A stretch of 64,000 nucleotides of DNA, from positions 682,001 to 746,000 of the forward strand of contig NZ_AP027059.1 of assembly GCF_030295325.1 (NCBI RefSeq). Reading direction: 5' to 3'. Each line of letters opens with the position of its first letter. Within the stretch, counting starts at the first letter, position 1. The DNA is from Haliovirga abyssi (GTDB lineage: Bacteria; Fusobacteriota; Fusobacteriia; Fusobacteriales; Haliovirgaceae). A program made the position numbers and the translations under genes. The notes below the pieces were generated by a model. The model worked only from the letters and a program-made list of their open reading frames with translations. It had not been told where the DNA came from and made no database searches. Shown piece by piece: positions 1 to 64,000 of this stretch.

Positions 1-2
1 TT

Positions 3-71
3 ATAATTTTATTTACACAATTTTATAATATTGCAAAAGAAAGATTGAAAATGATTTTTAATAAGAGATAA
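3..71 (+). CDS. C-terminal end of an unidentified upstream gene (partial)
   Basis: An open frame enters from the left window edge and stops with TAA at 69-71. The 22 visible residues end in a basic amphipathic stretch (KERLKMIFNKR). It lies where atpI or another small membrane protein often precedes atpB, but the fragment is too short to identify and about 350 nt of non-coding DNA separate it from atpB. It could be a chance open frame. Confidence 0.35.
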   Translation: MILFTQFYNIAKERLKMIFNKR

Positions 72-137
72 TATAGATTTAAAGTAAGTAATATAGAAAA
101 AAGTTATTGGGAAAAAGTAAAAAAAGATATAGTTTAA

Positions 138-188
138 GGAACGTTTAAAAAATAAGTTTCTTATATTTTGTTATTTTTAAGACGTTCC
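138..188. repeat. Palindromic intergenic repeat, internally deleted copy
   Basis: It starts GGAACGTTTAAAAAATAA and ends TTATTTTTAAGACGTTCC, so the ends are imperfect inverted repeats. It belongs to the family seen full length (about 100 bp) near 47141, 50025, 53832 and 57771, but lacks the inner palindrome around the CGCTTAAA core. A fragment of the same family's right end (AGTTATTTTTAAGCCATTTT) lies just downstream, near 244-263. Confidence 0.8.
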
Positions 189-291
189 TAAGTATAAAAA
201 AGAATTTAGATAGATCGCTTTCAAAGGGTTAGTCATAATTGGCAAGTTATTTTTAAGCCATTTTTTAATAGAAAAGTATAAATTTATTCAG

Positions 292-387
292 AAAAGAAGT
301 TACACTATTTTTTAAGTATGGAATTTTTCAGAAACAAAAGATTTAGAAAAATATTTATACTCTACGAAATGCAGCGTAACTTCTTTT
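292..387 (+). other. Long hairpin in the atp operon leader
   Basis: A perfect 12-bp inverted repeat, AAAAGAAGTTAC at 292-303 and GTAACTTCTTTT at 376-387, encloses 72 nt. A second complementary pair (AGTAT and ATACT) lies inside it. The right arm ends 40 nt before the atpB start, so it would sit in the 5' untranslated leader or act as a terminator/attenuator of upstream transcription (a T-run follows the right arm). The rest of 72-427 holds the repeat fragments and no gene I can support. Confidence 0.5.
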
Positions 388-427
388 TAATATAGATAAC
401 TAAAAATTAATGAAAGGAGGTAAATTC

Positions 428-1216
428 ATGTTTAAATTTGTAGCACCACCCTTAGTTGAAGGACCACATGTAATGTTTGCCATTCATACTAGCGAACATT
501 TTCCTTTTGCTATGAAATTAGCAGATGGAAGTTTCGGATTACCTGTAACTAATACAGTAACCACAACATGGTTTATTATTGTATTTCTTGCTGTATTATT
601 TTGGTGGGGACTAAAAGATTTAAAACTCAAACCAACCAAGAAGCAGGTATTTTTTGAAATATTATTTTCGTTTTATGACAGCTTGGTAGAAAGTACTTTT
701 GGAAAGAAGAGGAAGAAGAAGTATGTTTTGTATATATCTACATTAATAACTTTTTTATTAATAGCAAATACAATAACTTTTTTCCCAATACCAGGAATAT
801 CATTTGAGAATGGTGGAATATCAATTGCACCACTATTTAGAGGTCCAACAGCAGATATGAACACAACAGTTGGATTAGCTTTAATAACAACTATGACTTT
901 CTTATTTGCTTCAATATCAACAAGAGGCTTCTTAGGGTATTTAAAGGGATTAGCAGAACCTAATATATTGATGTTTCCATTAAATGTAATAGGCGAATTT
1001 GCAAAACCAATTAATATTTCTATGAGACTTTTTGGAAATATGTTTGCAGGAATGGTGATACTTGGGTTACTTTATATGGTGGCTCCAGCAATAATTCCAG
1101 CACCATTACATTTGTATTTTGATCTTTTTTCAGGAGTGGTACAAAGTTATGTATTTACAATGCTAACAATGGTATACATAAGTTCAGCTTTAAAAGAAGA
1201 AGAAGCAGAAATTTAA
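428..1216 (+). CDS. atpB: F1Fo ATP synthase subunit a
   Basis: Membrane stator subunit of the ATP synthase, forming the ion half-channels against the c ring. The 262-aa protein has five or six hydrophobic segments. It carries the family motif SMRLFGNMFAG, whose arginine (residue 200) is the essential stator Arg next to the c-ring carboxylates. An in-frame ATG at 410 lies inside the Shine-Dalgarno sequence (AAAGGAGG, 413-420), so the ATG at 428 is chosen, 7 nt downstream. First gene of a complete atpBEFHAGDC operon. The c subunit carries Na+ ligands, so this subunit probably conducts Na+, although ion choice cannot be read from subunit a alone. Confidence 0.96.
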   Translation: MFKFVAPPLVEGPHVMFAIHTSEHFPFAMKLADGSFGLPVTNTVTTTWFIIVFLAVLFWWGLKDLKLKPTKKQVFFEILFSFYDSLVESTFGKKRKKKYVLYISTLITFLLIANTITFFPIPGISFENGGISIAPLFRGPTADMNTTVGLALITTMTFLFASISTRGFLGYLKGLAEPNILMFPLNVIGEFAKPINISMRLFGNMFAGMVILGLLYMVAPAIIPAPLHLYFDLFSGVVQSYVFTMLTMVYISSALKEEEAEI

Positions 1217-1256
1217 AAATTTTAGAAAATCTGTAAATGAAACAAAAAAATTATAA

Positions 1257-1571
<315 letters not shown>

Positions 1572-1631
1572 AAAAATTAAAGATAGTAAAAATCAAAGAT
1601 AGAAATATGTGAAGCAGAGAGGAGGTTAGAA

Positions 1632-2135
1632 ATGGGTGGTAATATGCCTGCGGTATCTTTAGATGTGAATATGCTTTTTCAAATGGGAAATTTTATCTTG
1701 TTACTTTATGTATTCGCAAGATTTATGTTTAAACCTATGTCAAAATTTTTAGAAGAAAGAAGACAACAAATTACAGATGATATAGAAACAGCAAAATCAA
1801 ATAGAGAAAAAGCAATTGAAATGGAAAAAGAGATGGAAAAAGAGTTGAAAAGTGCTAAAATGAAATCTCAAGATATATTAAATGAAGCAATAAGAAAAAC
1901 TGAGGATATAAAAGATGACATTTTGAAAGAAACACATGCTACAAGAGAAAAAATGTTAAAAGCAGCAGAAGCTGACATAGTGAAAATGAAAGAACAAGTA
2001 AAAAGAGAATTACGTGATGAAATGACGATAATTGCTATAAAACTTGCTGAAAAAATGATAGAAAAGAAAATGAGTGGAGATATTGAAAAGAACCTACTTG
2101 ACCAATTTATAGAAGAGGTAGGCGATGCAGAATGA
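1632..2135 (+). CDS. atpF: F1Fo ATP synthase subunit b
   Basis: Peripheral-stalk subunit of 167 aa: one N-terminal membrane helix (about residues 14-34) followed by a long charged amphipathic helix rich in Glu and Lys, ending in a segment that binds delta. GGAGG at 1621-1625 supports the ATG at 1632 over the later ATG at residue 5. The last codons overlap atpH by 4 nt (ATGA), so translation of the two stalk subunits is probably coupled. Confidence 0.95.
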   Translation: MGGNMPAVSLDVNMLFQMGNFILLLYVFARFMFKPMSKFLEERRQQITDDIETAKSNREKAIEMEKEMEKELKSAKMKSQDILNEAIRKTEDIKDDILKETHATREKMLKAAEADIVKMKEQVKRELRDEMTIIAIKLAEKMIEKKMSGDIEKNLLDQFIEEVGDAE

Positions 2136-2659
2136 TAGATAATATTATAGGGAAAAGATATGCAGAAGCTATTTATGAATTAGTAGAAAGCGAAAATTTA
2201 TTAGCTGTATATGAAGATTTAGAAAATGTAGTTGAAATTTATACAACTAATAAAAATTTTAATGAATTGATGAATCATCCAAAATTAAATTCAGAAGAGA
2301 AGAAAAAGATATTACAAGATACTTTTTCTAATAAAATTAGTGAATTTAGTTTTGAGATGTTAAATTATTTATTAGATAAAGATAGATTTTCTTATTTGAA
2401 ATCAATAGCAGATGAGTATTTGATTATATATAATGAAAGAAATAATCTAATGGAAGTAGAAGCAACTTTTGCAATTGAGCCAAGTGAAGAACAAAAGGCA
2501 AAATTGGAGAAAAATTTAGAAAAAACAACAGGGAAAAAAGTAAAAATAGATGTGAAAATAGACAAATCTATTATTGGTGGAGGAATATTAAGAATAGGAG
2601 ACAGAATAATAGATGGTTCATTAAAAAGACAATTTGAAATGTTGAGAGCAAACTTATAA
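2132..2659 (+). CDS. atpH: F1Fo ATP synthase subunit delta
   Basis: A 175-aa protein with the delta/OSCP architecture: a helical N-terminal domain (KRYAEAIYELVE) and a C-terminal part with the family signature around IIGGGILRIGDRIIDGS. It links the peripheral stalk to the top of the alpha3beta3 head. The start overlaps the atpF stop as ATGA, and the following atpA has its own strong ribosome site. Confidence 0.95.
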   Translation: MIDNIIGKRYAEAIYELVESENLLAVYEDLENVVEIYTTNKNFNELMNHPKLNSEEKKKILQDTFSNKISEFSFEMLNYLLDKDRFSYLKSIADEYLIIYNERNNLMEVEATFAIEPSEEQKAKLEKNLEKTTGKKVKIDVKIDKSIIGGGILRIGDRIIDGSLKRQFEMLRANL

Positions 2660-2677
2660 GCGGGAGGTGTAAAAGTT

Positions 2678-4189
2678 TTGAAGATAAAACCTGAGGAAAT
2701 AAGCAGTATTATAAAAACGGAAATAGAAAATTATAAAAAAACATTAGATGTAAAAAATATAGGAACAGTTCTTCAAATAGGAGATGGTATTGCTAGAATA
2801 TATGGTTTGAAAAATGCAATGGCAGGAGAACTACTTGAATTTCCTGGTGGAGTATATGGTATGACTCTTAACCTTGAGGAAAATAATGTAGGAGCGGTTC
2901 TACTTGGAGATTATAAAGGAATAAAAGAAGGAGATACAGTAAGATCTACAGGAAGAATAGTAGAAGTTCCTGTTGGAGAAGAACTTTTAGGAAGAGTTGT
3001 AGATCCATTAGGAAAACCAATAGATGGAAAAGGTGAAATAAAAGCTTCTAAATTTATGCCTGTGGAAAAGAAAGCACCAGGTATTGTAAAAAGAAAATCA
3101 GTTCATGAACCATTACAAACTGGAATAAAATCAATTGATGGAATGATTCCAATTGGAAAAGGGCAAAGAGAACTTATAATTGGAGATAGACAAACAGGAA
3201 AAACAGCTGTTGCAATTGATACAATATTAAATCAAAAAGGAAAAGAAGTTTATTGTATTTATGTAGCAATTGGTCAAAAAAGATCTACAGTTGCAAGACT
3301 TGTAAAAAAATTGGAAGATGAAGGAGCAATGGAATATACAACAGTTGTAGCTGCTACAGCTTCTGATCCAGCACCACTTCAATATCTTTCACCATATTCT
3401 GGTTGTACAATGGGTGAATATTTTATGGAAAATGGAAAACATGCTTTGATAATTTATGATGATTTATCAAAACATGCGGTAGCTTATAGAGAAATTTCAT
3501 TATTATTAAGGAGACCACCAGGTCGAGAAGCTTATCCTGGAGATGTATTCTATTTACATTCAAGATTATTAGAAAGAGCATCAAAATTAAGAGATGAAGA
3601 TGGAGCAGGATCATTAACAGCTCTTCCTATAATAGAAACTCAAGCAGGAGATGTATCAGCATATATTCCTACAAATGTTATTTCTATTACAGATGGACAA
3701 ATTTATTTGGAATCAGATCTATTTAATGCTGGATTTAGACCTGCTATTAATGCTGGTATATCAGTATCAAGGGTTGGAGGAGCAGCACAAATAAAAGCAA
3801 TGAAACAAGTTGCTTCAAAAGTAAAAATAGAACTTGCTCAATATAATGAATTGGCAGCATTTGCACAATTTGGTTCTGACTTAGATAAAGCTACAAAAGC
3901 TCAATTAGAAAGAGGAGCAAGAATTATGGAAGTTCTAAAACAAGAACAATATAGTCCTTATCCTGTAGAAGAGCAAGTAGTATCTTTTTATGGTGTTACA
4001 AATGGATATTTTGATGATGTTAAATTAAAAAATGTTAAAAGATTTGAAAAAGAATTATTAGAATCTTTAAAATTAAATAAAAAAGATCTTATGGATGAGA
4101 TAAATGCTAAACAAAAAGTTGATGATGAGTTATCAGAAAAATTAAGTAGTGCTATAAAAGAATTTAAAGATGGATTTGACAATGAATAA
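2678..4189 (+). CDS. atpA: F1Fo ATP synthase subunit alpha
   Basis: Regulatory nucleotide-binding head subunit, 503 aa, full family length. The Walker A motif GDRQTGKT is at residues 169-176, and the arginine that reaches the catalytic site of beta is R365 in [10 protein letters not shown]. The start is TTG at 2678, 8 nt after GGGAGGTG; no ATG fits the N-terminus. A 14-nt gap separates it from atpG. Confidence 0.97.
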
Positions 4190-4203
4190 AAGAGGTGAGA
4201 TAG

Positions 4204-5058
4204 ATGGCCGTTAATATCCGAGAAATAAAGCAAAGGATAAAAAGTGTAAAAAATACACATCAAATAACAAAAGCCATGGAAATGGTTTCATCTGCTAAAT
4301 TTAAAAAATACAATAAATTTGTATTAGATTCTAGACCATATTCAGAGAATCTTGAGAATATTCTAGCACATATTGCAGCAGGTGTAGAAAATGAACATCA
4401 TCCACTTTTTGATGGAAAAAAAGAAGTTAAAAAAATAGGAATTATAGCAATTGCTTCTGATAGAGGTCTTTGTGGAAGTTATAATCACTCAATTACAAAA
4501 GAGCTTGAAAAATTTATAAAAGAAAATCCTGATAAAGAAGTATCAGTGATTTCTGTAGGAAGAAAAGTAAGAGATTTTTGTAAAAAGAAAGATTATGATA
4601 TGAAGGCTGAATATATTCAAATTGTTCCTGAAATAATGTTTACTAAAGCAAAAGAGATAAGTGAAAACATAGTAGATTTCTTTTATGAAGATATTTTTGA
4701 TGAAGTTTATTTATTATACACAAAATTTTATTCAGTTGTAAATTATCAAGTTAAATTAAATAAAATTTTGCCTATAGAAAAGGTTGAGACAAAAGAAAAT
4801 ATTAGTTATATTTTTGAACCTTCAGAAGAGGCTATATTAGATACTTTACTTCCAAAATATTTAAATATTAATTTATATCAATCATTATTAGAATCAACAG
4901 CAAGTGAACATGCTTCTAGAATGAGAGCAATGAAAAGTGCATCTGATAATGCAGAAGATATGACAGGAAAATTAACTTTATCATTTAACAGAGCAAGGCA
5001 AGCTAATATTACTCAAGAAATATCAGAAATAGTATCTGGAGTAGAAGCATTAAAATAG
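4204..5058 (+). CDS. atpG: F1Fo ATP synthase subunit gamma
   Basis: Central rotor shaft, 284 aa. The N-terminal helix has the conserved pattern [20 protein letters not shown], and the C-terminal helix has [13 protein letters not shown], the two strands of the coiled coil inside the head. An AGAGGTGAG site precedes the ATG. It lies between atpA and atpD as usual. Confidence 0.96.
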
Positions 5059-5103
5059 AAAAAATAAAAAGAGGAATAATTATAGAAAAATAGTAAAAAT
5101 TAG

Positions 5104-6528
<1,425 letters not shown>

Positions 6529-6530
6529 GA

Positions 6531-6932
6531 ATGGCAACTTTTAAACTTGAGATAATAACTCCTCAAAAAGTGATTTACAGTAATGATGTAGATATGCTTA
6601 TTACTAGAACAACAGAAGGGGATATGGGAATATTAGCAAATCATGCTCCTTTAGTTACAGAATTAGCAATTGGTGAAATGAAAATAAAAATCGGAAAAGA
6701 TGAAGAGAAATATTTCGTTTCAAGTGGATTTTTAGAAGTATCAAAAGAAAAAGTATTGATTTTAGCAGATAAAGCAATGAAAGCTGATGAAATTGATATA
6801 GAAAAAGCTAAAAAAGAAAAAGAAGTTCTTGAAGCTAAATTGAAAAAACTTAATGAAGATAGAGATATAGCTGCAACAGAACATTCTTTAAAAGAAGCAC
6901 TTACTAAAATAAAAATAGGTGAAACGCTTTAG
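6531..6932 (+). CDS. atpC: F1Fo ATP synthase subunit epsilon
   Basis: A 133-aa protein with an N-terminal beta sandwich (LEIITPQKVIYSNDVDM, then GDMGILANHAPLV) and a C-terminal helical hairpin rich in Lys and Glu. It joins gamma to the c ring and can inhibit hydrolysis. The start lies 2 nt after the atpD stop, using AAGGGG inside the atpD end as ribosome site. Last gene of the operon; a strong terminator follows. Confidence 0.95.
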   Translation: MATFKLEIITPQKVIYSNDVDMLITRTTEGDMGILANHAPLVTELAIGEMKIKIGKDEEKYFVSSGFLEVSKEKVLILADKAMKADEIDIEKAKKEKEVLEAKLKKLNEDRDIAATEHSLKEALTKIKIGETL

Positions 6933-6945
6933 AATTAATTATAGT

Positions 6946-6976
6946 CAGGTGATGGAAATTTTCCATCACCTGTTTT
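6946..6976 (+). terminator. Rho-independent terminator of the atp operon
   Basis: A perfect 13-bp stem, CAGGTGATGGAAA with TTTCCATCACCTG, separated by one base and followed by TTTTG. It lies 13 nt after the atpC stop. Confidence 0.92.
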
Positions 6977-7138
6977 GTAATGTATTGGATAAATAAAATA
7001 TAAAAAAAGAATTATAATTTTGTGTATTATGTATTTAAATTTAATAGAAACAGTTGAATTTTTAGACTTTGAAGAATTTTAAAAATGTATTGAAAGTGAT
7101 TTTAGAAGTGTAAAAATAAATTTGGTAGAGGTGATAAA

Positions 7139-7723
7139 ATGATAGTCGGATTAACAGGCGGAGTAGCAACAGGGAAAAGCGAAGTGTCAAAAATGTTTAA
7201 TAGATATGGAGCAATTATTATTGATGCGGACAAAATATCAAGAGATGTTGTAAATAAAAAAGAGGTATTAAGCAATATAACAGAATATTTTGGAAAAGAT
7301 ATTATGAAAAAAGGAAAATTAGATAGAAAAAAATTAGGAAAAATAGTATTTTCAGATGAGGAAAAAAAGAAAAAATTAAATGAGATAACACACCCTTTAA
7401 TAATAGAAGAATTGAAAAAATATATTGACAAATATAAAGAAAGTAAGGAGCTAATAATTTTTGACATTCCATTATTATTTGAAGTTAATTTTGAAAAATA
7501 TTTGAATAAAGTTATAGTTGTATATTGTGGATTTGAAATTGAGTTAAATAGATTAATGAAAAGGGAAAATATAAATTATTCTGAAGCAGTAAATATTATA
7601 AAATCACAAATGGATCTAAAAGAAAAACTTGAAAAAGGAGATATATTAATAGAGAACAGTGGAACAATAGAAGAGTTAGAAGAAAAAGTATTTAGGTTAT
7701 ATAGTAAATTAAAACGAGACTAA
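7139..7723 (+). CDS. coaE: Dephospho-CoA kinase
   Basis: Last enzyme of coenzyme A synthesis, phosphorylating the 3' hydroxyl of the ribose of dephospho-CoA. The 194-aa protein begins with the P-loop GLTGGVATGKS (residues 4-14), followed by IIDADKISRD and the HPLI motif of the family. GTAGAGGTG lies at the right distance before the ATG. Single gene between the atp terminator and a bidirectional terminator; its last codons form the left arm of that hairpin. Confidence 0.95.
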   Translation: MIVGLTGGVATGKSEVSKMFNRYGAIIIDADKISRDVVNKKEVLSNITEYFGKDIMKKGKLDRKKLGKIVFSDEEKKKKLNEITHPLIIEELKKYIDKYKESKELIIFDIPLLFEVNFEKYLNKVIVVYCGFEIELNRLMKRENINYSEAVNIIKSQMDLKEKLEKGDILIENSGTIEELEEKVFRLYSKLKRD

Positions 7724-7739
7724 ATATTTAGTCTCGTTT
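7710..7739. terminator. Bidirectional terminator between coaE and spoVS
   Basis: A perfect 15-bp inverted repeat (AAAACGAGACTAAAT and ATTTAGTCTCGTTTT) with A-runs and T-runs on both sides. It spans the coaE stop codon and separates two convergent genes. Confidence 0.9.
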
Positions 7740-7749
7740 TAATTTTAAT

Positions 7750-8013
7750 TTAGTTTTGAGTTTTTACAATAAACTTAATAGCAGTTCTTTTTTCTTCGTT
7801 GATCATAACATCAACAAAAGCAGGAACACAAACAAGATTTTCTCCTGTTGGAGCTACAAAACCTCTTGCGATTGCAATAGCTTTTACAGCTTGATTTACA
7901 GCTCCTGCACCAATAGATTGAATCTCTACTGAAGGGTTATCTTTTAAGATACCTGCTATAGCACCTGCTACAGAATTTGGATTAGATTTTGTTGAGACTT
8001 TTAAAACATCCAT
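7750..8013 (-). CDS. spoVS: SpoVS-family protein
   Basis: An 87-aa protein, highly similar by eye to stage V sporulation protein S: VLKVSTKSNPNSVAGAIAG at the start and GAGAVNQAVKAIAIARGF in the middle. The family is a small Alba-like fold also found in non-sporulating bacteria. Its biochemical role is unsettled; in Bacillus it affects septation and engulfment. The frame extends upstream, but an ideal GGAGGTAATATT site sits directly before the ATG at 8013, so the short form is chosen. No other sporulation gene is seen in the window. Confidence 0.9.
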   Translation of the reverse strand: MDVLKVSTKSNPNSVAGAIAGILKDNPSVEIQSIGAGAVNQAVKAIAIARGFVAPTGENLVCVPAFVDVMINEEKRTAIKFIVKTQN

Positions 8014-8168
8014 TAATATTACCTCCTTATAATGTTTTTTAGTAAGTTTGTAAAACCCTAATAATCGAAAAAGAACCATCCTATTTTTTAAACATTTTAC
8101 AGCTTGATTTTGTTATAAAGAATAAGTTGGTTTTTAATTACGATACATATATTATACGAAGATTTTTT

Positions 8169-8885
8169 TTATTTCCTTCTTTTTTTTAAAAATTTTTTTG
8201 GATCAATTTTTATAACCCCTTTTTTTGTTTGTTTTCTTAATTCAAAATGGAAATTTTTGTCAGCATATGCTATAATAGCTGTGTTCTTTTTTATATAGTC
8301 ACCTTTGGTAACTTTTAATTTTTTTAGATTATAATAAATAGAAACATAACCACTGTCGTGATATATAAAAATAGTATTTCCTAATGAATTTCTAGTTCCT
8401 GAAAATATAACTATTCCAGGGGCAATAGGAAATATAGGAGAATTACTTTTTATAGATAAATTTAAAGTAGAGTTTTCAGCTTCAGAAACTGAAAATAAAT
8501 TTTTTGGTTCTATTGGATATAAAAAATTCATATTATTTAATGTTAATTGTTTTTTTCTAATTTTTTTTATATTGCTCACTTTAGGTTTTGAGGGAGATAT
8601 ATTTTTTTTTACATAATTGATTTTGTTATTTTTAATTATTTTTACAGTTTTTTTAGGTTTTATATTATTTTTATCAATAGGGTTTCTCGATTTAATATTA
8701 TTTTTTAATGCAGTATCATTATTTTTAGATTTTAATAAATTTGGATTTGTTTTGTTGGTACCATCATCATAAATAGCAGGATATTGTTTGCCTTTAGAAT
8801 ACATATTACTGCCATCATCTTTAAATGAAGAATTTGTACAACCAACTATTAAAATGGAAATAATTAATAACAATATATTTTTCAT
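8169..8885 (-). CDS. Lipoprotein with degenerate LytM/M23 domain
   Basis: A 238-aa exported lipoprotein: hydrophobic signal followed by lipobox IVGC, then about 100 residues of Lys/Asn-rich linker, then a C-terminal LytM-like beta domain (about residues 125-230). The M23 zinc ligands look mostly lost: there is no HxxxD motif, the usual YxHL reads YYNL, and only HFEL survives at the last ligand site (NFHFELR). It is therefore more likely a non-catalytic amidase activator, like NlpD or EnvC, than a peptidase. The ATG at 8885 is preferred over upstream GTG/ATG codons because AAGGAG lies 8 nt before it. Divergent from the FlhG-like gene. Confidence 0.8.
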   Translation of the reverse strand: MKNILLLIISILIVGCTNSSFKDDGSNMYSKGKQYPAIYDDGTNKTNPNLLKSKNNDTALKNNIKSRNPIDKNNIKPKKTVKIIKNNKINYVKKNISPSKPKVSNIKKIRKKQLTLNNMNFLYPIEPKNLFSVSEAENSTLNLSIKSNSPIFPIAPGIVIFSGTRNSLGNTIFIYHDSGYVSIYYNLKKLKVTKGDYIKKNTAIIAYADKNFHFELRKQTKKGVIKIDPKKFLKKRRK

Positions 8886-8904
8886 AGTCATCACTCCTTA
8901 AAAA

Positions 8905-8932
8905 TATTATAACATATAAATAAGAAATGTAA
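8905..8932 (-). promoter_or_regulatory. Predicted promoter for the LytM-like lipoprotein
   Basis: On the minus strand, TTTACA and TATAAT are separated by 16 nt, and the -10 box has an extended TG element. It lies about 20 nt upstream of the lipoprotein start, within the short gap to the divergent gene. Confidence 0.55.
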
Positions 8933-8952
8933 AAGGAAAAGAGGTGGATTTT

Positions 8953-9768
8953 TTGAAAACAAGGATAATTTCTATAGCTAGTGGAAAAGGTGGAGTAGGG
9001 AAAAGTTTTGTTACTTTAAATTTAGCGGTAGAGTTAGCAGTTCAAAGAAAAAAAGTGTTGTTAATAGATGCAGATGTTGGATTAGGCAATATACATATAC
9101 TTGTAGGAAAAAATCCAAAATATAGTATAGCAGATTTAATGGAAGGAAATTGTAAATTAGAAGATAGTTTAATGGAATTAGTAAAAGGGAATTTGAAAAT
9201 TCTTGCTGGTGGAACAGGCTTTAAAAAAATGTTTCATATGTCAAAAGAAAAAAGAAGTAATTTATTCAAAGAATTAAAAAAGATACAAAATAAATTTGAT
9301 ATAGTTTTAATAGATATAGGTGCGGGAATAAATAAAGATGTAATATCGTTTTTAGAATTGGGAGATGAAGTAATATTAGTTACTAATCCAGATATTACAG
9401 CAGTTGCAGATGCATATTCTCTGCTGAAATCTATAGTAAATGTACATACTATTACTAAAAATATAGGCGTTATAATAAATAAAGCAGACATAGATTTAGG
9501 AGAAAAAGTATTTGAAAAATTAAAAAATGTATCAGAAAAGTTTTTGAAAACAAAATTAAAGCATATTGGTTCTATAGATGAAAATAGGAAAATGGCATAT
9601 GATTCCACACAAAAAAGATTGCCAATATATTATTTAAGTCCATCATCAAAATTTAGAAAAGAATTTTATAATTTAAGTGTAAAAATTTTTTATAATAAAG
9701 AGTTACATGATTCGAAAAATGTAAGTATTGTTACAAAATTTATGCGATTTTTAGGAGTGGATGGGTAA
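8953..9768 (+). CDS. FlhG/MinD-like ATPase
   Basis: A 271-aa P-loop ATPase of the ParA/MinD class. It has the deviant Walker A ASGKGGVGKS near the N-terminus, LLIDADVGLGN (the switch I region), IVLIDIGAG (Walker B) and the FlhG-like order of motifs. These dimerising ATPases position flagella or other polar structures. No flagellar gene is visible here, so the target is unknown. A GTG at 8944 lies within the ribosome site GAGGTGG, so the TTG at 8953 is chosen. The 3' end overlaps the next gene by 1 nt (TAATG), suggesting a joint function with that LysM membrane protein. Confidence 0.8.
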   Translation: MKTRIISIASGKGGVGKSFVTLNLAVELAVQRKKVLLIDADVGLGNIHILVGKNPKYSIADLMEGNCKLEDSLMELVKGNLKILAGGTGFKKMFHMSKEKRSNLFKELKKIQNKFDIVLIDIGAGINKDVISFLELGDEVILVTNPDITAVADAYSLLKSIVNVHTITKNIGVIINKADIDLGEKVFEKLKNVSEKFLKTKLKHIGSIDENRKMAYDSTQKRLPIYYLSPSSKFRKEFYNLSVKIFYNKELHDSKNVSIVTKFMRFLGVDG

Positions 9769-10193
9769 TGATGGAACGAGATATAGAAGTTTTAATTGAA
9801 GAAGAAAAGATTAATTTAGAAAATATAAAATTAAAAAAATTAAAACAAAGTTTTGAAGGAACATTTTTTGTAAGCCTATTTTTAATATTTACTTTAATAT
9901 TTTTTAATGTGAAAGAGGTAAAATTAGTAGATAAAAAGCAGAAGCCTTTTAAATCAAAATATAGATATAATAATAACATAAAAATGAATTATTTGAGAAA
10001 ATTTAAAACAATGAAAAAAATTAAAATAAATAAAGGGGACACAATATATTCTCTGTTTAGAGATAATAAAATTCCATATAGCAAAAAAAATATAGAGAAA
10101 TTTAAAATTATAAATAGAATAAATAAGAGATTAAGAAGCTTAAAAATAGGTAAAGAGATATATTTGCCTATAAAAATAGGAATGGAGGAATAG
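9768..10193 (+). CDS. Single-pass membrane protein with C-terminal LysM-like domain
   Basis: A 141-aa protein with a charged N-terminal part, one membrane helix at about residues 31-48, a basic linker, and a C-terminal segment of about 48 residues with the LysM pattern (INKGDTIYSLF at the start, LKIGKEIYLPI at the end). LysM domains usually bind peptidoglycan, so it may tether the envelope to a cytoplasmic partner, perhaps the ATPase encoded immediately upstream. Two ATG codons in a row (9768 and 9771) are possible starts. No named family is recognised for the whole protein. Confidence 0.7.
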   Translation: MMERDIEVLIEEEKINLENIKLKKLKQSFEGTFFVSLFLIFTLIFFNVKEVKLVDKKQKPFKSKYRYNNNIKMNYLRKFKTMKKIKINKGDTIYSLFRDNKIPYSKKNIEKFKIINRINKRLRSLKIGKEIYLPIKIGMEE

Positions 10194-10586
10194 ATGGGAA
10201 TAAAAACAATGTTAGCAATAGGGACAGGTGGATTTATTGGAGCTAATCTGAGAAGCTATATTAATGGAGTGGTTAATGAAAAAATTGTACATCATTTACC
10301 CTTAGGGACGTTGACAGTAAACTTATTAGGAAGTTTGACATTAGGAGTATTATTTGCATTTTTTACATACACACATATATTTTCTCCAAGGATGAAATCA
10401 TTATTGTCAACAGGAATGATGGGAGCATTAACTACATATTCTACATTTGCAATGGAGACATTTTTTTTGATAGAAGGAGAAAGTTATGCACTTGCTATCT
10501 TAAATATGGGATTTAATGTAATAGGAACAGTTATGTTTGCAGGAATAGGATTTAAAGTTACAGAAATGTTATTAAAAGCACATTAA
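10194..10586 (+). CDS. crcB: Fluoride channel
   Basis: A 130-aa Fluc/CrcB protein with four membrane helices that work as a dual-topology dimer exporting fluoride. Recognisable segments are GGFIGANLRSY near the N-terminus, GTLTVNLLGS in helix 2 and the signature GALTTYSTFAMET in helix 3. It begins directly after the preceding stop codon with GGAGGAATAG as ribosome site. No fluoride riboswitch is seen upstream. Confidence 0.93.
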   Translation: MGIKTMLAIGTGGFIGANLRSYINGVVNEKIVHHLPLGTLTVNLLGSLTLGVLFAFFTYTHIFSPRMKSLLSTGMMGALTTYSTFAMETFFLIEGESYALAILNMGFNVIGTVMFAGIGFKVTEMLLKAH

Positions 10587-10593
10587 AAGAGTT

Positions 10594-10618
10594 GGGAATG
10601 TTATTTTTAAGCCATTCC
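10594..10618. repeat. Solo right end of the palindromic repeat family
   Basis: These 25 nt are identical to the reverse complement of 53832-53856, one end of a full-length copy. They form a small inverted repeat (GGAATG and CATTCC) after the crcB stop codon. Confidence 0.8.
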
Positions 10619-10673
10619 AAGGTAATTGATTTTAAGTTTTGTGAAAGAATAAAATAGTAGAAGGAGAAGTTAA

Positions 10674-11774
10674 ATGACAGATTTATTAATAGCACCTGAA
10701 AATTATATTTCAGGATATGATATTATAGATGAACTAGGTGCTAAAGTAAAAAAAATAGCAAAAAAAGTTCTTGTATTATCAGATGAAAAAGTGTATAAAA
10801 TAGTTGAAAAAGGATTAAATTCATTAGAAAATTCAGAAATTATATATACAAAAGAATATTTTAATGGAGAATGTTGTTTTACAGAAATAGATAGAATTTC
10901 AAATATATTAAAAGAAAATGGTTATGATGCAATAGTAGGTATTGGCGGTGGTAAAATTTTAGATACTGTAAAGACGGCGGGTTATAAAGCTGGAGTTAAA
11001 ATAATTACTGTTCCAACAATAGCTGCAACTTGTGCGGCGTGGTCCTCGCATTCAGCTATATATACTGATGATGGAATTTCATATGAATATTTTAATATTC
11101 ATAAAAATGCAGATCTGCTGTTTTTAGATAAAAAAATTGTTTTTGAAGCTCCAGTTAGATATATAAAAGCAGGAATATTAGATACATTAGCAAAATGGGT
11201 TGAGACAAAATCATCAACTTTGAATTTAGAAAATAAAAATGTTGCAACTGAAATAGCAATATATTTAGCTAAAAAGACATATAAAGATATGTTCGAATTT
11301 TCAAAAATAGCATTGGAAAATATAGAAAAAAAAGAGTATACTAAAGATATTGATATTGTAATTGAAGATATTATATTTACAGCAGGACTTGTAGGCGGAA
11401 TTGGTGGAGAAGCTTGTAGAGCAGTTGCAGCACATGCTATAAATAATGGTTTTACGATTTATCCCGATACTTATAATAAAAATTTACATGGTGAAGTTGT
11501 AGGATTTGGAAATGTAGTTCAAATGATAATGGACAAAAGAGATAATAAGGAAATAAATGATTTGGTAAAATTATATAAAGAGATAGAAGCTGATGTTAGT
11601 TTAAAAGGTATGGGATTTGAAGATTTAAGTGATATAATGTTGGAAAAAATTGTAAATAAATCTTTATATAAAGGAGATACCATTTGGAATGCACCTTATA
11701 AAGTGGAATTTGAAATGGTAAAAGAGGCTATATTAAAAGCAAATGAAATTATTTTGAAAGGAGAATATAAATGA
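10674..11774 (+). CDS. Glycerol dehydrogenase-like polyol dehydrogenase
   Basis: A 366-aa member of the metal-dependent group III alcohol dehydrogenases (GldA type). An N-terminal dinucleotide-binding domain has the loop GIGGGKILD (GGGK 91-94). The metal ligands are Asp170 (GILDTLAKW), His254 (AAHAINNG) and His272 (NLHGEVVGFG). It would oxidise glycerol or a related polyol with NAD+; the exact substrate cannot be told from sequence. It overlaps the malic enzyme gene by 4 nt (ATGA). The region just upstream (10619-10673) shows no clear promoter boxes. Confidence 0.85.
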   Translation: MTDLLIAPENYISGYDIIDELGAKVKKIAKKVLVLSDEKVYKIVEKGLNSLENSEIIYTKEYFNGECCFTEIDRISNILKENGYDAIVGIGGGKILDTVKTAGYKAGVKIITVPTIAATCAAWSSHSAIYTDDGISYEYFNIHKNADLLFLDKKIVFEAPVRYIKAGILDTLAKWVETKSSTLNLENKNVATEIAIYLAKKTYKDMFEFSKIALENIEKKEYTKDIDIVIEDIIFTAGLVGGIGGEACRAVAAHAINNGFTIYPDTYNKNLHGEVVGFGNVVQMIMDKRDNKEINDLVKLYKEIEADVSLKGMGFEDLSDIMLEKIVNKSLYKGDTIWNAPYKVEFEMVKEAILKANEIILKGEYK

Positions 11775-12931
11775 GTTTGAGAGAAAAAGCATTAAAATTA
11801 CACAGAGAAGGAAGAGGTAAATTAGAGGTAAAAAGTAAATTTAAATTGGAGACAAAAGATGATTTAGCACTTTTATATACACCAGGAGTAGCGGAACCTT
11901 GTAAAGAAATAGCAAAAGATAAAGAAAAAGTATATGAATATACAACAAAAGGGAATACAGTAGCTGTAGTTACTGATGGGACAGCAGTTCTTGGATTAGG
12001 GGATATTGGACCAGAAGCAGCACTACCTGTAATGGAAGGTAAAGCAATTTTATTTAAAGAATTTGCTGATATTGATGCAATACCTATATGTTTGGATTCT
12101 AAAGATGTAGAGGATATTGTAAAAACAGTAAAACTATTATCACCATCTTTTGGAGGAATTAATTTAGAAGATATATCTGCACCAAGATGTTTTGAAATAG
12201 AAGCAAGATTAATAAAAGAATTAGATATTCCTGTATTTCATGATGATCAACATGGGACTGGAATTGTTGTATTAGCTGGGATTTTAAATAGTTTGAAATT
12301 AGTAAAGAAAAAAATAGAAGATGTAAAAATTGTTATTAATGGAGGAGGAGCAGCTGGAACTTCTATTGCAAAGCATATATTAAGTGCAGGAGCTAAAAAT
12401 TTAATTGTATGTGATTTAAATGGAGCTATATCTTCAGATGATGAAAATAGCTTGGTAAAATCTCATCATAGAGATTTAGCAAAGATAACAAATCCAAATA
12501 ATGAAAAAGGAAATTTGAAAGAAATATTAAAAGGGGCAGATGTTTTCGTAGGAGTTTCAAGAGGAAATTTATTAAATGAAGAGATGGTAAAGAGTATGGC
12601 AAAAGGAAGTATAGTTTTTGCAATGGCAAATCCTGTACCAGAAATTATGCCAGATGTTGCTAAAAAAGCAGGAGCTACAGTTGTGGGAAGTGGAAGATCA
12701 GATTTTCCAAATCAAATAAATAATATATTGGCTTTTCCTGGTATTTTTAGAGGTGCTTTAGATGCAAGAGTAGGGGATATAACAGAAGAGATGAAATTAG
12801 CTGCATCATATGCAATAGCTGGAATAATAGAAGAAAATGAGATAACAGAAGAGTATGTAATACCTTCACCATTTGACAGAAGAGTAGCAAATGCAGTGGC
12901 AGAAGCAGTAAAAAAAATAGCTAAAAAATAG
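11771..12931 (+). CDS. Malic enzyme (oxaloacetate-decarboxylating malate dehydrogenase)
   Basis: A 386-aa short prokaryotic malic enzyme that converts malate to pyruvate and CO2 with reduction of NAD(P)+. All expected active-site residues are present: Tyr36 (LLYTPG), Lys91 (MEGKAILFK), metal ligands Glu133 and Asp134 (NLEDIS) and Asp159 (FHDDQHGTG), plus a Rossmann loop INGGGAAGTS. The coenzyme is not decided. Its start overlaps the polyol dehydrogenase stop by 4 nt and the ACT-fused paralogue follows 15 nt later, so the three are probably co-transcribed. Confidence 0.95.
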   Translation: MSLREKALKLHREGRGKLEVKSKFKLETKDDLALLYTPGVAEPCKEIAKDKEKVYEYTTKGNTVAVVTDGTAVLGLGDIGPEAALPVMEGKAILFKEFADIDAIPICLDSKDVEDIVKTVKLLSPSFGGINLEDISAPRCFEIEARLIKELDIPVFHDDQHGTGIVVLAGILNSLKLVKKKIEDVKIVINGGGAAGTSIAKHILSAGAKNLIVCDLNGAISSDDENSLVKSHHRDLAKITNPNNEKGNLKEILKGADVFVGVSRGNLLNEEMVKSMAKGSIVFAMANPVPEIMPDVAKKAGATVVGSGRSDFPNQINNILAFPGIFRGALDARVGDITEEMKLAASYAIAGIIEENEITEEYVIPSPFDRRVANAVAEAVKKIAKK

Positions 12932-12946
12932 TTAGGGGGAATTAAA

Positions 12947-14359
12947 ATGAATTTTGATGATAGAGTAATTAGAATGATTAGAGTGAAAATTTTGAATAAA
13001 CCCGGAACTTTTGGAAAATTAGCAGATGTTATAGGAACTAACGAAGGAAGTATGGGTGATATAAAAGTAATTAGAGTGGGGACAAAATATATAACAAGAG
13101 ATATTAAGATTTATACAAAAACATTAGATAAATTTAATAGTATAATGAAGGAATTAAAAAATATAAAAGGTATAAAACTTATAAAAGATTTTGATGAAAT
13201 TTATCAAGCACATGAAGGTGGATTATTAGAAACAAAAAGTAAAGTAAAAATAGAAACAATATCAGATTTGGAAAAATATTATATACCTGGAATTGTAAAA
13301 GTAGCAAGGACAATAAATAAAGATCATAATAAAAAATTTGAATATACTAATATAGGAAATACAGTTGGAATAATTACAAATGGAACAGCAATATTAAATT
13401 TTAAAAGTTGTAAAGTGGAAGCAGCATATTCTGTAATGGAATCTGCAGGAGCAGTATTAAATGAAATATCAGGTATATCGGCTACACCACTTGTAGTAGA
13501 TACAGAAAATAAAGATGAATTTATATCAACCATAAAAAATATTTATAAAAATTTTGGGATGATAATATTAGAAGATATATCTTCACCAAGTAGTTTGGGA
13601 ATAGAAAGAGAATTACAAGGATTAGAGATTCCAATAATAGATACAAATAAATATGGAAATGCAATAGTTGTGTTGGCAGCTCTTATAAATATATCAAAAA
13701 GAGTTGGAATTAATTTGAAAAAAAGCAAAGTTGGATTATTAGGTTTTGGAAGTAAAGCTTGCGGAATTAATGAAATTTTAAAGGATTATGGTGTCGAAAA
13801 AATAATTGGATTTGATATTAGAGAAGAGGCTATAGCAAGAATGGAAGATGGAAATATAGAAAAGAAAGAAAATATAAATAATTTAATGGAAGAATCCGAT
13901 ATTATAATAGGGACATCAAGAGTAGAGGGGCTTATAAAATTTGGAATGGTACAAAAAGATCAAATAATAATATCATTATCAAAACCAGAACCGGAAATAA
14001 AAGCAGCAATAGCATTAAAAGCAGGAGCTAAATATGCTGTAGATGGTAGAATCGTAAATCCATTATTAGTAATTCCTGGATTAATAAAAGGAGCATTAGA
14101 GGCAAAAGCAAGTGAAGTAACATTAAATATGATGATAAATGCTGCTGAAACATTAGCCGAATTAAGCAAAGAAGGAGAAATATTACCTAATGTATTTGAT
14201 AAAGGATTACATAAAAAAGTATCTGAGAATGTAAAGAAAATAGCAATAGAAGATGGTGTAGCTCATCTATTTGAACAAGAAATAGAAGAGGATATAACAG
14301 AACCAGAAGATGAAATATTTAATAAAATAAAAGGAATAAATGAATGGATGTCAAATTGA
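12947..14359 (+). CDS. ACT-domain malic enzyme paralogue, probably catalytically inactive
   Basis: A 470-aa protein. Residues about 8-85 resemble an ACT ligand-binding domain (MIRVKILNKPGTFGKLADVI). Residues about 100-430 align throughout with the malic enzyme encoded just upstream. Tyr112, Glu209 and Asp210 are kept, but the catalytic lysine is Ala167 (VMESAGAV for VMEGKAIL) and the metal ligand Asp is Asn234 (IDTNKYGNA for FHDDQHGTG). The Rossmann loop survives as GFGSKACG. Loss of both Lys and Asp argues against malate decarboxylation; a regulatory partner or sensor is an inference. GGGGG-type ribosome site before the ATG. Confidence 0.82.
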   Translation: MNFDDRVIRMIRVKILNKPGTFGKLADVIGTNEGSMGDIKVIRVGTKYITRDIKIYTKTLDKFNSIMKELKNIKGIKLIKDFDEIYQAHEGGLLETKSKVKIETISDLEKYYIPGIVKVARTINKDHNKKFEYTNIGNTVGIITNGTAILNFKSCKVEAAYSVMESAGAVLNEISGISATPLVVDTENKDEFISTIKNIYKNFGMIILEDISSPSSLGIERELQGLEIPIIDTNKYGNAIVVLAALINISKRVGINLKKSKVGLLGFGSKACGINEILKDYGVEKIIGFDIREEAIARMEDGNIEKKENINNLMEESDIIIGTSRVEGLIKFGMVQKDQIIISLSKPEPEIKAAIALKAGAKYAVDGRIVNPLLVIPGLIKGALEAKASEVTLNMMINAAETLAELSKEGEILPNVFDKGLHKKVSENVKKIAIEDGVAHLFEQEIEEDITEPEDEIFNKIKGINEWMSN

Positions 14360-16575
14360 TGGAAATAGTGGCTCCAGCAGGGAGTCCTTCTAGTTTGAAA
14401 GCAGCAATAAAAGCTGGAGCAGATGCGGTATATTTAGGAATAAAAGGATTTGGAGCAAGAAGAAATGCAGTTAATTTTGGAGTAGATGAAATAGTAGAAT
14501 ATATAGATTATGCACATTTAAGAGGTGTAAAAATATACTTGACATTAAATAGTATTATGAGTGATAATGAAATAGAGAGTATTTACAGAAATGTAAAAAA
14601 ATTATATTTGGCTGGGATAGATGCTATTATTGTTCAAGATTTTGGAGTATTTAAATTTTTAAAAGAAAATTTTAAAAATTTAAATTTACATGCAAGTACA
14701 CAAATGACAATTACAAACAATTTAGAAGCTAAATTCCTAAAAGAAAATGGGTTTGATAGAGCTGTTTTGGCAAGAGAACTTAGTTTTGAAGAGATAAAAA
14801 AAATACAAAATAGTAGTAAAATAGATTTAGAAATATTTGTATCAGGAGCTTTATGTATTTCATATTCTGGGAAATGTTATATGAGTAGTTTTATTGGTGG
14901 ACGAAGTGGAAATAGAGGAATGTGTGCACAGCCATGTAGAAAACTATATAATAAAGATGGAGAAGAAAAATATTTTCTCAGTCCAAAAGATCAATTATTG
15001 GGAAAAGAAGAGATAAATCTATTGAAAAGTATAAATATATCTTCTATAAAAATAGAAGGTAGAATGAAAAATGAAAAATATGTATATGAAATTGTTAAAT
15101 ATTATAGAAAATTAGTAGATGAAAGTTATTCGGATGATATTGGAAATAAAAATATATTGAAGATATTTAATAGAGGCTATAGTAAAGGATATTTTTATGG
15201 TGTAGATAAAGAAAATATATTAAATAGAGAAAATTCTGCAGATTTTGGATATGAAATTGGTAAAATATTCGAAAATAATAGAATAGAAATAAAAGATAAG
15301 ATAAAACTAGGTGATGGAATAACTTTTGTGGATAAAGATAATAAAGTTATAGAAGGAAGATATGTTAATAAAATATTTTTAGAAAATAATAGAGAAGTAA
15401 AAGAAGCGGAAAAAACAATTATAAAATTAAATAAAATTCCTGAAGGAAGTAAATATATTTTTAAGACTTACGATAAAGAATTAGATGATAATATAGAAAA
15501 AGATTTGAAAAATATAACAAAGAGAATAAATATATATGCAGAAATAATTATAGAAAAAGGTAAAAAGTTAAGTTTAAAATTTATTTATAAAAATAGAGGG
15601 AAAGAGATAAAAAGCGAAGTTTTGGGGGAAGTAATAACTGAAAAGGCTAAAAAAAGCATAGATAAAAAAATTATATTAGAAAAAATATCTGAATTAGGAG
15701 AAACAACATTTAAAATTAACAATAGTAGAATAAAATATGATGGGGAATCATTTGTAAGTTTTAAAGAATTGAAAAATTTGAAAAGAGAATGTGCTGAGAA
15801 ATTAGAAAAAAATATAATTGATTTTTATAAAAGAAAAGATGATTATGAGGATATAAAAAAAATATCTGAAGAGGATAATTTAAAAAATAAATCAGATAAA
15901 TCAGAAGAGTTAGTAATATCTGCAACTGTTTTTAATGAAAATCAAGAAAATTTTTTAAGAAAATTAGGAATAGAAAAAATTTATAAAAAAGGATATTCTA
16001 TTATAAATGAAGATGAATTAACTAAAATTAATTTTGAAGAAAAAAATAAAATCGAAGATGAAGATGATATTAAATTATCTAAAAATATAACACAATTAGT
16101 TATTAATAAGGATAAATTAACAGTTGATTATAGTATGAATATATTTAATTCATATGCTCTAAGATTTTATGAAAATTTAGGGAATATAGATACAATATTT
16201 TTATCGCAAGAGATGTCAGAAAAACAGATAATGAATTTAAAAAAAGGAAAAAATAGATTAGGAATTGTAGTATATGGTTGCCCAAAAGTTATGGAGGTTA
16301 GAGTTCCTTTATTTGAGGAAAAAGTATCTGAATTAACAAATGAATTTAAAGATAAATATTTTGTAAAAATAAATGATTTGGGACATAGCGAATTATACTT
16401 AAAAAAACCATTAAATTTAATAAGGCAAATAGACGATTTGGAAAGTTATGGAATTAATGAAGTTAGATTAGATTTTACTTTTGAAGATGAATTTGAGATT
16501 AGCAGAATTATTAAAAACTTAAAAGATAGAACAGGGGAATATATTCCATATAACTATGAAAAAGGAGTTTTTTAA
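14344..16575 (+). CDS. U32 family protein, RlhA-like 23S rRNA hydroxylation factor
   Basis: A 743-aa U32 protein. The N-terminal barrel begins EIVAPAGSPSSLKAAIKAGA. The cysteine motif of the family is complete, with Cys171, Cys178, Cys194 and Cys198 (GALCISYSGKC, then GMCAQPC), a predicted iron-sulfur site. The long C-terminal part, including a DUF3656-like insert, matches the large RlhA (YdcP) branch, which makes 5-hydroxycytidine in 23S rRNA in E. coli. AAAGGA 8 nt before the ATG at 14344 supports this start, but an ATG at 14359 overlapping the previous stop (TGATG) is equally usual. Function by family only. Confidence 0.85.
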   Translation: MDVKLMEIVAPAGSPSSLKAAIKAGADAVYLGIKGFGARRNAVNFGVDEIVEYIDYAHLRGVKIYLTLNSIMSDNEIESIYRNVKKLYLAGIDAIIVQDFGVFKFLKENFKNLNLHASTQMTITNNLEAKFLKENGFDRAVLARELSFEEIKKIQNSSKIDLEIFVSGALCISYSGKCYMSSFIGGRSGNRGMCAQPCRKLYNKDGEEKYFLSPKDQLLGKEEINLLKSINISSIKIEGRMKNEKYVYEIVKYYRKLVDESYSDDIGNKNILKIFNRGYSKGYFYGVDKENILNRENSADFGYEIGKIFENNRIEIKDKIKLGDGITFVDKDNKVIEGRYVNKIFLENNREVKEAEKTIIKLNKIPEGSKYIFKTYDKELDDNIEKDLKNITKRINIYAEIIIEKGKKLSLKFIYKNRGKEIKSEVLGEVITEKAKKSIDKKIILEKISELGETTFKINNSRIKYDGESFVSFKELKNLKRECAEKLEKNIIDFYKRKDDYEDIKKISEEDNLKNKSDKSEELVISATVFNENQENFLRKLGIEKIYKKGYSIINEDELTKINFEEKNKIEDEDDIKLSKNITQLVINKDKLTVDYSMNIFNSYALRFYENLGNIDTIFLSQEMSEKQIMNLKKGKNRLGIVVYGCPKVMEVRVPLFEEKVSELTNEFKDKYFVKINDLGHSELYLKKPLNLIRQIDDLESYGINEVRLDFTFEDEFEISRIIKNLKDRTGEYIPYNYEKGVF

Positions 16576-16577
16576 TT

Positions 16578-17054
16578 ATGAGTGGAAAAGTTATGAATGA
16601 TAATACAATAAAATTATTGGCAACTTGGTTTAAATTAGGAGATATAAAAAAAGCTCCAGGAACATTTGGAACTTTAGGGGCAATACCTTTAGGGATATTA
16701 ATTGGATTAATACCAAGTAATAATTTAAAATTTTTAATTATTATGGGATTTCTATTTTTTTCTATATATATATCAGATAAAGCAGAAGCTATATATAAAG
16801 AAAAAGATTGCCAAAATATAGTTATAGATGAGGTTTTAGGATATATTGTAACAATAGGATTTTTACCAATAAATTTTATTACTGTAATAGGAGCATTTAT
16901 ATTGTTTAGAATATTCGATATAACTAAAATATATCCAATAAACAAATTACAAGATTTAAAAGGTGGGATAGGTGTTGTGTCTGATGATTTCGCAGCTGGA
17001 TTAATAGCTAATGGTATATTATGGATTATTAGTTTAATCATTTTTAGAGGGTGA
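16578..17054 (+). CDS. pgpA: Phosphatidylglycerophosphatase A
   Basis: A 158-aa integral membrane phosphatase of the PgpA family, making phosphatidylglycerol from phosphatidylglycerophosphate. Typical segments are LATWFKLGDIKKAPGTFGTL at the start, IVIDEVLGYIV in the middle (acidic residues of the metal site) and GGIGVVSDDFAAGLIAN near the end. It starts 2 nt after the U32 gene with AAAGGAG placed inside that gene's end. Confidence 0.93.
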   Translation: MSGKVMNDNTIKLLATWFKLGDIKKAPGTFGTLGAIPLGILIGLIPSNNLKFLIIMGFLFFSIYISDKAEAIYKEKDCQNIVIDEVLGYIVTIGFLPINFITVIGAFILFRIFDITKIYPINKLQDLKGGIGVVSDDFAAGLIANGILWIISLIIFRG

Positions 17055-17058
17055 GAAT

Positions 17059-18651
17059 ATGGGAATAGAATATGATTTGAAAAAAGCTTATGAGGATGTC
17101 ATAACTGTATTTTATGATATTTCAAAAGATATGAATTCCACTTTTGATAAAGGTGAAATAATTGATATCTCTTTTTCTCTGCTAAAAAAAGTTGTTAATT
17201 ATGATGCAATATCTTTATTTAAATATTCTAAAGATAAAGATATGTATTTGGTAGAAAAAGCTCAAGGGTATAATTCAACTTTAAAATCTAGTTTATTTAA
17301 TATAGTGAATGATGGATTGATAAAATGGGCTGCAAAATTAGGAAAGCCTTTTGTAAATATAGAAAAAGTAGGAGAAATAAAAACTACAATTATTGTACCT
17401 CTAATATCAAAAGATGAATTAATGGGTGCAATTATATTACATACAAAAGAAGATGAAAATTATTTTGATCAAAATAGATTAAAAATATTAACTATATTAT
17501 CAAGTCAGTTATCAATAAGTTTTGAAAATCTGAATTTATATGAAAATTTGGAAAAAAGAAACGGAAAATTAAAAGCATTAAAAAATTATATGGATAATAT
17601 AATAAAAAGTATGATAAATGGGATAATTGTTATAGATAATGAAAACAAAATAAGAGTTTTTAATAATATGGCAGAACAACTTTTAAAAAAAAGAAAAAGA
17701 AAAGTTATGTATAAATCAATAATAGATACAGATTTAAACAAAAAATTTATAAACGAAATGGTTAGATTAAAAGTTTTAACTGAAAAAGGGAAAAAAGTAA
17801 ATGAAGTTGAATTTGAATATGAAATAGATGAAGATACAACATATCCTTTAGGAATTAGTACAACATTATTGAAAGAAGAAAATAAAATATTAGGAATAAT
17901 TTTTAGCTTAAGAGATTTAAGAGAAAGTAAAGAGCTACAAGAATTAAGAAGAGTAGATAAATTAAAAGATGAATTTTTATCAATGGTTTCTCATGAATTA
18001 AGAACTCCTCTTACTTCAATAAAAGCATATACAGAGACACTAATGTTTATGGTTGAAGATAATGATCCTGAAACTCAATTAGAATTTTTAACTATAATTA
18101 ATGAAGAAAGTGAAAGATTAACTAGATTGATAAATGATGTATTAGATTTATCTAAAATAGAAGCTGGAAAAATGAGTTTTATATTAAAAGCAGAAGATAT
18201 TGGTGCTATAATTAGAAGGATTGTAAAAAATATGACAGGTTTTGCAGAAACTAAAAATATTGAATTAATAGAGAATATTAAAGAAAATTTACCCGAAGTT
18301 ATGATAGATAAAGATAGAGTTATGCAGGTTTTGACAAATTTAATAAATAATGCAGTAAAATTTACACCAGAAAACGGGAAAATTTTTGTAAATGCAGATT
18401 TTGAAAATGATAAATTTTTAAGAATATCAGTAAAAGATACAGGGATAGGAATAAAAGAGGAAGATAAAGGAAAAGTATTTGAGAAGTTTAAACAAGTTGA
18501 TGATATATTGGTAAGAGAAGCTGGTGGAACAGGATTAGGATTGCCTATTTGTAAAAATATAATAGAATATTTTGGAGGAAAAATTTGGGTTGATTCAGTT
18601 CATGGAGAAGGTTCAACATTTCAGTTTACATTGCCAATTGTAGAAGTTTAA
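17059..18651 (+). CDS. Soluble sensor histidine kinase (GAF-PAS-HisKA-HATPase)
   Basis: A 530-aa kinase without membrane segments, so it senses an internal signal. Order: GAF-like domain (about 15-165), short coiled coil, PAS-like domain (about 180-290), HisKA with the phosphoacceptor His312 (SMVSHELRTPLTSIKAY), and HATPase_c with N box (LTNLINNAVKFTPENG), G1 (VKDTGIGI) and G2 (GGTGLGLPIC). The single-domain response regulator 58 nt downstream is the likely partner. It begins 4 nt after pgpA. Confidence 0.92.
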   Translation: MGIEYDLKKAYEDVITVFYDISKDMNSTFDKGEIIDISFSLLKKVVNYDAISLFKYSKDKDMYLVEKAQGYNSTLKSSLFNIVNDGLIKWAAKLGKPFVNIEKVGEIKTTIIVPLISKDELMGAIILHTKEDENYFDQNRLKILTILSSQLSISFENLNLYENLEKRNGKLKALKNYMDNIIKSMINGIIVIDNENKIRVFNNMAEQLLKKRKRKVMYKSIIDTDLNKKFINEMVRLKVLTEKGKKVNEVEFEYEIDEDTTYPLGISTTLLKEENKILGIIFSLRDLRESKELQELRRVDKLKDEFLSMVSHELRTPLTSIKAYTETLMFMVEDNDPETQLEFLTIINEESERLTRLINDVLDLSKIEAGKMSFILKAEDIGAIIRRIVKNMTGFAETKNIELIENIKENLPEVMIDKDRVMQVLTNLINNAVKFTPENGKIFVNADFENDKFLRISVKDTGIGIKEEDKGKVFEKFKQVDDILVREAGGTGLGLPICKNIIEYFGGKIWVDSVHGEGSTFQFTLPIVEV

Positions 18652-18662
18652 AATTATTTTTA

Positions 18663-18679
18663 GGAACGTTTAAGAAATA
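18663..18679. repeat. Solo left end of the palindromic repeat family
   Basis: GGAACGTTTAAGAAATA resembles the left arm of the element at 138-188. No right arm follows. It sits between the kinase and the response regulator. Confidence 0.5.
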
Positions 18680-18709
18680 GAAAAGATGTTGCATAAGGAG
18701 GCAGTAAAA

Positions 18710-19081
18710 ATGGGAAAAAAAGTACTTGTTGTAGATGATGAGGTACATATAGTTCAAATAGTAAAGTTTAATTTGGAAAAAAGAGGCGGATACACTGTAG
18801 TTACGGCTAAAAATGGAGCTGAAGGTTTAAAAGTTGCAAAAGAACAAAATCCAGATATGATTCTTTCTGATGTAATGATGCCTAAAATGTCAGGATTTGA
18901 ATTTTGTAAAGCTGTAAAAAGTGATGAAGAATTAAAAGATATACCATTTATAATATTAACTGCAAAAGGACAAGAAGCGGATATAAAAGATGGAGAAACT
19001 TCAGGGGCAGATGATTACATAACAAAACCATTTAGTCCAAAATCTTTACTTACCAAAGTTGCAGAAATTTTAGGAGAGTGA
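18710..19081 (+). CDS. Single-domain response regulator
   Basis: A 123-aa receiver domain with no output domain. Asp9 and Asp10, phosphoacceptor Asp54 (ILSDVMMPKMSG), Thr84 and Lys106 (ITKPFSP) are all present. An upstream ATG at 18686 precedes the Shine-Dalgarno sequence AAGGAGG (18695-18701), so the ATG at 18710 is used. It probably receives phosphate from the kinase upstream and acts by binding a partner; the two CheX-like phosphatases at 39.4-40.4 kb could act on such a protein, but this is inference. Confidence 0.9.
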   Translation: MGKKVLVVDDEVHIVQIVKFNLEKRGGYTVVTAKNGAEGLKVAKEQNPDMILSDVMMPKMSGFEFCKAVKSDEELKDIPFIILTAKGQEADIKDGETSGADDYITKPFSPKSLLTKVAEILGE

Positions 19082-19084
19082 AAA

Positions 19085-20275
19085 ATGAAGTGTTATATTA
19101 TTTTAGTTGGGACAGAACTTTTAAATGGAATGATGGTAGATACAAATAGTATATATATGGCAGAAAATCTTAATAGATATGGAGTTGAAATAGTAGGAAA
19201 ATCAGTTGTAGGGGATAAAATTAAAGATATAGAAAAAACAATAAAATATGGAAAAGAAATTTCTGATTTTGTAGTAATATCAGGAGGATTAGGGCCTACA
19301 ATTGATGATTTAACTAGAGATGCTGTAGCAAAATTTTTGGATAAACCATTAACATTATATAAAGAAGAATTTGAAAAAATAAAAGAGAAATTTAAAAGAG
19401 TAAATATAAAAATGGCAGAAAATAATATAAGGCAGGCAAAATTTCCAGAAGGAGCTATAATAATAGACAATAAAAGTGGTGCTGCTCCTGCATTTTTAAT
19501 AGATGATATAGCGGTATTTCCAGGAGTTCCAAGTGAAGTAAAGGAAACTTTTCCAAAATTTTTGAATATGTATTTTAAAGATAAAGAAAAAAAAGAGATG
19601 TATATAAAAGATATATTAGTTTGGGGATTGCCTGAATCAGAATTAGAAGAAAAAATTTATGATATTATTTTAAATGAAAAGGGTATTTTTGTAGAGTTTT
19701 TAGTTAAAAATTATGGAATTATAATAAGATTTTTAGCAGAAAAAAATAAAAAAGAAGAAATAGATATATTAAAAGAAAAAATATATAGTAGAATCGGAAA
19801 ATATATCTTTGGAGAAGATGAAGATAGAATAGAGAGGTTAGTATTAAAAGGGTTAGAAAATAATAACTATACGATTTCTACTGCTGAGTCATGTACAGGC
19901 GGAATGGTAGCTACAAAATTAATAGGATTATCTGGTATTTCCAAATATTACAAAGAGGGTTTAATCACATATAGCAATGAATCTAAGATATATAGATTAG
20001 GAGTAGAAGAAGAAATAATTGTAAAATATGGTGCAGTAAGTGAGCAAACAGTAAATGAAATGTTAGATGGATTAAAAACAGATGTGAAAATTGCAATTTC
20101 TGGAATAGCAGGGCCTACAGGTGGGACAAAAGAAAAACCAGTTGGGACAGTATATATAGGTATCGAAGTTGCAGGTGAAAAAGAGATTAAAAAATATCTT
20201 TTTAGAGGCGATAGAGAAGTAGTTAGAGAAAGAGCCGCTTTGACCGCACTTAATATGGTGAGGGAAAAATTATAA
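19085..20275 (+). CDS. cinA: CinA-family protein, NMN amidohydrolase
   Basis: A 396-aa full-length CinA. The N-terminal molybdopterin-binding-like domain has VGTELLNGMMVDTNS and VVISGGLGPTIDDLTRD (pyrophosphatase part). The C-terminal PncC domain has STAESCTGGMVATKL near residue 265 and GIAGPTGGTKEKPVGTVYIG. It recycles nicotinamide mononucleotide in the pyridine nucleotide cycle. It begins 3 nt after the response regulator and ends at a strong terminator. Confidence 0.94.
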   Translation: MKCYIILVGTELLNGMMVDTNSIYMAENLNRYGVEIVGKSVVGDKIKDIEKTIKYGKEISDFVVISGGLGPTIDDLTRDAVAKFLDKPLTLYKEEFEKIKEKFKRVNIKMAENNIRQAKFPEGAIIIDNKSGAAPAFLIDDIAVFPGVPSEVKETFPKFLNMYFKDKEKKEMYIKDILVWGLPESELEEKIYDIILNEKGIFVEFLVKNYGIIIRFLAEKNKKEEIDILKEKIYSRIGKYIFGEDEDRIERLVLKGLENNNYTISTAESCTGGMVATKLIGLSGISKYYKEGLITYSNESKIYRLGVEEEIIVKYGAVSEQTVNEMLDGLKTDVKIAISGIAGPTGGTKEKPVGTVYIGIEVAGEKEIKKYLFRGDREVVRERAALTALNMVREKL

Positions 20276-20281
20276 ACAAAT

Positions 20282-20324
20282 ACAAAACACAGAGCGTATA
20301 AATAATAGAGGCTCTGTGTTTTGT
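20282..20324 (+). terminator. Rho-independent terminator after cinA
   Basis: ACAAAACACAGAGC and GCTCTGTGTTTTGT form a 14-bp stem around a 15-nt loop, 6 nt after the cinA stop. The T-rich side sits in the right arm. It overlaps a spurious TTG start upstream of the ASCH gene. Confidence 0.88.
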
Positions 20325-20350
20325 TTAATATAAAATTATTGGAGGAATAT

Positions 20351-20830
20351 ATGACTAAGGAAGAGAAGTCTATAAAAGAGATGTGGAAAAATTATTTAAT
20401 ATTTGCAGGAGAAGATTTAAAAAGTGTAGATAAAATTTGTGATTCTTGGTATTTTGGAGATAATAAAGATATGGCTGATAATTTAGCAAAGTTAGTAAAG
20501 CAAGGGATTAAAAAAGCTACAACTGGTTTACTTTATTTTTATGAAAGTGAAAAATATCCACTTCCAAAATTGGGAGAACTTAATATAGTTACAGATTATA
20601 ATGGAGTAGCTCAATGTGTAGTAAAAACTACTAAAGTTAATATCAAACCATTTAAAGATGTAACAGAGGATTTTGCAAGAACAGAAGGTGAAGGAGATAA
20701 ATCTTTAGAATATTGGAGGAAAGCACATATAGATTTTTTTTCTAGAGAGTTAAAAGAGGTGGGAAAAGAATTTAATGAGGATATGTTAGTGGTACTTGAA
20801 GAGTTTGAAGTGGTTTATAAAGATGAGTGA
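20351..20830 (+). CDS. ASCH domain protein
   Basis: A 159-aa protein of the larger ASCH type: an N-terminal helical part (SIKEMWKNYLIFAGE) followed by a beta-rich ASCH core (TTGLLYFYESEKYPLPKLGE, then the acidic loop DFARTEGEGDKSLEYWRKAH). ASCH domains are PUA-like; members bind RNA, cleave RNA or hydrolyse modified nucleosides, so the substrate is open. GGAGG at 20341-20345 fixes the ATG at 20351 rather than the TTG at 20321. Stands between the cinA terminator and the KAP gene. Confidence 0.83.
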   Translation: MTKEEKSIKEMWKNYLIFAGEDLKSVDKICDSWYFGDNKDMADNLAKLVKQGIKKATTGLLYFYESEKYPLPKLGELNIVTDYNGVAQCVVKTTKVNIKPFKDVTEDFARTEGEGDKSLEYWRKAHIDFFSRELKEVGKEFNEDMLVVLEEFEVVYKDE

Positions 20831-20890
20831 TTAGAAATTTTTAAAGAGGTAATTTAGTTTTATAAAAACGGAGATACCAAGGAGGAAGAA

Positions 20891-23296
20891 GTGAGAAAAA
20901 TATCATTAAACATTATGTTATATATTATAATTCCTTTTTTATTAGGAATAACATTTAAGTTTAAAATTAAAAGTTTTAATATAGAAAAAATATATTCTGT
21001 TTTTTTTATAACTGTATTCTGCTTTTTAATTTTTATATTTATTTATAAAAATAAAGAAGAAATATGTTCTATTTTCATTAAAATATTGAAATTTTATTCT
21101 ATTTTGTTATTTTTATTTTTTAGTAATGAAATGACTTTGGATTTTTTTAAAAATATTTACGAATATACTATTATAATTATGCAACCAATAATATTAAGCT
21201 TTGTGATAATTATAATATTACTAGTTGTAGTTAGTATTATTGCTTTTATTTATAAAAAATTAAAAAAAAGAAAACATAAAAAAGAAACAAAATTAATTAA
21301 AAGTAGAGAAGTAAAGTTCATTTTTTTAAAAAATTCTTTAAAAATTAATAAAACTATACTAATTGATGGAGAATGGGGAATTGGTAAAACAACTTTTTTA
21401 AATATCGCGTTGAAGAAATTAAATGATGAATATCATCAAATAAAGATTGATGTATTAATATTTAATAATAGAAAAGCTATAAAAGAAGAATTTACAAATC
21501 AATTAAAAAACATTTTTAAACAAGAAAATATATTTTTTAAAATTCCAGATGAGTTTAGTCATTTTATAGACTCTTTAGGAAATAACATTTTTTCTTTCTT
21601 TAAAAAAATATTGTTTGAAACTAGTTCTTTTCAAGAAGCAAAAGATAAATTAAATAATGATTTAAAGATATTAGATAGAGAAATAATTATAGTTTTTGAT
21701 AATTTAGAAAGAATTATGAATACAGATTTCACTAATGATTCTATTTGGAAAGAAGTTATTTCTTTTATACATGAACTATCAGAATTAGAAAATATACGAA
21801 TTATATTAGTTGCGGATTATAAAAAATTAGTAGGAGAGAATAAAGAAGAAAATTTAAACCTGCATAAGGAATATTTTGATAAATTTTATGATGAAATAAT
21901 AAGTATAAAAAAAGCAGAGGTTGATAATATTATAGATGCACTTGATGAAGAGTATAAAAGTGAGAATGATGAAGAGTTGAATTATTTTAAAGAAATAGAA
22001 ATGATATTACGTATAAATATATCTGCACAAATATCGAGTGATAATGATGATAAATCAGATAAATATAATAAATTGAAAAAATATGAAGATAGAAAGAAAA
22101 ACCCAAGAGTAATAGAAAAAATTATAAAAAAATATAAAATGTTAAAAGAAGGTTTTAAAGATATAAAAAAAATAGAAAAGATCGATTTAATGAGAGCAGC
22201 AATATTTGAAATAATATATTTTGAAGAGTTACAAAATTATAATTTAGATAATTTTGAAGAAATTAAGAATATTAAATTTTTCGAAATATTTTTAGATGTT
22301 GTAGGAAAAAAAGATAGAATTAATATTTTTAAACAAATATTTTTTATTGAAAAGAAAACAATTTTAAGAAGTAAAATGGAGTTAGAAAAATTAGAAAAAA
22401 GTAAAAAAATAAATGAAATACGTTTAGAAAAAATAAATGAATATATAGAATATATTGAAGTATATAATGTAATTGAAAATAATATAAATAATTTATATAA
22501 GCCATATGATATTGTAATTAAAAATTTAGAAAAACTATATGAAGATGGTAAGATAAATGGAGAAGCATTTTATAAAACTATAAATAAAAAAATAATCTGG
22601 GAGATAGAGAGTAAAAAATCAAAGGATGAAATTGGGGATTTGTGTGAATTTATAAAAGTTAATAAAATTAATCCTAAATATGCTAATTCAGGAATTGATT
22701 TTTATGTTATGAATTTTTTTGAAGATGTTTTTAAAGATTTTATACGGATATTTTCAGATAAATATGATAATTTTTTTAAAACAGATGATTTTGGCTTTAT
22801 GGTAAAGGCTGAAGGAGATCAAATGTTTCCAAATTATGATTTATTCATATCTTGGATAGAAGAAAAATTTGAAATTGAAATAAAAGAAAAGTATAATTTT
22901 GATGAGATATTAAAAGATATAAATAAACAAATATTAGATAAAAGTTTAAAAGAATTTCCTGATAGTGAGAAAATTGTGAAATTTTTTAAGAATAAATTTA
23001 AAATTTTATTTGGGAGATTAAAGATTTTATGTAATAATGATATGGTTGATAATGAAGATAAACTTGGATATAAAGCTATGGCTGAGCATGAAAAACAGTA
23101 TATAGAAAGCTTAGAGAAGAAATCTGTAGAGGAGTTAACTAATAAATATTATATTTCAGTTCAGACAGAAGATAGTTTAAAGGAAATAGAAAAAATTTGT
23201 AGAAAAAGAATAGAAAAAGAGGAAGATATAGAAAATATAGTTAAACTATATGGTGTAGTTAGAGTAATAGAAAAAAATTTAAAAATAAGAAAATGA
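20891..23296 (+). CDS. Membrane-anchored KAP-family P-loop NTPase
   Basis: An 801-aa protein. About four membrane helices fill residues 5-120, followed by a basic patch and a KAP-type P-loop domain: Walker A GEWGIGKT at 160-167 and Walker B IIIVFDNLERI with Asp270. The remaining 500 residues are charged helical sequence with no motif I recognise. KAP NTPases are sporadic and often coded on plasmids or beside defence genes (PifA, which excludes phage T7, is a founding member). Here a defence role is only inference. Start GTG at 20891 after GGAGGAAGAA. Coupled by ATGA to a 58-aa gene. Confidence 0.82.
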   Translation: MRKISLNIMLYIIIPFLLGITFKFKIKSFNIEKIYSVFFITVFCFLIFIFIYKNKEEICSIFIKILKFYSILLFLFFSNEMTLDFFKNIYEYTIIIMQPIILSFVIIIILLVVVSIIAFIYKKLKKRKHKKETKLIKSREVKFIFLKNSLKINKTILIDGEWGIGKTTFLNIALKKLNDEYHQIKIDVLIFNNRKAIKEEFTNQLKNIFKQENIFFKIPDEFSHFIDSLGNNIFSFFKKILFETSSFQEAKDKLNNDLKILDREIIIVFDNLERIMNTDFTNDSIWKEVISFIHELSELENIRIILVADYKKLVGENKEENLNLHKEYFDKFYDEIISIKKAEVDNIIDALDEEYKSENDEELNYFKEIEMILRINISAQISSDNDDKSDKYNKLKKYEDRKKNPRVIEKIIKKYKMLKEGFKDIKKIEKIDLMRAAIFEIIYFEELQNYNLDNFEEIKNIKFFEIFLDVVGKKDRINIFKQIFFIEKKTILRSKMELEKLEKSKKINEIRLEKINEYIEYIEVYNVIENNINNLYKPYDIVIKNLEKLYEDGKINGEAFYKTINKKIIWEIESKKSKDEIGDLCEFIKVNKINPKYANSGIDFYVMNFFEDVFKDFIRIFSDKYDNFFKTDDFGFMVKAEGDQMFPNYDLFISWIEEKFEIEIKEKYNFDEILKDINKQILDKSLKEFPDSEKIVKFFKNKFKILFGRLKILCNNDMVDNEDKLGYKAMAEHEKQYIESLEKKSVEELTNKYYISVQTEDSLKEIEKICRKRIEKEEDIENIVKLYGVVRVIEKNLKIRK

Positions 23297-23469
23297 TTGA
23301 AGAAGATGAAATGAAAAAGTTAAAAATGTTTTTAGATGAAAAAGATAAATGTAAAAAGATGAAGGATGTAATATTGCGTGAAAAATTAAGAAAGTATTTA
23401 CTTAGTAAAGGTGAAACAAAAGATGAAATAAATAATATGTTAAGGCAAATAGATTTTGTATTATTATAA
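23293..23469 (+). CDS. Small helical protein coupled to the KAP NTPase
   Basis: A 58-aa reading frame whose ATG overlaps the stop codon of the KAP gene as ATGA, with a strong terminator 6 nt after its own stop. Composition is Lys/Glu/Leu-rich and helical. The segment REKLRKYLLSKGETKDEINN resembles one three-helix repeat of RecX proteins, but RecX normally has three such repeats, so this is at most a fragment or mimic. No ribosome site other than coupling. Probably a real accessory partner of the NTPase. Confidence 0.6.
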   Translation: MIEEDEMKKLKMFLDEKDKCKKMKDVILREKLRKYLLSKGETKDEINNMLRQIDFVLL

Positions 23470-23475
23470 AAATGA

Positions 23476-23502
23476 AAAACTAGCCACATTGTGGCTAGTT
23501 TT
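23476..23502 (+). terminator. Terminator of the KAP operon
   Basis: AAAACTAGCCAC and GTGGCTAGTTTT form a perfect 12-bp stem with a 3-nt loop and a T-run in the right arm. Confidence 0.9.
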
Positions 23503-23817
23503 ATCTTGAATACAAAATAGAACTATTTTTTCTAGATGTAAAAGTGATGAAGTTTCTAAATAGTTTTATACTTCATATATCGTATTGGAGTATAGAGTTA
23601 AGATAATATCTCAAGAGAGGCGTTGAAATTTAAGATGAATTAACTTTATGATGCTTTAGAGAAAAGATAAATCTATAATAATTGAAAATAGGAAAATTTT
23701 GAAAGAGTAACTATAAATTTAAATTCACCTGAAAAGCGTAAGAGCAAAGAAATTCAAGGGTTTATGATAAAGATGCTTGAGAGTTGGTTTAATAGGAAAA
23801 AAATATTAAAAATTCTA
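23503..23817. other. Non-coding stretch with decayed-looking coding remnant
   Basis: No intact gene. From about 23690 to 23812 the + strand is open without a start codon and would read a plausible basic peptide (LNSPEKRKSKEIQGFM near the middle, then MLESWFNRKK). Stops occur upstream in the same frame. This looks like the tail of a degraded gene, but it is short and may be chance. Confidence 0.3.
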
Positions 23818-23846
23818 TTGACAAATACCTATAAATATTATATACT
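23818..23846 (+). promoter_or_regulatory. Promoter of the tetR-exporter operon
   Basis: TTGACA at 23818-23823 and TATACT at 23841-23846 with a 17-nt spacer, about 90 nt upstream of the regulator start and directly before two operator-like palindromes. Confidence 0.85.
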
Positions 23847-23855
23847 TTAATTGTG

Positions 23856-23907
23856 AGTGAGAGCTCACTTTTTTAAAACTGAATTAATGAGTGTTTGCTC
23901 ACTCATT
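23856..23907. promoter_or_regulatory. Two operator-like palindromes upstream of the TetR gene
   Basis: Palindrome 1 is AGTGAG-AG-CTCACT (23856-23869). Palindrome 2 is AATGAGTG with CACTCATT around 6 nt (23886-23907). Both contain the same GTGAG/CTCAC half-site and lie just downstream of the -10 box, where bound repressor would block initiation. They are the obvious target for the TetR-type protein encoded next, implying autoregulation of the operon. Confidence 0.75.
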
Positions 23908-23934
23908 CGCAAAATTTAAATGGAGGACATATAA

Positions 23935-24504
23935 ATGGACAAAAAAAGTGAAATTTTACAGGCTGCAATAAAAGTTTTTATGAGAGAAAATTATCAAAAT
24001 ATGAAAACTGCTATTATTGCAAAAGAAGCAGGAGTTGCTGAAGGAACAATTTATAGATATTTTAAAAATAAAAAAGAAATATTTGTAGAGATACTAAATT
24101 ATTATAGTAAATATATACCAGAATATTTATTTGAAAATATAAAACAAAAAAATGATTTTGAAACAAACTTAAATATATTAATTGATAATTATGATAAATT
24201 AAGCAAAGAACATAAAAATTTCAAAAAAGCTTATTATAAAGGGCTTTCAGAAATAGAAGATGAAAGAATAAAGAATATATTAAAATTTACTTTAGAAGAC
24301 AGTTTTAAAAGATTGGAAAATATATTTATTTGGGCTAACAATAAAAAAGAAGGAAATTTCACAAAAACTAGTATAGAAGTAATAACTAACACTTTATGGG
24401 GATTAGCAGAAGTGATAATGAAAAAAGAAATTTTAGGTTGTGAAGATGTAATGGAAAAAGATGAAATTAGTAAAATGGTAAAATTAATAATAAAATTAAA
24501 ATGA
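23935..24504 (+). CDS. TetR/AcrR-family transcriptional regulator
   Basis: A 189-aa regulator. The N-terminal helix-turn-helix (about residues 5-50) has the TetR pattern ILQAAIKVFMRENYQN, IIAKEAGVAEGTIYRYFKNK. The C-terminal helical part would bind a hydrophobic or amphipathic ligand. First gene of an operon with an RND exporter, a LolA-like protein and a barrel, which it probably represses through the palindromes at 23856-23907. A GGAGGA site inside its last codons serves the exporter gene. Confidence 0.92.
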   Translation: MDKKSEILQAAIKVFMRENYQNMKTAIIAKEAGVAEGTIYRYFKNKKEIFVEILNYYSKYIPEYLFENIKQKNDFETNLNILIDNYDKLSKEHKNFKKAYYKGLSEIEDERIKNILKFTLEDSFKRLENIFIWANNKKEGNFTKTSIEVITNTLWGLAEVIMKKEILGCEDVMEKDEISKMVKLIIKLK

Positions 24505-24517
24505 GGAGGAGATGAGA

Positions 24518-27163
24518 ATGAAAAAGTTTTTTAAACACCCTTGGATTATAATAAGTATAATCTTAATTGCAACAGGATTTTTTACAATTCAACTGCCAAA
24601 GTTGAAAATTAATAATGAGGTAAAGATATTTTTACCTAAAAATCATCAATCAAGAATAGCAAATGATAAAATGGAAGAGGTTTATGGAAGTGCTGAAGTA
24701 ATGGCAGTAGCTCTTCATGTAAAGAGTGGGAATATTTTTCAATTAAATATAATAAATACAATTAAAAATTTAGAAGACAGAATTGAAAAGTTAGATAATG
24801 TAGAAAAGGTAGATGGTTTAACAAGTACTGATTATATTGATGGAACAGCTGATGGAATGAAGGTAGCATCTATTGTAAAAGAACTTCCTAAAACAGAAGC
24901 AGATTTGAATGTTATAAAAGGAAAATTACTTGATTGGAAATTGTATAGAGGTAATTTATATTCGAAAGATTTAAAATCTACACAAATTTTAGTTAAATTA
25001 AAAAAAGGAATAAAAATAGAAGAACAAGAAAAAATATATTTTGAAATAAAAGATATTTTAAAAGATAATTCTTCTAGCAACATAGAATATTATGTAGCAG
25101 GTACACCAGTAATAACAGTATTAATGGGGAAATATATGAAAAGTGATATGAAACATTTAATACCATTTGTATTGATAATAGTGTTACTTTCACTATATCT
25201 ATCATTTAAAAATTTGGGTGGTGTATTATTACCATCAATAACAGTTTTAGTAAGTACAATTTGGACACTTGGACTTATGGCAATGTTAAATATAAATTTA
25301 ACTCTGGTCTCAACGGTAATTCCAGTACTATTAATAGCAGTTGGAAGTGCATATGGAATACATATAATAAGTCATTATTATGATGAGATTAAAAGTATGG
25401 GTAAATGTGGAATAACGGAAGAAGAACATAGAGAATTAATATTTGAAACATTGCATAAAGTAGGAAAACCAGTATTATTAGCAGGACTTACAACAATAGC
25501 GGGATTTGGTTCACTAGCTACAAGTTCAATAATTCCAATAAAGAATTTCGGGATATTTACTGCAATTGGAGTTACGTCAGCATTAATTGTAGCATTAACT
25601 TTGATTCCAGCATTGTTATTGCTTAGACATAAAAATTTAAAATGTAGTGAAGAAGAAGATGATGATGGATTAATTAGCAGAATGCTTATTGGGTTTTATC
25701 ACTATTTTGGGAAAAAAGCAATTAGAATATTGACTTTAACAGCTATAATAGTAATTGTTTCAATAGTTGGAATGTCAAAAGTAGTAATAGATAGTCCGTT
25801 AATAGATATGTTTAAAAGCACTACAGAGATTAAAGTATCAGATAAATTTGATAATAATAATTTTAATGGAACAACAGTTTTAAATGTATTGATAGATGGA
25901 CCAAAAGATAAAAAAGGGAAATATATTAAAGGAAGTATGGTTAATCCTGAAATTTTAAAAGGGATGGATAATTTAAAAATATATTTAAAAGAAAACTATA
26001 AGGATGTTGGAGAAGTTACATCATTTGCAGATTTTATAAAAAGAATGAATAAAGTTATGAATTATCCACAAGAAGATACTGCGGATAGTATGGCAACAGA
26101 TTCTGGAATTGTAGATGACAGCTCATCATTTGCAGATGATAGCTTTGGGGATAGTACAGATGATTCCTCATTTTCAGATGATAGTTTTGCAACTGAAGAC
26201 ACAACAAAACCAGAAATAGTTACAGAAACAGCAAAGGTAACACCCAAAAAAAGCATAGATAAAACAGATATGGTAGCATTAATGAATAATGCGATATTAA
26301 GTGCCAATAAAACAGATTTAACTGCAGAAGAGTTAATAGAAATCATAAATAGAGAGCTAAATTATAAAGGAGAAGCTTATAATGAAGTACCGTATGATAT
26401 TTCAAAATATCCTGCAACTACAAGAGCTGAACTAAAGAATCTTATATCACAATATTTACTATTGTATTCAGGGAATTTAAATGATTTTATAGATGATCAA
26501 TTAGAACCATCTAGATCAAGAATGATGATACAAATAAGAACAGGTAGTAATATAGTTACAGAAAAGATAGAGAAAGCTGTATATAAATATGCAAAAGAAT
26601 ATTTCCCTAAAGGGTATACAGTATCAGTTGCAGGTTCAGCAGATATGGGATTAGCGGTAAATAAGTTAATAATATCAAGTCAAATAATGAGTATAATATC
26701 ATCATTAATAATAGTATTTATAATTGTGGCATTTTCATATAAATCATTAGTTGCTGGAATATATGGAACTATACCATTAGGAATAGCTTTACTTATAAAC
26801 TTTGGATTAATGGGATTTTTGGGAATAAAACTTGATATAGGAACAGCAATGGTGGCATCAATAGCCATTGGAATAGGGGTAGATTATACAATTCACTTTT
26901 TATCTACATACAATTATGAAAGAAAAAGAAGTGATGATTTGGAAGAAGTAACAAAGAAAACATTACTTACTTCAGGGAAAGCAATAATATTTAATGCAGT
27001 TTCAGTAGCGTTGGGATTTGCAGTTTTATTGTTCTCAAACTTTATGCCATTAGTAAATTTGGGATTATTAATAAGTATAACAATGGTAACATCTTCAGCA
27101 GCTTCAATGACAGTATTGCCAGCGTTACTTAATATATTTAAACCTAAATTTATAAGCAAGTGA
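24518..27163 (+). CDS. RND/MMPL-family exporter (HAE3-like)
   Basis: An 881-aa single-chain exporter with the RND duplication: one helix, a periplasmic loop, five helices, then the same again. Each half ends its first helix bundle with a related motif (AVGSAYGIHIISHYYDE in the first, GIGVDYTIHFLSTYNYE in the second). Such proteins move lipids or other hydrophobic molecules from the inner membrane. The second periplasmic loop contains an acidic Ser/Asp/Phe-rich stretch (near residues 525-565, with DDSFGDSTDD) not typical of the fold. The ATG at 24518 is 7 nt after GGAGGA; the ATG at 24512 is too close. Confidence 0.9.
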   Translation: MKKFFKHPWIIISIILIATGFFTIQLPKLKINNEVKIFLPKNHQSRIANDKMEEVYGSAEVMAVALHVKSGNIFQLNIINTIKNLEDRIEKLDNVEKVDGLTSTDYIDGTADGMKVASIVKELPKTEADLNVIKGKLLDWKLYRGNLYSKDLKSTQILVKLKKGIKIEEQEKIYFEIKDILKDNSSSNIEYYVAGTPVITVLMGKYMKSDMKHLIPFVLIIVLLSLYLSFKNLGGVLLPSITVLVSTIWTLGLMAMLNINLTLVSTVIPVLLIAVGSAYGIHIISHYYDEIKSMGKCGITEEEHRELIFETLHKVGKPVLLAGLTTIAGFGSLATSSIIPIKNFGIFTAIGVTSALIVALTLIPALLLLRHKNLKCSEEEDDDGLISRMLIGFYHYFGKKAIRILTLTAIIVIVSIVGMSKVVIDSPLIDMFKSTTEIKVSDKFDNNNFNGTTVLNVLIDGPKDKKGKYIKGSMVNPEILKGMDNLKIYLKENYKDVGEVTSFADFIKRMNKVMNYPQEDTADSMATDSGIVDDSSSFADDSFGDSTDDSSFSDDSFATEDTTKPEIVTETAKVTPKKSIDKTDMVALMNNAILSANKTDLTAEELIEIINRELNYKGEAYNEVPYDISKYPATTRAELKNLISQYLLLYSGNLNDFIDDQLEPSRSRMMIQIRTGSNIVTEKIEKAVYKYAKEYFPKGYTVSVAGSADMGLAVNKLIISSQIMSIISSLIIVFIIVAFSYKSLVAGIYGTIPLGIALLINFGLMGFLGIKLDIGTAMVASIAIGIGVDYTIHFLSTYNYERKRSDDLEEVTKKTLLTSGKAIIFNAVSVALGFAVLLFSNFMPLVNLGLLISITMVTSSAASMTVLPALLNIFKPKFISK

Positions 27164-27232
27164 TAATGGAATTGATAATTAATAATTGAAAATATACAAT
27201 TAAAAGATAAAAAAATTAGGAGGAGATAAGAG

Positions 27233-28036
27233 ATGAAAAGAAAGTTAATAGCAGTAATAATGATGGTAATGGTAGCAAGCTTTAGTTTTGCAATGACAGG
27301 TAAAGAGATTATGCAAAAAGCACATGATAGAGATACTGGGAACAGTATTCATGGATTAATGGGGATGGATTTAATAGACAAAGATGGAAATGTAAGTCCT
27401 CGTACAATTGAAATGTGGGGAGAAACTTATGATGTGAAAAATGATTTATCAAGAACAGTTATGGTATTTAAAGCACCAGCAGCGGTAAAAGGTACTAGAT
27501 TTTTACAAATTCAAAATAAAGGAAGAGATGATGATAAATGGATATATTTACCAGCATTAGGTAGAGTAAGAAGAATATCATCTTCAGAAGGAAGTAGTTC
27601 TTTTATGGGGTCTGATTTCACTTATGATGATATGTCAAGTAGAGATGTAGATAAAGATACTCACAAATTATTAAAAGAAGAAAAATTAGGAAACTATGAT
27701 TGTTATGTAGTAGAATCACAAGCTAAAAATCCTGAGGATTCACAATACAAAAAAATTATATCGTGGATAACAAAAGATAGTTATATAGCAGTAAAAATAG
27801 ATATGTATAGCAAAAAAACAGGAAAAATTCAAAAAGAAGCTTCTGTGAAACAAAATATAAAAAAAATTGGTAAAATTTGGACAATATTTGAAACAACAAT
27901 GAAAGATATGGAAAACGGACATAGTACTAAGTTATATATTAAACAAAGTAAAAAAACAAAAGCTTACTATATAAAATATAATTCAAGAATGAATCCAAAA
28001 AGATTTACTCAAAGATATTTAAAGAATGGTAGATAA
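27233..28036 (+). CDS. LolA-like outer membrane lipoprotein-sorting protein
   Basis: A 267-aa exported protein with an N-terminal signal peptide (cleavage after about SFSFA, residue 20). The mature part fits the LolA-like half-barrel family that accompanies RND/MMPL exporters: GKEIMQKAHDRDTG near the start, then KWIYLPALGRVRRIS, then SDFTYDDMS. It probably receives hydrophobic cargo from the exporter and carries it across the periplasm. GGAGGAGAT precedes the ATG. The gap upstream (27164-27232) has no promoter boxes of note. Confidence 0.86.
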   Translation: MKRKLIAVIMMVMVASFSFAMTGKEIMQKAHDRDTGNSIHGLMGMDLIDKDGNVSPRTIEMWGETYDVKNDLSRTVMVFKAPAAVKGTRFLQIQNKGRDDDKWIYLPALGRVRRISSSEGSSSFMGSDFTYDDMSSRDVDKDTHKLLKEEKLGNYDCYVVESQAKNPEDSQYKKIISWITKDSYIAVKIDMYSKKTGKIQKEASVKQNIKKIGKIWTIFETTMKDMENGHSTKLYIKQSKKTKAYYIKYNSRMNPKRFTQRYLKNGR

Positions 28037-28079
28037 AAAATAGGAAAAAATTAATATACTTGCAACAACTTTATATATG

Positions 28080-28120
28080 GCAAGGGTTTATAGGTTTCAC
28101 ACTCCTTTTTCCCTTGCTTT
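28080..28120 (+). terminator. Possible internal attenuator before the barrel gene
   Basis: GCAAGGG and CCCTTGC pair around a 24-nt loop, followed by TTT and an A-run. The stem is short, so it would be a weak terminator or an mRNA-processing hairpin that lowers expression of the barrel relative to the exporter. Confidence 0.4.
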
Positions 28121-28150
28121 AAAAAAATTAATTAGGAGAGGTGATTATAG

Positions 28151-29644
28151 ATGAAAAAGATATCAATAATATTAATGGCTTTATTATTAGCGTTTAATGT
28201 GACAGTTATGGCAGATGGTTTTGATGATGAAGGATTTGGAGATGACACAGTAACAACTGCAACAGATACTGCTCAAGATAGTTCAAATTTTGGAGATGAT
28301 ATATCATCTAATTCTGAAAAAAGTGTAAAAACAGAGTTTAGCGGTAAATTGAAATTTGATAATAGATTAATCTTAGGAGATAACAATAGAGCTAATTCAA
28401 ATCCAAATTTAGATTTGAATTTAAAGGTTACAAAAGCAAATTCAGAGCTTAATGCTACAATGAAATTTAATGAAGATGCAAAAACAGGAGAATTAAGTGA
28501 AGGATATTTAAAACTATATTATGATAATTTTGATATATCAGCAGGTAAAATGAAGGTAGTATGGGGAAAAGGGGATAAACTTCATGTTGTAGATAATTTG
28601 AATTCTGAAAATCTAACTGATTTTATAAATCAAGACTATTTAGATAGAAAAGTAGCAGAAAAAATGATAAAAATTAATTATTACATTGGAAATGGTAATT
28701 TAGAATTAGTTTATACACCAGAATTTACTCCAAATGCAATGCCTGTAGAAGATACTTGGAAAACTAATCAACAAAAAAGTATGGAGTCAATTTTAGAAAA
28801 AAAAGTATTTGATGATGAGTATGCAGACTTTACAGGTAAAATAGATGATGCTGTAAATTATATAGTTTCAAATAATCCATATATAAGTGATAAAACACAA
28901 GTTCCATTTAGTGCAGTTATGGATGTATTAAAAACTCAAAATAGTGCAATTTATGACGATATGAAAGCTAAAATAGATGATATGAAAGCTAAGTTTCAAA
29001 AACCACAAAAAATTGAAGATGGACAATTTGCAGCAAGATTTACAGATTCTATAAGTGGATTTGATTTTGGAGCATCATATTATTATGGAAAATTAAGAAC
29101 TCCTTCATTTAATCCAACTACATTAGATATAAATTATGATAAAGTTCAAGTAATTGGAGCAGAATTAGGGAAAGTGTTATTAACATTTAATACTAGAGCA
29201 GAATTAGCATATTACTTAACTGAAGATACAGATGGAACAGATCCGTTAGTACATAATAATAAGATAGCTTGGATAGTTGGAGCTGATAGAGATTTACCTA
29301 TTCATAATATGAATATTAATTTTCAAGTTAAAAGTGAAAAAATATTAAATGATGATAAAATAAGTGCATCTGATGTGGATTACAATAAAGATGGTTATTT
29401 TACAGATATGATAGTTGGTAAAATTGGAGATAAATTTAAAAATGAAACAATATTACCAGAAGTACAATTTGTATATAATGTAGAATCAAAAGATTATATG
29501 GTTAATACACAAGTTGAATATAAATTAAAAGATGATACAAGTATGACTGCTATGTATAAGATATTTGGTGGAGATAACAATACTATATTTGGTGAATTTG
29601 ATAAAAACGATTATGCAGCATTAAATTTTGAATATGATTTTTAA
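28151..29644 (+). CDS. Outer-membrane beta-barrel protein of the exporter operon
   Basis: A 497-aa protein: signal peptide (cleaved after about residue 21), an acidic Phe/Asp/Ser-rich N-terminal stretch (GFDDEGFGDDT), then alternating hydrophobic and polar strands to a C-terminal phenylalanine (LNFEYDF), the usual end of an outer-membrane barrel. The strands with KMKVVWGKGDKLHVVDNL recall the DUF1302-type barrels found beside RND and LolA-like genes. A central insert (about residues 180-290) is helical. It may be the outer-membrane acceptor of the exported cargo. A strong terminator follows. Confidence 0.78.
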   Translation: MKKISIILMALLLAFNVTVMADGFDDEGFGDDTVTTATDTAQDSSNFGDDISSNSEKSVKTEFSGKLKFDNRLILGDNNRANSNPNLDLNLKVTKANSELNATMKFNEDAKTGELSEGYLKLYYDNFDISAGKMKVVWGKGDKLHVVDNLNSENLTDFINQDYLDRKVAEKMIKINYYIGNGNLELVYTPEFTPNAMPVEDTWKTNQQKSMESILEKKVFDDEYADFTGKIDDAVNYIVSNNPYISDKTQVPFSAVMDVLKTQNSAIYDDMKAKIDDMKAKFQKPQKIEDGQFAARFTDSISGFDFGASYYYGKLRTPSFNPTTLDINYDKVQVIGAELGKVLLTFNTRAELAYYLTEDTDGTDPLVHNNKIAWIVGADRDLPIHNMNINFQVKSEKILNDDKISASDVDYNKDGYFTDMIVGKIGDKFKNETILPEVQFVYNVESKDYMVNTQVEYKLKDDTSMTAMYKIFGGDNNTIFGEFDKNDYAALNFEYDF

Positions 29645-29646
29645 AA

Positions 29647-29684
29647 AAAATGGGGTTTGCTAGTGGCAAGCCCCATTTTTTTAT
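29647..29684 (+). terminator. Terminator of the tetR-exporter operon
   Basis: AAAATGGGGTTTGC and GCAAGCCCCATTTT form a 14-bp stem with one mismatch and a 5-nt loop, ending in a T-run, 3 nt after the barrel stop codon. Confidence 0.92.
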
Positions 29685-29743
29685 TCATAAAATAATGAAT
29701 TATAACCTAAAAAAATATTTTTTAAAAAAATAAAAAAAAACGG

Positions 29744-29772
29744 TTGACAAATTAAAAGAAATGATATATAAT
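29744..29772 (+). promoter_or_regulatory. Consensus promoter of the tRNA operon
   Basis: TTGACA and TATAAT, both perfect consensus, with a 17-nt spacer. The tRNA-Thr gene begins 38 nt downstream. Confidence 0.92.
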
Positions 29773-29810
29773 AAGCTTCGTCAACGGGGGAAACCCAAAT
29801 GACGAAAAGT

Positions 29811-29888
29811 GCCGCCTTAGCTCAGTTTGGCCAGAGCAGCTGACTTGTAATCAGCAGGTCATCCGTTCGAATCGGATAGGCGGCTCCA
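29811..29888 (+). tRNA. tRNA-Thr (anticodon TGT)
   Basis: Acceptor arms GCCGCCT and AGGCGGC pair over all 7 bp. The D arm has TAGCTCAG, the anticodon loop reads CTTGTAA inside the CTGA/TCAG stem, and the T arm has GTTCGAATC. The discriminator base is T and CCA is encoded. Confidence 0.97.
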
Positions 29889-29897
29889 TAATAAATT

Positions 29898-29982
29898 GGT
29901 GAGGTTCCCGAGTGGCTAAAGGGAGCAGACTGTAAATCTGCCGGCTCCGCCTTCGAAGGTTCGAATCCTTCTCTCACCACCA
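29898..29982 (+). tRNA. tRNA-Tyr (anticodon GTA)
   Basis: Acceptor GGTGAGG pairs with TCTCACC. The anticodon loop reads CTGTAAA within CAGA/TCTG. A long variable arm follows (CGGCTCCGCCTTCGAAG region), as expected for a class II tRNA-Tyr. The T loop is GTTCGAATC, the discriminator is A and CCA is encoded. The Thr-Tyr-tuf order is a widespread bacterial arrangement. Confidence 0.96.
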
Positions 29983-30007
29983 TTTATATGACAATAATTC
30001 AAATTTA

Positions 30008-30038
30008 TGCCTTCTATATGATTATAGAAGGTATTTTT
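30008..30038 (+). terminator. Terminator after the tRNA pair
   Basis: CCTTCTATA and TATAGAAGG form a 9-bp stem with a 4-nt loop, followed by TATTTTTG. Confidence 0.82.
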
Positions 30039-30150
30039 GAATATGAATTTAAAGATAAATAAAATGTTGTAGAGTAAATATAATTTAATTGTATTTGAGT
30101 TTTAAGTTGGGAAACTTATTTTTAAACATCTTTAATTTTTAATGGTAGGA

Positions 30151-30196
30151 TTGACTCACAAAACGGTATATAGAAAACTATCTTTTGTGATATAAT
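30151..30196 (+). promoter_or_regulatory. tuf promoter region with palindrome
   Basis: TATAAT at 30191-30196 is a perfect -10 box 44 nt before the tuf start, but no good -35 lies at 16-18 nt. Instead an inverted repeat, CACAAAA (30157-30163) and TTTTGTG (30183-30189), with a weaker inner TATAG/CTATC pair, fills the -35 region. A TTGACT lies further up at 30151. Either an activator/repressor site or chance. Confidence 0.5.
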
Positions 30197-30239
30197 CATA
30201 GTATTTTTAAAATTAATAAAAATAGGAGGTAATAAAGAA

Positions 30240-31424
30240 ATGGCAAAAGAAAAATATGAGAGAACGAAACCGCATGTAAACATTGGTACAATAGGTCATG
30301 TTGATCATGGTAAGACAACAACAACAGCTGCTATATCAAAAATATTAGCAGATAAAGGGTTAGCAGAAAAAGTGGATTTTGAAAATATAGATCAAGCTCC
30401 AGAAGAAAGAGAAAGAGGAATAACAATAAATACAGCTCATGTGGAATATGAAACAGAAGCAAGACATTATGCTCATGTGGATTGTCCAGGCCATGCTGAT
30501 TATGTAAAAAACATGATCACAGGAGCAGCTCAAATGGATGGAGCTATATTAGTAGTATCAGCAGCAGATGGTCCAATGCCTCAAACAAGAGAACATATAT
30601 TACTAGCAAGACAAGTAGGGGTTCCTTACATAGTAGTATACTTAAATAAAGCAGATATGGTAGAAGATGAAGAATTATTAGAATTGGTAGAAATGGAAGT
30701 AAGAGAACTATTAAGTGAATATCAATACCCAGGAGATGATGTGCCAGTAATAATAGGATCATCATTAAAAGCATTAGAAGGGGATAAAAAATATGAAGAT
30801 AAAATAATGGAATTAATGGCTGCAGTGGATGAATATATTCCAACACCAACAAGACCATTAGATCAACCATTCTTGATGCCAATAGAAGATGTATTTACAA
30901 TAACAGGAAGAGGAACAGTTGTAACAGGAAGAGTAGAAAGAGGAATAGTAAAAGTAGGAGAAGAAATTTCAATAATAGGAATAAAAGATACAGTAAAAAC
31001 AACAGTAACAGGAGTAGAAATGTTTAGAAAACTGTTAGATCAAGGTCAAGCAGGAGATAACATAGGAGTATTATTAAGAGGAATAAAAAAAGAAGATGTG
31101 GAAAGAGGACAAGTATTAGCAAAACCAGGAAGTATAACACCACATACAAAATTTAAATCAGAAGTATATGTATTGAAAAAAGAAGAGGGTGGAAGACATA
31201 CACCATTCTTTGCAGGATATAGACCACAATTTTATTTCAGAACAACAGATATAACTGGATCAATCAAATTACCTGAAGGAGTAGAAATGGTAATGCCAGG
31301 AGATAATATAGAAATGGAAATAGAATTAATTCATCCAATTGCAATGGAAAAAGGATTAAAATTTGCAATTAGAGAGGGTGGAAGAACTGTAGGAGCTGGA
31401 GTAGTTGCTACTATAATGGAATAA
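30240..31424 (+). CDS. tuf: Elongation factor Tu
   Basis: A 394-aa GTPase that delivers aminoacyl-tRNA to the ribosome. G1 GHVDHGKT, switch [17 protein letters not shown]3 [12 protein letters not shown] and G4 NKADM are all present, followed by the two beta-barrel domains ([13 protein letters not shown]). Full family length. A strong ribosome site AATAGGAGGT precedes the ATG. Codon use is strongly uniform, as expected for a highly expressed gene. Confidence 0.98.
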
Positions 31425-31443
31425 TTTTATAGATTAAAAATAT

Positions 31444-31475
31444 AAAAACAGCAGGCTTTTGCCTGCTGTTTTTAT
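31444..31475 (+). terminator. Terminator after tuf
   Basis: AAAAACAGCAGGC and GCCTGCTGTTTTT form a 13-bp stem with a 4-nt loop. Confidence 0.92.
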
Positions 31476-31488
31476 TTGAAACAAATAG

Positions 31489-31517
31489 TTGACATATACT
31501 GTTTAAAAAGATATAAT
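31489..31517 (+). promoter_or_regulatory. Consensus promoter of the transketolase genes
   Basis: TTGACA and TATAAT with a 17-nt spacer, both full consensus, 35 nt before the start of the first subunit. Confidence 0.92.
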
Positions 31518-31551
31518 TATATTACAAAACGTAATGAGAGGAGAGCATAAT

Positions 31552-32367
31552 ATGTCAAAGAATCAAATTTTACAAGAAAAAGCTACAGAAGTTAGAAGAG
31601 ACATTATCAAAATGATTACAGAAGCTAGTTCAGGGCATCCAGGAGGATCTTTATCAGCTGCAGATATAGTGACAGCACTTTATTTTGAAGTTATGAATAT
31701 TGATCCAAAGAATCCTAAAAAAGAGGATAGAGATAGATTCGTTCTTAGTAAGGGGCATGCTTCACCTTTATTATATTCTGTTTTAGCAGAAAGAGGATAT
31801 ATAGCAAAAGATAGTTTGAAATCTTTTAGAAGATATGGATCTAAATTACAAGGACATCCAGATATGAATAAAGTTCCAGGAGTTGAAATTTCAACAGGAT
31901 CATTAGGGCAAGGATTATCTGTTGCAAATGGAATGGCTATATCAGGAAAATTATATAATAATAATTATAGAGTTTATGCTTTATTAGGAGATGGAGAATT
32001 ACAAGAAGGGCAAGTTTGGGAAGCTGCAATGACATCTGCTCAGTATAAGTTAGATAATCTAACTATATTCATTGATAACAATGGATTACAAATAGATGGA
32101 AATGTAAGTGATGTAATGAATGTTGCACCAATAGATGAAAAATTTAAAGCTTTTGGATGGAATGTAATAAGTATAGATGGACATAATTTTGATGAAATAT
32201 TAGCTGCTGTAGAAAAAGCAAAATCAGTAAAAGGGATGCCTACAGCAATAGTAGCAAAAACTATAAAAGGAAAAGGAGTATCATTTATGGAAAATGTAGC
32301 AGGATTCCATGGCCAAGCTCCAACTAAAGAACAAGAAGAGATAGCATTAAAAGAACTTGGAGAATAA
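31552..32367 (+). CDS. Transketolase, N-terminal subunit
   Basis: A 271-aa protein equal to the thiamine diphosphate-binding half of transketolase: [40 protein letters not shown], and the [13 protein letters not shown] motif that binds the cofactor metal. An ATG at 31534 lies before the Shine-Dalgarno AGGAGA, so the ATG at 31552 is chosen. The enzyme is split into two genes, as in many bacteria and archaea; the other half follows after 48 nt. It moves two-carbon units in the pentose phosphate pathway. Confidence 0.95.
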
Positions 32368-32415
32368 GAATTATAAATTTAAATTTTTTAGTTTAAACTA
32401 GGGAGGTTACTATAG

Positions 32416-33339
32416 ATGAAAAAAGCAACACGTGAGGCATACGGGGAAGCATTAGCAGAATTAGGAAGAAAAAATAAAGATATAGTTGTGTTAGATGCAG
32501 ATTTATCAAAATCTACAAAGACAGCAACATTTAGAGCAGAATTTCCAGAAAGACATATTAATGTTGGAATTTCAGAACAAGATTTAATGGGAACAGCAGC
32601 AGGAATTTCTACAACAGGGAAAATACCTTTTGCATCTACATTTGCAGTATTTGCAGCAGGAAGAGCATTTGAACAAATAAGAAATACAATAGGATATCCA
32701 CATTTAAATGTAAAAATATGTCCAACACATGCAGGAATATCTGTTGGAGAAGATGGTGGTTCTCATCAATCAATAGAAGATATAGCACTTATGAGAACAA
32801 TACCAGGAATGACTGTAATATGTCCAGCTGATGCAGTAGAAACAAAAAAAGCTGTATTTGCAGCAGCAGAATATAATGGGCCTGTTTATATAAGACTTGG
32901 AAGACTTGCTACAGAAGTTTTATATGATGAAAATTATAAATTTGAAATAGGAAAAGCAAATGTATTAAAAGATGGAAAAGATATATCAATTTTAGCAACT
33001 GGTTTAATGGTTCCAGAAGCAGTAGAAGCATCTAAAATATTAGAAGCTGAGGGAGTTTCTGTAAGAGTGATAAATATATCAACAATAAAACCACTTGATG
33101 AGGCTACAGTTTTAGCAGCTGCAAAAGAAACAAAATTCTTAGTAACTGCAGAAGAACATTCTGTAATAGGAGGACTTGGAGGAGCTGTAGCAGAATTAGT
33201 TACAGATAAATATCCAACAAAAGTAGTTAAAGTAGGAATTTATGATAGATTTGGTGAAAGTGGAAAAGGTGAAGAGTTATTGGAAAAATTCAACTTAAAA
33301 GCAAAAGATATTGTAGCTAAAATAAAAGAAAATTTATAA
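32416..33339 (+). CDS. Transketolase, C-terminal subunit
   Basis: A 307-aa protein with the pyrimidine-binding domain (VLDADLSKSTKT, NVGISEQDLMG with the catalytic Glu, FAAGRAFEQIRN) and the C-terminal transketolase domain (LATGLMVPEAVEA, TAEEHSVIGGLGGAVAELV). It forms the active site with the upstream subunit. It resembles the DXS-like second subunit, but its pairing with an N-terminal transketolase half supports transketolase. Ribosome site GGGAGGTT. Confidence 0.94.
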   Translation: MKKATREAYGEALAELGRKNKDIVVLDADLSKSTKTATFRAEFPERHINVGISEQDLMGTAAGISTTGKIPFASTFAVFAAGRAFEQIRNTIGYPHLNVKICPTHAGISVGEDGGSHQSIEDIALMRTIPGMTVICPADAVETKKAVFAAAEYNGPVYIRLGRLATEVLYDENYKFEIGKANVLKDGKDISILATGLMVPEAVEASKILEAEGVSVRVINISTIKPLDEATVLAAAKETKFLVTAEEHSVIGGLGGAVAELVTDKYPTKVVKVGIYDRFGESGKGEELLEKFNLKAKDIVAKIKENL

Positions 33340-33385
33340 AAAATAGGGTGAACATGTAAGTCACAATATTATCAAGCTAAGAACT

Positions 33386-33457
33386 GGGCTTGCCAACGGC
33401 AAGCCCCTACAGTATTAATTTATTTTATAATGTAGGGGTTTTGCCGTTGGCAAACCC
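33386..33457. repeat. Large imperfect inverted repeat
   Basis: GGGCTTGCCAACGGCAAGCC plus CCTACA on the left pairs with TGTAGGGG and TTTTGCCGTTGGCAAACCC on the right around a 20-nt AT-rich loop. Each arm is itself a small palindrome (TTGCCAACGGCAA). A related shorter palindrome (TGTAGG, CCTACA) lies near 33500. It looks like a small transposable palindrome rather than a terminator, 47 nt after the transketolase stop. The gap 33340-33654 holds this, the copy at 33575 and nothing else I can support. Confidence 0.7.
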
Positions 33458-33574
33458 GATATAAAATTATAAATTATCCTTAACTTGACGACATTGACAT
33501 GTAGGTTTGACCCTACAAATATTAATAAAGTCAAAAGTTATTTATTGATTTAGAAATATATTGAGATTAGTATA

Positions 33575-33640
33575 GGAGTGACTTAAAAATAAGATTTTAA
33601 TTTTGTTTTAAAATATGAAAATCTTATTTTTTTGAAATTC
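33575..33640. repeat. Diverged copy of the palindromic repeat family
   Basis: It starts GGAGTGACTTAAAAATAAG and ends CTTATTTTTTTGAAATTC with TTTTGTTTTAAAATAT between, matching the family's arms at most positions but with decayed ends. It sits just upstream of ftsE. Confidence 0.55.
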
Positions 33641-33654
33641 AATAGGAGAGAAAA

Positions 33655-34323
33655 ATGATAGAATTTATAAATGTAACTAAAAGAAAAACAAAAGGAAGAA
33701 GAATAATATTAAATAATATAAATTTTAAAATTAATGAAGGCGATTTTGTATATCTTGTTGGAGAATCAGGGTCTGGAAAAACAACCTTACTTGAGATGAT
33801 TTATGGAAAATCAATAGCTAATAATGGAACTATTATAATAAATGGGAAAAAAATCTCTGAATTAAAATCGAAAGAATTGCAAAAGTTAAGAAAAAATATA
33901 GGAATAATATTTCAAGATATGAAATTATTTGAAAAGAAAAGTGTAAAAAAAAATATAGAATATAGATTAAAAATAACTAATGATTATTCAGAAGAAGAGA
34001 TTAACGATAGAATAGATGGAATCTTAGATTTTTTAAAGCTAAAAGATAAAAAGTATGAAATAGTGAATGAATTATCAAAAGGAGAAAAACAAAGAGTTGC
34101 AATAGCAAGAGGATTGGTAACAAATCCAGATATAATTTTATGTGATGAAATAACTGCAAACATAGATTATGATAATAGTTTGAATATTATGAAAATATTA
34201 TATGCTATGCAAAAACAAAGAGGCTGCACAATAATATTCTCTACTCATAACAAAAATATTATAAAAGATTTCCCAAATAGAGTTATAGAAATAAAACAAG
34301 GAGAAATTAATAATGAGGATTAA
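33655..34323 (+). CDS. ftsE: Cell division ATP-binding protein FtsE
   Basis: A 222-aa ABC ATPase: Walker A GESGSGKTT, Q-loop GIIFQDMKLF, signature LSKGEKQRVAIARG, Walker B IILCDEIT. Together with FtsX it forms the complex that couples ATP use to peptidoglycan hydrolysis at the septum. The assignment over other small ABC ATPases rests on the overlap with ftsX (11 nt) and the EnvC-like gene that follows. The signature has LSKGE instead of LSGGE, a mild deviation. Confidence 0.93.
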   Translation: MIEFINVTKRKTKGRRIILNNINFKINEGDFVYLVGESGSGKTTLLEMIYGKSIANNGTIIINGKKISELKSKELQKLRKNIGIIFQDMKLFEKKSVKKNIEYRLKITNDYSEEEINDRIDGILDFLKLKDKKYEIVNELSKGEKQRVAIARGLVTNPDIILCDEITANIDYDNSLNIMKILYAMQKQRGCTIIFSTHNKNIIKDFPNRVIEIKQGEINNED

Positions 34324-35185
34324 AAATAAATTTTTAGAAGAAACTGGTGGAAATATTCGAAGTGAAAAAGAACTATTTTTATTTACTACAATAACTTTAT
34401 TTGTTATTATTTTTATTATTGATTTTTTTTCAGTTTCCATATTGAATTTAGTTGACATAAATAGTTATGTAAAGAAAAATTTACAGATAAGAGCTTATTT
34501 AGAAGATAGCTTAACAGATTCTGGAATAAAATCTGTGATTAGAGATATTCAAAATTTAAAAGATGTGAAATCTATAAAGTATATATCAAAAGAAACAGCT
34601 TTGAAAAATGTAGAAAAAAGTTTAGAGACAAAACTTAATTATTCTGAAAATCCTTTACCAAATGCTTTGCAAATAGAAATTTATTCTATTGAAAATATAG
34701 ATAAAATTTCATCATTTATAAGAAATGAACCTGGAATTGTTGAGGTAGATGTTAAGAGTAATTTTTTAAAAAAAATTAGTAAGTTTATAGATGAAATAAA
34801 TGGAAGTTTTATATTTATATTTATTTTTTTATTATTAATAATATTTATATTAATTGTAAACCTAATTCACACGACTATAAGGCAAAGAAAAAAAGATATA
34901 GGGCTAATGTATTGGTTAGGTGCAGAACTGTTATATATTAAAATTCCATTTATAATAGAATCTATGATAGCTACAGTTATAGCAACTATATTTTCAAGTG
35001 CAATATTTTTAGTTGGATATATATATATAAAAAATAAAATTGAACAATTGGGGATGTTTATAGTACTTCCAGAAATATCTAAAATAGGATTTGGACTATT
35101 TTTAGTTTTTTTATTAACATTATTAGTAACAGGAATAGCTAGTTATTTTTCTATAATATTATATTTGAGAAGTTGTGAGGATTAG
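34313..35185 (+). CDS. ftsX: Cell division protein FtsX
   Basis: A 290-aa membrane protein: one N-terminal helix (about residues 22-46), an extracytoplasmic domain (QIRAYLEDSLTDSG through GIVEVDVKSNFLKK), then three helices after residue 160 with the FtsX loop GLMYWLGAELLYIKIPFIIE. It transmits FtsE ATP hydrolysis to the periplasmic EnvC-like activator encoded next. The start lies inside the ftsE end and the stop 1 nt before the envC start. Confidence 0.92.
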   Translation: MRIKNKFLEETGGNIRSEKELFLFTTITLFVIIFIIDFFSVSILNLVDINSYVKKNLQIRAYLEDSLTDSGIKSVIRDIQNLKDVKSIKYISKETALKNVEKSLETKLNYSENPLPNALQIEIYSIENIDKISSFIRNEPGIVEVDVKSNFLKKISKFIDEINGSFIFIFIFLLLIIFILIVNLIHTTIRQRKKDIGLMYWLGAELLYIKIPFIIESMIATVIATIFSSAIFLVGYIYIKNKIEQLGMFIVLPEISKIGFGLFLVFLLTLLVTGIASYFSIILYLRSCED

Positions 35186-35186
35186 T

Positions 35187-36323
35187 ATGAAAAAAATAAT
35201 ATTTATATTTATAATATGTATTAACTATATATTTTATGCAGATACAATAGAAAATATGAACAGCAGGATAAAAGTGATAAACAGTAAAATAAAAAAAAGT
35301 AAAATTAAAGTAACTGGTTTGAAAAAAGAGGAAAAAAATATTATAAAAAAAATAAAAAAAATAGATTTAGAATTGAAAAAAGTTAAAAGAGAATACTATG
35401 AAGTTGAAAGTAAATATGTAGGTTTAAATAGAAAAATAGATTATTCTCATATAAACATAAAATTTATGGAAAAAGAAATTTGGAGTAAAAATGAGAATAT
35501 AAAAAAATATATTACTTCTTGGTATAAATATGGGGGAAAATTAAAATTAGAATATATACTCTCAGGAAATACTATTTATGATGTAATTAATAGAGAGGGA
35601 AATTTAAAAAAAATACTTAATTTTAATAAAAAATATATATCAAATGTAATGGAAAAACAACAAAAAGTTAAAATTCAAAAAAGTAAGATAGAAATGGAAA
35701 GAAATGAAGTATCTAAATTAAAAAAAGATTTGAGAGCAAAAAAAAATGAGATATCTAAAAAGCAATATGAAAAGAAAAAATTAATAAACAGTTTGAAGAA
35801 TAAAGAAAATTATTATAATTCTTTAGTTAAAGATTTAAGAAATGAAAAAAAACAGATAGAAAAAGAGATAAGTGATATAATAAAAAGTAAAACAGATATG
35901 AAAAAAAATAAAAATTTAAAATATATAAAAAATAAAATTAAAGAATTGAAATATCCTATAAATGGGAAAATTTTAGTTAGATATGGAGAATATAAAAATA
36001 TAGGAAATGGAAATAAGATAAAAAGTTCAAGGATAGAGATAAAAGGTAAAATAGGCGATAGGGTTAAAGCATCTGGAAAAGGGAGAGTTATATTTTCTGG
36101 TAAATTAGAACATATGGGAACTGTTATAATAGTTGACCATGGATATGGATTAACTACAATGTATGCTAATCTAATAGCTTCATACGTCCATGAAGGGAGT
36201 ATTGTAATTTCAGGAGAGAAAATAGGAGTATTAGGATTATCGGAAACAGGAGAAGCAGTCTTATATTTTGAAACAAGATTGGGAGTTAGTATGATAAATC
36301 CAATGATATTTTTAAAAAAGTAA
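35187..36323 (+). CDS. envC: EnvC-like murein hydrolase activator
   Basis: A 378-aa exported protein: signal peptide (about residues 1-20), a long coiled coil (about 22-250, with a restraining-loop-like segment SWYKYGGKLKLEYILSG), and a C-terminal LytM domain from about residue 260 (YPINGKILVRYGEY). Zinc ligands are lost: no HxxxD, YANL for YxHL, and LYFETR for HxHFE. This is the pattern of EnvC, which does not cut peptidoglycan but activates an amidase when FtsEX pulls on its coil. The ATG at 35187 is preferred over the GTG at 35175, which lies in the ribosome site. Confidence 0.9.
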   Translation: MKKIIFIFIICINYIFYADTIENMNSRIKVINSKIKKSKIKVTGLKKEEKNIIKKIKKIDLELKKVKREYYEVESKYVGLNRKIDYSHINIKFMEKEIWSKNENIKKYITSWYKYGGKLKLEYILSGNTIYDVINREGNLKKILNFNKKYISNVMEKQQKVKIQKSKIEMERNEVSKLKKDLRAKKNEISKKQYEKKKLINSLKNKENYYNSLVKDLRNEKKQIEKEISDIIKSKTDMKKNKNLKYIKNKIKELKYPINGKILVRYGEYKNIGNGNKIKSSRIEIKGKIGDRVKASGKGRVIFSGKLEHMGTVIIVDHGYGLTTMYANLIASYVHEGSIVISGEKIGVLGLSETGEAVLYFETRLGVSMINPMIFLKK

Positions 36324-36346
36324 TCTGAAATATCAGTTGCTTTTTT
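36314..36346 (+). terminator. Likely terminator of the ftsEX-envC operon
   Basis: AAAAAAGTAATCTG pairs with CAGTTGCTTTTTT, with one bulge and a mismatch, around AAATAT. It spans the envC stop codon and ends in a T-run. Confidence 0.65.
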
Positions 36347-36385
36347 GTAGGTCAAATAATAATTGATGAAAGAGAATAAAAAACT

Positions 36386-36925
36386 ATGAAAAAATATTAC
36401 TATAATATATTGTTTTTTTTATTGGGAGTATCTATTTTTTATATAATATATAAATTAAAAAAAAAATGGTTAAAGTATAAAAGGAATAAAAAGTTTAAAC
36501 ATGGATTTGAAGAGGAAAAAAAAGCGGAATACTTTTTAAAAAATAGTGGGTATAAAACATTAGAATATCAAAAAGAAATAATTATAAAAGTAAAATCTAA
36601 TAAAGATGAAATAGAGATGAAAATCAGACCTGATTATATTGTGAAAAAGGGATTTGAAAAATATATAGCAGAAATCAAGACAGGAGAATTTGCTCCAAAA
36701 TTAACCAATAAATCAACAAGAAGACAGTTGTTAGAATATTATTTTATGACAGAATATAATGGGATTTTATTGGTAGATATGGATAAAAAAACAATAGAGA
36801 AAATAAAATTTTTTAGTCCAAAAATTGAGAGATTGAAATATAAAGTTTTTCTATTAAGAGTAATTTTAATATTTCTTTTAATTTTAATCGGTGGTGTGAT
36901 TTTAAATTATATAGGAACGTCTTAA
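36386..36925 (+). CDS. Membrane-anchored PD-(D/E)XK nuclease-like protein
   Basis: A 179-aa protein with one membrane helix at each end (about 5-23 and 153-176) and a soluble middle. The middle has the nuclease-fold signature in order: an acidic helix GFEEEKKAEYFLKNSG, Pro82-Asp83 (RPDYIV), Glu96-x-Lys98 (YIAEIKTGE) and Gln114-xxx-Tyr118 (RRQLLEYY). This is the active-site plan of PD-(D/E)XK enzymes, here held at the membrane with the catalytic domain probably cytoplasmic. I know no name for it. The ribosome site is weak (GAGAATAAAA). The last codons and stop (GGA ACG TCT TAA) come from a repeat element. Function unknown; DNA or RNA cleavage is inference. Confidence 0.68.
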   Translation: MKKYYYNILFFLLGVSIFYIIYKLKKKWLKYKRNKKFKHGFEEEKKAEYFLKNSGYKTLEYQKEIIIKVKSNKDEIEMKIRPDYIVKKGFEKYIAEIKTGEFAPKLTNKSTRRQLLEYYFMTEYNGILLVDMDKKTIEKIKFFSPKIERLKYKVFLLRVILIFLLILIGGVILNYIGTS

Positions 36926-36956
36926 AAATATAAGAAATTTATTTTTAAGACGTTCC
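36914..36956. repeat. Palindromic repeat, minimal copy overlapping a stop codon
   Basis: GGAACGTCTTAAAAATA and TATTTTTAAGACGTTCC form a perfect 17-bp inverted repeat around 9 nt. The left arm supplies the last three codons and stop of the preceding gene. Confidence 0.88.
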
Positions 36957-36977
36957 ATAAATGGATAGGTGTATAAT

Positions 36978-37775
36978 ATGAAAATAGGTATAATATATAA
37001 TAAAAATAAAATTAATGCAGTTGAATTTTACGAAATACTTATAAAATTTTTAAAAGATAAAAATATAAATTTTACCGAAGATATTAATGATGAAAAAATA
37101 AAATATTTAATAACAATAGGTGGCGATGGAACATTACTAAACGCAAGTAAAAAAATTATAGGAAGAGATATATTGGTTTTTGCTGTTAATATGGGTAAAT
37201 TAGGTTTTTTAACTGAGATAAAAGAGGAAGAAGCATTTGAAATTATAGAAAATGTTTTTAATAATAATTTTTCAATAGAAGAAAGAGAATTTTTAGAAAT
37301 AAAAATAAACGATAAGCTATATTATGCTTTGAATGATGCAGTTTTGGCAAAAGGGGATATATTAGCAAGATTGATAAAAATTAGCGTATTTGCAGATCTG
37401 AATTTTGTAAATACTTATAGAGCTGATGGAATTATTATTTCTACTGCAACAGGCTCAACAGCGTATTCATTATCTGCAGGAGGTCCTATTTTGACGCCTG
37501 ATTTAAGTGCTTTAATAGTTAATCCTATTGCACCACATACTTTAAGTGCTAGACCAATAGTTATGTCAGGAGATAAAAAATTATCATTTTCATTTATAGA
37601 AGATGAAAGTGATATATATATTACAATTGATGGACAAGAAAGTATAAAAATAAATAATGATGATAATTTAAGAATTACATTGTCAAACAAAAAATTAAGA
37701 TTAATAAGACCAAATAAAAGAGATTATTTTGCAGTGTTAAGAGAAAAATTAAAGTGGGGAGACGAATTATGTTAA
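36978..37775 (+). CDS. nadK: NAD kinase
   Basis: A 265-aa NAD kinase making NADP+. GGDGTLL lies at residues 48-54 and the second motif NTYRADGIIISTATGSTAYSLSAGGP follows, in pieces, from about residue 140, with the conserved Asp and Thr. The ATG at 36978 is used because the GTG at 36969 is part of the ribosome site AGGTG. It overlaps recN by 7 nt. Confidence 0.95.
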   Translation: MKIGIIYNKNKINAVEFYEILIKFLKDKNINFTEDINDEKIKYLITIGGDGTLLNASKKIIGRDILVFAVNMGKLGFLTEIKEEEAFEIIENVFNNNFSIEEREFLEIKINDKLYYALNDAVLAKGDILARLIKISVFADLNFVNTYRADGIIISTATGSTAYSLSAGGPILTPDLSALIVNPIAPHTLSARPIVMSGDKKLSFSFIEDESDIYITIDGQESIKINNDDNLRITLSNKKLRLIRPNKRDYFAVLREKLKWGDELC

Positions 37776-39436
37776 GAGAATTAAAAATAGAAAACTTAGC
37801 AATAATAAAAAGTCTTGATTTAGAGCTAGAGAATGGATTGGTAGTGCTAACAGGGGAAACAGGAGCTGGAAAATCAATTATATTAGACGGTATAAATATG
37901 CTTATAGGAGAAAAAATCTCTACAGAAATGATAAGAAGCGATGAGAAATATGTGGCATCAGAAGGAGTATTTGAAATTTCTAAAGATACAGAGATAGAAT
38001 TAAAAGAGATGGGAATAGATATGGAAGATGGGGAAATAATAGTAAGAAGAGAACTATATAAAAATGGAAGAGGAAAAATATTTTTAAATGGGAAAAGAGT
38101 TCCTGCTTCTACATTAAAAAAAATCATGAATTCAGTTATAGATTTAGTTGGGCAACATGAACATCAAGCTTTATTAGATAAAAAATATCATATAAAATTA
38201 ATTGATAAATTTTTAGATGAAGATGGAGTGAAATTAAAAAAAGAGGTAGAGGATATATATTTTAGCTATAAAGAGATTATAAAAAAAATAGAAAATAATG
38301 AATTAATTCAAAAAGAATTGAAAGATAAAAAAGAATTATATGAATTTCAATATAATGAAATTGAAGAAGTAGACCCAAAGGAAAATGAAGATGAAGTTTT
38401 AGAAGAAGAGTATAAAAAACTTTTTAATGCTGGAAAAATAAAAGAAAGCTTATCATTATCAAGAATTCTCTTGAAAGATGGAGAAAAAAATGTAATGGGG
38501 ATGATATCAAAATCTAAAAATGCAATATCAAACATATCTAGGTATGGAAAGGAATTTAAAGAAATTCTTGAAAAACTTGCAAATATCTATTATGATATAG
38601 AAGAAGCTGTGTATGGGATAGAAAATAGTGAAGCAGATGTTGAAATTGATGAGTATAGATTAAACAAAGTAGTAGAAAGATTGGATAAAATAAATAATCT
38701 GAAAAAAAAATATGGATATGATATTAAAGAACTATTGATTTATAAACAAGAAATAGAAGAAAAACTAAATAAAATAGATAATAATACAATTAATGAAACT
38801 GAATTGTTAAAAGAAAAAAGCAGGACAGAAGAGAAATATGAAAAAAAATCAAAAGAATTAACAGAAAAAAGAAGGAAAATAGGTGAATACATAGTATATA
38901 AACTAATAGAAGAGCTTAGTGATTTAAATATGAAAGGTATAAAATTTGAAGTTGAAATTAAATCAAAAAAAGAAATTTCTAAAACAGGTAGAGATAATGT
39001 AGAGTTTTTAGTTTCGACTAATATAGGAGAAGAGCTAAAATCATTATCTAAAATAGTATCAGGAGGAGAAGTTTCTAGAATTATGCTTGCATTAAAAGCT
39101 ATTTTTTCAAAAGTAGATAATATTCCAATATTAATATTTGATGAAATTGATACAGGAATAGGAGGCGAGACAGTAAGGAAAGTTTCTGAAAAATTAAGAG
39201 GGATTGCAGACAATGTACAAGTTGTGTGTATAACTCATTCGCCACAAATAGCAGCAGTGGCAAATCAACATTTTTATATAGAAAAAAATATATTGGATGA
39301 AAAAACTTCAACTAACGTTACAAAATTAAATTATGAAGCTAGAGTTAATGAAATATCAAGAATGCTTGGGGGAGAAGCTATTTCAGAAGCAGTAAAAAAT
39401 CATGCAAAGGAATTATTAAAGGAGGGGTTAAAGTGA
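37769..39436 (+). CDS. recN: DNA repair protein RecN
   Basis: A 555-aa SMC-like ATPase in double-strand break repair: Walker A GETGAGKS near residue 30, a long coiled coil with short hinge, and the C-terminal signature SKIVSGGEVSRIMLALK plus Walker B ILIFDEIDTGIGG. The start codon lies within the nadK end (7-nt overlap), which excludes the longer frame from 37754. The nadK-recN pair is a common bacterial neighbourhood. It overlaps the first CheX-like gene by 4 nt (GTGA). Confidence 0.95.
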   Translation: MLRELKIENLAIIKSLDLELENGLVVLTGETGAGKSIILDGINMLIGEKISTEMIRSDEKYVASEGVFEISKDTEIELKEMGIDMEDGEIIVRRELYKNGRGKIFLNGKRVPASTLKKIMNSVIDLVGQHEHQALLDKKYHIKLIDKFLDEDGVKLKKEVEDIYFSYKEIIKKIENNELIQKELKDKKELYEFQYNEIEEVDPKENEDEVLEEEYKKLFNAGKIKESLSLSRILLKDGEKNVMGMISKSKNAISNISRYGKEFKEILEKLANIYYDIEEAVYGIENSEADVEIDEYRLNKVVERLDKINNLKKKYGYDIKELLIYKQEIEEKLNKIDNNTINETELLKEKSRTEEKYEKKSKELTEKRRKIGEYIVYKLIEELSDLNMKGIKFEVEIKSKKEISKTGRDNVEFLVSTNIGEELKSLSKIVSGGEVSRIMLALKAIFSKVDNIPILIFDEIDTGIGGETVRKVSEKLRGIADNVQVVCITHSPQIAAVANQHFYIEKNILDEKTSTNVTKLNYEARVNEISRMLGGEAISEAVKNHAKELLKEGLK

Positions 39437-39903
39437 ACTATGAAAAAATTGCAGTAGATACAATATCGGATATATCAGAAAAGATAATAGGAGTCAAAGG
39501 AGAGGCATCTTATGTATGTGAGGAGATATCACCAATTTCTGTGGAAAATACTACAATAATAATTGGTATAGCAGGTCAAATAAAAGGTCAGCTTATTTTT
39601 GGTTTTACGGAGGAAACGGTAAGAGCTATAGCTTCTAAAATGATAGGTCAAAAAGTAGAAATGATAGATGAGCTTGCAATGAGTGCTATTGCTGAATTTG
39701 CAAACGTTTTATCAGGTAATGTAACTATAAATTTGGTGGAATCAGGGTCAAAAAGATTGGGAGTTTCACCGCCTTCTATAGTAACAGGAAAACATATGAA
39801 AATTTCAACAAAGATAAAGCCAATACATAAATTTAAAATTGAATATAGTGGAATTGGGGATATAACACTAAATATTGCATTAAAAGAGAAAACCAATAAA
39901 TAG
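39433..39903 (+). CDS. CheX-like protein 1
   Basis: A 156-aa protein of the CheC/CheX/FliY phosphatase fold. The active-site signature is present as SAIAEFANVLSGN with Glu88 and Asn91. CheX removes phosphate from CheY-type receivers. No chemotaxis or flagellar operon is seen in the window, so the substrate may be a stand-alone receiver such as the one at 18710-19081. Start GTG at 39433, overlapping the recN stop. A second, diverged copy follows after 14 nt. Confidence 0.8.
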   Translation: MNYEKIAVDTISDISEKIIGVKGEASYVCEEISPISVENTTIIIGIAGQIKGQLIFGFTEETVRAIASKMIGQKVEMIDELAMSAIAEFANVLSGNVTINLVESGSKRLGVSPPSIVTGKHMKISTKIKPIHKFKIEYSGIGDITLNIALKEKTNK

Positions 39904-39917
39904 AGAGGAGGAATAAA

Positions 39918-40376
39918 ATGAGAGTTGAATATATAAATCCTTTTGTTGCAGCAACTTTTGAGATATTAAAAACAGTAGCTAATGTGACTCCTAAAAAAGG
40001 AAAAGTAATTTTAAAAAATGAGCCTGTACCAAGTTATGGAGTATCAGTATTGGTTGGAGTAGTAGGAGAAGTAAAGGGACAAATAGCATATAGTTTATCT
40101 GAAGAAGCAGCAATGAAAATAGCATCAGCAATGATGATGGGAATGCCAGTTGAAGAGTTTGATGAAATGGCAAAAAGTGCTATTTCAGAATTAGCAAATA
40201 TGATAACAGGAAATGCAAGTACACAAATATCAGCACAAGGTTTAGTTGTGGATATTTCACCACCTACTTTAGTAACTGGAAGCAATGTACATATTAGTAC
40301 TGGAAATATGCAAACAATAGTTATTCCTGTGGAGACTGAATTAGGAATATTTGAGATAAATATTGCATTGGAATAG
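39918..40376 (+). CDS. CheX-like protein 2
   Basis: A 152-aa paralogue of the preceding protein, closer to classical CheX: VEYINPFVAATFEILKT at the start, VVGEVKGQIAYSLS, and the signature SAISELANMITGN with Glu91 and Asn94. Strong ribosome site GAGAGGAGG. The two could form a heterodimer. It stops 2 nt before the Xer recombinase gene. Confidence 0.84.
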   Translation: MRVEYINPFVAATFEILKTVANVTPKKGKVILKNEPVPSYGVSVLVGVVGEVKGQIAYSLSEEAAMKIASAMMMGMPVEEFDEMAKSAISELANMITGNASTQISAQGLVVDISPPTLVTGSNVHISTGNMQTIVIPVETELGIFEINIALE

Positions 40377-40378
40377 TA

Positions 40379-41251
40379 ATGGGAATAAAAGAGGATATTG
40401 AGGAATATGTTGACTATATAAAATTTGAAAAAGGATTATCTGAAAACACGGTATTAGCATATAACTCTGATTTGAAAGAATTTTTTAAATCTCTTGAGTG
40501 GGTTGATTATAAAAATGTTACAGAAGATGATATATTAAGATATATCGAAAAACTAAAGCAAGGAAAAGAATCTACTTTATTAAGAAAAGTTACTTCAATA
40601 AGAACTTTTTATACATATTTATTTAAGTCAGGAAAAATTGATGAAATTCCAACAGAAAATTTAGATAATTTGAAAAAAAGTAGTTATATGCCAGAAGTTT
40701 TATCGTTAGATGAGATAAAATCAATAATATTAGCAATTGATAGTAGCTTAAGAGGAAAAAGGGATAAACTAATATTACAGCTTTTAGTAGCAACTGGAGC
40801 TAGAATTTCTGAAATATTAGGATTGAAAATAGAAGATATAGATGAAAATATGCAATTTATAAAAATAAAAGGAAAAGGGAATAAATTAAGAATTATTCCT
40901 TTATATAAAGAGATTTCGGAAGAAGTTTATTTTTATTTAAAAAATATTAGAAACAAAATTGCAAAAGATCCTTTATCTTTTTTATTGTTTGATGGAGTAT
41001 CAAGAACAACATTTTGGAAAAGAGTAAAAATATATGCTAAAAATGCAGGTATAAAAAAAAATGTATATCCGCATATTTTTAGACATTCAATGGCTACACT
41101 TATGATAAAAAATGGAGCTGATTTGAGAATTGTTCAAGAAATATTAGGACATAGTAGTATTTCAACAACAGAAATTTATACTCATATTGGTAATAGTGAC
41201 TTGAAAAATATTTACAATAGAATTGGTATAGGAGAAGATTTGGATGTTTGA
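40379..41251 (+). CDS. XerC/XerD-type tyrosine recombinase
   Basis: A 290-aa recombinase with the N-terminal core-binding domain (FEKGLSENTVLAYNSDLKEF) and the catalytic domain: Arg142 (ATGARISEI), His232 and Arg235 (HIFRH), His258 (LGHSSISTT) and Tyr267 (TEIYTHI). All expected residues are present. Its size and position among housekeeping genes fit chromosome dimer resolution rather than a phage or integron integrase, but this cannot be proven here. It overlaps the TPR gene by 8 nt. Confidence 0.92.
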   Translation: MGIKEDIEEYVDYIKFEKGLSENTVLAYNSDLKEFFKSLEWVDYKNVTEDDILRYIEKLKQGKESTLLRKVTSIRTFYTYLFKSGKIDEIPTENLDNLKKSSYMPEVLSLDEIKSIILAIDSSLRGKRDKLILQLLVATGARISEILGLKIEDIDENMQFIKIKGKGNKLRIIPLYKEISEEVYFYLKNIRNKIAKDPLSFLLFDGVSRTTFWKRVKIYAKNAGIKKNVYPHIFRHSMATLMIKNGADLRIVQEILGHSSISTTEIYTHIGNSDLKNIYNRIGIGEDLDV

Positions 41252-41717
41252 TAAAATTTTTAGTATGTTAGATCCAAAATATTTGGAAGTGAAAGCATTA
41301 ATAAAAAAAAGAAATTTATATGAAGCATATCAAAAATTAAAATATGAAGAAGATGATAATTCTAATTTTTTAAAAGGAATAATATTTCAACTTTTAAAAA
41401 ATTATAAAAGGTCATTAAAAGAGCTATTGAAAATAGATGAAATGAAAGAGGAAGAATTAGAAGAAATATATTATGAAATATTAGGAACAGCATATTTAGA
41501 AGAAAAAAATTATTTAGATGCAACTAAAAATTATTTGAAAGCTTTAAATATGAATAAAAATAATTTTTATTGTAAGTATAACTTGGCTAATATATATATT
41601 TTTCAAAAAAATTATAATAGAGCATATGTTATATATGAAGAACTAATAAAAGAAAAACCTGAAGATAAAATTATAGAAAATAATTTTAATCTGCTTAAAG
41701 AGAAAGTGAATAAATAA
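41244..41717 (+). CDS. Tetratricopeptide repeat protein
   Basis: A 157-aa soluble helical protein with about three TPR-like units; the clearest are EIYYEILGTAYLEEKNYLDA and FYCKYNLANIYIFQKNYNRA. TPRs mediate protein contacts. No catalytic motif and no signal peptide. Start ATG at 41244 lies within the recombinase end, so translation is coupled. Function unknown. Confidence 0.8.
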   Translation: MFDKIFSMLDPKYLEVKALIKKRNLYEAYQKLKYEEDDNSNFLKGIIFQLLKNYKRSLKELLKIDEMKEEELEEIYYEILGTAYLEEKNYLDATKNYLKALNMNKNNFYCKYNLANIYIFQKNYNRAYVIYEELIKEKPEDKIIENNFNLLKEKVNK

Positions 41718-41748
41718 AAAAGTTAGAGGTATTAAAAAATAATTAACC

Positions 41749-41860
41749 AATTCATCTAAGAATCTAATATCAAGAATAACAAAAAACTTGATATTAGATT
41801 CAAGGTAATTCTCAAAATAATTTGTACCGCTTTTAATATTCAAAAAAATTCTTAGAATTA
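41749..41860. repeat. Nested inverted repeat after the TPR gene
   Basis: The inner pair GAATCTAATATCAAG (41760-41774) and CTTGATATTAGATTC (41787-41801) is a perfect 15-bp stem with a 12-nt loop. An outer pair (CTAAGAAT near 41756 and ATTCTTAG near 41849) encloses it. No T-run follows, so a terminator is less likely than a small mobile palindrome. The rest of 41718-41970 shows no gene. Confidence 0.6.
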
Positions 41861-41970
41861 AATTTAAAAGGATTATATTTATAAAATCGTATAGTTAAAG
41901 AATATAAAGGAAATAAATTATTTTTAAATAATTGTTAAATACAAAAACAAAAATATATTGGAGGTAAAAA

Positions 41971-43524
41971 ATGAAAAAAATTATGTTAGGCGTTAGTTTG
42001 TTAATAATGATGTTTATAAGTGGGTGTTCATCAACTCCTAATTATAATAGTATGTTATTTAAAGCTATAAAAACAAGAAATAGTCAAGGAGTCAAAGAAA
42101 ACCTTTCAAAAATTGAAAATGTTGAAAAGAAAAATTTTTGGGGTGATACTCCTTTAACTTATGCAATAAAAAAAGGAAATGTGGAAATTGTTAAATTATT
42201 GGTTGAAGGTGGAGCGAATGTTTTTTATGTAGATAAAAACAACAAAACAACTTTTTATATTGCAGTAGAAAGCAACAAAACTGATATTGCTAAATATTTT
42301 ATAGAAAAAGGTGTTGATGTTAAACAAGAAGATAAATCAGGAAAGTTCCCATTAATTAAAGCTGTGAAAAATAAAAATGTTGAACTTGTTGAAGCTATTT
42401 TAAAAAAAGGTGAAAATGCAAATAGAAAAAATAAGAAATTAGAAAAACCAATTACATTTGCAATTAAAAATGGAAATGAAAAGATTGTTGAGCTATTAAT
42501 AAAATATGGTGCTGATGTTAACTCTATATGTGATAAAAATGAGGATTATCCATTACATTTATCAGTTAGGAAAAAGAATTATAAAATTTCTGAGTTATTA
42601 ATTAATAATGGAGCTCTTGTGAATGCAAAAAATAAGAAATTAGAAAATCCAATTATACTTGCAATTAAAGGCGAAGATGAGAAGATTGTAGAACTTCTAA
42701 TAAATCATAATGCTGTTATTAATTCAGATGACTATTATCCATTACATTTATCAGTTAGAGAAAAGAATTATAAAATTTCTGAATTGTTGATTAATAATGG
42801 AGCACTTGTAAATGTGAAAAATAACTTAGGAATAACTCCAATTGAAATTTCAAGTGAAAAAGGAGATTTAAAAATAACAAATTTATTACTTGATAATAAA
42901 GGGAAAGTTACAGGAAGAGTATTAGAAAGTGTAATATTTAATAATGATGGCAATATGTTTAAACTATTATTAGAAAAAAGGAAGTTAGATATAAAAAATG
43001 CACAAGTATTTCTAACGCCTTTCAAGGTTTCGCTTAGAGGTGATGAATCTCGAAATAATAGTTTAAGTTTTCTTGAATATATGTTTGAAAGAGATAGTGA
43101 TAAGATATTAAAAGTGTTATTGGAAAAAAATTATAATCTTAATTTTAAAGAGATGTATATTAAAGCATTGGACAAAAATAAATTATCAATAATGAGATTA
43201 TTATTAGATAATAGAAAAGTTTCAATAAATGATAAAATAGATACAGATGGTTTTAAATTTTCTATTGGAAAATTTAAATTTGATTCTGCTAAATATTATT
43301 CGCAATTGTATTATTTAATAAATAAGCCTAAAGCAGTTAAAATAAGAGAAGATAGCAAAAGTATAACTTATTCTCTTTATGATTATAAAAAAAGGCTACC
43401 TTTAATAAGAGAATTAGTTAGAAGAGGTGCTAATGTTGATGAAAAAATATCTGGAAAAACATTAAAAGAAATTGCAACGCAAAAAAAAATGAAAGCAGTT
43501 GTAAATATATTAAATAGTAAATAG
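41971..43524 (+). CDS. Ankyrin-repeat lipoprotein
   Basis: A 517-aa lipoprotein: signal with lipobox ISGC (Cys at about residue 17), then about eight ankyrin repeats (for example DTPLTYAIKKGNVEIVKLLV) and a less regular C-terminal third. Two repeat pairs are nearly identical at DNA level: the segments starting at 42550 and 42739 (189 nt, 63 codons apart) both encode YPLHLSVR-KNYKISELLINN, a recent internal duplication. It probably binds a protein partner at the outer or inner membrane surface. GGAGGT precedes the ATG. Confidence 0.87.
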   Translation: MKKIMLGVSLLIMMFISGCSSTPNYNSMLFKAIKTRNSQGVKENLSKIENVEKKNFWGDTPLTYAIKKGNVEIVKLLVEGGANVFYVDKNNKTTFYIAVESNKTDIAKYFIEKGVDVKQEDKSGKFPLIKAVKNKNVELVEAILKKGENANRKNKKLEKPITFAIKNGNEKIVELLIKYGADVNSICDKNEDYPLHLSVRKKNYKISELLINNGALVNAKNKKLENPIILAIKGEDEKIVELLINHNAVINSDDYYPLHLSVREKNYKISELLINNGALVNVKNNLGITPIEISSEKGDLKITNLLLDNKGKVTGRVLESVIFNNDGNMFKLLLEKRKLDIKNAQVFLTPFKVSLRGDESRNNSLSFLEYMFERDSDKILKVLLEKNYNLNFKEMYIKALDKNKLSIMRLLLDNRKVSINDKIDTDGFKFSIGKFKFDSAKYYSQLYYLINKPKAVKIREDSKSITYSLYDYKKRLPLIRELVRRGANVDEKISGKTLKEIATQKKMKAVVNILNSK

Positions 43525-43529
43525 AAAAA

Positions 43530-43562
43530 ATAAATGGGTGTAATCATAACGCCCATTTTATT
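43530..43562 (+). terminator. Terminator after the ankyrin lipoprotein
   Basis: AAATGGG and CCCATTT, extended by TG/AACG pairs, form the stem, followed by a T-rich run. A second hairpin, ATAAGGAATTA with TAATTCCTTAT, follows at 43572-43597. Confidence 0.75.
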
Positions 43563-43668
43563 TTTTTCTATATAAGGAATTAAAAGTAATTCCTTATATT
43601 ATGGTAATATATCTTTTTAAAATATGAAAACTTATAATTAAAAATAGTTTTATTTAGTATTATAAATA

Positions 43669-43677
43669 TGGTATAAT
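43669..43677 (+). promoter_or_regulatory. Extended -10 promoter element of dnaE
   Basis: TGGTATAAT, an extended -10 box with perfect TATAAT at 43672-43677, lies 41 nt before the dnaE start. The -35 region (TTTATT) is weak, as usual for extended -10 promoters. Confidence 0.65.
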
Positions 43678-43718
43678 TAAATAGAAAAGAATAAATATGA
43701 AATTGGAAGGATAGAAAG

Positions 43719-46700
43719 ATGAAAGGAAAATTTGCACATTTACATTTACATACAGAATATAGTCTTTTAGATGGAGTGGGTAAAATAGATGAATATTTAA
43801 ATAGAGCTAAAGAATTAGGGATGGATGCTATAGCTATAACAGATCACGGGAATATGTTTGGAGCTATGGAATTTTATAAAAAAGCTCTAAAAGCAGGAAT
43901 AAAACCTATAGTAGGAATAGAAAGTTATATTGCAGAGGGAAGTGCATTAGAAAGAAAAGGCGAGATTTTTCATCTTATTTTATTAGCTAAAAATAAAGAG
44001 GGATATAAAAATCTTATAAAATTATCATCATTTGGGTATATAAATGGGTTTTATCGTAAGCCTAGAATTGATAAAGAAATTTTGAAAAAACATAGCAATG
44101 GAATAATAGCATTATCTGCTTGTATGAAAGGTGAAATTCCATATTATTTATTAAATAATAAAGAGGAAAAAGCTAGAAATAGTTTAAAAGATTATATTGA
44201 AATTTTTGGAAAAGATAATTTTTATATAGAACTACAGGATAATGGAGTTATTGGGCAAAAAGAGTTAAATGATAAATTATATAGTCTAGCACAAGAGTTT
44301 GAAATTAAAGTAGTTGCTACTAATGATGTTCATTATGTAAATACAGGAGATGAAGCACTACAAGATATTGTAATATGTATTCAAACAGGAGCGAAATTGA
44401 CAGATGCCAAGAGAATGAGGATAAATACAAACGAATTATATTTAAAAAGTTATGAACAAATGTATGAAAGACTAGGAAGATATGAAGGGGCAATTGAAAA
44501 TAGTATTGAGATAGCTAAAAAATGTAATTTAGAATTAAATTTAGGTGGGTTTAAATTTCCTCATTATGAAATTCCAGAAGATGAAAAAAATATAGATACA
44601 TTTTTAGAAAAGCTTATAAAAAAAGGGATTGTAAGACGCTATGGAGAAAATATTAAAAGAGAAATTTTAGAAAGAGTTAATTATGAACTTGAAGTTATAA
44701 AGAAAATGGGATATTCTGGATATTTTGTAGTTGTATGGGATTTTATAAATTATGCTAAAAGTCAAAAAATTCCAATTGGACCTGGAAGAGGTTCTGCTGC
44801 AGGAAGTATAGTTGCATATCTTTTAGGAATTACAGAAATTGATCCAATAAAATATAATCTTATTTTTGAAAGATTTTTGAATCCTGAAAGGGTAAGTATG
44901 CCAGATATAGATATTGATATTTGCCAAGAAAGAAGGCAAGAATTGATAAATTATGTTGTAAATAAATATGGAAAGGATAGAGTTGCACAAATCACTACAT
45001 TTGGGACAATGAAAGCAAGAGCTGCTATTAGAGATATTGGAAGAGTTATGGGTGTGCCACTATCTAAAATAGATAAAGTAGCAAAGCTTATACCTCATAA
45101 TATGACTATAGGAAAAGCATTAAAAGAAAATGAAAAATTAAGAGAATTTTATCAAAAAGATATAGAAATAGAAAAAGTATTAGAATATTCAAAAAGAATA
45201 GAAGGAAAGGTTAGGCATGTATCAATACATGCAGCAGGAATAGTTATTTCTAAAAATCCATTAGATGAAGAAGTTCCACTTTATTCTGATAAAAAAACTG
45301 GAACTGTAGCTACACAATATCAAATGAAAGAATTGGAAGAAATCGGACTTTTAAAAATGGATTTTTTAGGTCTTAGAAATCTTACAATAATTCAAAGAAC
45401 AATTGATTATATTAAAATGAATAAGAAAATAAATATTGTTTTAGAAAATATAGATATAAAAAATGAAAAAAGCTATAAAATATTACAAAATGGGAATACA
45501 TTAGGAGTATTTCAATTAGAATCAGAAGGAATTAGACGACTTACAATGAAATTAATTCCAGAAAGATTTGAGGACATAACAGCAATACTTGCATTATACA
45601 GACCAGGTCCATTAGGAAGTGGAATGGTAGATGATTTTATAAAATCAAAACATGGAGAGCAAGCTATAAAATATCCACATCCTATGTTAGAAGAAGTATT
45701 AAAAGAGACATATGGGGTTATATTGTATCAAGAGCAAGTTATGAAAATAGCTAATTTAATGGGGGATTATTCATTAGGAGAAGCAGATATTTTAAGAAGA
45801 GCTATTGGAAAAAAGATTCCAGAAATAATGGAAGAAAATAGAGCTAAATTTGTAAGAAGGGCAAAAGAAAATGGAGTAAAAGCGGAAAAAGCAGAAGAGA
45901 TATTTAACTTAATTGATAAATTTGCTGGATATGGATTTAATAAATCACATTCAGCTGCTTATGCAATGATTGCATATTGGACAGCTTATTTTAAAGCAAA
46001 CTTTCCAGTTGAATTTTATGCAGCACTTATGACTTCTGAGAAAAATAATATTGAGAAATTAGCAATATATATAGAAGATGCAAAAAAAAATGGAGTGAAA
46101 GTATTACAACCTGATGTTAATCACTCATTTTCAAATTTTGCGATTGAAAATAATAATGTTAGATTTGGAATAGCAGCAGTAAAAAATATAGGTGAAGGTA
46201 TAGTCAATAAAATTACAGAAGAACGAGAAAAAAATGGAGAATATACAAATTATGAAGAGTTTGTATATAGAACTAAAAAAATTGGTATGAATAAAAAAAG
46301 TTTAGAAGCTTTAATTATATCGGGCTGTTTGGATGGTATGCCTGGAAATAGAAAAGAAAAATTTGAATCTGTAGAGGATGTTTTGTCAAAAGTTGGGAAA
46401 AGAATAGCAAGAGATGAAAATTTGCAAATATCTTTATTTGGTGGCGGAACTATTTTAGATAAGTTTATTATGCCACATTTAGATGATTATTCAGATGAAG
46501 AAAAATTAAATGGAGAAAAAGAATATTTAGGATTATATTTTACTGGTCATCCATTAGATAAATATAAAGAGATATTTGAAGTTTTTAAATTTAAAAAATT
46601 AAAATCGATTCTTGAAGAAGATATAAATAGATTTAAAACTGTTGGGATAATTAGAGAATTAGTAAGAAAAGTTACAAAGTCCGGGCAAGTAATGGCATTT

Positions 46701-47126
46701 TTTCTATTAGAAGATTATAGTGGAACTGCAAAGACAATGATATTTCCGAAAAGCTACATGAGATATAGTCACAATTTATTAGAAAATAAAGTTGTTATTA
46801 TAGATGGAGTTTTAACTGTAGATTCATTTGGAAATATTGAAGAGAAAAAAATTATTGCAAATGAAGTATATGATATAGGAGATTTGGAAGAGATATCAGG
46901 TATGAATGTTTATATATTAATAGAAGAAGAAGATAAATATAAGATAGATCAATTAAAAGCAATATTACTAAGACATCTTGGAAAAAATCAAGTTATATTA
47001 GCGTTAAAAAAAGAAAAAGAAAAAAGATTATTAAGATTAGGAAGAGGATTTTATGTGTTGCCATCTATGGCGTTGGTAAATGATATAAAAAAATTGTTAG
47101 GAGAAGGAAAAGTAGTTATAAAATAG
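43719..47126 (+). CDS. dnaE: DNA polymerase III alpha subunit
   Basis: A 1135-aa replicative polymerase of the DnaE type. The N-terminal PHP domain begins HLHLHTEYSLLDGVGK, the catalytic aspartates lie in PDIDID (395-400), the palm and fingers follow (GPGRGSAAGSIVAYLLG, YRPGPLGSG), then a helix-hairpin-helix and an OB fold near residue 990. There is no internal 3'-5' exonuclease, which separates it from PolC. Its last 14 codons are repeated downstream at 48121-48163, on the far side of a toxin-antitoxin pair. Confidence 0.97.
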   Translation: MKGKFAHLHLHTEYSLLDGVGKIDEYLNRAKELGMDAIAITDHGNMFGAMEFYKKALKAGIKPIVGIESYIAEGSALERKGEIFHLILLAKNKEGYKNLIKLSSFGYINGFYRKPRIDKEILKKHSNGIIALSACMKGEIPYYLLNNKEEKARNSLKDYIEIFGKDNFYIELQDNGVIGQKELNDKLYSLAQEFEIKVVATNDVHYVNTGDEALQDIVICIQTGAKLTDAKRMRINTNELYLKSYEQMYERLGRYEGAIENSIEIAKKCNLELNLGGFKFPHYEIPEDEKNIDTFLEKLIKKGIVRRYGENIKREILERVNYELEVIKKMGYSGYFVVVWDFINYAKSQKIPIGPGRGSAAGSIVAYLLGITEIDPIKYNLIFERFLNPERVSMPDIDIDICQERRQELINYVVNKYGKDRVAQITTFGTMKARAAIRDIGRVMGVPLSKIDKVAKLIPHNMTIGKALKENEKLREFYQKDIEIEKVLEYSKRIEGKVRHVSIHAAGIVISKNPLDEEVPLYSDKKTGTVATQYQMKELEEIGLLKMDFLGLRNLTIIQRTIDYIKMNKKINIVLENIDIKNEKSYKILQNGNTLGVFQLESEGIRRLTMKLIPERFEDITAILALYRPGPLGSGMVDDFIKSKHGEQAIKYPHPMLEEVLKETYGVILYQEQVMKIANLMGDYSLGEADILRRAIGKKIPEIMEENRAKFVRRAKENGVKAEKAEEIFNLIDKFAGYGFNKSHSAAYAMIAYWTAYFKANFPVEFYAALMTSEKNNIEKLAIYIEDAKKNGVKVLQPDVNHSFSNFAIENNNVRFGIAAVKNIGEGIVNKITEEREKNGEYTNYEEFVYRTKKIGMNKKSLEALIISGCLDGMPGNRKEKFESVEDVLSKVGKRIARDENLQISLFGGGTILDKFIMPHLDDYSDEEKLNGEKEYLGLYFTGHPLDKYKEIFEVFKFKKLKSILEEDINRFKTVGIIRELVRKVTKSGQVMAFFLLEDYSGTAKTMIFPKSYMRYSHNLLENKVVIIDGVLTVDSFGNIEEKKIIANEVYDIGDLEEISGMNVYILIEEEDKYKIDQLKAILLRHLGKNQVILALKKEKEKRLLRLGRGFYVLPSMALVNDIKKLLGEGKVVIK

Positions 47127-47133
47127 ATATTTT
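47084..47133 (+). repeat. Direct repeat, left copy (dnaE 3' end)
   Basis: 50 nt covering the last codons of dnaE and 7 nt beyond. They match 48121-48170 at 46 of 50 positions; the differences are at 47096, 47108, 47126 and 47128, and the three inside the reading frame are synonymous third-position changes. Confidence 0.93.
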
Positions 47134-47140
47134 AGTTTTT

Positions 47141-47240
47141 GGAATGTTTAAAAAATAAGTTTCTCATTTTTTGTTATAAAAACGCTTAAATGGTTATGTA
47201 TTTTATAACAAAATAGGAAGGTTATTTTTAGCTGTTCCTT
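47141..47240. repeat. Full-length palindromic repeat (about 100 bp)
   Basis: Ends GGAATGTTTAAAAAATAAG and TTATTTTTAGCTGTTCC pair imperfectly. The inside holds a second palindrome, TTTTGTTATAAAAACG with TATTTTATAACAAAA, around CTTAAATGGTTATG. It lies 14 nt after the dnaE stop. 47241-47378 has no further feature except the ribosome site of the next gene. Confidence 0.88.
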
Positions 47241-47378
47241 AGGTACAATAAAAAAATAAATTTGTCAAAATTGTTTGAGAAAATCTGTAGATACGTTCAT
47301 ATTTTTTAAACAAACGACTCATTAATTTTTTTAAAGTCCATTAGTAAAGAATATTTGAAAAATTTGGAGGTGTTATAA

Positions 47379-47636
47379 ATGTTAAGAAAGTCTAAATTAG
47401 AATTTCCAGAGGAGATATTATTTGCTTTGAGAGAAAATGAGAACTTTTTTTTGAAAGAGATAAAAGTAATTGCAGCAGTTAACTATTATAAAGAAAAAAG
47501 ATTATCAGTAGGACAAGCAGCTGAATTAGCAGAAATGAGCGAGGAAGAGTTTATAAAATATTTAGGTGGAAAAAAAATTTCAATATTTCAATTTGAAAAT
47601 GAAGAAGAATTATTGGAGGATATAAAAAATGCGTAA
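47379..47636 (+). CDS. UPF0175-family antitoxin
   Basis: An 85-aa protein of the UPF0175 family, with an N-terminal strand/helix (LEFPEEILFALRENENFFLK) and a helix-turn-helix-like middle (RLSVGQAAELAEMSEEEFIKYL). These proteins are encoded ahead of DUF3368 PIN-domain toxins and probably bind DNA and the toxin. The toxin start overlaps its end by 8 nt. GGAGGTG lies before the ATG. The pair sits between the two dnaE-end repeats. Confidence 0.85.
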   Translation: MLRKSKLEFPEEILFALRENENFFLKEIKVIAAVNYYKEKRLSVGQAAELAEMSEEEFIKYLGGKKISIFQFENEEELLEDIKNA

Positions 47637-48117
47637 AGTTATAGTAAATTCAACACCGATAATATCTTTATCATTAATAGATAGTTTATATATTTTAAAA
47701 GAGCTTTATGGAACTGTATTTATACCAAAAGCTGTATATGATGAAGTAGTAATAAAAGGAAAATCTAAAATCGGCTCTAATAATTTATTAGAGTGTGAAT
47801 ATATAAAAATTTTAGAAATAAAAAATAAAGAAGCTGAAAAACTTTTTAAAACAAATTTACATAGCGGAGAAGTAGAGGTTATGATTTTATATGATGAATT
47901 AAATGCAGATTTATGTATATTAGATGATTTGTTAGCAAGAAAATATGCAAAATATCTAAATTATAATATTACTGGAACAATCGGAGTATTATTAAAAGCT
48001 AAAGAGGTTGGATTAGTAAAAAATATAAAGCAATTACTTTTTGAGCTGATTAAGAATGGAATTTATATAGATAGAAAATTAATGAAAAAAGTTTTAGAAT
48101 TAGCAAATGAAAATTAA
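47629..48117 (+). CDS. DUF3368 PIN-domain toxin
   Basis: A 162-aa PIN-like ribonuclease of the DUF3368 type. The N-terminal strand is VIVNSTPIISLSLID, where the first acidic residue of VapC-type PIN domains is Asn, as in many DUF3368 members. Further acidic residues follow in YDEVV, SGEVEVM and CILDDLLARKYA. It would cleave RNA when freed from the antitoxin. It starts inside the antitoxin gene, so the two are translated together. The dnaE-like repeat begins 3 nt after its stop. Confidence 0.85.
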   Translation: MRKVIVNSTPIISLSLIDSLYILKELYGTVFIPKAVYDEVVIKGKSKIGSNNLLECEYIKILEIKNKEAEKLFKTNLHSGEVEVMILYDELNADLCILDDLLARKYAKYLNYNITGTIGVLLKAKEVGLVKNIKQLLFELIKNGIYIDRKLMKKVLELANEN

Positions 48118-48120
48118 AAA

Positions 48121-48170
48121 TATAAAAAAATTATTAGGAGAAGGGAAAGTAGTTATAAAATAAACATTTT
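48121..48170 (+). repeat. Direct repeat, right copy (orphan dnaE 3' end)
   Basis: 46 of 50 positions match 47084-47133. The copy still reads IKKLLGEGKVVIK-stop in the same frame as dnaE, although no dnaE lies upstream of it. It marks the right edge of the toxin-antitoxin insert. Confidence 0.93.
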
Positions 48171-48203
48171 GTACAAAAGAGTAGTACAATTATAACAAAA
48201 AAG

Positions 48204-48232
48204 TTGCGATTACTTAAAAAATGTGGTAAAAT
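48204..48232 (+). promoter_or_regulatory. Promoter of the accB-like/accC genes
   Basis: TTGCGA and TAAAAT with a 17-nt spacer; TGTGG precedes the -10 box. It lies 39 nt before the accB-like start and 34 nt after the right dnaE-end repeat. Confidence 0.75.
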
Positions 48233-48270
48233 GAAAGAAAAATAATTAAAGTTATAGGAGGGATATAAAG

Positions 48271-48669
48271 ATGGAAGTAACTGAAATAAAGAAATTAATG
48301 GAGATACTAAATACTACAGATGTAACAGAAATTACTTTAGAAGCAGATGGAACAAAAGTATTATTAAAAAAAGATATGAACAAACAAAAGGTGGTAACAA
48401 AACCTGTGCCAGCAAAAGTAGAAAAAAAAGAGGAAGTTAAAGAAGAAAGCGAATATTTGTATTCTCTTAACATTGGAAAAATCTTTTATAAAAAAGATAT
48501 AAAAGAAGGAACTGCTATTTCTGAAAATGAAATAATAGGATATATAGAAGCAATTGGAGTAAAAACAGATATAATAAGTGATAAATCAGGAATAATTAAA
48601 GAATTATTAGTTAAAACTGGAGAAAATGTAGAATTTGGGAAAGCTATAATAAGCTTAGCCAAAAAATAA
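48271..48669 (+). CDS. BCCP-like protein lacking the biotinyl lysine
   Basis: A 132-aa protein laid out like acetyl-CoA carboxylase biotin carrier protein: an N-terminal segment (VTEIKKLMEILNTTDVTEIT), a charged linker, and a biotinyl domain ending IISDKSGIIKELLVKTGENVE. In BCCP the hairpin reads EAMKM; here residues 93-97 are EAIGV, so the lysine that carries biotin is Gly96 and the nearest Lys is 98. It cannot be biotinylated at the normal place. Yet it is encoded 12 nt before accC under its own promoter. It may be a scaffold or regulator; another BCCP would be expected elsewhere. Confidence 0.8.
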   Translation: MEVTEIKKLMEILNTTDVTEITLEADGTKVLLKKDMNKQKVVTKPVPAKVEKKEEVKEESEYLYSLNIGKIFYKKDIKEGTAISENEIIGYIEAIGVKTDIISDKSGIIKELLVKTGENVEFGKAIISLAKK

Positions 48670-48681
48670 GGAGGTTTCTAA

Positions 48682-50037
48682 ATGTTTAAAAAAATACTTA
48701 TTGCCAATAGAGGTGAAATAGCGGTAAGAATAATAAGGGCAGCAAGAGAATTAGGAATAAAAAGTGTTGCAGTTTACTCTGAAGCAGATAAAAGTTCTCT
48801 ACATGTAAGATTAGCTGATGAATCAGTTTGTATTGGTTCTGCTATGAGTACAGAAAGTTATTTGAAAGTTCCAAATATAATAGCTGCAGCAGAAATAACT
48901 AATGCAGATGCCATTCATCCTGGATATGGTTTTTTAGCGGAAAATGCTGAGTTTGCAAAAATATGTGCAAGTCATAATATTGTATTTATAGGACCTAGTC
49001 CTGAAATTATAATTAGTATGGGAGATAAAGCTACAGCAAAAGAAACAGCTGTAAAAAATAATGTGCCAGTTGTACCAGGAACAAAAGGAGTAGTAAAAGG
49101 AGTAGAAGCAGCAAAAAAAATAGTAAAAGAAGAAATAGGATATCCTGTAATGATAAAAGCTACTGCTGGTGGTGGTGGTAAAGGGATGAGAATAGCAAGA
49201 GATGAAAAAGAATTAGAAAAAAATATGGTTGCAGCAGAAAATGAAGCAAAAGCTGCATTTGGAAATCCAGATGTATATATAGAAAGATATGTAGAGCAAC
49301 CAAAACATATAGAGGTACAAATTATTGGAGACAAGCATGGAAATGTAGTGCATTTAGGAGAAAGAGATTGTTCTATACAAAGAAGACATCAAAAATTAAT
49401 AGAAGAATCACCTTCAATAGCGATTTCAGAAGATGTAAGGCAAAAAATGGGAGAAGCAGCAGTTAGACTTGCAAAAGCAATAGGATATGATAGTGCTGGG
49501 ACTATTGAATTTTTATTAGATAAAGATAAAAATTTCTATTTTATGGAAATGAATACTAGAGCACAAGTAGAGCATACAGTTACAGAGATGGTAACAGGTG
49601 TGGACATAATTAAAGAACAAATATTAGCAGCAGCAGGAGAGAATTTAACAGTAAAACAAGAAGATATACAAATAAGAGGTCATGTAATAGAGTGTAGAAT
49701 AAATGCAGAAGATCCTGATATGAATTTTATGCCTTCAGCTGGAACAATAACAAACTATATTCCATCAGGTGGGATAGGAGTTAGGGTTGATAGCCATATA
49801 TATTCTGGATATGATATACCACCATATTATGATTCTATGATAGGAAAATTAATAGTATGGGGAGAAAATAGAGAAGAAGCTATAAGAAGAATGGATAGAG
49901 CTTTAAGAGAGCATATAGTGGAAGGGATAAAAACAACTATACCTTTCCATTTGAGAGTTTTAGATAACGAGTATTATCAAAGAGGAGAAATATATACTGA
50001 TTTTATAGAAAAAAGAATGTCTGAGGAGAAAAAATAA
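48682..50037 (+). CDS. accC: Biotin carboxylase
   Basis: A 451-aa biotin carboxylase: [20 protein letters not shown] at the N-terminus, ATP-grasp glycine loop GGGGKGMR from residue 163, [27 protein letters not shown] and the C-terminal biotin carboxylase domain ([11 protein letters not shown]). It carboxylates biotin on a carrier protein for acetyl-CoA or another acyl-CoA carboxylase. The transferase subunits are not in the window. The stop codon lies in the left arm of a palindromic repeat. Confidence 0.96.
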
Positions 50038-50119
50038 TTTTTTCATATTTTGTTATAAAAACGCTTAAAACATTGCGTATTTTAAAACAAAATAATAAGG
50101 TTATTTTTAATCCGTTCTT
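50025..50119. repeat. Full-length palindromic repeat overlapping the accC stop
   Basis: The left arm (GGAGAAAAAATAA) is altered, but from TTTTGTTATAAAAACGC on it matches the copies at 53832 and 57771 (read on the opposite strand), including AAAACATTGCGTATTTT and the right end TTATTTTTAATCCGTTC. The accC TAA lies in the left arm. Confidence 0.82.
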
Positions 50120-50154
50120 TGATAGAAAAAGACTAACATAAGGAGGGGAATAAA

Positions 50155-50550
50155 ATGGCAGAATTAGGAAATGTAAAAATTGCAAATGAAGTAGTAAGTA
50201 TTATCGCAGGAATTGCAGCTTCAGAAGTAGAAGGTGTATATGAAATGAATGGTGGAGTTGTAGAAGGTCTTACAGGTATACTTGGGAAAAAGAACCTTAC
50301 AAAAGGTGTGAAGGTAGAAGTAGGAGAAAAAGAGTGTTCTGTAGATGTATATTTAACAATGGAATATGGAGTTTCTATTCCTGATGTGTCAGAAAAGGTT
50401 CAAGAAAATGTAATAAAATCAATTAATACAATGACTGGATTAAAAGTAGTAGAAGTTAATATTTTTGTACAGGGAGTATATATAAAAAAAGATGAACCTG
50501 TAGTTAAAGTTCAAGAAGAGGTAAGTGAAACTGATATAGAATTAAAATAA
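50155..50550 (+). CDS. Asp23/Gls24 family envelope stress protein
   Basis: A 131-aa Asp23-family protein: GNVKIANEVVSIIAGIAASE, VEGVYEMNGG, and VDVYLTMEYGVSIPDVSEKVQ with the C-terminal VEVNIFVQGV. In Firmicutes Asp23 is held at the membrane by AmaP and responds to envelope or alkaline stress. The AmaP and DUF2273 genes follow, so the whole set is conserved here. Strong site AAGGAGGGG before the ATG. Confidence 0.92.
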   Translation: MAELGNVKIANEVVSIIAGIAASEVEGVYEMNGGVVEGLTGILGKKNLTKGVKVEVGEKECSVDVYLTMEYGVSIPDVSEKVQENVIKSINTMTGLKVVEVNIFVQGVYIKKDEPVVKVQEEVSETDIELK

Positions 50551-50558
50551 TATAAATG

Positions 50559-50592
50559 TTCATACAGGCGAGATTTTTCTCGCCTGTATGAA
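50559..50592 (+). terminator. Hairpin after the Asp23 gene
   Basis: TTCATACAGGCGAGA and TCTCGCCTGTATGAA form a perfect 15-bp stem with a 4-nt T loop. The run after it is only TTATATAGG, so termination may be partial, allowing some read-through to amaP. Confidence 0.75.
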
Positions 50593-50599
50593 TTATATA

Positions 50600-50643
50600 G
50601 GAATGTTTTTAAAATAAAGTACTCATTATTTTTTAAACATTTT
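50600..50643. repeat. Palindromic repeat, short copy
   Basis: GGAATGTTTTTAAAATAA and TTATTTTTTAAACATTTT are the two arms of the family with only about 8 nt between. It sits between the Asp23 hairpin and amaP. Confidence 0.75.
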
Positions 50644-50659
50644 ACAGGGAGGGATAATT

Positions 50660-51187
50660 ATGTGGAGTTTATTATTTGGAATAGGTTGGATAGGTATTTT
50701 TATAATGTCGCTTGGAACCATTTTTTTAGCATTAGTTCCAGAATATTTGCAAGAAATTAATTTTTTATCGATGAATCTTAGAATTTGGATTATTTCTATA
50801 TCAGTTTTTTATTTTATTCTTTTTATTAAGAAAATATCTGAAATATCAAAAGGAAAAGAAGAAAAATCATTTATGATAGAGACAGAGACAGGTAGATTGG
50901 AAATAACATTAGGCTCTATTGAAAATATAATACAGGGATTATTAAAAAAGAGTACATTTATAAAAGATATTAAAATTAAAAGTGATTTAGAGGATGAAGG
51001 AGTAAAAATAGGCTTAAAAGTAAGTGTAGAGTCAATAGAAAATTTAAATCAAGAATTACAAAAATTACAAGCTTATTTAATTAGTTATACAGAAAAGTTA
51101 GCAGGAATAAAAATAGTAGGAATAGATATAAAAATAGTAAAAGTTCACTATAGTGAAAAAAATATAGTAGAACTAGGAGATGAATAA
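50660..51187 (+). CDS. amaP: AmaP-like alkaline shock response membrane anchor
   Basis: A 175-aa protein with two membrane helices (about residues 2-26 and 40-58) and a soluble domain (ETGRLEITLGSIENIIQGLL, then KIGLKVSVESIENLNQEL) of the AmaP type, itself distantly Asp23-like. It would anchor the Asp23 protein to the cytoplasmic membrane. It is followed 2 nt later by the DUF2273 gene. Start ATG after AGGGAGGG. Confidence 0.85.
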   Translation: MWSLLFGIGWIGIFIMSLGTIFLALVPEYLQEINFLSMNLRIWIISISVFYFILFIKKISEISKGKEEKSFMIETETGRLEITLGSIENIIQGLLKKSTFIKDIKIKSDLEDEGVKIGLKVSVESIENLNQELQKLQAYLISYTEKLAGIKIVGIDIKIVKVHYSEKNIVELGDE

Positions 51188-51189
51188 AA

Positions 51190-51408
51190 ATGGAAGAGAT
51201 ATTAAATTGGATATTAAATAATTTTAAAAAAATATTAGGTGCTTTAATTGGATTTATATTGGGATATTTTTATATAAAATATGGCTTTTTAAAAACTTTG
51301 ATACTTGTAATTTTTGTAGTAATAGGATATACTTTAGGAGCAGGAAAAGATTTTAATTTAAAATCTTGGATAATAGAAAAACTTACAAAAGGAGAGGACT
51401 ATAAATAA
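51190..51408 (+). CDS. DUF2273 small membrane protein
   Basis: A 72-aa protein with two membrane helices around the glycine-rich pattern ALIGFILGYFYIKYGF and IGYTLGAGKDF, typical of DUF2273 proteins encoded beside amaP and Asp23. Probably part of the same envelope stress complex. The stop overlaps the nusB start by 1 nt (TAATG). Confidence 0.88.
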   Translation: MEEILNWILNNFKKILGALIGFILGYFYIKYGFLKTLILVIFVVIGYTLGAGKDFNLKSWIIEKLTKGEDYK

Positions 51409-51800
51409 TGGCAAGAAAGAAATCAAGAGAAGATTTTTTTAAATTAATGTTTGAAGCGGACTCAAAAGGAGTTATGCCTATAGAGCTATATGAGGATTTT
51501 ATAAATAGAGAAGAAAAATTTGTAGAGGATGAAAAAGAATTTATTATTAGTTATAGTAAAAATATTTCTGAAAATATGGATAATATAGATAAAAAAATTC
51601 AAGAAAATATGAAAAATTGGAGATTAGGCAGAATAGGAATAGTAGAAAGAGCATTATTGAGACTAGCTATATATGAAATAGTATATGAAAAAATAGGGAT
51701 AGAAATAGTTATAAATGAAGTAATAGAAATTGCTAAAGTGTATGGAGATGAAAAATCTCATGAATTTATAAATGGAGTGCTAGCTAATATAGTAAATTAA
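51408..51800 (+). CDS. nusB: Transcription antitermination factor NusB
   Basis: A 130-aa all-helical NusB: KKSREDFFKLMFEAD (RNA-binding N-terminal helices), NWRLGRIGIVERALLRLAIYE and INEVIEIAKVYGDEKSHEFING (the family signature). With S10/NusE it supports rRNA transcription. Translationally coupled to DUF2273. Confidence 0.95.
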   Translation: MARKKSREDFFKLMFEADSKGVMPIELYEDFINREEKFVEDEKEFIISYSKNISENMDNIDKKIQENMKNWRLGRIGIVERALLRLAIYEIVYEKIGIEIVINEVIEIAKVYGDEKSHEFINGVLANIVN

Positions 51801-51812
51801 GGAGTGTTATCC

Positions 51813-53726
51813 ATGAAAAAAAATAGAATTGGAATGATTATGGCAAAAAGTTCATTGAGAAATAATGTTGTAATTAATCTTCAAAAAAAAGGATATCGTG
51901 TATATATTATAGATGACGACGAATATATGTTTGATTATATAAAAAGTCTTTCGTTAGATTTAATTTTAATTGATTCAAATGAAAATAAAAATATTTATGA
52001 ATATTTAACTAAATTTTTTGAGTTAAATATTCCATCAATAGCTTTAATTGAAAAACATTTAGGGCATAGAAATGCTGTAGAATTATTAAAAAGTGGAGCG
52101 TTAGATATTGTTTATTTTAGTGATGAAAAAGTATTATCAGTTTTAGATTCTGTTGAAAATTTCTTTGGGAATAAGTCTTCAGAATTTGAATTAAAAATGG
52201 AGGAAACAGATAAATATATTATTTTTAAAATTTATGGTGAATTAGATATGAGTACAACCTTTAAAACTAAAGGGAGATTTGATGGAATTATAAAAAATAT
52301 TAATAAAGATTTTATACTTGATATAAGTGGAGTTGGATATCTGGAATCAGTGGGAATTGGATTTTTAATATATATAAAAAAGATGATAACAGCAGCAAAC
52401 AAAGAGCTTAAGATTGTTATTAAATCAGATAAAATAAAAAAACTATTAAAAATGACTAAATTGGACAAATATTTTAATATATATAGTAGTTTAGATGAAA
52501 TAACAGTGATAAAAAAAGGGAAAAAGTATGAAAAAGCTGTTGTTATAGACGATGCGAGATTTATGAGGAAATTAATATCTACAATTTTAATAGATGAGGG
52601 ATTTGAAGTAAAAACATTTGAAAATCCAATTTTGGCATTAAAAGAACTAGATGAGATAAAACCAGATATAATATTAGTTGATCATGAAATGCCAGAAATG
52701 AACGGGTTAGAATTTATAAAAGAGTTTAAACCGCAACAAAAAGAGATACCTACAATAATGCTTACAACAGTTGAAGATATTAATTTGGCATTAACAGCAA
52801 TAAGAGCAGGAGCTTCAGATTTTTTGAACAAACCATTTAAAAAAGAGGAATTAGTTCATACAATAAGAAAAGTGATAAAAGAAAATGAATTGAGAAAAGA
52901 AAATGAATCATTAATGCTAGAATTGCAAAAAAGAGAATTTGAACTTAAAAATAAAAATAAAGAACTATACAGCTTATATAATAATTTAGAAGAAGAGTTA
53001 GAAATGGCTTCTGAAATACAAAATAATTTACTGCCCAAAAGTTCTGTAGAATTAGATAATTTTATTATTAATAGTAAATATCTTCCTTCACTAGATATTG
53101 GCGGAGATTTTTATGATTTTTTTAGAATGAGTAACAATTTTTTTGGGATAGCATTTGCGGATATTTCAGGGCATGGGATTCCAGCTGCATTATTATCAAG
53201 CATGTTAAAAGTATATATGATGACATATATAAAAGATATAATAAATCCGTCAGAAGCAATGGAAATTTTAAATGATGTAATAGCAGAAAGTTATCCTGAT
53301 GGAAAATTTGTAAGCTTATTTTATATGATATTAAATGATCAAAAAGGTACAATTAGTTACTGCAAAGCTGCACAAGAACCTGGATTATATGTAAAAGAAA
53401 ATGGGGATGTAGAGGAATTATTAACAGAAGGGCAAGTGTTAGGATTGTTTTCTATAGAAGATTTTCCTGAAATGATAAATTTTGAAGAAAAAGAGATAGA
53501 AATGAAAATAGGAGAAAAAATATTTCTTTATACAGATGGAATTGTTGAAGCTAGAAATTCTGAGAATGAATTTTATGGATTAGACAGATTAAAAGATGTT
53601 CTTTCAAAAAATGCTTCAAAAACAGGAGAAGAGTTGATAAAAATTGTATATGATGATTTACTTGAATTTATAGAAGGGCTTCCAATATTAGATGATTTGA
53701 CATTTATGTCAATAGAAAAAAAATAG
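51813..53726 (+). CDS. Multidomain PP2C phosphatase (pseudo-REC, STAS, REC, SpoIIE)
   Basis: A 637-aa cytoplasmic protein. Order: a receiver-like domain without a clean acidic pocket (about 5-120), a STAS domain (about 125-230), a canonical receiver (about 237-350; phosphoacceptor Asp290 in LVDHEMPEMNG, Lys in NKPFKKE), a coiled coil (about 350-400) and a SpoIIE/RsbU PP2C phosphatase (LDIGGDFYDFF, FADISGHGIPAAL, LYTDGIVEARN). RsbU-type phosphatases normally act on separate STAS proteins. Here a STAS domain is in the same chain, and its motif reads ESVG (178-181) for the usual DSSG, so the phosphorylatable Ser is Val180. The ATG at 51813 is placed 8 nt after GGAG; the GTG at 51804 is inside it. 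Confidence 0.88.
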   Translation: MKKNRIGMIMAKSSLRNNVVINLQKKGYRVYIIDDDEYMFDYIKSLSLDLILIDSNENKNIYEYLTKFFELNIPSIALIEKHLGHRNAVELLKSGALDIVYFSDEKVLSVLDSVENFFGNKSSEFELKMEETDKYIIFKIYGELDMSTTFKTKGRFDGIIKNINKDFILDISGVGYLESVGIGFLIYIKKMITAANKELKIVIKSDKIKKLLKMTKLDKYFNIYSSLDEITVIKKGKKYEKAVVIDDARFMRKLISTILIDEGFEVKTFENPILALKELDEIKPDIILVDHEMPEMNGLEFIKEFKPQQKEIPTIMLTTVEDINLALTAIRAGASDFLNKPFKKEELVHTIRKVIKENELRKENESLMLELQKREFELKNKNKELYSLYNNLEEELEMASEIQNNLLPKSSVELDNFIINSKYLPSLDIGGDFYDFFRMSNNFFGIAFADISGHGIPAALLSSMLKVYMMTYIKDIINPSEAMEILNDVIAESYPDGKFVSLFYMILNDQKGTISYCKAAQEPGLYVKENGDVEELLTEGQVLGLFSIEDFPEMINFEEKEIEMKIGEKIFLYTDGIVEARNSENEFYGLDRLKDVLSKNASKTGEELIKIVYDDLLEFIEGLPILDDLTFMSIEKK

Positions 53727-53760
53727 AAGAGTTTTTTTTAAAATTCTCTTCTATTTTTTT
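53721..53760 (+). terminator. Terminator after the PP2C gene
   Basis: AAATAGAAGAG and CTCTTCTATTT pair over 11 bp, followed by a long T-run. The left arm includes the stop codon. Confidence 0.88.
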
Positions 53761-53831
53761 TAATAATTTGATAAAATATTGTGATTAAATTTTAGAAAGT
53801 TATTATTTTAATTGTGATTTTGATTTACTGA

Positions 53832-53931
53832 GGAATGGCTTAAAAATAACATTCCCATTTTGCTTTGAAATACGCAATGTTTTAAGCGTTTTTATAACAA
53901 AATATGAGAACATTATTTTTTAAACATTCTT
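53832..53931. repeat. Full-length palindromic repeat (inverted orientation)
   Basis: Begins GGAATGGCTTAAAAATAAC, has the core TACGCAATGTTTTAAGCG flanked by GCTTTGAAA and TTATAACAAAA, and ends TTATTTTTTAAACATTCTT. It is the reverse complement of the copies at 47141 and 50025. The gap 53761-53967 contains nothing else but the ribosome site of the next gene. Confidence 0.88.
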
Positions 53932-53967
53932 GAGTAAATATTTTAATGAAAAATGGAGGTGTAAATA

Positions 53968-54501
53968 TTGTTTTCTATAGTACCTATGTGGGAAAATATT
54001 TTTAATAAAAAAAATAAAATAGATAAAAATAATATAAAATTACTATCAGAAATTCCAATTTTAGAAAATCTGAAAAAAAAAGAACTTGAAAAAGTATCAG
54101 ATATAATTCATGAAAGAAAATATAAGTCAGAAGAAAATCTTTTTGAAGATGGAAATCCTGGTTCAGCAATGTTTGTTTTAGTAGAAGGAACAATTGAAAT
54201 AGAAAAATTAATGAGTAATGGAGAGGTTGTAAATTTAGCAGTTTTAGGTAGAGGAGATTTTTTGGGAGAGCTTGCATTATTAAACAGTTCTAAAAGGACG
54301 GCATCTGCTAAGTGTATAACGGAAACAAAAGTATTAGTGTTATTTAGAGATGATTTGTTTGAATTTATCAAAAGAGAAGAAAAAATTGGAGTTAAAATTT
54401 TAAAAAAATTAGCTGAGATTATAGGTGAAAGATTAGTTGCTACAAATAAAATATTATTAGAATACAAATTAATGATGGAGATCAAAAAAGATGGAGATTA
54501 A
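53968..54501 (+). CDS. Cyclic nucleotide-binding domain protein without DNA-binding domain
   Basis: A 177-aa protein with one CRP-like cNMP-binding domain (about residues 30-150). The phosphate-binding cassette is intact: GRGDFLGELALLNSSKRTASA, with Glu and Arg that hold the ribose and phosphate. There is no helix-turn-helix at the end, so it is not a CRP regulator as such. It may gate the membrane protein whose gene overlaps by 11 nt. Start TTG at 53968, 7 nt after GGAGGT. Confidence 0.87.
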   Translation: MFSIVPMWENIFNKKNKIDKNNIKLLSEIPILENLKKKELEKVSDIIHERKYKSEENLFEDGNPGSAMFVLVEGTIEIEKLMSNGEVVNLAVLGRGDFLGELALLNSSKRTASAKCITETKVLVLFRDDLFEFIKREEKIGVKILKKLAEIIGERLVATNKILLEYKLMMEIKKDGD

Positions 54502-55615
54502 AAAGAGTTATTTTCAAATAAATTTTTCTAAGTTATTTTTTTATCTATTTTTAATATTTGTAATGGTTGTTTCAATATATGCGACAATTCCTCTTCTTAG
54601 ATCCACATTAATAGGATTTATAATTGCTTATTTATTAGAACCATTAGTATTATATTTAGAAAGAAAAAATATAAACAGGTTATTATCTGTAATTGTAATT
54701 TTTTCAATATTTATAATTGGTATTTGGTATTTGATTATAGGGATAAAATCTTTTTTTCCTTCACCAAAAGAGATTATAAATTTTATTGATTATATTGTAA
54801 AAAATACAGAAAAATTAAAATATATATTAATTGAAAAATATAACTATATAAATTGGAATATTATTTTTGACAATATAATAAGTAGTATAAATACAAGCTC
54901 AGAAATAACTTCAAAAATACCAAAAATTTTATCAAGTATAGCAGGTCTATCTTCACTGTTTTTTATTATACCATTTACAACTTTTTTCTTTTTATTAGAT
55001 GGAAGTAGATTTAAAAAATGGTTATTAAAATTAATACCAAACAGGTATTTTGAAATAACATACACCACTTTAAAAGAGGTGGACAGTGTTTTTGGAAATT
55101 ATATAAGAGGAACCTTATTAGAATCTTTAATAATTGGAGTTATGACTTTTATAGGTTTTTTTATTATAGGCTTTCCATTTAATATAGCTTTAATAACTGG
55201 AGCTGTATCAGGATTAGCAAATGCAGTTCCATATATAGGGCCTTTATTAGGAGCGGTAATAGGAGTAATATTACATATATTAAAAATTATCCCAAAAGAT
55301 TATGTTCCAGTGTTTGGAATATCAGTTAGTATATTAGGGGTTCTTGTTGTAGTTGGAATTGTTCAAATTTTTGATAATATAGCAGTTAAGCCAACTGTAA
55401 TAGGGAAATCAGTTGATTTACATCCTTTAGTAGTAGTTTTAGGAATATTAGCTGGAGGAAAAATGTTTGGATTCGTGGGAATAATTGCAGCAATACCAGT
55501 TATAGCAATAATAAAAGTTATTGTAGAAACATTATATAATCAATTATCTGGGTATAATATGTTGTCTAAAAATTTGGCCGCAGTTGTGACAGAAGAGTTA
55601 AAAGAGATAGACTGA
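54491..55615 (+). CDS. AI-2E family transporter (PerM-like)
   Basis: A 374-aa membrane protein with about eight helices in the AI-2E/PerM layout: two helices, a long extracytoplasmic segment (about 75-150), then six helices with the conserved stretch ALITGAVSGLANAVPYIGPLLGA, in pieces, and HPLVVVLGILAGGKMFG. Family members are exporters or Na+/H+ antiporters. The gene starts inside the cyclic nucleotide-binding gene. Confidence 0.9.
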   Translation: MEIKKSYFQINFSKLFFYLFLIFVMVVSIYATIPLLRSTLIGFIIAYLLEPLVLYLERKNINRLLSVIVIFSIFIIGIWYLIIGIKSFFPSPKEIINFIDYIVKNTEKLKYILIEKYNYINWNIIFDNIISSINTSSEITSKIPKILSSIAGLSSLFFIIPFTTFFFLLDGSRFKKWLLKLIPNRYFEITYTTLKEVDSVFGNYIRGTLLESLIIGVMTFIGFFIIGFPFNIALITGAVSGLANAVPYIGPLLGAVIGVILHILKIIPKDYVPVFGISVSILGVLVVVGIVQIFDNIAVKPTVIGKSVDLHPLVVVLGILAGGKMFGFVGIIAAIPVIAIIKVIVETLYNQLSGYNMLSKNLAAVVTEELKEID

Positions 55616-55640
55616 AAAAATAGAAATATAGGAGGAAACT

Positions 55641-56255
55641 GTGGAATTTGGAAATCTTTCAAAACTTTTAGCAGATACTTTGGCACTAATGGCAATAATG
55701 AACCCTTTTGGCAATCTTCCGATATTTATAGGAATGACAGAAGATTTGCCAAAACCATTAAAAAAAGAGATATTTAAAGTTATAATTTATGCAGGAATAG
55801 GTATAACTTTAATATTTGGTATAATTGGAGATTTCTTGATGAAATATTTTTTTCATCTTGAAATAAATGAATTAAGGATAGCAGGTGGATTGCTTTTAAT
55901 AATAGTTGGATTAAAAAACATGTTGTTTTCGAAGGATAAGAAGAAACTTGATGGTAGTTCAGATTATGGGAAAGAAGAAATTGAACAAGGAATAATACCA
56001 ATGGCTTTTCCTTTATTAGTAGGACCTGGAGCTATGGCAACGGTTTTACTTATAAAAAGAGAACATGGGATTTTAAATGTAATATTCGCAACTTTAGTAG
56101 TATTTTTAATAATTAAAATATTATTTAAATTTGAAGAATTAATAGCAAAAATATTTGGAAAAGTGGTTTTATTGATATTATCTCGTGTAATGCAACTGTT
56201 TATAGTAGCAATTGGAGTTAGTTTTATGATACATGGTATAAAGTCTGTATTTTAG
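55641..56255 (+). CDS. MarC-family integral membrane protein
   Basis: A 204-aa protein with six membrane helices and the MarC/YchE markers LALMAIMNPFGNLPIFIGMT near the start, FHLEINELRIAGGLLL in helix 3, and PMAFPLLVGPGAMATVLL after the loop. The role of this family is unknown; early claims for antibiotic resistance were not upheld. Start GTG at 55641 after AGGAGGAAAC. Confidence 0.92.
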   Translation: MEFGNLSKLLADTLALMAIMNPFGNLPIFIGMTEDLPKPLKKEIFKVIIYAGIGITLIFGIIGDFLMKYFFHLEINELRIAGGLLLIIVGLKNMLFSKDKKKLDGSSDYGKEEIEQGIIPMAFPLLVGPGAMATVLLIKREHGILNVIFATLVVFLIIKILFKFEELIAKIFGKVVLLILSRVMQLFIVAIGVSFMIHGIKSVF

Positions 56256-56299
56256 ACTTATAACATAGATAAAAAAATAAAAAACAGGAGGAAAAAAAA

Positions 56300-57064
56300 A
56301 TGAAAAAAGTGTTTTTAGTGTTTGTGGCAACAATAGTTTTATTAGTAATGGGAGGGTGCGATTTTAAAGTAACAGTTAAAAAAAGTGATGAGGTTTCTAA
56401 AGTTGTAATTTCATCAACAAGCGATGTTATTAATGCTGATAATAATAATGCAGTTTCATTTTCAGTAAAAGTATTTAATTCGGATGATGAAGAAATATTA
56501 AATAAAACTGTTGATATTTACAAAGATGGAGTGAAATTTACAGAAGATTCTTTCTATACAACTACATCAGGAGAGTATATATTTTTAGCAAAAGTAGATG
56601 GAGTAGAGAGTAATTCAATAGTTGTTACTGTAAATAATGATGGTAAAATGACAGTGGAAAACAATTCTGCTGGTGCTATGCATGGAGTAGAATGGATTTC
56701 TGGAGATAAATCATATTATTTTTCTGAAACAGAAGAAGATTCTATTTGGACAGAGAGTGGTAAAATCGATTCATTATTAGTTGGAGATTCTAATACAAAA
56801 TTAGTAAATCCTGGAGAAAGTTTTTTATATTTTAGTATTTCAGGACAAAATGGATTTGCATATTTCAGGACAAAAGATAAAATTACTATAAGCGATTTTG
56901 ATATTAAAAATGTAGAAATAGTAATAGATACTCCAGTTCAAGAAACAGATGAAAATCAAAATGATCTTACAAGAAAATTTGCTGTAATAATAACTAGCGT
57001 TAATAAAAGCGGGAAGAGAGCTATTAATAGATATGAAGTTATAAACGTAATTAAGGGGGAATAA
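56300..57064 (+). CDS. Lipoprotein of unknown function with Ig-like start
   Basis: A 254-aa lipoprotein: signal with lipobox MGGC (Cys at about residue 20). Residues about 30-115 read like a bacterial Ig-like domain (SKVVISSTSDVINADNNNAV, then GEYIFLAKVDGVESN). The C-terminal half is beta-rich with no motif known to me. Probably anchored in the outer membrane or periplasmic face. Strong site AGGAGGAAAA before the ATG. The next exported protein starts 4 nt later. Confidence 0.8.
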   Translation: MKKVFLVFVATIVLLVMGGCDFKVTVKKSDEVSKVVISSTSDVINADNNNAVSFSVKVFNSDDEEILNKTVDIYKDGVKFTEDSFYTTTSGEYIFLAKVDGVESNSIVVTVNNDGKMTVENNSAGAMHGVEWISGDKSYYFSETEEDSIWTESGKIDSLLVGDSNTKLVNPGESFLYFSISGQNGFAYFRTKDKITISDFDIKNVEIVIDTPVQETDENQNDLTRKFAVIITSVNKSGKRAINRYEVINVIKGE

Positions 57065-57068
57065 AGAG

Positions 57069-57713
57069 ATGAAAAAAATAATAATAGTACTTTTATCTGT
57101 TATTTTATCAATAACAATATTTGCTGGGACTATTGTTGTGGATATAAACAGTAATATAAAAATATTTCTAAAAGATAGTGGAACATATACAGTACATTAT
57201 AATGGAAATATCGTAAAAGATAAAAATGGAAGAAGAATACTTTTAAAACCTAATAAAACATGGGATTATTTAGGAAATATAAGAAATCAAATTGTTAATA
57301 ATGGAGAAATATATATTAATAGAAATGGAAGATGGGGATATTTAAGAAAAAACAAGAGCGACAATTTCCCATATATGCAAGTTAGTTTAACTAGAATAAA
57401 TAGATCCAAAACATTAATTGAAGGTAAAATTTTAAATAATTCAAAATTTAACTATAAAAATTCAACTTTTAATATAGTAGTTTTTGATAAAAAAAGTTTT
57501 GAATATAAAGTTGTAGGAAGAATTTCTACAAATAGATTTTTGAAAAAATCTAAAGTAAGATTTTCTAAATATATAAATATAAACAAAAGTGACATTTTAG
57601 AATATTATATTGAATATGTAGATGGTGAAAAATTTAAATTTTTAAAAACTAGAAAGATAAAAAGAACAAAAGCTAAAACTCTTGGAGATTATCAAAAAGA
57701 ATTGAATGATTAG
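57069..57713 (+). CDS. Exported protein of unknown function
   Basis: A 214-aa protein with a signal peptide (cleavage after about residue 19). The mature part is basic and beta-rich, with a first half of short aromatic strands (NKTWDYLGNIRNQ, NRNGRWGYLRKN) and a second half reading like a small beta sandwich (LIEGKILNNSKFNYKNSTFN). No family recognised. It is coupled to the lipoprotein gene, so the two may form an envelope pair. Confidence 0.72.
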   Translation: MKKIIIVLLSVILSITIFAGTIVVDINSNIKIFLKDSGTYTVHYNGNIVKDKNGRRILLKPNKTWDYLGNIRNQIVNNGEIYINRNGRWGYLRKNKSDNFPYMQVSLTRINRSKTLIEGKILNNSKFNYKNSTFNIVVFDKKSFEYKVVGRISTNRFLKKSKVRFSKYININKSDILEYYIEYVDGEKFKFLKTRKIKRTKAKTLGDYQKELND

Positions 57714-57770
57714 AATTTAGGGATATTTTAAAAATTACTTGCTCTTATCATGACAAAAAAACTATATCTA

Positions 57771-57868
57771 GGAATGGCTTAAAAATAACCTTCCGTTTTT
57801 GTTATAAAATACGTAATGATTTAAGCGTTTTTATGACAAAATATAAGAAATTTATTTTTTAAACGTTC
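57771..57868. repeat. Full-length palindromic repeat (inverted orientation)
   Basis: GGAATGGCTTAAAAATAACC at the left, inner palindrome TTTTTGTTATAAAATACG with GCGTTTTTATGACAAAA, and TTATTTTTTAAACGTTC at the right. Same orientation as the copy at 53832. It lies between the exported-protein gene and the hrcA promoter. Confidence 0.88.
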
Positions 57869-57948
57869 ATAAATGCAGTAATGGTTGTAGTGGTTTTGTT
57901 ATGAATTTGGGGCAAGTTATTTTTTTTTGAATTTTTTCAAAAAAATAG

Positions 57949-57977
57949 TTGACAAAAATACAAAAAAAATGTATATT
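57949..57977 (+). promoter_or_regulatory. Promoter of the hrcA-dnaK-dnaJ operon
   Basis: TTGACA and TATATT with a 17-nt spacer, sigma-70 type, ending 12 nt before the CIRCE operator. Confidence 0.9.
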
Positions 57978-57988
57978 ATTAACATAAG

Positions 57989-58015
57989 TTAGCACTCTTT
58001 GTGAGTGAGTGCTGA
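57989..58015 (+). promoter_or_regulatory. CIRCE operator
   Basis: TTAGCACTC, 9 nt, GAGTGCTGA: the CIRCE inverted repeat bound by HrcA, with one mismatch in the right half (consensus GAGTGCTAA). It covers the expected transcription start and early leader, so HrcA represses its own operon and heat shock relieves it. Confidence 0.96.
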
Positions 58016-58033
58016 TAAAAGGTGGTGAAATAT

Positions 58034-59062
58034 ATGAATGATAGAGAAAAAACAATATTAGGTGCTGTAATTGATTATTATATTACAAATGGTGAAAGTG
58101 TAGGCTCAAGAACAATTACTAAAAAATATGATATCAGTTTATCATCAGCCACAATAAGAAATGTAATGGCAGATTTAGAAGAAGCAGGTTATATAGAGAA
58201 AACTCATACATCTTCTGGAAGAGTTCCAACTAATAAAGGATATAAATTTTATTTAGAAACTTTATTAAAAATAAAAAAATTGTCAGAAGATGAAATTACA
58301 AAAATAAATATTGCTTACGAAAAAAGAGTTGGAGAATTAGAAGAAGTATTAGAAAAAACATCAATGTTGTTATCTAAGATGACTAATTATGCTAGTCTTG
58401 CAATAGAGCTTAACTATAAAGCTGAAAAATTAAAAAAGTTAGAGCTTATATATGTAAATAGTTATACAATAATGGCAGTTATTATATTAGAAAATGATTC
58501 GGTTAGAACGAAACGAATAAATTTGGATTATAGAATAGATGAAGAGGAATTAAAAGATATCTCTAAAATATTAAATAATAAATTTAAAGGTTCAAAATTG
58601 GGAGAGATATTACCAAAATTAGAAAAAATAATAAATAAAAGAAGAGATGATGCATTTGAAGGAGTAGTAAAAGAGTGCTTTGGAGAAATAGAAGGTAGTT
58701 TCTATTTAGAAGGGGCTACTAATATGATAAATGTATTGGAAAATGAAAATTCAAAAGAGGTTGCAAATGTAGTAAAATTTTTAGATGATAAAAAAGATAT
58801 TAGAAAATTTTTTGAAGATATGGTAAAAAAAAGAAATTATGAAGATGGAAAAGTAAATGTTATACTAGGAGAAGAATTAGGTATAGAAGGATTAAAGGAT
58901 TTAAGCTTTATATTTTCAGTATATACATTAGATGATGCAAAAGGTATAGTTGGAATAATAGGTCCTAAAAGAATGGAATATTCTAAAAACTTAGGATTGG
59001 TAGAGTATGTAACAAAAGAGGTAAATATAGCAATGAATAAAATTAAAAACAGGAGGGAATAA
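58034..59062 (+). CDS. hrcA: Heat-inducible transcription repressor HrcA
   Basis: A 342-aa repressor: N-terminal winged helix (GAVIDYYITNGESVGSRTIT, SSATIRNVMADLEEAGYI, HTSSGRVPTNKGYKFY) and the C-terminal GAF-like domain ending near IVGIIGPKRMEYSKNL. The frame extends 12 nt upstream, but GGTGG marks the ribosome site and the ATG at 58034 is at the right distance. First gene of the chaperone operon with CIRCE in its promoter. Confidence 0.96.
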   Translation: MNDREKTILGAVIDYYITNGESVGSRTITKKYDISLSSATIRNVMADLEEAGYIEKTHTSSGRVPTNKGYKFYLETLLKIKKLSEDEITKINIAYEKRVGELEEVLEKTSMLLSKMTNYASLAIELNYKAEKLKKLELIYVNSYTIMAVIILENDSVRTKRINLDYRIDEEELKDISKILNNKFKGSKLGEILPKLEKIINKRRDDAFEGVVKECFGEIEGSFYLEGATNMINVLENENSKEVANVVKFLDDKKDIRKFFEDMVKKRNYEDGKVNVILGEELGIEGLKDLSFIFSVYTLDDAKGIVGIIGPKRMEYSKNLGLVEYVTKEVNIAMNKIKNRRE

Positions 59063-59064
59063 TT

Positions 59065-59350
59065 ATGGAAAATTTATTTTTAGGATTGGTTTATAGTTTA
59101 CAAATGCAAACAATGATGAGCTTAGGGAAGTTAGCAAACCCAGTAAGTGGAAAAATAGAAAAAAATTTAGAAATAGCAAAAATGAACATAGATATGTTAG
59201 AAATGTTAGAAGAAAAAACAAAAGGAAATCTTACTGATGAAGAAAGTAAATTTATTACAAATCTATTAACCGATTTAAGGCTTAATTATGTAGAAGAAAT
59301 TAAAACTAAAGATAAGGATGAGAATGAGGATAAGGAGAGTGAAAAAAAAG

Positions 59351-59373
<23 letters not shown>
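59065..59373 (+). CDS. DUF1844 protein
   Basis: A 102-aa protein. Residues 1-75 fit DUF1844: FLGLVYSLQMQTMMSLGKLA, then LEIAKMNIDMLEMLEEKTKGN and LTDEESKFITNLLTDLRLNY. The tail is a Lys/Glu/Asp-rich coil. The function of the family is unknown. It begins 2 nt after hrcA and its end overlaps the grpE start by 23 nt, so it is embedded in the heat-shock operon. Confidence 0.87.
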
Positions 59374-61800
<2,427 letters not shown>

Positions 61801-61811
61801 AGATATTAATG

Positions 61812-61838
61812 TGGGAATAGAGCTTGACTCTATTCCCA
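61812..61838 (+). terminator. Hairpin between dnaK and the epimerase gene
   Basis: TGGGAATAGAG and CTCTATTCCCA pair over 11 bp around CTTGA, 11 nt after the dnaK stop. Only ATAATTT follows, so it is a weak terminator or an mRNA-stability hairpin that raises dnaK over the genes downstream. Confidence 0.6.
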
Positions 61839-61866
61839 TAATTTGCGAAAAGAAAGGAGTAGCAAA

Positions 61867-62739
61867 TTGGAATATAAATTAAGTAATGGAACAGTTGAAA
61901 TAGTAGTGAAATCAAAAGGTGCTGAATTAAAAAGTGCAAAATTAATTAAAAATAAAACAGAATTTATGTGGGATGCAAATCCAAAATTTTGGGCAAAAAG
62001 TTCACCAGTGCTGTTTCCATTTGTGGGAGGATTAAAAGATAATAAATATTTTTATAAAAATAAAGAGTATAAAAGTGGAAGGCATGGTTTTGCAAGAGAT
62101 AATGAGTTCAATATTTTTGCACAAGATGAAAATAGCATAACATTTATATTTAGTTCAAATGAGGAGACTTTAATAAAATATCCATTTGAATTTGATTTTT
62201 TTGTAAAATATGTACTTGAAAAAAATAAAATAATATTAGAATATAAGGTTATTAATAAAACTGATGGGGAAATCTATTTTTCATTAGGAGGGCATCCAGC
62301 ATTTGCAACTCCTACTTCAGATGAAATAAAATTTGAAGACTATTATTTAGAATTTGAAAAAGAAGAAACATCAAAATTATTAGTATTAGATGGGATGTAT
62401 GTATCAGATAAACAATTGAACTATTTTAATAATGAAAAAATTATAAATTTAAAAAGAGATATGTTTGATAATGATGCTTTAATATTTGAAGGGTTAAATT
62501 CTACAAAAGTGTCTTTGAAAAATAAAATTAATAATAGAAAGATAGTTTTTGATTTTGAAGGATTTCCATTTATTGCATTTTGGTCTGCTCCAGGAGCTGA
62601 TTATATATGTATAGAGCCTTGGCATGGAATAGCAGATACAATAAATCATAATGGAAATATAGAGGAGAAAAAAGGGATAGAGAAACTTGAAAAGGGAGAA
62701 TCTTTTGAGACATCATTTTCAATAGAATTAGAAGCATAA
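61867..62739 (+). CDS. Aldose 1-epimerase family protein
   Basis: A 290-aa beta-sandwich protein of the galactose mutarotase superfamily, of the shorter GalM-like type: FWAKSSPVLFPFVGGLKDNK, the conserved His in RHGFARDNEF, GGHPAF and CIEPWHGIAD. It would interconvert anomers of a sugar or sugar phosphate. Start TTG at 61867, 8 nt after AAAGGAG; the TTG at 61843 lies upstream of that site. It is placed between dnaK and dnaJ, which are normally adjacent. Confidence 0.88.
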   Translation: MEYKLSNGTVEIVVKSKGAELKSAKLIKNKTEFMWDANPKFWAKSSPVLFPFVGGLKDNKYFYKNKEYKSGRHGFARDNEFNIFAQDENSITFIFSSNEETLIKYPFEFDFFVKYVLEKNKIILEYKVINKTDGEIYFSLGGHPAFATPTSDEIKFEDYYLEFEKEETSKLLVLDGMYVSDKQLNYFNNEKIINLKRDMFDNDALIFEGLNSTKVSLKNKINNRKIVFDFEGFPFIAFWSAPGADYICIEPWHGIADTINHNGNIEEKKGIEKLEKGESFETSFSIELEA

Positions 62740-62767
62740 CTTTATATAGAAAGGAGTAGTGAGAAAA

Positions 62768-63910
62768 TTGTCTAAAAGAGATTATTATGAAATACTAGGT
62801 GTCGAAAAGGGAGCTAGTCAAGATGAAATAAAAAAAGCTTATAGAAAATTAGCAATGAAACATCATCCAGATAGAAATGCAGGCAATAGTGAGGCAGAAG
62901 AAAAATTTAAAGAAGCAAGTGAAGCTTATCAAATACTATCTGATCCTGAAAAAAGATCTAAATATGATAGATTTGGAAGTTCAGCATTTGATGGTAATGC
63001 AGGTGGAGGAGGCTTCAATTATAATAATTTTGGAGACTTTGGAGATTTAGGAGATATATTTGGAAGCTTTTTTGGTGGAGGATTTGGTGGAGGTAGAAAC
63101 AGCAGATCTAGAAGTAGAGCTAGAAAAGGATCAGATTTAAGATATAATATGGAAATAACTTTAGAAGAATCTGCTGAAGGAGTAGAAAAAGAGGTTTCTT
63201 ATACAAGAGAAGCAAAATGTTCTACTTGTAATGGAACTGGAGCAGAACCTGGAAGTAAGATGAAAACATGTCCAAAATGTAATGGAACTGGAGAAATAAA
63301 ACAAATTTCAAGAAGTTTATTTGGACAATTTGAAAATATAGAAGAGTGTGATAATTGTAATGGAACTGGAAAAGTACCAGAAAAAAAATGTCATACTTGT
63401 GGTGGAACAGGGGTAGTTAAAGAAAAAGTTAAAAAGAAAGTAAAAATACCAGCAGGAATAGAGTCAGGGCAAAGAGTAAGAGTTAGTGGCTTTGGTGAAG
63501 TTGGAGAAAATGGTGGACCGTACGGGGATCTATATATTTATGTATTTATAAAAGAACATGAAATATTTGAAAGAGTGGATAATAACATAGTTTGTGAAAT
63601 GCCAATAAGTTTTACAACGGCAACTTTAGGAGGAGAAATAGAAGTACCTACTCTTACTGGAACAATAAAAATGAAAATACCATCAGGAACACAAACAGGA
63701 AAAGTATTTAGATTGAGAGAAAAAGGAATTCCTTATATTAGAGGATATGGCAAAGGTGATGAAATGGTAAAAGTTATAGTAGAGATACCTACAAATTTAT
63801 CAGAAAAGCAAAAAGATTTATTAAAAGAATTTGATTCGGCGCTGCATGAAAAGAATAATTCTATGGCAAAATCTTTTTTTGATAAAATAGCTAAGAAATT
63901 TAAAAAATAA
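62768..63910 (+). CDS. dnaJ: Chaperone protein DnaJ
   Basis: A 380-aa type I DnaJ: J domain ([17 protein letters not shown] in [10 protein letters not shown]), Gly/Phe-rich linker (about 70-110), four zinc-finger motifs ([32 protein letters not shown]) and the C-terminal substrate domains. The TTG at 62768 fits the family N-terminus; AAGGAG is 11 nt upstream. The GTG at 62759 is only 2 nt from that site. Last gene of the CIRCE operon. Confidence 0.96.
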
Positions 63911-63911
63911 T

Positions 63912-63950
63912 AAAACCAACTCTTCTTTATATTTATGAAGAGTTGGTTTT
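63912..63950 (+). terminator. Terminator after dnaJ
   Basis: AAAACCAACTCTTC and GAAGAGTTGGTTTT form a 14-bp stem with an 11-nt AT loop and T-rich flank. The remaining 50 nt to the window end show only an AGGAG that could belong to the next gene; no start codon follows it. Confidence 0.92.
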
Positions 63951-64000
63951 ATTATTTTTATTTTAAATTAGGAGTAAAAAAACATAATATAGATCATCAA

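Follow-up and report, generated by a model that had tools for sequence, protein, structure and literature searches.

Gene order around X

The window analyzed computationally here, a stretch of 64,000 nucleotides from Haliovirga abyssi, includes a gene, hereafter X, which according to Pfam lies in the order ftsE-ftsX-envC-X-nadK-recN-cheX-cheX-xer. A previous sequence-only reading had located it between envelope division genes and nadK-recN, which is more precisely ftsE-ftsX-envC upstream and nadK-recN-cheX-cheX-xer downstream; the ORF, its strand and the positions given for P82-D83, E96-I-K98 and Q114-L-L-E-Y118 were found as claimed, and the helices proposed at both ends of the protein correspond to hydrophobic segments 4-22 and 154-172. 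The features are listed below; A4 is an alignment of 21 diverse X relatives.

35175..36323, + strand: envC/pcsB-like M23 peptidoglycan hydrolase (Pfam), upstream of X in 4/4 Fusobacteriota X loci
36386..36925, + strand: X, putative membrane-anchored PD-(D/E)XK (Cas4/AddB-fold) protein of 179 aa (ORF, ATG start, conservation, model, fold search)
36395..36451, + strand: first hydrophobic helix, residues 4-22, predicted inner-membrane anchor (hydropathy, charge, model secondary structure)
36515..36517, + strand: Glu44, acidic residue of the first helix, invariant in A4
36632..36634, + strand: Asp83 of the PD motif, invariant in A4 and retained in Bacillota members without ExK
36671..36679, + strand: Glu96-Ile-Lys98, (D/E)XK motif; Glu and Lys invariant in A4, motif lost in 50/91 sampled homologues
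36719..36739, + strand: Arg112-Arg-Gln-Leu-Leu-Glu-Tyr118, QxxxY motif of RecB/Cas4-type nucleases; R112, R113, Q114, E117 and Y118 invariant in A4
36845..36901, + strand: second hydrophobic helix, residues 154-172, predicted C-terminal membrane anchor, missing from some relatives (hydropathy; model helix 145-178)
36969..37775, + strand: nadK, NAD kinase (Pfam), downstream of X in 61/63 loci of three phyla
37754..39436, + strand: recN, SMC-like DNA-repair ATPase (Pfam SMC_N match, gene order)

Between recN and the tyrosine recombinase gene (xer), positions 39433-40376 hold two successive CheX/CheC-like genes.

Fold, active site and membrane topology

Of the 63 ORFs in the window with 100 aa or more, 1 has the full spaced motif PD-x-(D/E)xK-x-QxxxY; shuffled proteins contain it with a frequency of 0.00095 each (0.095%), which gives ~0.06 expected among 63 ORFs. 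We used A4 as input for an AlphaFold2 model of the window protein, which reached a mean pLDDT of 91.6 and displays the core topology of the superfamily, alpha-beta-beta-beta-alpha-beta: a helix (3-53), sheet strands between residues 57 and 98, a helix (109-121), two strands and a last helix (145-178). In this model the membrane segment and the domain helix that bears Glu44 form one unbroken helix (residues 3-53). The top Foldseek matches in the PDB were SSO0001 Cas4, AdnA, the Cas4-family protein ACE1, Bax1, AddAB and Hjc, with moderate TM-scores (about 0.4), as expected since only the minimal core is common to these proteins; among viral models, phage PD-(D/E)XK and RecB/Cas4-like nucleases also matched X. 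Residues E44, Q62, D83, E96, K98, G100, R112, R113, Q114, E117 and Y118 are invariant in A4 (n=21), and the window protein has all six residues of catalytic type (E44, D83, E96, K98, Q114 and Y118). Model, structural matches and invariant residues together bear out the nuclease fold that had been proposed from the sequence, and make us confident that X of the window would adopt a Cas4/AddB-type PD-(D/E)XK fold.

The net charge of X is +9 right after the first hydrophobic helix and +5 right before the second. Because of this pattern the positive-inside rule predicts a cytosolic domain with both termini outward, a topology in agreement with the proposed anchoring by both ends.

A library scan with the single sequence gave PF13366 (PDDEXK_3) with 18.9 bits versus a cut-off of 22, a PADLOC Cas4 match (5e-5) and, as the sole NCBIfam match, TIGR04256 (GxxExxY) with 17.6 bits (E 0.004, cut-off 35); no Pfam or NCBIfam model scored above its cut-off for the window protein, and we take these single-sequence matches as suggestive only. 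Profiles of the family linked it to Cas4 (2.6e-7 in PADLOC, and 9.7e-7), the best PADLOC matches being the Cas4 and DruK models. The relatives of X match several nuclease families weakly, including PDDEXK_1 (2.8e-5) and UPF0102/YraN (4.5e-6); PF02021 (UPF0102/YraN) is found weakly in 6/21 relatives and TIGR00372 (cas4) in 7/33 members, neither of them in the window protein, while PF02646 (RmuC) matches neither the window protein nor its relatives. When solved structures were searched, the single sequence gave no match and the profile gave marginal matches only.

Comparison with known nucleases

By fold (SSO0001, ACE1) and by sequence profile, the closest proteins to X are Cas4 and solo-Cas4 (COG1468), with which it has the Asp, the ExK and the QxxxY in common; however, X adds one or two membrane helices and is encoded in a housekeeping operon with no cas genes. 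All Cas4 proteins have a four-cysteine Fe-S module (PMC5704561), whereas the window protein has no cysteines and nearly all of its relatives have 0-3; we thus rejected X as a member of Cas4, since the four cysteines common to that family are absent. UPF0102/YraN and the PDDEXK_1 nuclease domains of AddB/RecB belong to the same superfamily, and some X members match them weakly, but those proteins are soluble or part of large helicase-nucleases, are found in other gene contexts, and match X below family level.

The sequence-only reading considered a membrane-fixed PD-(D/E)XK protein unusual; enzymes of this superfamily are indeed usually soluble, although membrane-tethered ones, RmuC, ShdA and COG4741, have already been described. 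RmuC and ShdA resemble X in having a PD-(D/E)XK domain that faces the cytoplasm behind an N-terminal inner-membrane helix, but both are much larger and have the N-terminal helix only, RmuC having coiled coils in addition, while X is 179 aa long and lacks PF02646. ShdA, described in 2023, is a membrane-anchored PD-(D/E)XK protein with DNA-degrading activity in vitro, which also pulls the chromosome towards the periphery of the cell (PMC10270631); it is the best experimental parallel to X. COG4741, described together with RmuC in 2005 (PMC1189080), comprises proteins of small size, most of them from archaea, in which a membrane helix at the N-terminus is combined with a minimal PD-(D/E)XK core carrying E-(V/I)D-E(V/I)K (PMC1189080). 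X is similar in size, N-terminal helix and minimal core; unlike X, COG4741 is mostly archaeal and YraN-related, neither a C-terminal helix nor a tlyA-nadK-recN context has been reported for it, and X has no corresponding Pfam match.

Distribution and genomic context

A profile search found X in only four of the genomes searched from the order of the window: the window genome itself (G000), the MAG 'Fusobacteria bacterium isolate AS22ysBPME_290' (G001), and G058 and G069, which belong to one Fusobacteriota genus. The other genomes of this order that were inspected had no X-like gene upstream of nadK, and in one of its two large families envC is located immediately 5' of nadK. Weak matches in other Fusobacteriota (E about 0.003-0.01) were considered due to chance, the profile search upholding only the four genomes above; two further matches, in G283 and G218, were rejected as YraN/UPF0102-like proteins. 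Outside Fusobacteriota X was detected in 36/50 genomes of the phylum of G238, 30/74 of the phylum of G356, 56/61 of the order of G936 and 7 genomes of the family of G298, counts that are affected by how sensitive the profile is and by the presence of draft genomes. The order of G936 belongs to the spore-forming Bacillota, as shown by the spoIVB-like gene that comes after recN, and is probably Paenibacillales; we infer the taxon names of the X-bearing groups except where the sequence record names them. Samples across other bacteria yielded almost no further members, and a contig scan recovered a single ortholog, its patterns having been taken from only two sequences.

A degenerate relative of 153 aa with an N-terminal membrane helix (E 7e-8) was seen in another lineage (locus L188, 1450-1911), adjoining anti-sigma-antagonist-like genes; it may be a very diverged X member outside the operon.

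The gene order around X is well conserved. nadK lies downstream on the same strand in the 61 of 63 loci mentioned above, and tlyA lies upstream in 45/59 non-Fusobacterial loci. The phylum of G238 shows tlyA-X-nadK-recN, with tlyA in 29/29 loci and nadK in 28/29, the remaining locus lying at a contig end. For the phylum of G356, nadK is the next gene after X in 29/30 loci, the exception reading tlyA-X-recN, and tlyA was observed upstream in 16. The Bacillota loci are arranged as dxs-tlyA-X-argR-recN in all 23 examined (22 distinct genomes), and in the family of G298 X is found outside the tlyA-nadK-recN slot. The four Fusobacteriota loci (L001, L002, L045 and L046) display envC-X-nadK-recN, with envC taking the place of tlyA. 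This arrangement looks like a division-gene operon joined to the tlyA-nadK-recN cluster; in one genus of Fusobacteriota nadK and recN are separated by an inserted nitrilase-like gene (L028 and L033, 2293-3078).

Proteins with a PD-(D/E)XK fold may have RNA as their substrate or may not be nucleases at all. The usual upstream neighbour outside Fusobacteriota is tlyA, which encodes an rRNA methyltransferase, and this would suit an RNase bound to the membrane, or a factor of rRNA processing, that is linked to TlyA. We regard this as very unlikely, given that the closest QxxxY folds and profiles are the DNA nucleases Cas4, AddAB and AdnAB, and that the Fusobacteriota loci have envC rather than an adjacent tlyA. 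From the QxxxY motif, the nearest folds and what is established for RecB/Cas4 proteins we infer that the substrate would be DNA rather than RNA.

The sequence-only reading also suggested DNA uptake or an action on entering phage DNA. The neighbours of X homologues are housekeeping genes (tlyA, nadK, argR, recN, dxs and ispA), and at the homologue loci examined no defence or competence genes adjoin it; neither phage, plasmid nor IMG/VR viral collections contained a match, leaving a phage or plasmid origin without backing, and comEC was found in each of the 23 genomes checked, whether or not they have X, so that competence does not discriminate between them. Moreover, X is near-universal and largely vertically inherited in some clades (36/50 and 56/61 genomes), unlike typical defence genes. 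A CRISPR, phage-defence or DNA-uptake role is unsupported by context. A membrane guard against foreign DNA, which would break down phage or plasmid DNA on entry, like ShdA in Shield or as proposed for COG4741, has in its favour that ShdA is a membrane-anchored PD-(D/E)XK protein of demonstrated anti-phage activity (PMC10270631), that such a role was proposed for COG4741 (PMC1189080) and that the best PADLOC matches are the Cas4 and DruK models; nevertheless, with housekeeping neighbours in every large X group, the vertical pattern just described, and a protein that stays conserved after its catalytic residues are lost, we find it improbable.

X was also considered as a substitute for AddAB/RecB, an idea unsupported by the genomes, most X-bearing ones that were checked having another PDDEXK_1 protein.

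Loss of the (D/E)XK motif in relatives

Conservation of the acidic residues and the Lys holds in the subfamily of the window protein (A4) but not throughout the family: 41 of 91 aligned members retain D/E83, D/E96 and K98, and 50 do not, which counts in part against the sequence-only reading. Every member sampled from the G238 phylum and the G298 family has the motif, as do G000 and G001; within the phylum of G356 it is present in four members, of which one has Asp in place of Glu and one lacks the Tyr. It is lost in most of the phylum of G356, in all sampled Bacillota, and in the Fusobacteriota genus to which G058 and G069 belong, which has IxN instead of ExK. A tree of the family built without the catalytic columns implies at least three active-site changes, a count that is a minimum on one tree with few columns and many open forks, and whose direction (loss of ExK) is taken from the superfamily.

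For the Bacillota branch, homology extends along the entire protein (hhalign 99.2%, E 6e-20), and its model (pLDDT 91.3) keeps the Cas4/AddAB fold according to the fold search. Its members retain Asp83, have a linker between the membrane helix and the domain, and lack the C-terminal helix; they also display conserved residues of their own (K64, S81, T110-G111-S112 and R115; loci L163-L184), with the signatures SRxFIDY and TGSxxRD, which suggests a changed binding site. Non-catalytic pairs gave dN/dS values of 0.04-0.18, with one pair at 0.33, and close catalytic pairs gave 0.10-0.16. These low ratios, like those of catalytic pairs, indicate purifying selection on the ExK-less genes, whose proteins are therefore functional.

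These data bear on a further explanation, in which X is a non-nuclease membrane scaffold that binds nucleic acid, a nucleotide or a partner such as NAD kinase or RecN, the motif of the window protein being kept for binding. The constraint on 50/91 homologues that have no (D/E)XK, the residues proper to the Bacillota branch and the position of nadK as the most constant neighbour outside Bacillota are all consistent with it. However, six catalytic-type residues invariant in 21 diverse members are hard to explain without catalysis, and in the Bacillota order argR, not nadK, comes after X; we hold the scaffold to be conceivable but rather unlikely.

Possible function of X

The reading that we prefer, and to which we would give an even chance, is that X is a membrane-tethered housekeeping protein with a nuclease fold that binds DNA and is catalytic in the window. 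It would be an inner-membrane protein with a helix at each end and a Cas4/AddB-type PD-(D/E)XK domain on the cytosolic face, where it would bind DNA at the membrane; the window protein might nick or trim DNA ends with a metal held by Asp83 and Glu96, plus Lys98, while the QxxxY residues would contact the DNA backbone. Several lineages have lost the (D/E)XK motif and yet keep the protein, so that the function common to the family is probably to bind or tether DNA at the membrane, cleavage being an extra kept in some lineages. The repeated loss could even mean that cleavage is not the function in active-looking members. A stronger form, in which the original job of the family was not cleavage and X is a widespread membrane anchor for DNA, encoded with recN, whose optional nuclease site was repeatedly discarded, we put forward only tentatively and consider doubtful.

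As for the housekeeping role itself, processing of the chromosome or of double-strand breaks near the membrane would be in line with the recurrent neighbour recN, and it is plausible that X acts with RecN in repair or nucleoid organisation. The possible chromosome link of the sequence-only reading is compatible with the adjoining recN and with ftsEX, envC and xer in the window. The X cluster is, however, an old housekeeping operon in which adjacency alone is weak evidence for a common function, and the proximity of recN or nadK may reflect history instead.

Membrane-tethered PD-(D/E)XK proteins are a known kind. X appears to be new within it, since no Pfam or NCBIfam model claims it, its relatives match known families weakly, and we found no description in the open-access literature on its gene order and on membrane pseudo-nucleases, while for the yqxC-ahrC-recN cluster of Bacillus that literature yielded one paper, on co-regulation of the terpenoid pathway; the family, its operon and the repeated loss of its active site thus appear to be undescribed. 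In several phyla X occupies the same position of the tlyA-nadK-recN operon, and nearly all genomes of one Bacillota order have it; the many relatives that are still conserved without the cutting residues suggest that its work at the membrane goes beyond DNA cleavage. Active and inactive variants in the same operon slot offer a direct test of what a membrane-fixed nuclease fold does beyond DNA cutting, and also of a possible involvement of the membrane in the RecN-linked repair of these bacteria.

Finally, the last codons of the X gene overlap a perfect 17-bp inverted repeat with a 9-nt loop (36914-36956; fold z-score -6.4) that has no T-run. The 15-base arm of this repeat (at most 1 mismatch) has 58 copies in the genome versus 1 for the reversed control; it is a dispersed palindromic element.

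Follow-up and report, generated by a model that had tools for sequence, protein, structure and literature searches.

The window, which here means the whole 64,000-nucleotide stretch of Haliovirga abyssi DNA that was analysed, contains the genes dnaE, accB and accC in that order, and the 3' end of dnaE is present twice (Table 1). The first copy is the working end of the gene. The second lies just upstream of the accB promoter, and between the two are a toxin-antitoxin gene pair and two palindromic elements.

Table 1. Features at the dnaE-accB junction, in coordinates of the window
Feature	Position	Strand	Basis
dnaE, DNA polymerase III alpha subunit, 1135 aa, stop TAG	43719..47126	+	Pfam PHP, DNA_pol3_alpha, finger, HHH_6 and OB domains
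Left copy of dnaE 3' end, working gene end	47083..47133	+	51-nt direct repeat, 47/51
MITE-like palindromic element 1, ~45 genomic copies, terminal inverted repeats AGGAACG...CGTTCCT, often at TA	47142..47239		own-genome search and copy alignment
MITE-like element 2, ~6 copies, inverted ends AGGTAC.../...AAGTCCCT, abuts element 1	47239..47347		own-genome search and copy alignment
UPF0175 (COG2886) antitoxin, 85 aa	47379..47636	+	PF03683, E=2.6e-21
DUF3368 PIN-fold toxin (predicted), 162 aa, 8-nt overlap with antitoxin	47629..48117	+	PF11848; PADLOC PDC-S70, E=2e-45
Right copy of dnaE 3' end, proposed displaced original end, TAA at 48161-48163	48120..48170	+	51-nt direct repeat
accB promoter, TTGCGA-17-TAAAAT, extended -10	48204..48232	+	same promoter type directly behind dnaE stop in relatives
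accB	48271..48669	+	PF00364; syntenic in relatives
accC	48682..50037	+	Biotin carboxylase domains; syntenic in relatives

The direct repeat is gapless. A reading made from the sequence alone (the sequence-only reading) had placed it at 47084-47133 and 48121-48170 with 46 of 50 positions identical; it is real, and starts one base earlier. The left copy takes in the final 44 nt of dnaE and the 7 nt that follow it. The repeat scores 75 bits, against 39 bits for the next best match to the dnaE end in the roughly 270 kb of the genome that was searched. All four mismatches are transitions, one of them after the stop. The three in the dnaE frame (left/right TTG/TTA, GGA/GGG, TAG/TAA) are synonymous changes at third positions, and the frame of dnaE itself is intact despite the insert. 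The right copy, with TTA, GGG and TAA at the differing codons, has the flank ACATTTTG. The sequence-only reading had taken the synonymy to mean that the copy came from a dnaE under selection, and had found the picture to fit an insert that replaced the dnaE end with its own version. The synonymy itself stands, but it cannot carry the replacement: a random transition here has a 34.5% chance of being synonymous, so that three out of three (p = 0.04) is weak evidence by itself. Codon usage as a test of which copy is native gives a likelihood ratio of 3, which is uninformative. An ATG overlapping the last codons of the toxin gene is in frame with the right copy, creating an 18-codon ORF at 48107-48163 (MKIKNIKKLLGEGKVVIK) that is probably due to chance.

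The sequence between the copies holds two MITE-like elements, two genes, and no integrase, recombination or transfer genes. Where the sequence-only reading had a single palindromic repeat beside the UPF0175-DUF3368 pair, the pair is confirmed and the repeat resolves into elements of two different multi-copy families, set head to tail with a junction TTA common to both. Family 1, which forms a long hairpin, is spread across both replicons. The pair has the gene order and overlap of a type II system, with PF03683 and PF11848 both above cut-off. The DUF3368 product is a predicted PIN-nuclease-fold toxin; its model has a pLDDT of 89 and its top PDB matches are PIN proteins, e.g. AF0591 and VapC4. 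As a pair it is ordinary, sharing families, order and overlap with the COG2886-PIN type II pairs in the passages found in PMC2701414 and PMC6929052, and the corresponding PADLOC entry, PDC-S70, is a candidate defence system. Its nearest homologues, at 57-58%, are from an Armatimonadota MAG and a Cloacimonadota MAG, followed by Clostridia, and the DUF3368 pair is present in only 1 of 98 Fusobacteriota genomes. By homology and distribution, this marks the pair as foreign to the Fusobacteriota lineage and from a distant source. An Rfam scan gave no match above threshold. Mobile elements of other kinds were set aside. A transposon or insertion sequence does not describe an insert with no transposase between the copies and with both MITEs on its left side only; transposition by the MITEs themselves does not fit either, both being left of the pair and their copies elsewhere being mostly at TA. 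Phage origin was rejected as well, relatives of the toxin being absent from the viral contigs scanned.

The gene order of related genomes shows what the junction looked like before. The relatives compared lie outside the organism's own family and the nearest share at most 61% of dnaE; among them, accB and/or accC is found just 3' of dnaE in 19 of the 20 read, with a similar insert in none of those 19, and accB directly follows dnaE in every syntenic Fusobacteriota relative. Because the syntenic relatives have dnaE and then accB, and the pair occurs in one genome of 98, comparative gene order establishes that the pair was inserted into an ancestral dnaE-accB junction. The right copy occupies the site of the relatives' dnaE end, adjoining the accB promoter, and the 107 nt from its stop to accB are near the spacing usual among relatives. 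The comparison of dnaE junctions that the sequence-only reading had proposed finds the pair-free junction ancestral and the right copy in the position of the dnaE end of relatives. Neither pattern that it had named as counting against an insertion was seen: no relative carries both copies, and the accB leaders of pair-free genomes lack a second copy.

A search for the same type of pair at the ends of other genes, likewise duplicated, had also been proposed, and such loci were found. For example, an Oscillospirales genome has the pair behind a malic enzyme gene, the end of which is repeated after the toxin gene over 51 nt at 100% identity, with its own stop in each copy. An archaeal genome, found in a search of the phylum of a Methanoperedens MAG, has the pair at the 3' end of uvrA with a 49-nt repeat, also 100% identical and with a stop in each copy. 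A Ruminococcaceae MAG has the pair behind rpoC, where it is the terminator that is duplicated (31 nt, just two copies in that genome). At the rpoC locus L096 (3995-4336) an internal deletion has cut the DUF3368 protein to 113 aa and the duplicated rpoC terminator is kept.

A survey of 168 testable distinct related pairs from bacteria and archaea scored a pair as bracketed if the 400 nt upstream and the 300 nt downstream shared a match of at least 40 bits. Since terminators and REPs sit between genes, a control of random positions was replaced by 216 matched gene units from the same loci. Direct repeats bracket 29 of the 168 pairs vs. 6 of the 216 control units (Fisher p = 1e-6). Much of this signal comes from archaeal contigs (23/92 vs. 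5/88, p = 4e-4) that are partly metagenomic, and MAG-like contigs may misassemble repeats. The excess in bacteria is modest (6/76 vs. 1/128, p = 0.011), and one of the six is the window itself, from which the test arose. Two of the six bracketed bacterial cases are multi-copy sequences and were rejected as clean cases: the repeats at L067 (3695-3736 and 4509-4550, in a MAG labelled Hungatella) belong to a REP-like family with 58 matches, and those at L071 are promoter-like repeats that occur elsewhere in the same locus. Across all cases the repeats range from about 30 to more than 200 nt. Bracketing by gene ends should be seen as one route or stage rather than the rule, because about four of five homologous pairs (~83%) have no bracketing repeat and neither do any of ten classic pairs of E. 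coli K-12.

The most extensive cases are arrays in two related archaea, G915 (L291/L292) and G1085 (L293/L294), in which many copies of the 3' end of a HIT-family gene alternate with cassettes. The cassettes are mostly toxin-antitoxin pairs (VapBC-type PIN, HicAB, UPF0175-DUF3368, DUF5615, DarTG), although one segment carries a MatE transporter. When the arrays are aligned, they differ by exactly one HicA cassette and one repeat, which G1085 has and G915 lacks. Dead copies drifting in place would be expected to have one third of their differences at third codon positions. Set against the full HIT gene, the fragments have 14/13/76 and 22/20/83 differences at codon positions 1/2/3, with no indels. 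A dead copy, frozen or drifting, compared with an evolving gene could yield some third-position excess, and for this reason the fragments were also compared with each other. Disjoint pairs of fragments differ by 2/3/16 (third positions 16/21, p = 7e-5) and 10/5/40 (40/55, p = 3e-9), again without indels. The third-position bias and the lack of indels indicate that the HIT fragments, which stem from different strains or different times, were the ends of working genes until they were displaced. On a small scale the window's dnaE copy has the same third-position pattern, with three of three. A partial scan of the ORFs beside the arrays found no tyrosine, serine or integron integrase, and only an IS21-like transposase. 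In G915 a further partial copy of the HIT end adjoins an IS21-like element.

We favour, with a probability of roughly 0.6 and on comparative grounds, the reading that a toxin-antitoxin cassette was inserted at the end of dnaE, giving the gene a new end and displacing its former one. What the sequence-only reading proposed is upheld as to the insertion, the position of the right copy and the recurrence elsewhere, if not by its three synonymous changes alone. The pair would have arrived from its distant source as a small cassette bearing, or gaining on entry, a dnaE 3' end, and would have entered dnaE by recombination within its last codons. Either homologous recombination at the gene end or an unseen integrase acting in trans may have brought this about. 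The displacement at dnaE itself would then have left the gene with the cassette's end (the left copy), and shifted the old end, with its stop and the accB promoter, about 1 kb downstream (the right copy); the two MITEs would have inserted between dnaE and the pair. Such a cassette is presumably both excisable and addictive. A crossover between the left and right copies would remove it precisely, although no circular form was seen, and as loss of the cassette means loss of the antitoxin, the pair would protect its own insertion. Essential genes would be tolerable as targets because the reading frame stays unbroken. Repeated insertion at one gene would build arrays, and one-sided homologous joining is our guess for how the end of a new gene is first captured.

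An account based on survivorship is compatible with this reading, not opposed to it. Any insert with a flanking duplication would tend to delete again, and toxin-antitoxin pairs would be what stays, since losing them kills or stalls the cell. That nothing more than this is at work is a real possibility, though we put it below an even chance. The identified cargo of the arrays is mainly addiction modules, and the passages found in PMC2701414 state in general terms that addiction helps transferred genes to become fixed. Survivorship on its own leaves the formerly-working look of the gene-end fragments unexplained, and one array segment carries the MatE transporter.

The closest known counterparts are CIMEs, whose definition, together with the tandem accretion of IMEs and ICEs at gene 3' ends, is given in PMC7563491. 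The dnaE locus has their features, a flanking 51-nt repeat with the gene left whole, a displaced end beyond, and no recombination or transfer genes inside, and the HIT arrays have the tandem arrangement behind one target. The dnaE insert is best seen as a CIME-like gene-end cassette. It could also be an ordinary remnant, left by an IME or ICE whose own integrase had placed it at the 3' end of dnaE and which later lost everything but the pair and two att copies. The layout and the tandem arrays fit such a remnant, which we nevertheless find rather doubtful: members of the pair family are found in unrelated hosts at the ends of dnaE, rpoC, malic enzyme, uvrA and HIT genes, the units are always about 1 kb with a toxin-antitoxin pair only and without integrase remnant, and no parent element or integrase was found, the array-side ORFs having given only the IS21-like transposase. 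Integron cassette arrays are similar in chaining small, repeat-separated units, toxin-antitoxin pairs included, that are gained or lost singly, but the separators here are host gene ends (HIT) and probably not attC, and the ORFs scanned include no integron integrase. The Rhs/CDI orphan modules, which form by C-terminal displacement (PMC3150448), likewise have a new gene end arriving with a toxin/immunity pair and pushing the old end downstream; here, however, it is a housekeeping gene that is displaced, and the toxin is a separate gene and not the C-terminus of the target.

Duplication in place, in which repair of a staggered break or template switching copied about 50 nt of dnaE as a long target duplication and the outer copy then drifted neutrally, is in our judgement unlikely. 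The freshest cases elsewhere, malic enzyme and uvrA, are close in length to the 51 nt of the window and fully identical, and three synonymous changes out of three are just a p = 0.04 outcome of drift. Repeat lengths as variable as those of the survey speak against it, and the array fragments, indel-free and differing mainly at third positions, are not what drifting dead copies would produce. A block import, also raised in the sequence-only reading, would have brought the accB-accC side and a foreign dnaE end in together from a relative through homologous recombination. We find it highly improbable even with accB much closer to that of G001 (51%) than to those of other relatives (~30-40%), because the dnaE, accC and accB trees agree, each pairing the genome (G000) with the same G001 at moderate support, and a block import of the acc genes from another lineage is not indicated.

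Toxin-antitoxin pairs are credited with exceptional horizontal mobility in PMC2701414, the searched passages of which name no way of moving for stand-alone chromosomal pairs. Bracketing gene-end repeats go unmentioned in the passages found there and in PMC6929052, and the open-access literature searched holds no description of such gene-end cassettes, an absence that is no proof of novelty. The recurrence in bacteria and archaea suggests that addictive pairs spread by putting new ends on ordinary genes in place of the old. The signature of working gene, pair and displaced gene end offers a testable route that does without an integrase of its own; it would explain how pairs sit behind essential genes and cause no harm, and with it insertion events can be spotted and put in order in any genome. 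Where arrays differ by exactly one cassette and one repeat, gain or loss is directly visible. More speculatively, and with the odds against it as a general statement, toxin-antitoxin pairs may form a class of integrase-free cassettes with the 3' ends of host genes as attachment sites. Recombination between gene ends would release a circle of the pair plus one gene end, ordinary homologous recombination would carry the circle into that gene in another strain, addiction would prevent its loss, and arrays of unrelated cassettes would build up.

Other repeat-rich arrangements were seen among the archaeal loci. At L178, L181, L212 and L232 several toxin-antitoxin pairs lie amid decayed copies of the same coding sequences. 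A 57-nt repeat (CCCGGTAGTGT..CGGGCGTACAT) is common to several related archaeal genomes (L295 in G1172, L296 in G1035 and L297 in G1078), where it separates DUF5615 units, UPF0175-DUF3368 units and other genes.
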